DNA of 34,500 nt from an uncultured Bacilli bacterium (GTDB taxonomy: Bacteria > Bacillota_I > Bacilli_A > RF39 > UBA660): NCBI GenBank assembly GCA_947623665.1, contig CANQHJ010000009.1, forward strand, positions 1-34,500, in the 5' to 3' direction. Numbering within the stretch: the stretch's first letter is position 1; every line of letters begins with the position of its first letter. The translations under genes and the position numbers were made by a program. The notes below the pieces were generated by a model, which had not been told where the DNA came from, did no database searches, and worked only from the letters and a program-made list of their open reading frames with translations. Shown piece by piece: positions 1-34,500 of this stretch.

Positions 1-260
1 ACATCAAAATCAAAATACTTTTGAGAAGTATCATTTGACAGAGTTTTTCCTTCTTCATCTTTTAGGGGATATGCATCTGTTAATGTTACTCCATTTGATG
101 TTTCATTATATACAAATGATACTGCACCTGTAGTTATTTCATTTTCTTTTGTTCCTTTCTTTGTATATTGGAATGCTGCATATGTTACTCCTACTATGGT
201 TATTAATAATAGTAATAATCCTATTAACACTTCTACTCTTTTACTTTTACTTTTTTTCAT
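1..260 (-). CDS. SipW/TasA-like secreted protein, N-terminal part, cut by left window edge
   Basis: This reading frame starts at ATG 260 behind a clear Shine-Dalgarno (GAGGAG) and runs open through position 1, so only about 86 N-terminal residues are visible. It begins with a Lys/Arg-rich stretch (KKSKSKR), then a hydrophobic segment at about residues 11-25 ending VGVTYAAF, followed by a polar, Thr-rich region with the phrase ITTGAVSF. This layout (short basic start, hydrophobic helix, TYAAF, then ITTG) is typical of short surface/matrix proteins with SipW-type signal peptides (TasA/camelysin-like) in low-GC gut Firmicutes. It would be exported and processed. A leftward -10 (TATACT, 310-315) lies upstream, and a 10-bp palindrome at 335-344 sits next to its -35 position, so the neighbouring XRE regulator may control it. 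The family assignment rests on the N-terminus only. Confidence 0.6.
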   Translation of the reverse strand, partial: MKKSKSKRVEVLIGLLLLLITIVGVTYAAFQYTKKGTKENEITTGAVSFVYNETSNGVTLTDAYPLKDEEGKTLSNDTSQKYFDFD

Positions 261-334
261 AATACTCTCCTCTTTCTTATATTCTGCATAAAAAAGTCAA
301 TTAATATACAGTATAAAGTTACCTTAACTTTTAA

Positions 335-400
335 GTTATATAACATTTAAAGGTATATCTAAGTATCATTTCAAAATTATATAATTTATATGTAAAGTAT
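335..400. promoter_or_regulatory. Putative operator/promoter region of the XRE gene
   Basis: The palindrome GTTATATAAC is at 335-344, and a related 25-nt element lies at 376-400 containing a TATAAT (380-385) that suits as the -10 for the rightward XRE gene. The palindrome also falls at the -35 position of a leftward TATACT (310-315) serving the gene at 1-260. A second copy of both elements occurs after the XRE gene (724-750). An XRE repressor binding its own flanks is inference. Confidence 0.45.
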
Positions 401-434
401 TTTTACAAAAAAATTATATAAAGAAGGTGATTTT

Positions 435-695
435 ATGAATGCTCAAGAAATAATAGGTCTCAATACTAAATGGTATAGGTATCAAAATAATATTTCACAA
501 GAACAGTTTGCAGTTAAAACAGGTCTTAAACTTTCTTATGTTAGTCGTATAGAATGTGGTCGTATAAATCTAACTTGTAACACTATAGATCTTATTGTTA
601 AGACATTCAAAATAAAATACGAGAATCTTTTCAATGAAAAAACTGCTTTAAAAGCAAAGAAACTTCCTCCTAAAATTAATTTATATACAAGATAA
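435..695 (+). CDS. XRE-family helix-turn-helix transcriptional regulator
   Basis: This is an 86-residue, single-domain DNA-binding protein. Residues 10-65 form a Cro/CI-type HTH_3 fold: NISQEQFAVKTGL is helix 2, LSYVSRIECGR is the recognition helix with the usual 'S-x-I/E-x-G' ending, and the last helices (IDLIVKTFKI) complete the five-helix unit. No ligand or oligomerisation domain is present. The start has a good ribosome site (AAGAAGGTGA). It is transcribed away from the gene at 1-260 and towards the holin/endolysin pair, which is on the other strand. A small XRE protein beside a lysis cassette is the arrangement expected of a phage-type repressor, but the phage link is inference. The stop codon lies inside an 11-bp hairpin (685-720). 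Confidence 0.85.
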   Translation: MNAQEIIGLNTKWYRYQNNISQEQFAVKTGLKLSYVSRIECGRINLTCNTIDLIVKTFKIKYENLFNEKTALKAKKLPPKINLYTR

Positions 696-720
696 ATATC
701 CAAAATGCCTTATCTTGTAT
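685..720 (+). terminator. Hairpin at the XRE gene stop
   Basis: The perfect 11-bp inverted repeat ATACAAGATAA / TTATCTTGTAT (685-695 and 710-720) has a 14-nt loop and overlaps the stop codon. No U-run follows, so it may act as an mRNA 3'-end stabiliser rather than a strong terminator. The hairpin at 801-833 is the better terminator. Confidence 0.45.
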
Positions 721-723
721 TAT

Positions 724-750
724 ATGTTATATAACTTATATGTTAAGTAT
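724..750. repeat. Second copy of the palindrome/25-nt element flanking the XRE gene
   Basis: Positions 724-738 are the exact reverse complement of 332-346 (15 bp, core GTTATATAAC). Positions 726-750 match 376-400 in direct orientation at 22 of 25 positions, exactly 350 bp away. The XRE gene therefore lies between related elements. Confidence 0.6.
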
Positions 751-800
751 AACTTCATTGTACTATGATATATAGTATTTTCATGATGGAAGTTTATACC

Positions 801-836
801 AAAATAGCAATACATTTTAAGTATTGCTATTTTTAA
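801..836. terminator. Bidirectional terminator between XRE gene and lysis cassette
   Basis: The perfect 13-bp stem AAAATAGCAATAC / GTATTGCTATTTT has a 7-nt loop. T-rich sequence follows on the + strand. The opposite strand also ends its stem in TTTT, overlapping the endolysin stop codon at 833-835. It can serve both convergent genes. Confidence 0.75.
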
Positions 837-1651
837 TAATCTCCATATTGGTATAGAGGATTATTTATCGTTATTTTACAGTTTTCATTTACAATATATA
901 TCTTTACTCTTCCAAAGTTTGCGGTTTGTATTTCTGCGGTTGTTCCTTCATCCATGTATGAATAAATATAATATGTTAGTCCTCCAAATTTTTTTGGATT
1001 TAGTTTTCCTTTAGCGTTTCTTTTTATTGGTTTAACATGTAAATCGTATACTCTCCAACTTGATACATTTGGACTTAGATTGGCATAATTCTTACTATCT
1101 TTTTTATCTTCTACAATAATATCATATGTATATTTCCAATTTCCTTTTCCATTTAATATAGTTGTATTATTCATAAAGAATGCATTATCAAAATCTATTT
1201 GATTATTAAAGCAATATGTTCCATAGGAATTAATTTTCCATGTTGTATCGTTTCCTTTGGATACTTCTATATGACAATGTACACCTGTTGCATATCCTTT
1301 ATTCCCCATATTTCCTAGTTGAGATCCTTGTTCTACTATTTGTCCTTTATATGAATCCATTGTATTATCATGAGCTGTCATAAATGTAACATAGTCTATA
1401 GAACCATCTGCAAATCTTACTTTATTTACTGATTGCCACATTACTTGACCATTACTTGGATATGTTTTAATACATTTTACTGTACATGGAGCATAATATG
1501 GATATCTTACTCCTCTTTCTCTTCCTCTTACATCTATTGCTTTTGTTCCTTTATGTGATGATCCTTCTGTTCCTTGAGTAATATACATATCTGTAAATGG
1601 GCATAATAAATCTTCTATACCACCTCTTATACTTTTTTCTCCTTTTAACAT
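833..1651 (-). CDS. M23 (LytM-type) metallopeptidase, phage-like endolysin
   Basis: This 272-residue peptidoglycan endopeptidase should cut peptide cross-bridges. Zinc-site residues are visible in LytM order: H33 and D40 (HKGTKAID), H94 (TAHDN) and the H125-x-H127 pair (GVHCHIEV). The C-terminal 110 residues form a separate beta-rich region with aromatic residues, possibly a wall-binding SH3-like domain, though I cannot name the family. There is no signal peptide, which fits a phage-style enzyme that waits for a holin. The start ATG overlaps the holin stop by one base (TAATG), so the two are translationally coupled. No other phage gene is visible nearby. The alternative reading is a domesticated autolysin used for non-lytic release. 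Confidence 0.85.
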   Translation of the reverse strand: MLKGEKSIRGGIEDLLCPFTDMYITQGTEGSSHKGTKAIDVRGRERGVRYPYYAPCTVKCIKTYPSNGQVMWQSVNKVRFADGSIDYVTFMTAHDNTMDSYKGQIVEQGSQLGNMGNKGYATGVHCHIEVSKGNDTTWKINSYGTYCFNNQIDFDNAFFMNNTTILNGKGNWKYTYDIIVEDKKDSKNYANLSPNVSSWRVYDLHVKPIKRNAKGKLNPKKFGGLTYYIYSYMDEGTTAEIQTANFGRVKIYIVNENCKITINNPLYQYGDY

Positions 1652-1866
1652 TAGACACTCTCCTCTTTCTTTGTCATAACTGCAGTAATTCCTGCAGATA
1701 TAGCTGATCCTAAAATTCCTAATAGAGTTGCTTTTAACATTGTACTAGTTTCTTTAAAATCTATTGTTGGTAACATGGCAATTATTACACTAAAGAAAGA
1801 TTCTAAAAAAGTCATTATAGCTTTGGAGATAAATTTCTTTTCTTTTATCCAACTCATATACTTCAC
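1651..1866 (-). CDS. Holin-like small membrane protein
   Basis: This is a 71-residue protein with a basic N-terminus (WIKEKKF), two hydrophobic segments (about 16-34 and 44-64, the second Gly/Ala-rich: LGILGSAISAGITAVM) and a charged tail (KKEESV). Size, two-helix layout and coupling to an endolysin match small phage holins such as the r1t type. It would form membrane lesions that release the M23 enzyme. The ribosome site (AGGAGTG) lies just after a TATTAT box, so the leader is very short. It is the first gene of a two-gene unit downstream of the thyX terminator. Homology to a named holin family cannot be confirmed by eye. Confidence 0.75.
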   Translation of the reverse strand: MKYMSWIKEKKFISKAIMTFLESFFSVIIAMLPTIDFKETSTMLKATLLGILGSAISAGITAVMTKKEESV

Positions 1867-1908
1867 TCCTACTATAATATACGTTGTAATTTAATTTTTG
1901 TATGGATA

Positions 1909-1938
1909 AAAAAACAAGAAAGTTAAATCTTTCTTGTT
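1909..1938 (-). terminator. thyX terminator
   Basis: The 10-bp stem AACAAGAAAG / CTTTCTTGTT has a 6-nt loop and is followed on the minus strand by seven T. The stem includes the last codons and stop (1923-1925) of thyX. Confidence 0.9.
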
Positions 1939-3083
1939 AAATTGATTCCTTCTTTAAATAAACATTTTTCAGTACAGTTATATCCTGGAAATGAACATCT
2001 TGCTCCTTTTGTATATTTTTTTATATCTTCAGCTAAATAATGATTTTGTTCTTTTAAACTTGTCTCATACATAGTTAGAATTTCTTTTGTTTTATTACAA
2101 ATTTCTAATTGTGCAGCAGTACAAAGTCTTTCTTGACATTTAAGTGTGAAGTTTTCATAAGTTCCTCTTTCATTTATTAGAACAAGTTCTCCTTGAGGAT
2201 ATTTCACTTTTTTCATATCTTCTAACCATAATTTTACTAATTCTTTTTCTTCTTCTATTATTGGAGGAATAAAATATTTTTTATTTTCCATTATTTTTAT
2301 TTCATAGTCTAGTGTTCTATGTCTTTGTGCTTGAGCAAAGTATGCAAATGATGCTTCATAGTTTACTGAATATACATCTGAAAAGTGTGTTGTTCTTTTT
2401 TCTGTATTTTCTCCAAAAAGTGATATACTCCTTTGTTTTTCATTTTTTTGTAATCTTTCATCAAGTACATTTAGTTTTTCTAACTCTTTTATAAATTCTT
2501 TCATACTTTCTGCTAATTGAGTTTGAAAACTATTGTTTTTATCAATATTATCTATATATTTATTCATCCATGATACTATATAGTTTATTTGTCTTATTGT
2601 AGTTGAGTAAATCATTTCTGTCGGCATAAATACACTTACTAAGTATCTTGCATTTTCTTGAGCTAGTTTTTCACATTTTCTATCATCAAAACCTTGTCCA
2701 TATCTTGTTTTTATTTTTTCTTTATAAATATCTACCCATTTATTATAAAGTTCTACTTCATCTGATATTTCAACTTTAGTATATCTAGCACTTTTTTCAC
2801 TTGTTGTATATTGATGTTCATTATTTATTACCATGGCAAGTATTTTTGGTAATTCTTTTATATTTAAGTTTATCATTATATGATCATATACACTATGATG
2901 ACCATTATTAATTGTTCTTTCTATTCTTCCATTTGTCTTTTTTTCATCTTCATCTTTTAATACTTCAAATCCATGTTGAGCATAACAAATACCTGCAATT
3001 TTTCCACATAAATTTAGTGCACTTTCTAAATCAAAGGTATTATCTTCTTTTAAATATTTATTTGGTAGTAATTCTATTTTCAT
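1923..3083 (-). CDS. thyX: FAD-dependent thymidylate synthase, tandem double-length ThyX
   Basis: ThyX makes dTMP from dUMP using methylene-THF, NADPH and FAD. At 386 residues this is far longer than the usual 220-250 and looks like two ThyX modules in one chain. Module 1 has the GHHSVYDH element (61-68) and a degenerate signature at 88-100: RHRxxSxNxxSxR reads NEHQYTTSEKSAR, keeping the last Ser and Arg. Module 2 has ASFAYFAQAQRHR (RHR at 254-256), but the Ser/Asn/Ser/Arg positions that follow are D, E, I and E. The C-terminus has the AAQLEI helix and a Cys-containing tail (CSFPGYNCTEKC) like clostridial ThyX ends. The start is supported by AGGAGG. A composite active site is inference. The family call is firm, the double architecture is seen, and activity is unknown. 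Confidence 0.85.
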   Translation of the reverse strand: MKIELLPNKYLKEDNTFDLESALNLCGKIAGICYAQHGFEVLKDEDEKKTNGRIERTINNGHHSVYDHIMINLNIKELPKILAMVINNEHQYTTSEKSARYTKVEISDEVELYNKWVDIYKEKIKTRYGQGFDDRKCEKLAQENARYLVSVFMPTEMIYSTTIRQINYIVSWMNKYIDNIDKNNSFQTQLAESMKEFIKELEKLNVLDERLQKNEKQRSISLFGENTEKRTTHFSDVYSVNYEASFAYFAQAQRHRTLDYEIKIMENKKYFIPPIIEEEKELVKLWLEDMKKVKYPQGELVLINERGTYENFTLKCQERLCTAAQLEICNKTKEILTMYETSLKEQNHYLAEDIKKYTKGARCSFPGYNCTEKCLFKEGINLTRKI

Positions 3084-3109
3084 ACTTCTCCTCCTAAATT
3101 TATCATAAC

Positions 3110-3138
3110 AAAAAAAGCATATTTTATCTATGCTTTTT
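3110..3138 (-). terminator. Terminator after the Rel/SpoT gene
   Basis: The stem AAAAAGCATA / TATGCTTTTT has a 7-nt loop (TTTTATC on the + strand) and overlaps the stop codon at 3137-3139. The A and T tracts make it usable in both directions. Confidence 0.8.
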
Positions 3139-4642
3139 AATTATTTGGTAAAAGTTTTTTATTTTTTAAAGTTAAGTTTTCTAATATTTTCTTTTTGGCA
3201 ACAGTAGTATTAGCACTTTCTACCCAATCTTCACTTGGACCTTTTGAATCTTCTGATGTAATAATTTTTACTCTATCATTTTCTTTTAGTTGATAATCAA
3301 TAGGTACTTCTTTATTATTTACTACTGCTTGTTCATATTTATCTCCTAATTCATCTTTTATACTATAAGCATAATCTATTGGAGTAGAACCTTCTGGTAA
3401 TTTTAATATTTTTCCTGTTGGTGTATAAATACTAACAGATTGATTTGGGAATACTTCTTTTTTTACTGTATCGATAAATTCTTGGCTTTCTCCGAATATA
3501 CTACTTATTTCTTGTAGGCTTCTATAAACTATACTTTTTTCTCTTATTTGGTTTTGCATACTTATTCTAGCATTACCTCTATAAATATCCCAGTAAGCTG
3601 TTAGACCAAATGATGCAATCTTATCCATATCAAAGGTTCTTATTTGAGTTTGAACAAGTCTTTCGTTTTCTCCAAAAACTGTTGTATGTAATGATCTATA
3701 ATAATTTGATTTTGGATTACATATATAATCTTTGAATTTAGAATCAAGTGGACGATATTTAGAATGTATAAGGAATAAAGCTTGATAACAATCTTGTACA
3801 TCTTCTACCATTACTCTTAATACTAATAAGTCATGAATATTTTTAAATTGATTATCTAGGCTTTCTTCACTAATACCTTCTTGAATATTTTTTTGAAGTC
3901 TTCTATAAATACTATAGACATTTTTTGCTCTTATTTTTATTTCAGTATCTATATGATGATATTTAAGTGTCTCACTTATAGAATCTCTCATTTTTTCTAG
4001 ATATTCTTTATTTTCTTGTTTAATTTCATCTCTAAATTCTTTTAATATTTTATAATCATCTGGTCTTAGATAACTAAGTGATAAGTCTTCTAATTCGTTT
4101 TGTATTCTATATGCTCCTATGTAGTTTGCTAGAGGTGCAAATAGTTCTAATGTTTCTAGGGCATTTTCTTTTTGTTTAAAAACACTTTTATATTGTAGTG
4201 TTCTCATATTATGTAATCTATCTGCTAGTTTTATTATAATAATTCTTATATCTTCTGTTATGCTATTAAGTATTTTACTTGTATTAGCAATATTTTGTTG
4301 TTCTTTTGATGAAAAGTTCATACCACTAATTTTAGTAACACCATCTACTAAATCAGCAACATCTTTATTAAATTCTCTTTCTATTTCTTCTTTGGTTATA
4401 TCTGTATCTTCTAATGTATCATGTAAAAGTCCTGCACATACTGTATCACAGTCAGCATGCATTTCAGCAAGTGAATAAGCTACGTTTAGAGGATGAACAA
4501 TATATGGTTCTCCACTTTGTCTATATTGTCCTTTATGTAAATCTTCAGCCATTGAGTATGCTGTAATTATTTGTGCTAAATCGTTAACATTATAGTTTTC
4601 ATCTACTAATTGTAAAAATTTTCTTAAATCTATATCTTCCAT
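3137..4642 (-). CDS. Bifunctional-type (p)ppGpp hydrolase/synthetase (RelA/SpoT homologue), short form
   Basis: This stringent-response enzyme makes and degrades (p)ppGpp. The HD hydrolase domain (about 1-170) keeps H50, H74-D75 (LLHDTLEDT) and D141 (KLADRLHNMRTL). The synthetase domain (about 240-355) keeps FKDYI with D305 and YRSLHTT, but the catalytic glutamate of the usual EVQIRT motif is Q331 (VQTQIRT), and the usual AHW is AYW. A TGS domain follows (about 400-465), and the protein stops at 501 residues, lacking the helical, zinc-finger and ACT parts of long Rel (about 730 aa). I start at 4642 because GGGAGG lies directly upstream. A longer frame to 4726 would begin inside the -35 box of a strong promoter (4698-4726). 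It may act mainly as a hydrolase; this is inference. Confidence 0.9.
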   Translation of the reverse strand: MEDIDLRKFLQLVDENYNVNDLAQIITAYSMAEDLHKGQYRQSGEPYIVHPLNVAYSLAEMHADCDTVCAGLLHDTLEDTDITKEEIEREFNKDVADLVDGVTKISGMNFSSKEQQNIANTSKILNSITEDIRIIIIKLADRLHNMRTLQYKSVFKQKENALETLELFAPLANYIGAYRIQNELEDLSLSYLRPDDYKILKEFRDEIKQENKEYLEKMRDSISETLKYHHIDTEIKIRAKNVYSIYRRLQKNIQEGISEESLDNQFKNIHDLLVLRVMVEDVQDCYQALFLIHSKYRPLDSKFKDYICNPKSNYYRSLHTTVFGENERLVQTQIRTFDMDKIASFGLTAYWDIYRGNARISMQNQIREKSIVYRSLQEISSIFGESQEFIDTVKKEVFPNQSVSIYTPTGKILKLPEGSTPIDYAYSIKDELGDKYEQAVVNNKEVPIDYQLKENDRVKIITSEDSKGPSEDWVESANTTVAKKKILENLTLKNKKLLPNN

Positions 4643-4697
4643 TATACTCCCTCCCCACTGATATAAAACCACACAATATTTTTCATTTGGAATTATC

Positions 4698-4726
4698 ATT
4701 TTACAATTTTTAATATTAATTGTCAA
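4698..4726 (-). promoter_or_regulatory. Sigma-70-type promoter of the Rel/SpoT gene
   Basis: On the minus strand TTGACA (4721-4726), a 17-bp spacer and TAAAAT (4698-4703) are near consensus. Transcription would start near 4691, downstream of the ATG codons at 4726 and 4699, which decides the start of the gene at 4642. Confidence 0.85.
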
Positions 4727-4739
4727 TAGATTTATGTTA

Positions 4740-5795
4740 TTATTCTGTCATTTTTAGTATTTCTTCTTTTAATGTATCTAACATTTCTTCTTGTTTTACT
4801 TTTTTTATTATTTTTCCTTTTTTAAATAGTAGTCCTTCTTTTATTCCTCCTGCTATTCCTATATCTGCTTCTCTTGCTTCTCCTGGTCCATTTACAGCAC
4901 ATCCCATTATAGCAACTGTTATGTCTTTGTTTATGTTTTGTAAAAATTCTTCTATTTCTTTAGCAATTGGTATTAAGTCATACTCTGTTCTACCACATGT
5001 TGGACAAGATATTAGTTTAGGACTATTATAAAGATTACAGTTTTTTAGTATTTCTTTACATACTTTTATTTCTTCTTTTGGATTATCTGATAGTGATACT
5101 CTTATGGTATCTCCTAATCCTTCTTTTAATAATATACCAAGTCCTATACTTGATTTTATAGTTCCACTGAATGATGTTCCTGCTTCTGTTATTCCTAAAT
5201 GTAAAGGATATTTAAATATTTTGGATGCTTTTTCGAATGATTCTATACACATATCTAGGGTGGAGGCTTTAAGGGATAAAACTATATCATAAAAGTTTAA
5301 GTCTTCTAATATTTTTATATGTCTTTTAGCACTTTCTATCATAGCATCACTACATGGATGATGGTATTTTTTTAGTAAATCTTTTTCTAAAGATCCTGCA
5401 TTTATTCCGATTCTTATGGGAATATTTTTTTCTTTACAGCTATCTACTACTTTTTTTATTTTATCTTTACTTCCTATATTTCCTGGATTAATTCTAATTT
5501 TATCAACACCAGACTTTATGGCTTCTAAGGCTATTTTATAATCAAAGTGAATATCTGCAACTATCGGGATATGAATTTGTTTTTTAATCTCTTTTATAGC
5601 TTTAGCATCTTCTATAGTTGGACATGCTACTCTGATTATTTCACAACCAACATTTTCTAGTTCTAATATCTGTTTTACAGTACTTTTTATATCTTTTGTT
5701 TTAGTATTACACATTGACTGTATAACTACTTTATTTTGTCCTCCTATTTGGACATTACCTACCATTACTTTTTTTGTTTTATTTCTTTTATACAT
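4740..5795 (-). CDS. ispG: 4-hydroxy-3-methylbut-2-en-1-yl diphosphate synthase (flavodoxin/ferredoxin), MEP pathway
   Basis: IspG converts MEcPP to HMBPP, the sixth step of MEP isoprenoid synthesis, with a [4Fe-4S] cluster in the cytosol. The N-terminal TIM barrel is recognisable from [30 protein letters not shown] and [10 protein letters not shown]. The C-terminal domain carries the cluster cysteines in SCPTCGR and [21 protein letters not shown]. About 351 residues matches the bacterial short form. Two ATGs compete: the one at 5804 directly abuts the AAGGA ribosome site, while the one at 5795 sits 9 nt from it, so I prefer 5795. A TATAAT at 5818-5823 provides a very short leader. Its partners ispH and dxs are also in the window but in separate units. 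Confidence 0.97.
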
Positions 5796-5836
5796 CTTTA
5801 TCATTCCTTATAAATTTATTATAACAAAATAGCATT

Positions 5837-5876
5837 AAAAAAAATACTAAGTTTACAAAAGTAAACAAAGTATTTT
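5837..5876 (-). terminator. Terminator after the DUF4143 ATPase gene
   Basis: AAAATACT-AA-GTTTAC / GTAAAC-AA-AGTATTTT (5841-5876) forms a 14-bp stem with a symmetric internal loop and a 4-nt apical loop. It is followed on the minus strand by an eight-T tract. Confidence 0.8.
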
Positions 5877-5911
5877 CTATTTTTATTTATAACTTTCTTT
5901 TTCTTCTTTAA

Positions 5912-7150
5912 TCATTTCAAATCTTCTTTATTATAAATAAAATCAATAATATTTACATTATTTATACCATCTATATTTTTTTGTAAAATTAAATCTGCAA
6001 CAAATAAATATCTTGGATACATTTCTTTAATATTATAAAATGGTTTATATTCTCTTTCTTCTGTTTTTTTATCATCTATGTTTTTGGTTACTTGAATATA
6101 AAAATATTCATCTATTCCTCTTCTTGCAATAAAATCACATTCTAAATTACCAATTTTACCTACACTTAAATTATAATTCATACTTTTTAAATATGAAAAT
6201 AAGACATTTTCTAAAACTGGACCATAATTAATTCTATTATCTGTATTTAAAGCAAAGTAAATACTTAAATCTGATAGATAATATTTTTTTTCTCCTTCTA
6301 ATACTTTTTTTGATTTCATATCAAATAAATCACATGGATATATAATTTTTGCATTTTCTAAAATTTCTATATATTTTTTGATAGTTCTTCTATCAATAGA
6401 TTTTTTTTCTTCCTCTGTTAAATATTTATATATACTACTTATTGATATAATAGATCCAAAGTTATTAACTACGAACTTTTCAATAACTTCAAATAATGCT
6501 ATATCTTGAATTTTCTTATAATTTTTTATATCTTTTTCAAAAATTTGGCTTATTACATTTTTTGTATATAATAATTTATCTTCATAATTATCATATTTTA
6601 CACTACCAGGAAATCCTCCATTTCTTATATATTCTTCAAATTCATGATATATATTTGAATCTATTTGTTTTCCTATACACTTTTTCATATCAACATATTC
6701 ATAAAAATTTAGAGGTAGCATTTCTACTTCAATGTACCTTCCTGTAAGTTTAGTAATAAGTTCTCCACTTAATAGATATGAATTTGATCCTGTTAGGAAA
6801 ATAGAATAATTTCCCTCTTCTCTATAAGCATTAATTATATTTTCAAAACCTTTAACATTTTGTACTTCATCAATAAATAAATATTTAAAATTATTATTTG
6901 TGACTAAATTATCAATGGCTTTTTCTAAATCTTCAGGAGTTTTTATATTTTTATATTTTTTACTATCTAATTCAATATATATAATATCTTTTTCAGAAAT
7001 TCCACTATCTTTTAATTCTTGAATTATCGTTTTTAATAAATATGATTTTCCACATCTTCTTATTCCAGTAATAACTTTTATCATTGTATCATGATAAAAC
7101 CCTCTTATTTTTTTTAGATAATCTTCTCTTCTATATAATATTTCTTCCAT
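5912..7150 (-). CDS. AAA+ ATPase with C-terminal DUF4143 domain
   Basis: This is a 412-residue member of the widespread AAA_14/DUF4143 family. Walker A is GIRRCGKS (29-36, the family's typical RRCGKS form), Walker B is YLFIDEVQ (D94-E95), and sensor-1 is FLTGSNSYLL. A winged-helix-like middle region is followed by the DUF4143 part with YLSDLSIYFALN and a PD-(D/E)xK-like pattern (ECDFIARRG...YFYIQV), suggesting a nuclease fold. The biological role of this family is unsettled; it is often found in accessory regions and linked to toxin-antitoxin or defence, without proof. I start at 7150 because AGGTGAT precedes that ATG. The upstream frame to 7207 runs into a hairpin. It stands alone between two terminators. 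Confidence 0.85.
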   Translation of the reverse strand: MEEILYRREDYLKKIRGFYHDTMIKVITGIRRCGKSYLLKTIIQELKDSGISEKDIIYIELDSKKYKNIKTPEDLEKAIDNLVTNNNFKYLFIDEVQNVKGFENIINAYREEGNYSIFLTGSNSYLLSGELITKLTGRYIEVEMLPLNFYEYVDMKKCIGKQIDSNIYHEFEEYIRNGGFPGSVKYDNYEDKLLYTKNVISQIFEKDIKNYKKIQDIALFEVIEKFVVNNFGSIISISSIYKYLTEEEKKSIDRRTIKKYIEILENAKIIYPCDLFDMKSKKVLEGEKKYYLSDLSIYFALNTDNRINYGPVLENVLFSYLKSMNYNLSVGKIGNLECDFIARRGIDEYFYIQVTKNIDDKKTEEREYKPFYNIKEMYPRYLFVADLILQKNIDGINNVNIIDFIYNKEDLK

Positions 7151-7183
7151 ATAATCACCTATGATAATTATATAAAATTTTAA

Positions 7184-7256
7184 AAAAAAAAGCAAGTTGT
7201 CGACCAATTTTGGGGTTATACATGTACTTTTTGGTCGACAATTTGTTGCTTTTTTG
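7184..7256 (-). terminator. Very long hairpin after the 525-aa gene
   Basis: The arms AGCAAGTTGTCGACCAA (7191-7207) and TTGGTCGACAATTTGTTGCT (7231-7250) pair, with the core TTGTCGACCAA perfect over 11 bp. Flanking A and T tracts extend the stem, and the loop is about 23 nt. Reading leftwards, the stem is followed by a long T tract, as in a terminator. It is much longer than the other terminators here and is the most GC-containing stem in this stretch. Confidence 0.65.
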
Positions 7257-7300
7257 TATTTTTTCTACTATATTTCTTATATAATTATATCATTTTGTTA

Positions 7301-8878
7301 TCAATTATTTGTTACTATTGCTTCAATAACTAATATAGAAGAATCATTTTTTAATTCTTGTAATGAACAGGCTATAAGTGTACCTACTTTCAATTCTTCA
7401 TCTATATATGAATTATTAAGTAATCTAACAATATAAAATTTATTATCTTCATCATAATCTAAAAGTCTGCCCCACAATATTTCTGGTTTATCATTAAATG
7501 GTATTATCACTTTCACATCATCAGGATATAATGAATTTCTTAAAGAATCTAATTCTTCATGCTTTCTCATTTCAACAACATTAGAATTATAATAAATTTC
7601 CATTTGTTCATTCAGCTTATATGTATCTAAATGTCGATTATAAAGTTGTATATCATAATATTTAAACATATCATTTCTTATTAAAACACATTGTTCAGTA
7701 CAAAGTTTTTTTACTAATTTTTCATTATCTTCATTTCCAACAACTCTTAAATTTAGTCCAGAACTATTATCAATATAGATATAACCTATAAAAGGATTTT
7801 TAAGTCCTTTTATTCCAAGACTATTAAAATTATCTTCCATTGATTTAACAACAACTAGTTTTCTATCTATATCCCTAAAATTATAATCTTGAATTTTGTG
7901 TTCAATATTTGTTTCTTTTTCAAAATATTTCATATATTCAAGTTTATTATTCCAATCAGAAACCATATTAAATAAATACATTATTTGCTCATTTGACATC
8001 ATATTCAATATTTTATCAATAATTTCATTGACTTTTGTTTTTTCAAATATCTTTTCTAAAAACCAATCTGAAAATCCAATAGATAATATTAAATTTTTGA
8101 ATCTAACGCATTTCATAAATGCTTCAAATAAAACTTCTTGAAATTCCCTTACATAATCAAAATCTATTTCTATTGGTTTAAGTTTTTCTAAACAATTTCC
8201 AATATCATAAACATATTCTGTTTTATATATAGTTTCTATTAGCTCTATATTATTCATTTTGGAACAAATATCATTGCATCGTTTATTAAAATCTGTTTTT
8301 TTCCATTCTTCATTCAGCTTTTTCTCAAAACTAAATTTTCTTCCAGATTCAAATTTTTTCATAAATAATATTATTTCATTATCAAGTTTTAAAGCCTGAT
8401 TAATTATATCATTTTCTTCTGCATTAGGTACTTCAAACAAGTATTTTTCCTCTATTTTTATATAACTTAAAAGATAGTTAACAAAGTGGTAAATATTTTT
8501 ATATTTAATATTTTCACATTTTTTTCCAAAACTTATAATATGTAATTTGTCACCAATAGAAATTGAAAAGGATTCGTGTTCTTCATATTTATTAGAAGGT
8601 ATTCCAGAATTCAAATCAAAACAAGTTATTTCCATTACCATATTTAATAATGTACCTTTATCTCTTCCAAAAAATATTTTTTTTGGCTTTTGTAATAATA
8701 TATCTTCTCCTTTAATAGAATATTCACTATATTTTACTTCTAAATCTTTCTTTCCTAAAAACACATAAAAAATATAATTTTTATTTACAATATTTTGAAT
8801 AAGAATTGTTAATAATTTTTGTTCATTGTTCTTTATTAAAACTTTTTCTAGTTTATTAATAAGTTCTCTTTTTTTCAT
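7301..8878 (-). CDS. Uncharacterised protein with a possible DUF2314-like C-terminal domain
   Basis: This is a 525-residue soluble protein with no signal peptide or membrane segment. I do not recognise the N-terminal 420 residues. They contain an alpha/beta start (to about 130, including SFSISIGDKLHIISFGKK) and a Lys/Glu-rich, mostly helical middle (about 150-330). The last 80 residues (DVKVIIPFNDKPEILWGRLLD, then FYIVRLLNNSYIDEELKVGTLI) resemble the DUF2314/DUF2185 pattern 'V-x-F...E..W-x-x-V...G-x-L-x-N......-G-x-x-V' found in some large uncharacterised and immunity-type proteins. The start has AAGGAG. It follows the GNAT gene by 49 nt and may be co-transcribed. Family placement is a weak pattern match. 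A search could equally find an unrelated fold. Confidence 0.6.
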   Translation of the reverse strand: MKKRELINKLEKVLIKNNEQKLLTILIQNIVNKNYIFYVFLGKKDLEVKYSEYSIKGEDILLQKPKKIFFGRDKGTLLNMVMEITCFDLNSGIPSNKYEEHESFSISIGDKLHIISFGKKCENIKYKNIYHFVNYLLSYIKIEEKYLFEVPNAEENDIINQALKLDNEIILFMKKFESGRKFSFEKKLNEEWKKTDFNKRCNDICSKMNNIELIETIYKTEYVYDIGNCLEKLKPIEIDFDYVREFQEVLFEAFMKCVRFKNLILSIGFSDWFLEKIFEKTKVNEIIDKILNMMSNEQIMYLFNMVSDWNNKLEYMKYFEKETNIEHKIQDYNFRDIDRKLVVVKSMEDNFNSLGIKGLKNPFIGYIYIDNSSGLNLRVVGNEDNEKLVKKLCTEQCVLIRNDMFKYYDIQLYNRHLDTYKLNEQMEIYYNSNVVEMRKHEELDSLRNSLYPDDVKVIIPFNDKPEILWGRLLDYDEDNKFYIVRLLNNSYIDEELKVGTLIACSLQELKNDSSILVIEAIVTNN

Positions 8879-8927
8879 TGTTTACTCCTTACGCAAAATA
8901 TTTTATCATATTATTTAGCATTTTTTA

Positions 8928-9530
8928 TTATTTCTTTATCTTTGTACTACTCATATTTACCTCTTTTTTATTTATAACTTTAAAAGTAAAGTTTTTTGGT
9001 TCAATAAATTCTTCTTTTAACAATCCTGTAATACATTCATCTATATATTCTTTTCTTGATAAGGAATAAAATCTTTTTCTTCTTAATCCTTCTTCTTTAT
9101 ATCCTAATTTATTCTGCATTTTTTTAGATTGTATATTAGATGGAAAATAGCCATTTTCTATTCTTCTTAGATTTAATACATCAAAAGCATATTTTATTCT
9201 AGCACAAAAAGCTTCTGTTCCAAGTCCTAGTCCATGGTATTTTTCATTTAACCAAATACCTCCTCCAGCTAGTCCATCTTTTTTATTAATATTTGTAAGT
9301 TCTGTACCACCTATTACTTTATTTTCACTTTTTAAGACAATGGCAAATTTTATATTTTTATCATCTGGTTTTTGTGCTTTTAAAATATAGTCTTTAGCAT
9401 CTTCTTTTGTATATGGACAAGGAGCACCTGCCATCCATTTAGATACATTTTTATTATTCATTCCTTCAACTAAATCATTTATATCTTTTTCTTGCCAAAG
9501 TCTTAAAATTAATCTTTGTGTCTCTATCAT
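8928..9530 (-). CDS. GNAT-family N-acetyltransferase (RimJ/RimL type)
   Basis: This 200-residue enzyme transfers acetyl from acetyl-CoA to an amine, in the Acetyltransf_3 group typified by ribosomal-protein acetyltransferases. The sequence opens with the group's IETQRLILRLWQEKD, and motif A is at about 90-110 (GGGIWLNEKYHGLGLGTEA, with the acetyl-CoA loop HGLGLG). Motif B follows with NIQSKKMQNKLGYKEEG. A short basic tail (about 178-200) extends beyond the domain. It lies 17 nt downstream of aspS and probably shares its T-box-controlled transcript, which would place it under tRNA-Asp control. The substrate cannot be told from sequence. Confidence 0.88.
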   Translation of the reverse strand: MIETQRLILRLWQEKDINDLVEGMNNKNVSKWMAGAPCPYTKEDAKDYILKAQKPDDKNIKFAIVLKSENKVIGGTELTNINKKDGLAGGGIWLNEKYHGLGLGTEAFCARIKYAFDVLNLRRIENGYFPSNIQSKKMQNKLGYKEEGLRRKRFYSLSRKEYIDECITGLLKEEFIEPKNFTFKVINKKEVNMSSTKIKK

Positions 9531-9547
9531 TTTTTCTCCTTATAAAT

Positions 9548-10861
9548 TTATGGTTCTAATCTATTAGGTCCTCTAAATATAAACATTGTTTCTTTTAAAC
9601 TTCCTGTTTCTAAAAGTAACATTGTAAGTCTATCTACTCCAAGTCCAAAACCTCCATGTGGTGGACAACCATATTTAAAGAATTCTAAATAAAATTTAAC
9701 ATCTTTATCAAGTCCTTTTTCTAAAGCTTGTTTTTTTAGTATTTCATATCTATGTTCTCTTAATGCAAGTGTTGTAATTTCACAACCTTTCCAAATTAAA
9801 TCTGCTCCTATTGGTATTTTATTTTCTCTTTTATGATAGAAAGCTCTTTTCTTAGCACTAAAATCTGTTATAAATACAAATTCATGTCCATATTTTTCTT
9901 TAATATATTTAGATGCAAGTTTTTCTGCTTCTGCATTCATATCTCCAACTTCATTAAAATCCATTTTAAATCCATATTTTTTTTCTAACTCTTTATATAA
10001 ATCTTCTAATTTAATTCTAGGAAATGGTTTGGTTGGCACTGTAATATCTACTTTAAATAAATCTTTAATTTCTTCTTCATATTTTTCTTTGACTGCACTG
10101 AGTGCTGCTATTAATAAGTTTTCTTCAAAATCCATAATATCATCTAAATTATCTACATAACTCATTTCGATATCAAATGATGTAAAATCAGTAGCATGTC
10201 TATATGAGTTAGAATTTTCTGCTCTAAAAGTAGGTGCTACTTCAAATACTCTTTCAAATCCACTGCACATAGCCATTTGTTTATAAAATTGTGGACTTTG
10301 AGCAAGATATGCATCATTATCAAAATAATCAAGTTTAAATACTTCTGAGCCACTTTCACTTGCTGTTCCAATAATTTTAGGTGTATGGATTTCAATAAAG
10401 TTATTATCTAAAACATAATTTCTCATTGTATTAATTAAGCAAGTTTGTACTTTAAACATTAAAATATTACGTTTATTTCTAAGATCTAGAAATCTATAAT
10501 TAATTCTTGTATCAATTGATGATGAATTTATATCTTTATAATTAATTGGTAGTTCATCTAAACTATTACTAGTAACAATAATATCGGTTGGTATTAACTC
10601 CATTCCATTAAGTTTAACTTTTTCATTTTCTAAAAGTTTTCCTTTTATTTTAACAGTAGATTCAACAGTTAAATTTGAAACAATTTCATTTAATTCTTTG
10701 TTTTCATCATTTTTTTCAATAGTTACTTGTACTTCTCCAGTAACATCTCTAACAATTACAAATTGAACATATTGTAAATTACGTATTTTATCAACAAATC
10801 CTTCTATTGTAATATCTTCTCCATAATACTTTTTTAAATCTTTGAAATGTATTTTTTTCAT
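9548..10861 (-). CDS. aspS: Aspartyl-tRNA synthetase, archaeal/eukaryotic type
   Basis: This class II synthetase charges tRNA-Asp (and possibly tRNA-Asn). It has an N-terminal OB anticodon-binding domain (1-105), motif 2 (TFRAENSNSYRH, 211-222) and motif 3 (GGFGLGVDR, 403-411). At 437 residues it lacks the GAD insertion that makes usual bacterial AspRS about 590 residues, so it is the short archaeal-like form found in some Firmicutes. Such enzymes are often non-discriminating and then need GatCAB to make Asn-tRNA-Asn; no gat gene is in this window. The start follows AGGAGG, 12 nt after the T-box terminator tract. Expression is set by the leader at 10873-11109 and its promoter at 11116-11144. 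Confidence 0.95.
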   Translation of the reverse strand: MKKIHFKDLKKYYGEDITIEGFVDKIRNLQYVQFVIVRDVTGEVQVTIEKNDENKELNEIVSNLTVESTVKIKGKLLENEKVKLNGMELIPTDIIVTSNSLDELPINYKDINSSSIDTRINYRFLDLRNKRNILMFKVQTCLINTMRNYVLDNNFIEIHTPKIIGTASESGSEVFKLDYFDNDAYLAQSPQFYKQMAMCSGFERVFEVAPTFRAENSNSYRHATDFTSFDIEMSYVDNLDDIMDFEENLLIAALSAVKEKYEEEIKDLFKVDITVPTKPFPRIKLEDLYKELEKKYGFKMDFNEVGDMNAEAEKLASKYIKEKYGHEFVFITDFSAKKRAFYHKRENKIPIGADLIWKGCEITTLALREHRYEILKKQALEKGLDKDVKFYLEFFKYGCPPHGGFGLGVDRLTMLLLETGSLKETMFIFRGPNRLEP

Positions 10862-10872
10862 AATTTCCTCCT

Positions 10873-11109
10873 AAAAAAAACAGTTATCTTCCACTAGGGA
10901 CGAATAACTGTTTATAATCCGCGGTACCACCCAATTTATTATATTAAATATAATCACTTATATGAGATAACGGTTCATCCGACTTATTCTACTATTATTT
11001 CAAACAAGTAGCTCGTGGGTGTCTTTTGTTTTGTAATTTATATTATCTTTCACCTTACGATAACTCTCTTGAATAAATTATAAAACTACTCTTCCCAGTC
11101 ATCACTGAT
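10873..11109 (-). promoter_or_regulatory. T-box riboswitch, aspartate-specific, upstream of aspS
   Basis: On the minus strand the conserved T-box TGGGTGGTACCGCGG lies at about 10919-10933. Stem I contains the GA motif AGAGAG and an apical GGTGAAA segment. The loop 5' of the lower stem I strand holds GAC (11021-11023), an aspartate codon fitting the downstream AspRS. The terminator AACAGTTAT / ATAACTGTT followed by eight T ends just before aspS. The uncharged tRNA-Asp acceptor end would pair in the antiterminator bulge and allow readthrough. Confidence 0.95.
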
Positions 11110-11115
11110 AGGTAT

Positions 11116-11144
11116 ATTATATCATTTAAAAATATTAATCTCAA
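11116..11144 (-). promoter_or_regulatory. Sigma-70-type promoter of the aspS T-box leader
   Basis: TTGAGA (11139-11144), a 17-bp spacer and TATAAT (11116-11121) lie on the minus strand, directly beside the stop codon of the upstream DUF362 gene (11146). The predicted RNA start near 11109 matches the 5' end of the T-box. Confidence 0.88.
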
Positions 11145-11145
11145 C

Positions 11146-12018
11146 TTAAATTTCTATCAATTCGTATTCTTCTGTTCCAAAATCTAATTCTTTTGCAGCT
11201 TCAATTATATGTTTTCCATGTCTTGAATTAATTCTTTCAAGTAGATGATCACGTCCTTCATCGTTTGATTTTTCTACTAAATCAAGGCATGCTTTATCTA
11301 TAGCAATAGGATCTAGACTTGCTAAAATACCAATATCTTTCATACAAGGGTCTTCTGCAACATTACAGCAATCACAATCAACTGACATATTTGCCATTAC
11401 ATTAATATAGGCAATATTTCCTTTAAAATATTTATGAACTGCACTTGCAGCATCTGCCATTGCTTCTAAGAAAGAATCTTGATCTTGATTGAACATATCT
11501 TCATAAGAGCCATCATTACCACAACAATGGATATATCTTTTACCATGACTAGATGCTACTCCGATAGATAGTTGTTTTAGTGCTCCACCGAATCCTCCCA
11601 TTGGATGTCCTTTAAAGTGTGATAGAACTAGCATAGAATCATAGTTTTCAATATTTTTTCCAACATAATCTTTTTTTATAACTTTACCATTTGGTATATC
11701 AAGTACTATATCTTCATCTCTATCCATTATATCAACATTAAATATTTTACTCCAACCATGTTCTTCCATTAATTTATCATGTTTTTCAGTAGTGTCTCTA
11801 GCACCATCATATGCAGTATTACATTCAACAACAGTACCACTGACATAATCAATCATTGGCTTCATAAATTCTGGTCTTAAATAGTTTTGATTACCTTCCT
11901 CTCCAGAATGAACTTTAACACAAACTTTACTAGGTAAATCAATACCTAATGCCTTATAAATTTTTACTACTCCTTCTTTAGTTAAATCTTTTGTAAAATA
12001 TACTTTTGCTTTTTCCAT
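11146..12018 (-). CDS. DUF362 domain protein, possible Fe-S protein
   Basis: This protein of about 290 residues has the DUF362 pattern: an early FTKDLTKEGVVKIYKALG, a central 'LSHFKGHPMGGFGGALKQLSIGVAS', and a late Cys-rich stretch (SVDCDCCN, then EDPCMKDIG) followed by ASLDPIAIDKACLDLV. The clustered cysteines suggest a metal or Fe-S site; DUF362 has no agreed biochemical role. Three ATGs occur in the first seven codons. I choose the third (12018), which lies 9 nt from GAAAGGG; the longest frame would begin at 12036. It is the last gene of an operon beginning at 14367 and has no clear terminator of its own. Transcripts may run into the aspS leader. Confidence 0.82.
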   Translation of the reverse strand: MEKAKVYFTKDLTKEGVVKIYKALGIDLPSKVCVKVHSGEEGNQNYLRPEFMKPMIDYVSGTVVECNTAYDGARDTTEKHDKLMEEHGWSKIFNVDIMDRDEDIVLDIPNGKVIKKDYVGKNIENYDSMLVLSHFKGHPMGGFGGALKQLSIGVASSHGKRYIHCCGNDGSYEDMFNQDQDSFLEAMADAASAVHKYFKGNIAYINVMANMSVDCDCCNVAEDPCMKDIGILASLDPIAIDKACLDLVEKSNDEGRDHLLERINSRHGKHIIEAAKELDFGTEEYELIEI

Positions 12019-12043
12019 TTTTATCATCCCTTTCATTTTTATT

Positions 12044-12373
12044 TTAACCTAGTTTGTCTCCATTGTCTACTTTTTCATCTGGTTTTATTAAAACTACTCC
12101 TTGTTTACTATAAGTACCTAATACTAAAACTTCAGAAAAAAAGTTTGCGATTTGTCTTGGTGGAAAGTTTACTACTCCTAGGATTTGTTTTCCTATTAAA
12201 TCTTCTATATTATAAAGTTCTGTTATTCTAGCAGATGATTTTTTTATTCCAATTTCACTTCCAAAATCTATTTCTAATTTATAGGCAGGTATTTTTGCCT
12301 CTTTAAATTTCTCTGCTTTTATAATTGTTCCTGTTCTAATATCTAATTTTGTAAAGTCATCTATTGTAGCCAT
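12044..12373 (-). CDS. csaA: CsaA-type tRNA-binding domain protein
   Basis: This is a 109-residue, stand-alone OB-fold tRNA-binding protein, related to the C-terminal domain of methionyl-tRNA synthetase (Trbp111). The whole chain matches the CsaA layout: FTKLDIRTGTI, PAYKLEIDFG, IKKSSARIT.LY, LIGKQILGVVNFPPRQIANFFSEVLVLG and a VLIKPDEKVDNGDKLG end. In Bacillus CsaA is described as a dimeric protein with chaperone-like and export-related activity. The gene starts 1 nt after the pentapeptide gene stop region, so the two are translationally linked. Confidence 0.93.
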   Translation of the reverse strand: MATIDDFTKLDIRTGTIIKAEKFKEAKIPAYKLEIDFGSEIGIKKSSARITELYNIEDLIGKQILGVVNFPPRQIANFFSEVLVLGTYSKQGVVLIKPDEKVDNGDKLG

Positions 12374-12374
12374 T

Positions 12375-13001
12375 TTAATCCTCCTTTATTTTTACTCCTA
12401 ACATTCCTACTAAATAAGGGCTTTGAATACTATCTATTATTATTCCTTTTAGAGACATGTCATCAAAGATAGTTCTAGATATATCTGAGGTAGAAAAATC
12501 TACATCTTTTAAATTAGTCCTTAAAAATTCTGTTTTAGATAAATCTACTCTTTCTAAAAATAAATTTTTAATAGAAGAGTCTAGAAATGTAGAATCTATT
12601 AGACTAGTATTTTCTATTTGCATATTCTTTATTCTTGTAGATGAAAAGTTTAAATATTTTAAGTTAGAATTTTCTATTTTTACATCTTTTATACTAGAGT
12701 CAATAAAAGTAGTACCTAACATTTTACAATCAATAAATTCTACTCTATCTAATAATTTATTATCAAAACATTTATTAGATAAATCACAACCATTAAATAT
12801 GACATCTATTAAGTCTACATTTATTAAATCAATACTTGTAAAATCTATTTTTTCGAAAATACAACTATCTATAGTTTTATCTTCTATTTTAATAAGTTTA
12901 TTTGGATTTTTTGTTATTTTATATTTATAAAACTCTTCTTCATCTACTATATCTTCAAACTCTTTTTCTAAAGTTTCTTTTATCTTTGGTTTTTTTATCA
13001 T
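12375..13001 (-). CDS. Pentapeptide-repeat protein
   Basis: This is a 208-residue protein. From about residue 45 to 185 it reads as repeating five-residue units with hydrophobic or aromatic centres (FTSID-LINVD-LIDVI-FNGCD..., ending VDFSTSDISRTIFDDMSLKG), forming a right-handed quadrilateral beta-helix. The end (IIIDSIQSPYLVGMLGVKIKED) resembles the C-terminal tail of Qnr/MfpA-like and other pentapeptide proteins. Some of these mimic DNA and bind gyrase, but nothing here shows that. It has an unusually acidic/Lys-rich N-terminal 45 residues. It is located mid-operon between the PPOX gene (12 nt) and csaA (1 nt). Confidence 0.88.
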   Translation of the reverse strand: MIKKPKIKETLEKEFEDIVDEEEFYKYKITKNPNKLIKIEDKTIDSCIFEKIDFTSIDLINVDLIDVIFNGCDLSNKCFDNKLLDRVEFIDCKMLGTTFIDSSIKDVKIENSNLKYLNFSSTRIKNMQIENTSLIDSTFLDSSIKNLFLERVDLSKTEFLRTNLKDVDFSTSDISRTIFDDMSLKGIIIDSIQSPYLVGMLGVKIKED

Positions 13002-13013
13002 ATTTGTACCTAC

Positions 13014-13409
13014 TTAAATTATTTTTTTAGGCTCTTCTGTGAATGAGTAAATAGTTGCCTCTATTGAATCAAAATATAATACTTCTGTATTATCATCATT
13101 TTCATCATACATACTTCTTAATTCAGGATAATTATCTAACATATCTTTTTTTGCTTCTACTCTTTCATCTCTTTTAAGAGTTCCACTAATTCTAATCCAT
13201 TTACTACCATCATTTGATAAAGCACATATCTCCACATTATTATTTTTTTCTATCTGTTTTGATACATTTTTTATTTTTCCTGTTTGGATATATAGTTTAT
13301 CTTCATATAAATTTACTGTACCAAAAGGTCTTACTCTTGGTTTATTATTATCTATAGTTGATAAAAAATAAGTTTTAGATGTTTTTAAAAAATCATATAC
13401 TTCCTTCAT
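13014..13409 (-). CDS. Pyridoxamine 5'-phosphate oxidase-family FMN-binding protein
   Basis: This 131-residue split-barrel flavoprotein is of the PPOX/NimA-like group. Typical features are LKTSKTYFLSTIDNNKPRVRPFG at the start (FMN-binding strand pair), KNVSKQIEKNNNVEICA in the middle and WIRISGTLKRD, then a short tail. Small proteins of this kind bind FMN as dimers and reduce various substrates; the substrate is unknown. The start codon lies inside the 3' end of the acyltransferase gene (17-bp overlap), implying coupled translation. Confidence 0.88.
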   Translation of the reverse strand: MKEVYDFLKTSKTYFLSTIDNNKPRVRPFGTVNLYEDKLYIQTGKIKNVSKQIEKNNNVEICALSNDGSKWIRISGTLKRDERVEAKKDMLDNYPELRSMYDENDDNTEVLYFDSIEATIYSFTEEPKKII

Positions 13410-14367
13410 ATTTTCCCTCCTCTTTTATTTTAACATATTTTTTTATTCTAGATACTATATAACTTATAGAAATACTTATAAATATAACAAATATATAAGT
13501 TATTATAGTACCTATTATGTAACCATTTATAAACAATTTATATTTATACATTGTCTTTAGAATAACTCCATGGATTAAATATATTATTAAAGTATATTTT
13601 CCTACTTTTGATATAAACATCTTTTTTCTTGGAGTTACTATTAATACAAAAGCACTATAGACAAAGAAGAATATATACATTAAAAATCTTTTAAAGAAAC
13701 ATTCTTGAGGATTATTATAATCAAAATAACTATATTTTAAATATGTATCTTTAAAGTTAAAGAAATCTTGATTAAAGAAAAACCAAATAGTCATAATTAA
13801 TACTAATATATAAATTATTTTTTTATATTTGTTAACATATTTAATTATATTTATTTCTTTTTCATAATATCCTAGAACAAAAAATGGGAAAAAGGTTATA
13901 GTTCTACTTATTGATAGGTAATCATCTATACATTCTATAAAGCCTGATGAGAGTCCTAAAATTAGACTTATTATAAATACTGTTTTAAAATTATATTTTC
14001 TAAATAAATATTCTGATAAATAAAGATATGAACATGTTAATAAATACCAGAGGGTAAATCTAGGTATAAATATAGTTTCACCATCTTCTACAATATTAAT
14101 TATATATTCATAATATAGTGTTATTAAAACTTGGGCAATTATATAAATAGATAATATTTTTAAAAATCTTTCAAAGGGAGTTCTTCTACTTTTTCTAGCA
14201 AAGAGTCCTGTTGTGAAGATAAAAAGTGGTATCATGAAAAAGGTAATTATTTTAAACCAACTATAATCATATCCATAGTAGTCAGAACAAATACTAATTG
14301 TATGATTTAATACTACAAATAGGATTAGAATACATTTTATATTATCAAAATAAAATATTCTTTTCAT
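13393..14367 (-). CDS. Acyltransferase-3 family integral membrane protein
   Basis: This 324-residue multi-pass protein is of the Acyl_transf_3 family (OafA / fucose 4-O-acetylase-like), which O-acylates surface sugars. The family signature sits at the start: FYFDNIKCILILFVVLNHTIS, with D8 and N21-H22 in helix 1. I count about nine or ten hydrophobic segments across the chain, and basic loops such as RKSRRTPFERFLK. The substrate is not predictable, though cell-wall or teichoic polymers are likely. It heads a five-gene operon running to 11146. A ribosome site AAGGTGAT precedes the ATG. Confidence 0.9.
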   Translation of the reverse strand: MKRIFYFDNIKCILILFVVLNHTISICSDYYGYDYSWFKIITFFMIPLFIFTTGLFARKSRRTPFERFLKILSIYIIAQVLITLYYEYIINIVEDGETIFIPRFTLWYLLTCSYLYLSEYLFRKYNFKTVFIISLILGLSSGFIECIDDYLSISRTITFFPFFVLGYYEKEINIIKYVNKYKKIIYILVLIMTIWFFFNQDFFNFKDTYLKYSYFDYNNPQECFFKRFLMYIFFFVYSAFVLIVTPRKKMFISKVGKYTLIIYLIHGVILKTMYKYKLFINGYIIGTIITYIFVIFISISISYIVSRIKKYVKIKEEGKYEGSI

Positions 14368-14382
14368 GAAATCACCTTTTCC

Positions 14383-14412
14383 ATTATAACAGTATCAAAA
14401 AAAAGAATTCAA
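14383..14412 (-). promoter_or_regulatory. Probable promoter of the acyltransferase operon
   Basis: TTGAAT (14407-14412), an 18-bp spacer and TATAAT (14383-14388) lie on the minus strand. The -35 overlaps the terminator of the preceding M23 gene. The leader would be under 15 nt. Confidence 0.6.
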
Positions 14413-14429
14413 CAATAGTAGTTAAATTC
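14397..14429 (-). terminator. Terminator after the MerR-YbjQ-M23 operon
   Basis: The 9-bp stem GAATTTAAC / GTTGAATTC (one T-G pair) has a 7-nt loop and is followed by eight T on the minus strand. Confidence 0.85.
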
Positions 14430-14470
14430 ACATAATTTTTCATATTTATAAATATATTATTATCTTTTTA

Positions 14471-15070
14471 TTAATTTTTATTCTGAACAAAGTCATCATG
14501 TTTTAGATATTTCCTAAATATTCTTCTTTTGTTTCTTTTTATAATTATTTTATGGAAAGTAATAGGAATACCAAGTGAGGTGTTTTCTACTCCTTTTTGG
14601 ATTTGGAAATGTATATGTGGTCCATTAGTATTACCACTATTACCTACTTTAGCAATTACTTGTCCTTGTTTTACTTCGTCTCCTATTTTTACTTGGAAAC
14701 TGTTCTTTAAGATGTGTGCAATCATACTATATTCATTATTTTTATGTTTTATAATAATGTGATTTCCTCTTACTTCATCTACATCACAGACTATTTTTCT
14801 TTTATTTACTATTTTAGTATCATCATAGCCATCACATATATCTATTACTATTCCATCTAGTGGTGCGATTATATCTTTTTTATATGAATAATAATTTTCT
14901 ATCTTAAAGTAATCATCATGAAAGGGAGAATTATTTTCATCTCTTATTTCAAAATCATAGGCATATCTTTGATTAGGAATATTCCATGAATGAGAGTCTT
15001 CTTTTTTTATTCCACCAAACTCTACAAAAAATTCTTCTTTAAAAGGTAATATATATTTATTTTTACTCAT
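14471..15070 (-). CDS. M23-family metallopeptidase-like protein, no signal peptide
   Basis: This 199-residue protein has a LytM/M23 fold: RYAYDFEI with D39, KKDIIAPLDGIVIDI, GNHIIIKH, MIAHI (H119), GDEVKQGQVIAKVGNSG and PHIHFQI (H152, H154). The first zinc ligand normally lies four residues before the Asp, where this protein has R35 instead of His. H27 (HSWN) may take the role, as I recall for a subgroup of clostridial relatives. No signal peptide or membrane helix is seen, so its access to peptidoglycan is unclear. It is the last gene of the MerR operon, 8 nt after ybjQ. Confidence 0.82.
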   Translation of the reverse strand: MSKNKYILPFKEEFFVEFGGIKKEDSHSWNIPNQRYAYDFEIRDENNSPFHDDYFKIENYYSYKKDIIAPLDGIVIDICDGYDDTKIVNKRKIVCDVDEVRGNHIIIKHKNNEYSMIAHILKNSFQVKIGDEVKQGQVIAKVGNSGNTNGPHIHFQIQKGVENTSLGIPITFHKIIIKRNKRRIFRKYLKHDDFVQNKN

Positions 15071-15078
15071 AATCTTCC

Positions 15079-15402
15079 CTACTTTTCTTTTTTTATTTTT
15101 ACAGCTGTACCATAGGCAATTATTTCGGCTGCTCCACTCATGACTGCAGATGATCCATATTTTATATTAATAATAGCATCAGCACCTAAGTTGTTAGCAT
15201 CATCAACCATTCTTTTGGTGGCAATTTGACGAGCTTTGGCAATCATATCAGTATAGGCAGTTATTTCTCCTCCTACTATAGTTTTCATTCCTGATACAAT
15301 ATCTTTTCCTATATTTTTAGATTGTACAGTTGTACCTTTTACTATTCCAAGAGCATCCGTTATAACATATCCTGGAATATAATCAATATTTACTAGCTTC
15401 AT
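15079..15402 (-). CDS. YbjQ/UPF0145 family protein
   Basis: This is a 107-residue protein of the YbjQ ('heavy-metal-binding') family. Matching features are IPGYVITDALGIVKGTTVQSKNIGKDI, then GGEITAYTDMIAKARQIATKRMVDDANNLGADAIINIKY and GAAEIIAYGTAVKI. The family forms pentameric rings; the metal role is only proposed. It overlaps the MerR gene by 20 bp (its ATG lies inside it), so its translation is coupled to a regulator that carries membrane helices. Confidence 0.92.
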   Translation of the reverse strand: MKLVNIDYIPGYVITDALGIVKGTTVQSKNIGKDIVSGMKTIVGGEITAYTDMIAKARQIATKRMVDDANNLGADAIINIKYGSSAVMSGAAEIIAYGTAVKIKKEK

Positions 15403-16024
15403 CTTCTTCTCCTTTTAATATTTCTTTAATTCTTTCAATTAAATTATAAATTGTACATAGTATTGGTATTAACAAAATTACTATAAAAAATATAAATAAT
15501 ATTATAGGCATCTTATCCTCTTCAGTTACTTCAAAATAACTAAGTATAATTATTAAAAGTGCAAAAAACATTATAAATAAAAATGTTGATATTAGTGTTG
15601 ATATAATTTCACTTTTCTTTTTGGTCTTTACATTTCTCATAGTAAATCCTTCTTTATTAAGTATAGATATTTCTTTATAATATTTTTCTATGTCTATAGT
15701 TGCAAACGTCTTATTTTCTTTGGATAAATCTAGGCACATATTTTTAATTTTTAAGTAGTTATCGTTTTCTCTTTCTATTTGCTCTATTTTGTCTTCCATG
15801 CATTCTTTTAAAGATATTTTTTCTTCTTTAAGTTTTTTTATATCATTTACTGATATGTTTAATTCTCTTAAAAATTTTATTACTTTTAATTCTTTTAGAT
15901 TCTCTTCATCATAAATTCTATAACCATTATCATCTCTTTTAGGTGTGATGAGTCCTAGTTCTTCATAATATCTAATACTTTTCTTAGAAAGATGTGTTAA
16001 GTGTTCTACTTCATTAATAAGCAT
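15383..16024 (-). CDS. MerR-family regulator with two C-terminal membrane helices
   Basis: The N-terminal 70 residues form a MerR winged helix-turn-helix: HLSKKSIRYYEELGLITPKRDDNGYRIYDEENL is the standard HTH-plus-wing, followed by the dimerisation coiled coil (about 75-125). Instead of a soluble ligand domain the protein ends with two hydrophobic segments (about 140-162 and 173-194) and an acidic tail, 213 residues in all. It would therefore bind DNA while held in the membrane. The upstream promoter has the 19-bp spacer that MerR proteins remodel, so it likely controls itself together with ybjQ and the M23 gene. The ligand, perhaps a membrane or wall stress cue, is unknown. Confidence 0.88.
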   Translation of the reverse strand: MLINEVEHLTHLSKKSIRYYEELGLITPKRDDNGYRIYDEENLKELKVIKFLRELNISVNDIKKLKEEKISLKECMEDKIEQIERENDNYLKIKNMCLDLSKENKTFATIDIEKYYKEISILNKEGFTMRNVKTKKKSEIISTLISTFLFIMFFALLIIILSYFEVTEEDKMPIILFIFFIVILLIPILCTIYNLIERIKEILKGEEDEASKY

Positions 16025-16047
16025 ATTTTCCTCCTTTCGTAATTAGT

Positions 16048-16078
16048 ACTTTAGACTATTACCTAAGGTTAAGGTCAA
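16048..16078 (-). promoter_or_regulatory. MerR-type promoter with 19-bp spacer
   Basis: TTGACC (16073-16078) and TAAAGT (16048-16053) on the minus strand are separated by 19 bp, the lengthened spacer characteristic of MerR-activated promoters. The spacer contains an ACCTTAACCTTAGGT dyad (16061-16075), the likely operator. Confidence 0.75.
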
Positions 16079-16085
16079 TATTTTT

Positions 16086-17660
16086 TTAATTTTTTTTATA
16101 TTTTTTTATTATTTCTTCTGCAACTTTTATTCCATCTATAGCAGATGAGGTAATTCCTCCCGAGTAGCCTGCTCCTTCTCCACAAGGATATATTCCTTTT
16201 ATGGAAGACTCTAATGTTTCTCCTCTTATAATTCTAATTGGAGAAGATGTTCTAGATTCTATAGCAGCAAGTAATGTATCATCAGAAGCAAAACCTTTTA
16301 TTTTTTTATCGAAATTTACAAAAGCTTCTAGTAAAGACTCTGTTATATAGTCTGGTAAGATTTCTCTTAGATTAGCAAATTCATATTTACCTTTAGTTAT
16401 TGGTTTTATACTTCCAAGTGAGGTTGTCTTTTTATTTTCTTTAAAGTCAATTAGTTTTTGAATTGGTATTTTACCATTTGCTAGTCTATATGTTTTTTCT
16501 TCTAGTTCTCTTTGAAACTTTATAGCAGATAGGCAATCGTTACCATAATCATTTGGAGTTGTAGTAACTATGATAGCACTATTGGCATTTTCTTCATCTC
16601 TTTTATAGTTACTCATTCCATTTATAGCAAGACGATTTTTTTCACTTGAGGCATTTACAACAAAACCTCCTGGACACATACAAAAAGAATATACACCACG
16701 TTTTTGTTTAGTGGTATAAGTTAGTTTGTAACTAGCACTTGGTAGTAAGTTTGCTTTTTCTTTATATTGATTTTTATTTATCATCTCTTGTTTATGCATT
16801 ACTCTAACTCCAACAGCAAATGGTTTTGCCTCCATTTTTATTTTATTATCATAAAGCATTTTTATAGTGTCTCTTGCACTATGACCAATTGCAAGAACTA
16901 AGGCAGTACAAGGTATTATCTCTTTATTATTTACTTCTATTTCTTTTAAAGTATTATTTTCTATTTTTATATTTGTAAGAGTTGTATTAAATCTAAACTC
17001 TCCACCTTTTTTAATTATATCTTCTCTCATATTTTTAATAACATCTCTTAATATATCTGTTCCAATATGAGGTTTTTGTACATACATTATTTCTTTGGGA
17101 GAACCAAACTTTACAAAAGTAGAAAATACTTTTTTACCTAAGTTTCTTTTATCTTTTATTAAAGTATTAAGTTTTCCATCTGAGAAAGTTCCTGCTCCTC
17201 CTTCACCAAATTGAACATTACTATTCTCATCTAAAACTCCACTTTCCCAAAACTTTTCTACATCTTTTGTTCTTAATTCAATATTTTTTCCTCTTTCAAT
17301 TATTATTGGCTTATAACCAGCACTTACTAAAATATATGCCGAAAACAAACCGGCTGGGCCTGAACCGACAATAATTGGTCTTTCTTTTAGGAAGATGTCT
17401 CCTGAAGGTGGGAGTTTATATTCTTTTTCTTCATAATAAATTATATCTTTTGATAAATTTATTTTATTTTCATTTTTTAAATTTACAATTACTTCATAAA
17501 CATAATATATTTCATTTCTTCTTGCATCAATAGACTTTTTTGATATTTTATAATCTATAATATTTTCTTTTTTAGTATTTAGTTTTTTTATAATTTTATC
17601 TAATAAATAATCTTTATTATCATGTTCTACTTTTATTTTTATTTGTCTTAATTTAATCAT
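16086..17660 (-). CDS. FAD-dependent dehydrogenase-like protein (COG2509 type)
   Basis: This 524-residue flavoprotein has an N-terminal region of about 90 residues with an RNA-binding-like alpha/beta look (KLNTKKENIIDYKISKKSIDARR), then the FAD-binding GSGPAGLFSAY motif and the acidic strand end IIIERG. Other family marks are NVQFGEGGAGTFSDGKLNT, PCTALVLAIGHSARDT, YSFCMCPGGFVVNASSE and a C-terminal IYPCGEGAGYSGGITSSAIDG. This is the COG2509 group, widely conserved in Firmicutes but with no firm reaction. Its start overlaps the 3' end of the next flavoprotein gene by 8 bp, so the two FAD enzymes are made together. Confidence 0.92.
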   Translation of the reverse strand: MIKLRQIKIKVEHDNKDYLLDKIIKKLNTKKENIIDYKISKKSIDARRNEIYYVYEVIVNLKNENKINLSKDIIYYEEKEYKLPPSGDIFLKERPIIVGSGPAGLFSAYILVSAGYKPIIIERGKNIELRTKDVEKFWESGVLDENSNVQFGEGGAGTFSDGKLNTLIKDKRNLGKKVFSTFVKFGSPKEIMYVQKPHIGTDILRDVIKNMREDIIKKGGEFRFNTTLTNIKIENNTLKEIEVNNKEIIPCTALVLAIGHSARDTIKMLYDNKIKMEAKPFAVGVRVMHKQEMINKNQYKEKANLLPSASYKLTYTTKQKRGVYSFCMCPGGFVVNASSEKNRLAINGMSNYKRDEENANSAIIVTTTPNDYGNDCLSAIKFQRELEEKTYRLANGKIPIQKLIDFKENKKTTSLGSIKPITKGKYEFANLREILPDYITESLLEAFVNFDKKIKGFASDDTLLAAIESRTSSPIRIIRGETLESSIKGIYPCGEGAGYSGGITSSAIDGIKVAEEIIKKYKKN

Positions 17661-18864
17661 TTTTTCTCACACTTTCTCCAGCAAGCATTCCACTCATCCA
17701 AGCAAAAGATAAGTTATATCCACCACAGTCTCCATCTACATCTAATAATTCTCCTGTTAGGTATAATCCTTTTATTATTTTTGATTCCATTGTTTTAGTA
17801 TTTATCTCTTCTAGTGGTACTCCACCAATACAAGTTTGAGAGTTTTCAAATGATTTAGTTTCTTTTACTTTGAATTTAAAACTCATAATTAAGTCTATTA
17901 GTTTTTCTTTATCTACTTCATTCCAAGTAGCATCTTCTTTTATATTAGATAATTTTAATAATAAAGATACTAATTTATAATTTAAAAATCCTTCTAGAAT
18001 ATCTTTTAATTTATAATTTGATAATTTATTATTTTGTTCATTCATCCAAGTTAAAAATTCTTTTTTGCCTTTATCAAACCATGGAATAAAGTTTATTTCT
18101 ATTTCTTCTTTTTTATCTTTATTTAATCCTCTTGATACTAAGGCACTTAAATTAAATGTACATATTCCACTAATACCATAATCAGTTAGTTGTAACTCTC
18201 CTCTTTCTTCTTTTATCTTTTTATCATTTTCAAATAAAGTTAGTTTAGCATCACACCTTATACCTTTCCATTCTTTATAGAAACTTTCTTCTCCAACTAA
18301 TTGAACTAAGGATGGTAATACTTTATTTATTTTGTGTCCAAGACTTCTCACAAGAAGATATCCATTTCCATCACTTCCTGTTTTAGGGTATGATGAAGAT
18401 CCACAAGCAAGTATTACTTTATCAGCATAAAACTTATTATTTTCTGAATATATTATAAATTTATCTTTCTTTTCTATTTTAGTTACTAAAGTATCTTTTA
18501 TTATTTCTATTTTTAATTCCTTTACTTTATTAAGTAGAGCATTTACTATACTTGTAGATTGGTTAGAATATGGATAATAATAACCATTATTATTTTTATA
18601 GACTATTCCTAAACCTTTAAAGAAAGGTAATATTTTATTCTTTTTACTTTCTAATATTTCTTTAAATAAATCTATATTACTTGAATGATAATATTTTATA
18701 TCTTGATTTTCATTATAAAAATTACAACGACCATTTCCTGTTAGTAAAAGTTTTTTTCCACATTTATTGTTTCTTTCTAATATTGTTACATTACATCCTG
18801 CCTCTCTTGCTTTAATAGCACTTACAAGTCCGCTTGCGCCTGCACCTATTACAAAAACATCCAT
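17653..18864 (-). CDS. HI0933/YhiN-like NAD(P)/FAD-dependent oxidoreductase
   Basis: This 403-residue flavoprotein has a Rossmann motif at the very start (VFVIGAGASGLVSAIKA), then the family marks ERNNKCGKKLLLTGNGRCN, ILACGSSSYPKTGSDG and a C-terminal LYLTGELLDVDGDCGGYNLSFAWMSG. It belongs to the HI0933-like family, which includes proteins annotated as aminoacetone oxidase or BaiN; the physiological substrate of most members is unknown, and I see no reason to call this a bile-acid enzyme. It is first gene of a two-gene flavoprotein operon. Its promoter lies back to back with that of the gene at 18991. Confidence 0.92.
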   Translation of the reverse strand: MDVFVIGAGASGLVSAIKAREAGCNVTILERNNKCGKKLLLTGNGRCNFYNENQDIKYYHSSNIDLFKEILESKKNKILPFFKGLGIVYKNNNGYYYPYSNQSTSIVNALLNKVKELKIEIIKDTLVTKIEKKDKFIIYSENNKFYADKVILACGSSSYPKTGSDGNGYLLVRSLGHKINKVLPSLVQLVGEESFYKEWKGIRCDAKLTLFENDKKIKEERGELQLTDYGISGICTFNLSALVSRGLNKDKKEEIEINFIPWFDKGKKEFLTWMNEQNNKLSNYKLKDILEGFLNYKLVSLLLKLSNIKEDATWNEVDKEKLIDLIMSFKFKVKETKSFENSQTCIGGVPLEEINTKTMESKIIKGLYLTGELLDVDGDCGGYNLSFAWMSGMLAGESVRKND

Positions 18865-18894
18865 TGTATCACCACACTTTTTTATTTCTATTTA

Positions 18895-18923
18895 ATTATA
18901 TCATCTTTAACTACTTTCAGCAA
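18895..18923 (-). promoter_or_regulatory. Promoter of the flavoprotein operon
   Basis: TTGCTG (18918-18923), a 17-bp spacer and TATAAT (18895-18900) lie on the minus strand. Its -35 is only 6 bp from the -35 of the divergent promoter. Confidence 0.75.
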
Positions 18924-18929
18924 AATACA

Positions 18930-18958
18930 TTGATTTTATTTGGTATTTATGGTATAAT
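18930..18958 (+). promoter_or_regulatory. Extended -10 promoter of the YlmD-like gene
   Basis: TTGATT (18930-18935), a 17-bp spacer and TGG-TATAAT (18950-18958) give a strong extended -10 promoter. The gene follows with AATGGAGG as ribosome site. Confidence 0.85.
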
Positions 18959-18990
18959 ATAGATACTTTTTTAGTAATGGAGGTAAAATA

Positions 18991-19869
18991 ATGGAAAAGT
19001 TTGATAAAGATTTTCAATTTGCGGTATGGCATACTACTGTAAAAGATGGACAAATGAATTCAGCAGCAGCTTTTTATCCTGAAGGAATGGATGCTTCTCG
19101 TAGAGGAGAGATTATGAGGGAGAATAAAAAGAAGGTTGCTGATATGGTTGGTTTTCCAATTAAAAGACTTTTTATGTCTTTACAAGGTAAAGAAAGAGGT
19201 ACTAGTTATACATTAACAAGAGATGATGTTTTAAAATATGAAGATTTATATGATTATGATGTGTATGCTGATACTATTAAAATGAGACCTGATACTGCAG
19301 AGTTTGGTACTGCAATTGGTTTTAATATTAGTGGTGCTGCTAATGTTATTGCAATGAATTTAAAAACAATGGAGGCTACTTCTACATTCTGTGCTGGTGC
19401 TCATATAAATGAAAAAGTTCCAGAGAGAATTATTGATATTTTAGGTGGAGATCCTGAAGATATTTATGTTGATATTTCTCCATTTGATTGGATTGAACCT
19501 TATTATAATCCAAATGATAAAGACTTTAGACCTGCTTGGATGAGTAATGAAGAAGTATGGGAAGGACATTATCGTAGAACTGATGAGGGTATTTTACTTG
19601 TTGATTTATATACTCCACTTATGGAACAACTTGTAAATAGTGGTATACCTTTAAGTCATATTAGTAATTATGGAGATGTTTTAACTAATCCAAATTTCTA
19701 CTCTACTCAAGCAAGTAGATTACAAGATATTAATCCTTATATTGCTATGTATGGAAACACTATTAAAAATATTCCTAGTGATGGACGTTATCAACATGGT
19801 GTTGCTTATGTAAATGATGATAAGACTTATACACAAGATAATGTTAAAACTTATAAAAGAAGAAAATAA
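18991..19869 (+). CDS. Divergent laccase-fold (YlmD/YfiH-like) protein
   Basis: This is a 292-residue soluble protein. The general order of YlmD/YfiH 'multicopper polyphenol oxidase' proteins can be followed: a beta-rich start, KRLFMSLQGKERG where the family has a Q-V-H motif, YADTIKMRPDTAEFGTAIGFNISGAANVIAMN where it has AD-x-x-x-T...ADCVPV, and ATSTFCAGAHINEKVPERII where it has GAVHAGWRGT. However, the metal ligands (QVH His and ADC Cys) are missing and AHAGWRG is reduced to AH. Activity like that of YlmD (nucleoside or polyphenol oxidation) is therefore doubtful. It is the only rightward gene between 700 and 32300, driven by a strong promoter. Assignment is from pattern order and is tentative. 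Confidence 0.55.
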   Translation: MEKFDKDFQFAVWHTTVKDGQMNSAAAFYPEGMDASRRGEIMRENKKKVADMVGFPIKRLFMSLQGKERGTSYTLTRDDVLKYEDLYDYDVYADTIKMRPDTAEFGTAIGFNISGAANVIAMNLKTMEATSTFCAGAHINEKVPERIIDILGGDPEDIYVDISPFDWIEPYYNPNDKDFRPAWMSNEEVWEGHYRRTDEGILLVDLYTPLMEQLVNSGIPLSHISNYGDVLTNPNFYSTQASRLQDINPYIAMYGNTIKNIPSDGRYQHGVAYVNDDKTYTQDNVKTYKRRK

Positions 19870-19870
19870 T

Positions 19871-19898
19871 AAAAAGTTATCCAATTGGGTAACTCTTT
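19871..19898. terminator. Shared terminator between convergent genes
   Basis: AGTTATCC / GGGTAACT forms an 8-bp stem (one T-G pair) with an AATT loop, flanked by AAAAA on the left and TCTTTATTTT on the right. It lies inside the last codons and stop of ispH and directly after the rightward gene. Confidence 0.75.
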
Positions 19899-20740
19899 AT
19901 TTTGTTTATTACTTCTTCTATAGAAACATTAGGAGTTGAAGCACCTGCCATTACTCCTACTTTTTTTATATTCTTAAAATCTTTTATATTTAATTCATTA
20001 CTATCTTCGATACATATTGTCCTTTTACAGAACTTTGTTGCAACTTCATATAATTTTTTAGTATTAGAACTATTACTTCCTCCTATTATAATCATATAAT
20101 CTACTTTTTTAGATAGTTCTTCTGTTTCTTTTTGACGAAGTTCTGTTGCTTTACAGATAGTATTTTTTATAACTAGATTGATACTTTCATCTATTTTTTC
20201 TTTGATTAAATTTTCTATTTTATAAAATTTTTCTAAACTAAAAGTAGTTTGAGATATAACTAATAAATCTTTTATATTACTCTTTTTAAACTCTTCTATA
20301 GCTTGTTCTACATCATCTATATCTTCTATTATCATAGAATTTTTTCCACAGAAACTTATAGTAGCAATATTCTCTGGATGAGTACTTTTACCAAGTAAGA
20401 AAATATAATATCCTTTATTTTTATAATCTTCGGCAATTTTGTGAATATTTAAAACATTAGGACAAGTATAATCTTTTAATTCAATATTATTTTCTTTGGC
20501 ATACTTATACACGTTTTTTGGTATACCGTGTGCTCTTATTATAGTAGTAGTTTTTGCATTTTTTATATCATCAATAAACTTTAATCCTTCGTCTTTTAAA
20601 TCGTCTACTACTTTTTTATTATGAACTAATTCTCCTAGACAATATAAATTATTATTTTCTTTTATATCTCTACTTGCTTTATCTACTGCATTTTTTACTC
20701 CATAACAGAATCCAGCAGTTTTACCTATAATTATTTCCAT
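19877..20740 (-). CDS. ispH: 4-hydroxy-3-methylbut-2-enyl diphosphate reductase, MEP pathway
   Basis: IspH makes IPP and DMAPP from HMBPP, the final MEP step, using a [4Fe-4S] cluster. The three cluster cysteines are C12 (AGFCYGV), C93 (DYTCPNV) and C196 (NTICKAT). Substrate-binding histidines are H40 (GELVHNKKV), H71 (IRAHGI) and H121 (STHPEN). At 287 residues it has the normal length, without the ribosomal S1 extension seen in some clostridia. It follows the amidotransferase gene by 8 nt. The start has AGAGGT. It is the last gene of the trkA-trkH-amidotransferase-ispH run, an odd mix of potassium uptake and isoprenoid synthesis. Confidence 0.97.
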   Translation of the reverse strand: MEIIIGKTAGFCYGVKNAVDKASRDIKENNNLYCLGELVHNKKVVDDLKDEGLKFIDDIKNAKTTTIIRAHGIPKNVYKYAKENNIELKDYTCPNVLNIHKIAEDYKNKGYYIFLLGKSTHPENIATISFCGKNSMIIEDIDDVEQAIEEFKKSNIKDLLVISQTTFSLEKFYKIENLIKEKIDESINLVIKNTICKATELRQKETEELSKKVDYMIIIGGSNSSNTKKLYEVATKFCKRTICIEDSNELNIKDFKNIKKVGVMAGASTPNVSIEEVINKIKSYPIG

Positions 20741-20748
20741 AAATACCT

Positions 20749-21378
20749 CTATAAACTGTCTATAAATGATTTAAATAATTTATTACTATATTCATCATTT
20801 TCCATTGATTCTGGATGCCATTGTACTCCTAAGAAGAACTTTTTATTTTTATCTTCTATAGCTTCTATTAAATTATCATCACTTACTGCAGTACATTTTA
20901 GAGTTGTATTTTTTATACAGTCTTGATGTCTACTATTTACTATTATTTTTTCTTTACCCATTATTTCATATAATTTGCTTGTTTTATCTATTGTTATTTC
21001 ATGAGTATATGAATATGTTCCATCATGTGATGTGTCTGCTCCATTTTCTATAACTTTTCCATTAAAAGTCTTAGCCATTATTTGCATACCAAGACAAATT
21101 CCTAATGTTGGTTTATCTATATCATATAAATATTTCATTATTTTTAAATCCATATTTTTTATTCCTATTCCTCCTGGGAATATTATTCCATCACAAAGAT
21201 TTAATGTATTTTTTATTCTTTCAAGTTCATTTTCATTTTCAAAAAACACAGGAATACATATTATGTTTATATCATTATACTTACTTAAGAATGCTACTAA
21301 ATCATCTCTTATAGCGTATAGTGGTATTTCTCTAAAACTTGCATTAAAACTTCTTAAAATAATTCCTATTGTTTTCAT
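20749..21378 (-). CDS. Class I glutamine amidotransferase-like hydrolase (peptidase C26 / PuuD-like)
   Basis: This 209-residue protein has the class I amidotransferase triad: nucleophile C95 in GICLGMQ, and H187 and E189 in VQWHPES. The oxyanion loop FPGGIGIKN also fits. The family (gamma-glutamyl-GABA hydrolase, C26) cleaves gamma-glutamyl amide bonds; the exact substrate is unknown. NSRHQDCIK matches the conserved 'VNSFHHQ' element of PuuD-type enzymes. It sits between trkH (18 nt) and ispH (8 nt) in the same direction. Confidence 0.9.
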   Translation of the reverse strand: MKTIGIILRSFNASFREIPLYAIRDDLVAFLSKYNDINIICIPVFFENENELERIKNTLNLCDGIIFPGGIGIKNMDLKIMKYLYDIDKPTLGICLGMQIMAKTFNGKVIENGADTSHDGTYSYTHEITIDKTSKLYEIMGKEKIIVNSRHQDCIKNTTLKCTAVSDDNLIEAIEDKNKKFFLGVQWHPESMENDEYSNKLFKSFIDSL

Positions 21379-21396
21379 TTTATCAACTCCATTTAT

Positions 21397-22815
21397 TTAT
21401 TTTTTAATATTTGAAAATAATACTAATATTGGGAAAAGTTCTAGTCTTCCTAGTAACATTCCTATACTTAGAACAAATTTTGATAAGGCTGAGAATGCTG
21501 CAAAGTTAGATATTTTGAATGCTAGTCCTACATTGGCAAATGTTGTGAATACTGCATTTATAGTAGTCTCTAGTGAGTAGCCATCAAAACTTACAAATAA
21601 CATTACTATTCCTATTAATACTACATATAGAAACAAAAATGTACAGGTTCCATTAATTACTTCATCATCTATTCTTTTACCTTCAAATTTTATAGTATGA
21701 ACACTATTTGGATGTAGAGTTTTTAATAAATCTCTTTTTATAGTTTTTAGACATATTACTAATCTTGATACTTTAAAACCTCCACAGGTACTTCCAGCAC
21801 AAGCACTTATTAGCATTAAAAGTAAGACTATTATCCTACAAGAAGTTGGATATATATTTACATTTCCTACACTATATCCTGTACTTGTCATAAAAGAACT
21901 TATGTGAAATACTGTAGAAGATAGAGCATCACTTATATTTGAAAACATACTATAAGTATTTATAAATACAAAGATAACTGCTGCTACATAAAGTAATATA
22001 TACATTTTTAACTCTTCACTTTTTAAAGCTGTTTTTAAATCTTTCATTATTACTATTAAGAAATAAATATTAAAGTTTACTCCAAATAAGAACATGAATA
22101 TAGCAACTACATATTTATTAAATAATGAGAAAGTTGCAAGTGAGGTATTAAGATATGAGAATCCTCCTGTTCCTGCAGTTCCAAAAGATATTAACATACT
22201 ATGGAATAAGTCTAGTCCTCCAAACATTAATAAGATTATTTCTATTAAAGTTAATACTATGTATATTCCATATAAATAAAATAGTGTTTTCTTTAGACTT
22301 GGTACTAGTTTTGCAACTGATGGTCCAGGCATTTCTGCTTTTAATAGATGCATAGATTTATCATCTTTAGATAAAGGAATTATTGCCATAACAAAAGCAA
22401 GTACTCCCATTCCTCCAATAAAGTGAGTAAAACTTCTCCAAAAAAGTATACTTTGTGGTAGGACTTCTACATTTTTAAAGACGGTTGCTCCTGTTGTTGT
22501 AAATCCTGATACTGCTTCAAAGAAAGCATCAAAGAAAGAAAGTTTTACTTCCATCATAAATGGTATAGCACCTATTATACTTATTAATATCCATGAGAGT
22601 GCTACTATGGAAAAACCATCTTTGGCATATAATGTTTTATTTTTTACTTTTATATCATCAAGTAAACATCCTAATATAAGACTTATAAAAAATGGTACTA
22701 AAAATGGTGTGATATGTTCTTTATAAATTATGCTTACTATAATTGGAAATAATAATAGTGTAGAAAATGTTTTTAATACTTTTCCTAGGTACTTATATAC
22801 TATTTTTTTCTTCAT
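21397..22815 (-). CDS. trkH: Trk/Ktr-type potassium uptake channel subunit
   Basis: TrkH is a membrane K+ transport subunit of four pore repeats. At 472 residues with about ten hydrophobic segments, it carries the four filter signatures with their key glycines: SGFTTTGATVF, FGTAGTGGFSYL, MTSTGYSVG and TFANVGLAF. The intramembrane gate region of the third repeat (Gly/Ala/Ser-rich ISACAGSTCGGFKVSR) is present. It is encoded 3 nt after trkA, so channel and regulator are made together. It imports K+ driven by the membrane potential and gated by nucleotide binding to TrkA. Confidence 0.96.
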   Translation of the reverse strand: MKKKIVYKYLGKVLKTFSTLLLFPIIVSIIYKEHITPFLVPFFISLILGCLLDDIKVKNKTLYAKDGFSIVALSWILISIIGAIPFMMEVKLSFFDAFFEAVSGFTTTGATVFKNVEVLPQSILFWRSFTHFIGGMGVLAFVMAIIPLSKDDKSMHLLKAEMPGPSVAKLVPSLKKTLFYLYGIYIVLTLIEIILLMFGGLDLFHSMLISFGTAGTGGFSYLNTSLATFSLFNKYVVAIFMFLFGVNFNIYFLIVIMKDLKTALKSEELKMYILLYVAAVIFVFINTYSMFSNISDALSSTVFHISSFMTSTGYSVGNVNIYPTSCRIIVLLLMLISACAGSTCGGFKVSRLVICLKTIKRDLLKTLHPNSVHTIKFEGKRIDDEVINGTCTFLFLYVVLIGIVMLFVSFDGYSLETTINAVFTTFANVGLAFKISNFAAFSALSKFVLSIGMLLGRLELFPILVLFSNIKK

Positions 22816-22818
22816 AAT

Positions 22819-24171
22819 CTACCTCATAATATCATTTATTTCTCTAACAGTATCATTTTTATCTATTACAACAATAGTATCTTTTTCTAATATTTCATTT
22901 GAGCCATTAGGGAATATTACTTTTCTTCCTCGGAGGATTGCAACTATTATTATTCCATCTTTTATTTTCATATCTTTTATTTTTTTACCAATCCCTTTAA
23001 AGTCTTCTTCTATTTTGTATTCTAACATTTCAAATGTATTATCATCAAATTTATAAATAGCCTCACAACTACTCTTTTCTCCATGGTTTTTAGCTCTTAC
23101 ATATTGAACTATTTGGTTATTAGCAATCTTTTGTGGAGTTATAACTGCATCTATATTAGCTTTTTCTACTATTCCATCTAATTGGATATGATTTATTTTA
23201 GTAATAATTTTAGGAACATTATGCATTGAAGCAAACATAGAACATACTATATTTTCTTCATCAATACTAGTAAGAGTTACAATAGCATCTATTTCTTCTA
23301 ATCCTTCTTCATATAAAACATTTTGATCGTACATATCTCCATTTATAATTAATGCTTCTGGTAATTTCTCACTTAATAATTTACATCTTTCTTCATTTAT
23401 TTCTATTATTTTAATATCCATTCCCATACTTATTAAAATATTAGATAAATATATTGCAGTATCACTACCTCCACAAATCATTATTTTTTTCATTCTTCTT
23501 TTTATTAAATTAGCATAGGTTAAGAATTTATTTATGTATTTATGTGAACCAGTTATATGAACTTTGTCATTTTCTTGTAAAACTGTATTTCCTTTAGGGA
23601 TAATTCTTTCATTATCTCTTTGTATAGCACAGATTATTAATTGATCAAATTTCTTTGATAAATTATTTAGACTTTCACCTATTAAATTACTACCTTCTTT
23701 TACTTTTAAAGTTACAACTTGTATTCTACCTTTAAAGAAAGTTGCTTCTTCTAATGCACTTGGAATACTTAGTGATCTAGCAATTTTGGCTGCTGTTAAG
23801 AGTTCTGGGTTTATTACCATTGAAAGACCTAATTGTTCTTTTAAAATACTCATTGAATTTGAATATTCTGGTGTACGAATTCTAGCAATTGTATGCTTAC
23901 AACCTAAAGTTTTTCCAAGCAGACAGCACATAACATTTTGTTCATCTTTGTTAGTAACACTTATTAATAATTTAGCATCTGCAATACCTGCTTCTAATAA
24001 AACATCTGAATCAAGTCCATTTCCACATATATAATTTACATCTTCATTATTAATTACATCTTTTGTCTTATTAAAATTCAAATCTATTAAAGTTACTTCA
24101 TTTCCATCTCTTGAAAGAGACTTAGCTAAATACTCACCGAGTTTTCCAATACCAACTATAATAATTTTCAT
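22819..24171 (-). CDS. trkA: Trk system NAD-binding regulatory subunit (two RCK domains)
   Basis: TrkA is the cytosolic ring protein that binds nucleotides and gates TrkH. It has 450 residues with two RCK_N/RCK_C units. The first nucleotide fold opens MKIIIVGIGKLGEYLAKSLS with the strand-2 acidic end TLIDLN, and the second begins about residue 229 with KIMICGGSDTAIYLSN and IKIIEIN. The second fold has GGSDT instead of a full GxGxxG, common in the second half of bacterial TrkA. It is separated from trkH by 3 nt. An AT-only palindrome (24205-24227) lies upstream. Confidence 0.96.
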   Translation of the reverse strand: MKIIIVGIGKLGEYLAKSLSRDGNEVTLIDLNFNKTKDVINNEDVNYICGNGLDSDVLLEAGIADAKLLISVTNKDEQNVMCCLLGKTLGCKHTIARIRTPEYSNSMSILKEQLGLSMVINPELLTAAKIARSLSIPSALEEATFFKGRIQVVTLKVKEGSNLIGESLNNLSKKFDQLIICAIQRDNERIIPKGNTVLQENDKVHITGSHKYINKFLTYANLIKRRMKKIMICGGSDTAIYLSNILISMGMDIKIIEINEERCKLLSEKLPEALIINGDMYDQNVLYEEGLEEIDAIVTLTSIDEENIVCSMFASMHNVPKIITKINHIQLDGIVEKANIDAVITPQKIANNQIVQYVRAKNHGEKSSCEAIYKFDDNTFEMLEYKIEEDFKGIGKKIKDMKIKDGIIIVAILRGRKVIFPNGSNEILEKDTIVVIDKNDTVREINDIMR

Positions 24172-24204
24172 AATACCATCACTCCATATTTAACAAAAAT
24201 ACAT

Positions 24205-24227
24205 ATTAATTTTATCATAAAATTAAT
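24205..24227 (-). terminator. AT-only palindrome between dxs and trkA
   Basis: ATTAATTTTAT-C-ATAAAATTAAT is a perfect 23-bp palindrome, 44 nt upstream of the trkA ATG. It lies upstream of trkA and beyond the dxs 3' end only on the opposite side, so it is not a dxs terminator. It could be an operator, but no G/C is present and a chance AT-rich palindrome is possible. Confidence 0.25.
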
Positions 24228-24247
24228 AAATAGTATATTTTCTATTA

Positions 24248-26086
24248 TCATTTTATTAATTTATATATTTCTTTTTTTATACTTTCATTATCTAAATGTT
24301 CTTTTTTAAATAATTCTTCTATAGTTCCTTGTTCAATAAATTTATCATTAAATCCTAATATCTTTATATTTCCTTTATAATTTAATTTATTTAATTCAAG
24401 TAAAATATTATTACCCATACCACCATTTATTAGATTATCTTCTATCGTTAAGATGTTATCTTTTCTTTTTACTATTTCTTTTAAGATTTTTTTATCAAGT
24501 GGTTTTATAAAGACTGCATTAATAAGTGTTACATCTAAATTATTTTCTTTTATAACTTGATAAGCTTTACCTACCATTTTTCCTGTTGCAATTATAGTTA
24601 AGTTTTTTCCTTTGACTAAATATTCCCAACAACCTAAATTTATTTTCTTTATTGGTTTTAGGGATATTTCATCACTACCTCTTGGGTATCTTATTGCAAT
24701 TGGAAAGTTTTGTTTTAGACTCCATTTTAATAATATTTCTAATTCTTCTATACATTTTGGAGATAATATATTCATATTAGGAATTATTGAAAGATAAGAC
24801 AGATCAAATATTCCTTGGTGTGTTTCTCCATCTTGTCCAACTAAACCTGCTCTATCAAGTGCAAACAAAACATTAGAATTTTGCATACAAACATCATGAA
24901 TTATTTGGTCAAAACCTCTTTGAAGAAAAGTCGAGTATACTGCAAATATTGGTTTTAGTCCAGATGTAGACATTCCTGCAGCAAGAGTTACTGCATGTTC
25001 TTCTGAAATACCAACATCAAAAAATCTATCTGGAAATTTTTTTGAAAATTCTTTTAGTCCTACTCCATCTTTCATAGCAGCAGTTATTGCCACTATATTT
25101 TTGTTAGTTTCAGCAAGTTTTGTTATTACTCTACCAAATTCATTTGAATATGTATTATCAACTTTATTTTCTATTCCTATATTTTTATCAAACTTTGAGA
25201 CTCCATGATACTTTGAAGGATAATTTTCTGCTGGAGTATAGCCCTTTCCTTTTTTAGTTACTACATGAATAATAACTGGATCATTTACTTTTTTTGCTCT
25301 TCTTAGAACTTTTTCTATTTCTTTAATATTATGTCCATCTATTGGTCCAATGTATGTTAGTCCCATATCTTCAAAGTATTTTGAAGGAACTAGAAATTTC
25401 TTTGCTCCCTCTTTTAATCTTGATATTATTTTAAACGATTTATTTCCTAGTTTTGTATCATCTAAGGAATATTTTATTTTATTTTTTAGTTTTATATATT
25501 TTTCATTTAAACTAAGTTCACTTAAATAACTAGATATTCCTCCTACATTACTTGAAATACTCATTCCATTATCATTTAAAATTATAATTAATTTTGTTTT
25601 ATTAAAACCTATATCATTTATTGCTTCTAGACTCATTCCATTTGAAATAGATCCATCTCCTATTACTGAAATGACATTATAATTTTCTTTTTTTAAATCT
25701 CTTGCACGTGCCATTCCAATAGTAGTAGAAATAGAAGTACTACTATGACCTGTTTCAAAGTAATCATAAGGACTTTCTTTTTTATATGGAAAACCTCTTA
25801 GTCCTTGATATTTTCTTAAAGTATCAAACTTTTCTTTTCTTCCTGTTAAAATCTTGTATACATAACTTTGATGTCCTACATCAAAAACTATTTTATCTTT
25901 AGTAAAATCAAAGACATCACAAAGACTAATAGTAAGTTCTACTATTCCAAGATTGCTTGCTAGATGTCCTCCATTTTTAGATACTTTTTCTATTAAAAAT
26001 TCTCTTATTTCTTCTGATAATTCTTGTTTTTCTTTTAAAGATAATTTTTTTATATCATTGATTTCTTTTATTTTTTCTAACTGCAT
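24248..26086 (-). CDS. dxs: 1-deoxy-D-xylulose-5-phosphate synthase, MEP pathway entry
   Basis: DXS condenses pyruvate and glyceraldehyde-3-phosphate with thiamine diphosphate (TPP) to DXP. The TPP motif is GDGSISNGMSLEAIN (143-157). Catalytic and substrate histidines occur in GGHLASNLG (H41), DVGHQSYVYKILTGR and ETGHSSTSIS. The transketolase-like part has DVGISEEHAV, and the C-terminal domain is complete, giving 612 residues. I start at 26086 because GGAGGT precedes that ATG. The longer frame to 26161 would cross the promoter (26119-26147) and run into the ridA terminator. It is monocistronic. Confidence 0.96.
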   Translation of the reverse strand: MQLEKIKEINDIKKLSLKEKQELSEEIREFLIEKVSKNGGHLASNLGIVELTISLCDVFDFTKDKIVFDVGHQSYVYKILTGRKEKFDTLRKYQGLRGFPYKKESPYDYFETGHSSTSISTTIGMARARDLKKENYNVISVIGDGSISNGMSLEAINDIGFNKTKLIIILNDNGMSISSNVGGISSYLSELSLNEKYIKLKNKIKYSLDDTKLGNKSFKIISRLKEGAKKFLVPSKYFEDMGLTYIGPIDGHNIKEIEKVLRRAKKVNDPVIIHVVTKKGKGYTPAENYPSKYHGVSKFDKNIGIENKVDNTYSNEFGRVITKLAETNKNIVAITAAMKDGVGLKEFSKKFPDRFFDVGISEEHAVTLAAGMSTSGLKPIFAVYSTFLQRGFDQIIHDVCMQNSNVLFALDRAGLVGQDGETHQGIFDLSYLSIIPNMNILSPKCIEELEILLKWSLKQNFPIAIRYPRGSDEISLKPIKKINLGCWEYLVKGKNLTIIATGKMVGKAYQVIKENNLDVTLINAVFIKPLDKKILKEIVKRKDNILTIEDNLINGGMGNNILLELNKLNYKGNIKILGFNDKFIEQGTIEELFKKEHLDNESIKKEIYKLIK

Positions 26087-26118
26087 AATATACCTCCAAT
26101 TAGGTAAAACTTCTAATA

Positions 26119-26147
26119 ATTTTATCACTTTTATTAAGTTTTGTACA
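26119..26147 (-). promoter_or_regulatory. Probable dxs promoter
   Basis: TGTACA (26142-26147), a 17-bp spacer and TAAAAT (26119-26124) lie on the minus strand, between the ridA terminator and the dxs ribosome site. Confidence 0.65.
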
Positions 26148-26149
26148 TA

Positions 26150-26172
26150 GAAAAAGAACACTTTTGTGTTCT
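26150..26172 (-). terminator. ridA terminator
   Basis: The 7-bp stem AGAACAC / GTGTTCT has an AAAA loop and is followed by TTTTT on the minus strand, 5 nt after the ridA stop. Confidence 0.85.
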
Positions 26173-26176
26173 GATA

Positions 26177-26548
26177 TTAAAGTTCTGCAATTAACTCTAT
26201 TTCACATAAAACTCCTTTAGGTAAATCTTTTACAGCAACACAGCTTCTTGCTGGTTTACTTGTAAAATATTGTCCATACACCTCGTTAAATTCTGTAAAG
26301 TCATTTATATCTTTTAAAAAACATGTTGTTTTAATTGTTTTTGTAATATCTGTTTTAGCATTTTCACAAATTGCTTTTAAGTTTTCACAAACTTGTGTAG
26401 TTTGTTCTTTTATTGTTTTAGTGTCTACTTCATTAGTCTTGGGATTAATTGCAATTTGTCCACTAGTGTAAAGTAGTCCATTTGTCTTTATTGCTTGTGT
26501 ATATGGTCCAATTGCCTTTGGGGCTTTATCAGTATTTAAATATTCCAT
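26177..26548 (-). CDS. ridA: RidA-family enamine/imine deaminase
   Basis: RidA (YjgF/YER057c/UK114) hydrolyses the reactive 2-aminoacrylate/2-iminobutyrate released by PLP dehydratases. It has about 123 residues with all family marks: KAPKAIGPYTQAI, LLYTSGQIAINP, NLKAICENA, CFLKDINDFTEFNEVYGQYF, ARSCVAVKDLPKGVLCEIELIA. The arginine in PARSCVAV is the conserved substrate-binding Arg. I start at 26548, directly behind TAGGAGG; the frame open to 26575 would overlap the previous gene. It is the second gene after threonine dehydratase, exactly the enzyme whose by-product it removes. Confidence 0.96.
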   Translation of the reverse strand: MEYLNTDKAPKAIGPYTQAIKTNGLLYTSGQIAINPKTNEVDTKTIKEQTTQVCENLKAICENAKTDITKTIKTTCFLKDINDFTEFNEVYGQYFTSKPARSCVAVKDLPKGVLCEIELIAEL

Positions 26549-26558
26549 TTTTATCCTC

Positions 26559-27758
26559 CTATTTACATACTTCAAATCCTGCTTCTTCTAAAGCTTTTTT
26601 TATTTCTTTTATATGTTCGATATTTCTTGTTTCTACTTCTATTTTTAATAGACAATCTGTTATATTCATGTCTAAATCTGTACTGTCATAATTAATACTT
26701 GTAACGTTTGCTCCTGTTTTTGCAATTATTCTAGATACATCTGCTAATTGACCTGGTTTATCTGAAAGAGCAATTGTTATATATGACTTTCTACCACTCA
26801 TCTTTAGACCACGTTCTATTACTCTTGATAGAATTGTAACATCTATATTTCCACCTGAGATTAGACAACAAACATTTTTTCCTTTAATATTTGGAATTTT
26901 ATTTGATAATATGGCTGCAAGGGTGGTTGCTCCTGCTCCTTCTGATATTAATTTTTGTTGTTCTAGTAAAGTGAGTATAGCATGAGCTATTTCATCATCT
27001 GTTACCATAAATATATCATCAACATATTCTTTTACAAGTGAGAATGTATTATCTCCTGGAGTTTTTACTGCAATCCCATCTGCAATTGTTTGTACTTTAT
27101 TTAATGTTTCTATTTTACCTTTTTTTATTGATTCTTTCATACTAGGTGCACCTGATGCTTGTACTCCATAAACTTTACATTTGGGATTAATTTGTTTTAT
27201 TGCATAAGCTACTCCTGAAATTAATCCTCCACCACCTATTGGAACAATTACTATATCAACATCTGGAAGTTGTTCAACAATTTCAAGACCTATTGTACCT
27301 TGACCTGCAATTACGTCTAAATCATTAAATGGATGAATAAAAGTATATCCTTTTTTATCTCTTAGTTCTAATGCTTTATTATATGCATCATCATATACTC
27401 CTTTAACCAGACAAACTTCTGCCCCATAATTTTTAGTTGCTTCTATTTTAGAAATAGGTGCTCCATCTGGTAGGCAAATAAGACTTTTTATATTGTTTTT
27501 AGTGGCTGCTAAAGCAACTCCTTGAGCATGATTACCTGCAGAGCAAGCTATTACTCCTTTTTCTTTTTCTTTATCTGTCAACTGACTAATTTTAAAGTAT
27601 GATCCTCTTATTTTAAATGAACCTGTTACTTGTAAGTTTTCAGTTTTTAAATAAATATTTGCATCTGATTTTATATTAGGTGCATAAATCATATCAGTTT
27701 TTCTTATTATTCCTTTTAATACTTTATTTGCTAAATATATTCTATCTAACGTCAACAT
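26559..27758 (-). CDS. ilvA: Threonine ammonia-lyase (threonine dehydratase) with ACT domain
   Basis: This PLP enzyme converts threonine to 2-oxobutyrate and ammonia. The Schiff-base lysine is K49 (TGSFKIRG), the substrate loop is SAGNHAQG and the phosphate-binding loop is GGGGLISG. After the catalytic core (to about 320), a single ACT-type domain (YITIALSDKPGQLADVSRIIAKTGANVTSI) ends the 399-residue chain. This length fits the TdcB/short IlvA type with one ACT unit; 'ilvA' and 'tdcB' are both used for it, and no ilv genes for isoleucine synthesis lie nearby, so a catabolic role is possible. It is upstream of ridA and promoted from tandem TATAAT boxes (27783-27788, 27793-27798), though no good -35 is seen. 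Confidence 0.94.
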   Translation of the reverse strand: MLTLDRIYLANKVLKGIIRKTDMIYAPNIKSDANIYLKTENLQVTGSFKIRGSYFKISQLTDKEKEKGVIACSAGNHAQGVALAATKNNIKSLICLPDGAPISKIEATKNYGAEVCLVKGVYDDAYNKALELRDKKGYTFIHPFNDLDVIAGQGTIGLEIVEQLPDVDIVIVPIGGGGLISGVAYAIKQINPKCKVYGVQASGAPSMKESIKKGKIETLNKVQTIADGIAVKTPGDNTFSLVKEYVDDIFMVTDDEIAHAILTLLEQQKLISEGAGATTLAAILSNKIPNIKGKNVCCLISGGNIDVTILSRVIERGLKMSGRKSYITIALSDKPGQLADVSRIIAKTGANVTSINYDSTDLDMNITDCLLKIEVETRNIEHIKEIKKALEEAGFEVCK

Positions 27759-27863
27759 TTTATCACCTCTTCTTCTTTAGTTATTATAACAAATTATACT
27801 AGATAATTAAATGAATTTTTATTATTTATTTAACTGTAAATTAAAATAATTTTTAATAAGTAA

Positions 27864-27892
27864 TTGACAAATTTAAAAAATTAATTTATGAT
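27864..27892 (+). promoter_or_regulatory. Consensus promoter of the candidate small RNA
   Basis: TTGACA (27864-27869), a 17-bp spacer and TATGAT (27887-27892) form a near-perfect sigma-70 promoter with no reading frame after it. Start is expected at 27897-27899, exactly where the first hairpin begins. Confidence 0.8.
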
Positions 27893-27898
27893 TAAGAT

Positions 27899-27995
27899 GC
27901 GTGATAGATATCACGCCGATTATATCTCACGATTTAGTGAGATTATATTCAACCGAACCCCCTGAAGGAGCCAATTAGGCTCCGCTTTTATTATT
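27899..27995 (+). ncRNA. Candidate structured small RNA in the 453-bp gene-free stretch
   Basis: After a strong promoter come a perfect 8-bp hairpin right at the predicted 5' end (GCGTGATA / TATCACGC, 27899-27916) and a perfect 7-bp hairpin (ATCTCAC / GTGAGAT, 27924-27943, loop GATTTA). A single-stranded C-rich segment follows (AACCCCCTGA, 27956-27965), then a terminator stem GGAGCC / GGCTCC (27967-27983) with a U-rich tail. No ORF with a ribosome site is present. The G/C content is concentrated here in an otherwise AT-rich gap, showing constraint on structure. The C-run could pair with GGAGG ribosome sites, as in RsaE-like regulatory RNAs; that role is inference. I recognise no known RNA family. 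The rest of the 27759-28211 gap holds only the repeats and hairpin listed separately. Confidence 0.65.
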
Positions 27996-28025
27996 TTATA
28001 AAGGTTTTAAAATGTTTATCACAAT

Positions 28026-28047
28026 TTTAGGTTCCATTTAGGTTCCA
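28026..28047 (+). repeat. Perfect tandem repeat of an 11-bp unit
   Basis: TTTAGGTTCCA is repeated twice without a gap, about 35 bp after the small-RNA terminator. No function is visible, and there is no integrase or tRNA nearby to support an attachment site. Confidence 0.5.
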
Positions 28048-28141
28048 AAAAAGAGAAAATAATATTAAGCAAGATTATGAAAAACTTTAATAAGAATATT
28101 AATTATAAAAAATGGTTGAATACTTTTAGAAGACAATCAAT

Positions 28142-28173
28142 AAATAACAAGCCCACTTTTAGACTTGTTATTT
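28142..28173. terminator. Hairpin downstream of the GNAT gene
   Basis: The perfect 10-bp stem AAATAACAAG / CTTGTTATTT has a 12-nt loop, located about 40 nt past the GNAT stop. The better T-run is on the + strand (TTTTTATATA), so it may also stop rightward transcripts from the small-RNA promoter. Confidence 0.65.
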
Positions 28174-28211
28174 TTATATATTCTTTTTTATAATACCATC
28201 AAAATCATCTA

Positions 28212-28826
28212 TTATTTTTTTGATTTTAATAGTATTTTTTGATTTTTTGGTGCTACTGCAACTACTAAAGCATCATTAGAATTTATTTCAATATCAAAAT
28301 TTTCTTTTATAGCATTTAAATCATGATAAAGTTGATTTGGATAACAATTTTTTATAACACTATTTTCTTCTATATTTTCAAATGGTGTTATTTTTCTTAA
28401 ATAATCTATTATTTCACTATTAATATCTTTTGGTATTTCTAATGTTTTGTTTGGAAAAGTTGTTAATAAAGATTTAGCCATAGCAATATTTTGTGTTCTT
28501 AGTGATACTAAATTAGTATTTACTTCTTGATATGCTTTTCTTATTATTTCTCTTGATATGTTATATCCTTGATATTTTTTATCTATTACCATTCCTGATA
28601 AATATAGCATTGTATTTAATTCTTCTTCAAAAATTTCAAACACTCCAAATCCTGCAAGGGATTTTGTTTTATTAATTAATAATTTTAAAATTAAATTTTC
28701 TTTTTCAAATAAGTGGTTATATACATCTTGATAATCTACTGGGAAAGCTGCTCTTGTACAGATTTCATGTGCTTGTTGTGCTAAATAATTTTTATCTATT
28801 GTTCTATCAAAATCTATTATTTTCAT
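28212..28826 (-). CDS. GNAT-like N-acetyltransferase
   Basis: This is a 204-residue protein. The best-fit element is a GNAT motif A at about 73-95 (TMLYLSGMVIDKKYQGYNISREIIRKAY), with a beta-strand ending in 'V' before the acetyl-CoA-type loop (here KYQGYNIS rather than the usual RxxGxG) and a helix after it. A later QNIAMAKSLL may be motif B. The C-terminal 60 residues are not assigned. The loop is degenerate, so activity is uncertain. It lies 5 nt after the M20 peptidase gene, hence one operon; it ends with the hairpin at 28142. The peptidase-acetyltransferase pair is controlled by the attenuator at 29929-30147. Confidence 0.7.
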   Translation of the reverse strand: MKIIDFDRTIDKNYLAQQAHEICTRAAFPVDYQDVYNHLFEKENLILKLLINKTKSLAGFGVFEIFEEELNTMLYLSGMVIDKKYQGYNISREIIRKAYQEVNTNLVSLRTQNIAMAKSLLTTFPNKTLEIPKDINSEIIDYLRKITPFENIEENSVIKNCYPNQLYHDLNAIKENFDIEINSNDALVVAVAPKNQKILLKSKK

Positions 28827-28831
28827 TTTAT

Positions 28832-29869
28832 CTACTTCCCTTCATTATAAAATTTTATTATTTCTTCATATAGTTTTTCAGTTTTTTCTAAGGACTTACA
28901 TTTTATAAATTCATTTTTTTGATGTGATGTATCTGGCCCTGGACCTAATATAATAAAGTTTTTATCAATGTATGATCCTTCTGTTAAATAACATTTTGTT
29001 TGTTTTTTGGAAGATATTTTTTCTAAAAACTCTATATTATTCTTATTTAATTTTGGTTGTATATCTTGTCTTATATATAATTTATAATTATATTCTTTTA
29101 AAATATTTTTTATTTTTTTTATTATTTTTTTTGATTGATTCTTTTTAGCAATTCTAAAATCTATACTTATTTCACATTTTCCTGCAACTGAGTTAACTGT
29201 TTCTCCACCTTTTATCATTCCTATATTCATAGTAGTATATGGTATTTCAAACTCTTCTACTTTTTCTTTTTTTAATGTTTTTTCATAATAATCTCTTAAT
29301 TCATCTATAAAATCTACACATTTATAAATTGCACTTATTCCTTTATCCGGAGTTGATGAATGACATTTTATTCCATGAAACTCTATTTTTAACTCTAATA
29401 CTCCTTTTGTACCACAAATAGGTATATTGTTCGTTGGTTCTCCAATAATTACATTATTAGGTACTATTTCTTCTTTTATATCTTTTATTCCACTAAATCC
29501 TATTTCTTCATCATTTGTAAAATATAGAGCTATTTTATTTTTTTCTAAATTTATTTTTGAGATAGTTTTTAATATGGCTGCAATGCCACCTTTCATATCA
29601 CAAGCACCTAAACCTATTAATTTTCCATTTTCTTCTTTTAATTCAAAGGGACTTTTATCCCATGATTCATAATCAACTGTATCTGTGTGTCCAATAAATC
29701 CTATATTAGGATTTTCATCATTATAGGCTATTAAACATTTTTTTATTCTCTTTGTCTTGAATTTGTACTTTTTTAAATAATTTTCGATAAAGTCCATTAT
29801 TTCTTTATTTTCTTTATCTTTGATTGTATTATAACTAACTAATTTTTTTAATATTTCTTTTGATTCCAT
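28832..29869 (-). CDS. M20-family metallopeptidase (ArgE/DapE/CPG2 type)
   Basis: This is a 345-residue di-zinc hydrolase. Metal and catalytic residues are in order: H61 and D63 (GHTDTVD), D91 (LGACDMKGG), E121-E122 (TNDEEIG), and the later GEPT. A lid/dimerisation domain is recognisable from VLELKIEFHGIKCHSSTPDKGISAI and the C-terminal metal His in PDTSHQKNEF. M20 enzymes remove acyl, succinyl or amino-acid groups (ArgE, DapE, dipeptidases); the substrate cannot be fixed, but an acetyltransferase follows 5 nt downstream, hinting at acylated amino acids or peptides. The ribosome site is AAGGAGG. Transcription must pass the leader terminator at 29929-29970. Confidence 0.9.
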   Translation of the reverse strand: MESKEILKKLVSYNTIKDKENKEIMDFIENYLKKYKFKTKRIKKCLIAYNDENPNIGFIGHTDTVDYESWDKSPFELKEENGKLIGLGACDMKGGIAAILKTISKINLEKNKIALYFTNDEEIGFSGIKDIKEEIVPNNVIIGEPTNNIPICGTKGVLELKIEFHGIKCHSSTPDKGISAIYKCVDFIDELRDYYEKTLKKEKVEEFEIPYTTMNIGMIKGGETVNSVAGKCEISIDFRIAKKNQSKKIIKKIKNILKEYNYKLYIRQDIQPKLNKNNIEFLEKISSKKQTKCYLTEGSYIDKNFIILGPGPDTSHQKNEFIKCKSLEKTEKLYEEIIKFYNEGK

Positions 29870-29928
29870 AATAATATTTTCCTCCTTTTTTATTTTTCGT
29901 TGCTTTACCTATTTGAAAATATTATATG

Positions 29929-29970
29929 TACCAAAAAAAAGAATACAAGATATTTCACCTGTATTCTTTT
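29929..29970 (-). terminator. Attenuator terminator upstream of the M20 gene
   Basis: The 11-bp stem AAAAGAATACA / TGTATTCTTTT (29937-29947, 29960-29970) has a 12-nt loop and is followed by a run of T (nine in a row counting the stem) on the minus strand. It lies 60 nt before the M20 gene, so full termination would silence it. Confidence 0.9.
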
Positions 29971-30032
29971 AATTTATATTTTATCTCATACAGGTATAAG
30001 CAACACAAAACTCACTTATACCTGTTAACAAT

Positions 30033-30101
30033 TTAATGTTTTTTAGTATAAGTGTTACCTATATGATGACGCCAAGTATTATTCATTTTAAATTTTTCCA
30101 T
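30033..30101 (-). CDS. Putative 22-residue leader peptide
   Basis: A short frame from ATG 30101 to TAA 30033 encodes MEKFKMNNTWRHHIGNTYTK plus two last residues (K, H). A ribosome site AAAGGA lies 10 nt upstream, a little far. The codons for Asn-Thr-Tyr-Thr overlap attenuator segment 1. No similar peptide is known to me. Position in the leader, not sequence identity, is the reason to call it. Candidate stall codons are Trp-Arg-His-His (10-13). Confidence 0.5.
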   Translation of the reverse strand: MEKFKMNNTWRHHIGNTYTKKH

Positions 30102-30153
30102 ATAAATAACATCCTTTCTTTTTTATATTATCAGCTGATTGCTGATGGGATTA

Positions 30154-30182
30154 ATATTATCACAATTATTTTTATTAGTCAA
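30154..30182 (-). promoter_or_regulatory. Promoter of the attenuator leader
   Basis: TTGACT (30177-30182), a 17-bp spacer and TAATAT (30154-30159) lie on the minus strand, 8 nt after the recG stop codon. The start near 30147 is at the edge of the first leader hairpin. Confidence 0.75.
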
Positions 30183-30189
30183 ATTTATC

Positions 30190-32184
30190 TTAAGCATTTT
30201 TAATTGTTTTAATTATTTCTTGTTTTAATACATCACTATCTGTTTTAGTATCATTTAAATATTCTTCTGAATCTTTTTTTGCTTGTAGTAATATTTTATA
30301 ATCGTCTTTTAGATTAGCAATTCTAAATGCCATATCTCCACTTTGCTTTGTTCCAAAAATATCTCCATGTCCACGAAGTCGGAAATCTTCTTCACTTATT
30401 TTAAATCCATCATTTGTTTTTTCCATTACTTCTAATCTTTTTGTATCAACATCACTTATTAATACACATTTAGAAGCATCACTTCCTCTTCCTACTCTAC
30501 CACGTAATTGATGAAGTGTGGAAAGACCAAATCTATTAGCATCAAATATTACCATCATAGTAGCATTAGCAACATCTACTCCTACTTCTATTACAGTTGT
30601 AGAAATTAGAATATGGATTTTTCCTTGAACAAATTCTTTCATTATTAAATCTTTTGCTTGAGCAGCCATTTTACCATGAATAATATCTATTTTAAAATAA
30701 TCTTTAAATGCTAGTTTCATTTGATCTTTTAGTTTGTTAACATCAGTTAAATCACTTTTTTCACTTTCTTCAATAAGTGGTGCGATTACATATATTTGAT
30801 GCCCTTGTTTTAACTCTTCTAGCATCATACCTAAAACATCTTTTATTTCTTTATTTGTTTTTACATAAGTTTTAATCTCTTGTCTACCTTTTGGTTTTTC
30901 TTTTAAAATAGACATATCCATATCACCATAGATTGCTAGAGCATAAGTTCTTGGAATTGGAGTTGCACTCATATAAAGGATATCTGGTTTATAACCTTTA
31001 TTTTGTAAATTTTCTCTTTGATTTACTCCAAATCTGTGTTGTTCGTCTGTTATAACAAGTCCTAAATTATTATATTTTACTTCTTCTTGTATTAAAGCAT
31101 GGGTTCCAACTACTATATTTATAGTTCCATCTTCTAATTCTTTATAAATATCATTTTTCATTACTTTATTTACTGAACCTGTTAATAATTCAATATTTAT
31201 TTTAGTATTTTTAAAAATCTCTTTTAAGTTTTCATAATGTTGTACTGCAAGTATTTCTGTTGGTGCCATTAGAGCACTTTGATATCCACTTAGAAAGTTT
31301 GCATACATGGCAATAAAGGATACTATTGTTTTACCACTTCCTACATCACCTTGCAGTAGTCTATTCATTCTTGATGGAGATTCTAAATCTTTAATAATTT
31401 CATCTATTACTTTGTTTTGATCATTTGTAAGTTCAAAAGGTAATGTTTTTATAAATTTTTCTACTTTTCCTTTATCAATAGTTCTACTTAATCCTTTATT
31501 AGATAATTTGTTTTCTCTTTTTAGATAATTTATTTTAAACATAAATGTAAATAATTCTTCATATTTAAGTCTTTTTATTATTTCATCTTTTTTCTCAACT
31601 GATGGTGGATTATGAACTATATTTAGTGCTGTTTTTTTATTTGTAAAGTTATATTTTTCTAAATATTTAGGTGGTATATAATCTATTATTTCTTTACCAT
31701 AAGTCATTAAAGCCATATTAATATATGTTGAAATATTTTTATTAGTAAGACCATTTGTTAAGTGATATACAGGCTCTATTTTTATTGTATTAGATAGTGG
31801 TTCCATTTTTATATCAGATGCAGTTATTACATTTTTTGCTTTATCAAACTTTCCTATTACTGTAATATTTGATCCTACTGTTAATTTACTTTTTAAAAAT
31901 GCTCTATTAAAAATTGATACACCTACTACTCCTGATTGAGTTACTAGCCTAAAGTTCATTTTATTAAGTCCTGCTTTAAAGCGCATTAATATAGGACTAC
32001 TCTCTATTCTTCCATCTATAACTAAATGTTCGTCTTGTTGTGCTAAAGCAAGATTTGCACGTTCAAATTTTTCATATCTAAATGGGTAATAAGTTACTAA
32101 ATCTTCTATTGTATGGATATTTAGTTTATTTAATAACATTAATGACTTTGGTCCAATACCTTTTACTTCTTTTAACTCTGCCAT
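30190..32184 (-). CDS. recG: ATP-dependent DNA helicase RecG
   Basis: RecG is a superfamily 2 helicase that reverses stalled replication forks and migrates Holliday junctions. Its N-terminal wedge domain (HhH start VKGIGPKSLMLLNKL, OB-fold about 55-130) is followed by Walker A GDVGSGKT (279-286), DEQH (380-383), MSATPIPRT and the C-terminal helicase motifs (VIEVGVDV, LHQLRGRVGRG), then the TRG region. At 664 residues it is full length. The start has GGAGGT. It has its own extended -10 (TGTTATAAT, -10 at 32205-32210) and is divergent from the adhesin gene. No own terminator is seen; readthrough into the attenuator leader is possible. Confidence 0.97.
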   Translation of the reverse strand: MAELKEVKGIGPKSLMLLNKLNIHTIEDLVTYYPFRYEKFERANLALAQQDEHLVIDGRIESSPILMRFKAGLNKMNFRLVTQSGVVGVSIFNRAFLKSKLTVGSNITVIGKFDKAKNVITASDIKMEPLSNTIKIEPVYHLTNGLTNKNISTYINMALMTYGKEIIDYIPPKYLEKYNFTNKKTALNIVHNPPSVEKKDEIIKRLKYEELFTFMFKINYLKRENKLSNKGLSRTIDKGKVEKFIKTLPFELTNDQNKVIDEIIKDLESPSRMNRLLQGDVGSGKTIVSFIAMYANFLSGYQSALMAPTEILAVQHYENLKEIFKNTKINIELLTGSVNKVMKNDIYKELEDGTINIVVGTHALIQEEVKYNNLGLVITDEQHRFGVNQRENLQNKGYKPDILYMSATPIPRTYALAIYGDMDMSILKEKPKGRQEIKTYVKTNKEIKDVLGMMLEELKQGHQIYVIAPLIEESEKSDLTDVNKLKDQMKLAFKDYFKIDIIHGKMAAQAKDLIMKEFVQGKIHILISTTVIEVGVDVANATMMVIFDANRFGLSTLHQLRGRVGRGSDASKCVLISDVDTKRLEVMEKTNDGFKISEEDFRLRGHGDIFGTKQSGDMAFRIANLKDDYKILLQAKKDSEEYLNDTKTDSDVLKQEIIKTIKNA

Positions 32185-32204
32185 CTAGTACCTCCTTCTG
32201 GCTT

Positions 32205-32213
32205 ATTATAACA
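32205..32213 (-). promoter_or_regulatory. Extended -10 element of recG
   Basis: TGTTATAAT on the minus strand (TATAAT 32205-32210) lies 21 nt before the recG ATG. No good -35 was found. Confidence 0.6.
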
Positions 32214-32282
32214 TAAACTTTAAAAAAAATGTATATTAAATGTATAGTAATGACAAAAAAATTCTTTCTTTTTCTTGTTTTA

Positions 32283-32291
32283 TGTTATAAT
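32283..32291 (+). promoter_or_regulatory. Extended -10 element of the adhesin gene
   Basis: TGTTATAAT (TATAAT at 32286-32291) lies 25 nt upstream of the ATG at 32316. It rules out the longer frame beginning at 32229, whose first ATG would lie upstream of the RNA start. Confidence 0.7.
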
Positions 32292-32315
32292 GTTTATTAT
32301 AGGGTGGTGTATGAT

Positions 32316-33938
32316 ATGAAAGACCAATCTAAAAATAAGCATTTTTTAAATATTTTAAGTGGTTTTAGTATTTTAAGTGTATTATTATTTACTTTTACCG
32401 TTTATGTTTTAAAAGATAGTTATGCTATACCAGTTAGTGATAGTAATATTCCTACTAATGATTTTACAACTAATTATAACGGAAGTAGTGATTCTTTAAA
32501 AAATTATATTGAAGATGCTTTAGGAAGCAGTTACGAGAATAGAAAATATTTTGAAAACTTTAGAGTACCAGATAATTATAAAACTAGTGATAGTAATATT
32601 CCTTTATATATACTTACTAAGAATTCTAAGTTTGCAAGGAATACTGAAAGTTTTGAATTAAAATCTGGTAATCCAACTAGTATTACTGATAATGGATTAA
32701 AGTATATTATTACTCATGGTTATAATCAATTAAATACTAATAATGTGTTTGATGATGCTTTATATGGTCCAGTAGCAGATAATAATATTAAACATTATGT
32801 AACTCAGATTGCTATTTGGCTATATTTATTAGAACACGAAAATGAGTTTACTTCTTCTTATTGTAGTCAAGTAAATATTCATATGAGTGAAGAGGATGAA
32901 ACTCCTGAGTCTTTTGCAAAAATTAGTGGTTGTTCTTTTTATCACTATGTTCAAAGCTCTGATTATAATATGAATACTGCTAATATTTATGATATTAAAA
33001 AAATAGTTCAAGATGCAGGTGAAAAAAGTGGTTATAACTATTTAAATTATATTATTAATTTATTAGATGAAGCTGATGCTCATAGAGGTACTTCTTCTAA
33101 TGATAATGCTGGTATTGAGCTATCTCCTAGTGGTTCTTTAGGTTATTCAATACCTGCTGATGGTAAGTCTCTTACAACTGAGGCTATTAAAGTTACTAAT
33201 ACTAATCCTGATAATCCTTATTTAAGTTTTTCTGTTGAAATAGAAGATCCAAATAAGTATGGTGTTTACTTAATAGACCAAAATGGAAAGAAAATTGAAA
33301 ATACAGATAATATGAATAGTTCATTTAGAATATTTGTTCCTTTAAAGGATGATATAGATTTAACTACTGTTAAAGTTAAAGTGAATGCATCATTTTTAAG
33401 TTCTAATCTTAATGGATATAATGTTACTAAGACTACTGCTCAGGATAAAGTTTTTGATTCTAAAGATAAACAATTTAAATTTTCAGAAGTATTATTAGGA
33501 TATATTCCAACAAAGACTTCTACTCTTTCTATTTCACTTAGTAATGTTACTAAATTTAGTAAAGTGGATGCTACTAATGGTAAAGAACTTCCTGGAGCTA
33601 AGCTTGAAGTTAGAAGAAAAGGAGAAGATGAAATTCTTTATAATTGGGTATCAGAGACTAATCCTAAATTCTTCTATTTAGAAGATGGTAATTATACTTT
33701 ATGTGAAAGTTCTGCTCCAAAGGGTTATGAATTACAAGAAGAATGTGTTGATTTCTTTGTTGATGGTTCTAAAATTAATACTGTTGTTATGAAAAATACT
33801 CCTACTAAATCTAGATTAATTGCTAGTGTACCTAATACTGGAACATTTATTAATATTTTACTTTATATATGTGGTGGTGCTATTATATTAACTGGAGTAT
33901 ACTTTATTGGATTTACATTATATAAAAATAAAAAGTAA
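32316..33938 (+). CDS. Thioester-domain (TQXA) surface protein with Cna-B domain and VPNTG sorting signal
   Basis: This is a 540-residue cell-surface adhesin. A signal anchor segment (about 12-33) is followed by a thioester-domain-like region with TQIAIW (T163-W168), the conserved TQxAIW motif. In active domains the Gln bonds to an upstream Cys ('YC' motif); here the corresponding stretch is PLYILTKN, with no Cys between the signal segment and residue 163. Next comes a middle beta-domain (about 270-420), then a Cna-B/SpaA-type domain (KFSKVDATNGKELPGAKLEV ... YTLCESSAPKGYELQEE) and the sorting signal VPNTG (505-509), a hydrophobic helix and KNKK tail. It should be wall-anchored by a sortase. 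I start at 32316 behind AGGGTGG. The terminator is at 33937. Confidence 0.85.
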   Translation: MKDQSKNKHFLNILSGFSILSVLLFTFTVYVLKDSYAIPVSDSNIPTNDFTTNYNGSSDSLKNYIEDALGSSYENRKYFENFRVPDNYKTSDSNIPLYILTKNSKFARNTESFELKSGNPTSITDNGLKYIITHGYNQLNTNNVFDDALYGPVADNNIKHYVTQIAIWLYLLEHENEFTSSYCSQVNIHMSEEDETPESFAKISGCSFYHYVQSSDYNMNTANIYDIKKIVQDAGEKSGYNYLNYIINLLDEADAHRGTSSNDNAGIELSPSGSLGYSIPADGKSLTTEAIKVTNTNPDNPYLSFSVEIEDPNKYGVYLIDQNGKKIENTDNMNSSFRIFVPLKDDIDLTTVKVKVNASFLSSNLNGYNVTKTTAQDKVFDSKDKQFKFSEVLLGYIPTKTSTLSISLSNVTKFSKVDATNGKELPGAKLEVRRKGEDEILYNWVSETNPKFFYLEDGNYTLCESSAPKGYELQEECVDFFVDGSKINTVVMKNTPTKSRLIASVPNTGTFINILLYICGGAIILTGVYFIGFTLYKNKK

Positions 33939-33966
33939 TACTAAATAATTTGGTATTTCTTTTTTT
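33937..33966 (+). terminator. Terminator after the adhesin gene
   Basis: The 9-bp stem AATACTAAA / TTTGGTATT (one T-G pair) has a 3-nt loop, starts inside the stop codon and is followed by a long T tract. Confidence 0.85.
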
Positions 33967-33980
33967 GTATAAAATAATTA

Positions 33981-34009
33981 TTTTCCTCCACAATATTAGT
34001 GGAGGAAAA
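33981..34009 (+). promoter_or_regulatory. Hairpin sequestering the ribosome site of the next gene
   Basis: TTTTCCTCCAC (33981-33991) and GTGGAGGAAAA (33999-34009) form a perfect 11-bp stem with a 7-nt loop. The right arm contains the GGAGG ribosome site, 3 nt before the ATG at 34013. No T-run follows, so it is not a terminator. It would block translation until opened. Confidence 0.8.
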
Positions 34010-34012
34010 ATT

Positions 34013-34500
34013 ATGAAAGAAGAAAATATTAATGTATTAGATGAAGTAAATAAAGGCGCGTCTATGGGAATGGATGCTATTAAATTTATATTAGATAAGG
34101 TTAAAGATAAGGAGTTCAAAGAACTTTTAGAAAAGCAATATGATAAGTATCAAGAAATATCTAACTCTATTAATGATATATATCCTAATTATAGTGATAA
34201 AGAGCCTCATGAAACTAGTGGGATGAATAAAGCAATGACTTGGTATGGGATAAATATGAAAACTATGACTGATCATACTACTTCAAAACTTGCTGAACTT
34301 TTAGTACAAGGTACTAATATGGGTATTATTGAAGGTAGAAGATTATTAAATAATAAAACAGTACCTAAAGAAATCGAAAAGATTTTACATAAATATGTAA
34401 AAATGCAAGAAAATAGTTTAGAAGGAGAGTGTAAAAAACTTTGTGTAAAGTTACCATCTATGGTAATAAAGATATTAAAGACTATATCAGTCTCTTTTTT
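34013..34500 (+). CDS. Helical, ferritin-like small protein, 3' end uncertain/cut by window edge
   Basis: This frame runs open from ATG 34013 to the window edge (162 codons seen). It reads as long amphipathic helices rich in Lys, Glu, Met: MKEENINVLDEVNKGASMGM, then KDKEFKELLEKQYDKYQEI, EPHETSGMNKAMTWYGINMKT, and LAELLVQGTNMGIIEGRRLLNN. Length and pattern suggest a four-helix bundle (ferritin/DUF2383-like); Met-rich pairs and His/Glu residues could bind metal. I do not recognise a named family. After about residue 143 (ENSLEGECKKLCVK) the sequence stops looking helical and holds two hairpins (34451-34466 and 34479-34493 with T-run), so the true end may be near 34445 if a frameshift occurred. 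Translation is gated by the hairpin at 33981. Confidence 0.6.
   Translation, partial: MKEENINVLDEVNKGASMGMDAIKFILDKVKDKEFKELLEKQYDKYQEISNSINDIYPNYSDKEPHETSGMNKAMTWYGINMKTMTDHTTSKLAELLVQGTNMGIIEGRRLLNNKTVPKEIEKILHKYVKMQENSLEGECKKLCVKLPSMVIKILKTISVSF
34479..34500 (+). terminator. Terminator-like hairpin at the right edge
   Basis: AGACT / AGTCT (34479-34483, 34489-34493) has a 5-nt loop and is followed by CTTTTTT to the edge. A second small hairpin, TTACCA / TGGTAA, is at 34451-34466. Both lie inside the open frame that begins at 34013, hinting that the real coding region ends earlier. Confidence 0.55.

Follow-up and report, generated by a model that had tools for sequence, protein, structure and literature searches.

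A probable ribosome-mediated attenuator with a tryptophan sensor codon and an odd-numbered segment chain before an M20 hydrolase operon, and its histidine-codon paralogues, in uncultured Bacilli

The window, by which we mean the whole stretch of 34,500 nucleotides analysed here, carries on its minus strand a leader that lies between the end of recG and a gene for an M20 metallohydrolase. An initial annotation had described a promoter, a 5' hairpin, a 22-codon frame and a series of alternative helices in this interval, and all of them are present, on the minus strand. The features are given below in the order of transcription.

30182-29867 (-): whole leader, between the end of recG (30190) and the M20 gene
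30154..30182 (-): promoter TTGACT-17-TAATAT, 9/12 match, with TG before the -10
30130..30146 (-): 5' hairpin ATCAGC-AATCA-GCTGAT, close to the predicted 5' end
30033..30101 (-): leader peptide frame MEKFKMNNTWRHHIGNTYTKKH, 22 codons, with AAAGGA upstream and the stop within the 1:2 loop
30072..30074 (-): putative regulatory codon TGG (Trp), invariant; TGGTGG in L011
30057..30065 (-): segment 0, CATATAGGT (codons H-I-G), 9 bp with ACCTGTATG of segment 3
30046..30054 (-): segment 1, CACTTATAC, pairs with segment 2
30013..30025 (-): segment 2, ACAGGTATAAGTG, partner of 1 or 3, with triple covariation over 25 leaders
29987..30005 (-): segment 3, TGTTGCTTATACCTGTATG, partner of 2, 4, 0 or 6
29957..29970 (-): segment 4, AAAAGAATACAGGT, partner of 3 (antiterminator) or 5
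29933..29949 (-): segment 5, as 3' half of the intrinsic terminator, with the T-run
29898..29909 (-): segment 6, GGTAAAGCAACG, 3' of the terminator, partner of the 5' part of segment 3
28832..29869 (-): M20 metallohydrolase gene (ArgE/DapE-like), first gene after the leader
28212..28826 (-): GNAT-like acetyltransferase gene, orphan subfamily, second gene of the operon
28142..28173 (-): terminator-like hairpin closing the M20-GNAT operon

The assignment of the second gene product (28826-28212) as GNAT-like rests on Pfam matches, weak in the window and stronger in orthologues, and on a structure model of medium confidence in which the N-terminal half resembles GNAT structures. The ilvA and RidA-type genes beyond the hairpin at 28173-28142 look like units apart from the M20-GNAT operon. 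Between ilvA and the GNAT gene there is also a plus-strand element (27864-27990), with a promoter-like TTGACA-17-TATGAT and, some 75 bases 3' of it, several hairpins and a terminator-like GGAGCC..GGCTCC, which could be a small RNA. The promoter-like pattern of the leader is weak evidence when taken alone, as 38 such sites occur where 25.8 would be expected in the same AT-rich DNA; across 12 aligned leaders, its TTGAC and, in the -10, TA..T are unchanged. A hairpin CATCAGT..ACTGGTG, resembling the 5' hairpin of the window, is present in many relatives, not all.

The window leader can form helices 1:2 (9 bp), 2:3 (8-11 bp), 3:4 (8 bp) and 4:5 (approximately 12 bp followed by the T-run). The 258-nt leader has a folding energy of -58.3 kcal/mol against -38.3 kcal/mol for shuffled sequence (z = -4.8), and none of 200 shuffles was as low. 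Segments 0 and 6, like the Trp codon, do not figure in the initial annotation. The 0:3 helix is part of the minimum-energy fold of the window leader and is complementary in all 13 Trp-codon leaders described below, with 100% of positions paired and variation solely to G-U. In each of the 13 leaders the 3:6 duplex is better than that obtained when the downstream sequence is shuffled (p 0.04 to <0.004), and compensatory changes are seen among its versions CAUUGC:GCAAUG, UGUUGC:GCAACG and GUAUUGC:GCAAUAC. With a ribosome placed on the Trp codon of the full-length RNA, predicted 3:6 pairing in the window leader rises from 0.18 to 0.85, and the M20 ribosome site is predicted to be more open in several leaders. 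Because segment 6 is transcribed after the termination decision, it may provide a second, post-transcriptional layer of control.

A protein search with the window M20 returned 12 close relatives (69-77% identity) from metagenome-assembled genomes labelled Bacilli, Tenericutes, Erysipelotrichaceae and similar. The leader is present in all 11 of those having upstream DNA, and a genome scan added L039, giving orthologous leaders at 12 further loci, or 13 with the window. The leader-peptide attenuator with a chain of five segments that had been proposed from the window alone is supported, and every one of these 12 loci carries all five. Segments 1, 2 and 3 are unchanged among the 13 Trp leaders, as would be expected if each has several pairing partners. 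Compensated changes do occur in the terminator and in the inner part of 1:2, and the 3:4 pairing is kept, its sole variation among the Trp leaders being to G-U.

The short frame appears to be maintained as protein, with its ribosome site, as in trp- and his-type attenuators. It is open in all 14 leaders compared, in which indels occur only as multiples of three, and the start region GAAAGGA(T/A)GTTATTTATATG is almost unchanged, with an invariant Shine-Dalgarno region. The consensus peptide in most leaders is MKxxxxNNxW(R/H)H(I/M)GNTYTxR-stop, of which the core W(R/H)H(I/M)GNTYT is kept in frame across the orthologous leaders. A His codon, CAT, is likewise invariant and lies 2-3 codons 3' of TGG. 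A pattern search with the core (up to 3 mismatches) returned for the most part MetRS genes (L025, L036, L038 and others), in which KPHIGNTYE of the HIGH region resembles HIGNTYT in its DNA; this we judged to be coincidence.

A covariance model built from the 13 Trp leaders, with no use of target genes, was applied first to 395 and later to 385 genomes. In addition to M20 leaders it yielded 12 others (E 2e-7 to 3e-4) of the same layout in the same bacterial family. Their peptides are of a different kind, ending HH(H/N/Y)..LHLLIRH with the core ..HHHNSLHLLIRH, and these we refer to as His leaders. A further weak match, in G136, reads NHVHNSLHLLIRH and lies 5' of HisG. In the joint alignment of 25 leaders, Trp and His types together, 12 of the 25 show a triple covariation: A to G in segment 1 (CACTTaTAC), U to C in segment 2 (GTAuAAGTG) and A to G in segment 3 (CTTaTAC). 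This is one event dividing two groups, not 12 independent events. The alternative helices 1:2 and 2:3 are supported, because a single base of segment 2 stays complementary to its partners in segments 1 and 3. In the terminator helix 4:5, six of eight pairs have two-sided changes and 100% of cells pair over the 25 leaders. Covariation of the stems had been put forward as the check on the initial annotation, and a lack of compensatory changes in 1:2 as counting against it; such changes do exist in 1:2, as in 2:3 and 4:5, once the His paralogues are included. The 3:4 pairing is conserved and varies in the Trp leaders to G-U only. Taken as a comparison of sequences, these data argue for mutually exclusive helices ending in a terminator, as in trp- and his-type attenuators.

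The genes that follow the His leaders are diverse. HisRS comes next in G083, G222, G247 and G310, HisG in G144 and G136, an M20-GNAT-HisRS series in G359 and an M20 paralogue in G227. In G026, G287 and G337 the leader precedes a gene for a 494-aa protein and then an S66 peptidase gene, which is followed by HisRS in G026; HisRS was not seen directly behind S66 in G287 or G337. Among known structures, those of the MccF-like kind match the S66 protein of G026 best (E 7e-72; E 3e-40 for MccF itself), with muramoyltetrapeptide carboxypeptidases far more distant. In G012 an S66 gene lies directly 5' of a HisRS gene of the same type, the contig ending before any leader position. The 494-aa protein (2280-3764 (-) in L176; also in L177 and L173), whose gene opens these operons behind the His leader, ahead of that for the MccF-like peptidase, was assigned to no family by our searches; it has a CSGS motif in the context SICSGSVMS, and our guess is a peptidase S51-like fold. 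A phosphoribosyltransferase-like gene paired with a SLOG gene follows the His leader in G398 and G262; in L178 and L182 the genes 3' of the leader encode a phosphoribosyltransferase-like fragment and a SLOG cluster4 protein. The M20 of the His type is 42% identical to that of the window, and the two GNATs have no detectable similarity, from which it follows that an acetyltransferase was recruited twice. G083 has two HisRS genes, of which the one with the lower TIGR00442 score carries the leader. HisZ was considered in place of HisRS and rejected, as the two proteins checked, those of L176 and L179, exceed the TIGR00442 threshold, have lower scores with HisZ models and contain an anticodon domain. 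Lone HisG genes under His leaders were observed at 2775-3470 (-) in L184, 5435-6040 (+) in L017 and from 1648 (+) in L186; hisD was not found in G144 and G424, genomes with a lone HisG.

The attenuator was seen in one family only among the genomes sampled. No leader was found in 20 upstream regions of HisS genes from other genomes of the order, and a model of both versions, applied with strict filters to 392 genomes of the phylum, matched nothing besides the window's own copy. The two types together look like a swappable family of sensors of amino-acid starvation, or of synthetase poisons, in gut and rumen bacteria. One RNA chassis with two sensor codons and matching targets amounts to a natural codon-swap experiment on the evolution of a switch.

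Under the TGG leaders, the genes are those for M20 and GNAT, joined by TrpRS in L012, L014 and L017. These are the only three loci with a visible leader that have TrpRS, and the window's own operon has none; L016 has M20-GNAT-TrpRS on a contig that starts inside M20, so that its leader position is beyond the contig end. A tRNA-Trp(CCA) gene lies directly 3' of TrpRS in L012 and L017, and past it come a His leader and HisG in L017 and a His leader and a GNAT-like gene in L012. Within or close to the M20 loci, tRNA-Trp genes occur at 4862-4935 in L012, 1619-1692 and 5152-5225 in L017, where two thus occur within 4 kb, and 5360-5433 in L019. Identities of the operon TrpRS are 76% between L012 and L017 and 63% between L014 and L016, and approximately 35% or less between lineages; because they fall in two distant lineages, TrpRS must have joined the operon at least twice. 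The genomes of L012, L014 and L017 each have a second TrpRS-like gene elsewhere and carry three PF00579 genes, where most of the other genomes have two. As far as the compared sequences indicate, then, the regulatory codon is cognate to the genes downstream, TGG standing with TrpRS and tRNA-Trp and CAT with HisRS and HisG. Neither trpB nor hisD was found in any of the 14 leader genomes tested for each (one weak trpB match was ilvA). Control of Trp or His biosynthesis was rejected, and the system is not one of biosynthetic feedback, because both genes are missing from the genomes tested.

The dependence of these helices on ribosome position was modelled by masking a footprint of assumed size at each codon, the folds being those at equilibrium and not a treatment of kinetics. 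In 25 of 25 leaders, a count that sets aside a second, late Trp in L019, the last A-site codon permitting 1:2 comes 0-4 codons 3' of the final regulatory codon, and this spacing holds although the leaders differ in peptide length and codon number. The predicted probability of 3:4 with TGG in the A site is 0.92 for the window leader; 12 of the 13 Trp leaders have values of 0.52-0.98, and in 11 of those 12 it drops to about zero a few codons further on. The exceptions are L017, with 0.00 at equilibrium, and L019, in which 3:4 stays high until late codons. In all 12 His leaders the probability of 1:2 is near 1 with the ribosome on the first His codons and drops to 0 a few codons later. In the absence of a ribosome, 3:4 differs between leaders, from 0.00 to 0.97, with 0.34 in the window. 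These in silico folds suggest that a stall at the regulatory codon selects the antiterminator.

We consider it very likely that the element is a ribosome-mediated transcription attenuator, in which a single invariant Trp codon, immediately 5' of an odd-numbered chain of segments, has the regulatory role. The cellular signal we infer to be the charging of tRNA-Trp. When charged tRNA-Trp is scarce, the ribosome would wait at TGG, covering segment 0 and leaving segment 1 free; 1:2 would then form, segment 3 would take segment 4, and the terminator would be blocked, allowing transcription of M20 and GNAT and, in relatives, of TrpRS and tRNA-Trp. When Trp-tRNA is plentiful, a ribosome past TGG would mask segment 1, so that 2:3 forms and 4:5 terminates. 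In some leaders the untranslated RNA would tend to terminate by way of 0:3, and after readthrough segment 6 could capture segment 3, which would free segment 4. Parity would thus be inverted with respect to the trp operon with an equal outcome, starvation switching the operon on.

The parity given in the initial annotation, with termination when the ribosome sits on segment 1 and readthrough when it stalls earlier, agrees with the folding scans and the covariation. Its expectation that an absent ribosome also gives readthrough is uncertain, since 0:3 favours termination in the window (the 0.34 for 3:4 against 0.92 with TGG in the A site). Its view that the switch runs against trp logic and answers to a drug or to starvation of unspecified kind has to be revised: the codon is Trp, uncharged tRNA-Trp would give readthrough as in trp, and only the segment count is inverted.

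Amino-acid attenuators are of an already known kind. The trp and his leaders of Proteobacteria and Actinobacteria share with the present one a translated short leader, cognate codons, exclusive hairpins, an intrinsic terminator and readthrough on starvation. They differ in having one segment fewer, whereas here a stall would let 1:2 form and make 3:4 the antiterminator; in having two Trp codons in tandem rather than one; in lacking a segment 0 and a post-terminator segment 6; and in controlling biosynthesis rather than M20, GNAT, TrpRS and tRNA-Trp. The trpRS1 gene of Streptomyces coelicolor reportedly encodes an auxiliary, indolmycin-resistant TrpRS under ribosome-mediated attenuation, as Vecchione and Sello are said to have found in 2010. 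As described, it resembles the present system in placing an extra TrpRS under a leader attenuator, a trait of L012, L014 and L017 and not of the window operon, but it belongs to another phylum, and the operons seen here begin with M20 and GNAT, with tRNA-Trp behind in some. A passage in PMC4787780 cites ribosome-mediated attenuation of a Streptomyces auxiliary TrpRS, and the resistance is summarised in PMC9437257. A His leader 5' of hisS* and hisZ was described in Bacillus (Naville and Gautheret, PMC2965389) and, from that description, is alike in that a leader peptide with His codons stands ahead of a HisRS paralogue in Firmicutes; we found no mention there of inverted parity, a Trp version or M20 or MccF-like partners. 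In the literature searched, the inverted chain, a natural Trp/His swap, segments 0 and 6 and this set of targets were not found described.

The use to which these operons are put is less certain. They join hydrolases, acetyltransferases and extra synthetases in organisms without detectable trpB or hisD, and two functions may be envisaged. Tentatively, codon-swapped Trp and His attenuators of inverted parity may drive inducible defence islands against antibiotics that poison TrpRS or HisRS, the islands consisting of an M20 or MccF-like hydrolase, an acetyltransferase, a spare synthetase and in some a spare tRNA. The immunity factors of microcin C include the MccE2 GNAT and the MccF peptidase (PMC9239234, PMC3817062), aminoacyl adenylates of many kinds are reported to be acetylated by MccE and RimL (PMC3817062), and spare synthetases confer resistance to TrpRS poisons (PMC9437257). 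Comparable here are an MccF-clade peptidase beside HisRS under a His leader and a GNAT beside M20 and a synthetase. However, no biosynthetic cluster was seen, we know of no M20 enzyme acting as an immunity factor, and the targets would be TrpRS or HisRS and not AspRS. An MccF-like protein occurs in the His operons; the window has only M20 and GNAT. Caution also comes from the finding that MccF effectively cleaves aspartyl and glutamyl adenylates only (PMC3817062).

It is about as conceivable that the regulated enzymes supply Trp or His to auxotrophs by hydrolysis of peptides or N-acyl-amino acids, with synthetase and tRNA raised to make use of a scarce amino acid. Supply of both must be external, because trpB and hisD were not found in the 14 leader genomes; M20 enzymes are often amidases or dipeptidases, and TrpRS and tRNA-Trp occur within one operon. 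The GNAT, the MccF-like partners and the extra synthetase copies are not, however, obvious salvage enzymes, and recruitment of an acetyltransferase on two occasions also speaks against salvage. We weakly favour defence against synthetase poisons, with amino-acid salvage close behind. The prediction is either an undescribed class of Trp- or His-RS poisons in the gut and rumen or a dedicated route of Trp and His scavenging.

With regard to what is sensed, a response of the window leader to His, alone or along with Trp, is unlikely. The CAT that follows TGG is invariant and inside the permissive zone, the paralogues are His leaders and, in L017, a His leader and HisG come after the Trp operon. 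However, CAT belongs to segment 0, and because of this its conservation needs no role as a codon; in the loci seen, moreover, genes of the TGG leaders include TrpRS and tRNA-Trp and never HisRS. More improbable still is an arrest peptide sensing a ribosome-targeting drug or small metabolite in place of tRNA-Trp charging. The core W.H(I/M)GNTYT is unusually conserved, as in sensor peptides, but the conserved residues after Trp come from segments 0 and 1, where pairing restricts the choice of nucleotide, and the paralogues swap the whole core (HHHNSLHLLIRH), keep the RNA layout and target His genes. Drug-responsive upstream frames of the erm/mef/msr type combine an arrest sequence that depends on a drug with ribosome-protection or efflux targets; the genes here are for synthetase, tRNA, hydrolase and acetyltransferase. 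An ordinary terminator with chance repeats and no regulation, easy as these are to find in AT-rich DNA with promoter matches near background, is contradicted by conservation and covariation over 25 leaders, the kept frame and the z of -4.8, and can practically be discarded.

To our knowledge regular leader-peptide attenuators have rarely been described in Firmicutes, where T-boxes dominate. An Rfam scan of the M20 leader gave no match, including to the T-box family RF00230, and a T-box identity was rejected on that account; RsaOG and SNORD11B were rejected as their scores were under threshold. The same scan does match a T-box leader at 10893-11111 (-) with 143 bits, 5' of an aspartyl/asparaginyl-type tRNA synthetase gene (10861-9548), so this genome also uses T-boxes. 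Next to recG, the window encodes a secreted protein (32229-33938 (+)) with a C-terminal VPNTG-type anchor, which is probably a sortase-attached surface protein.
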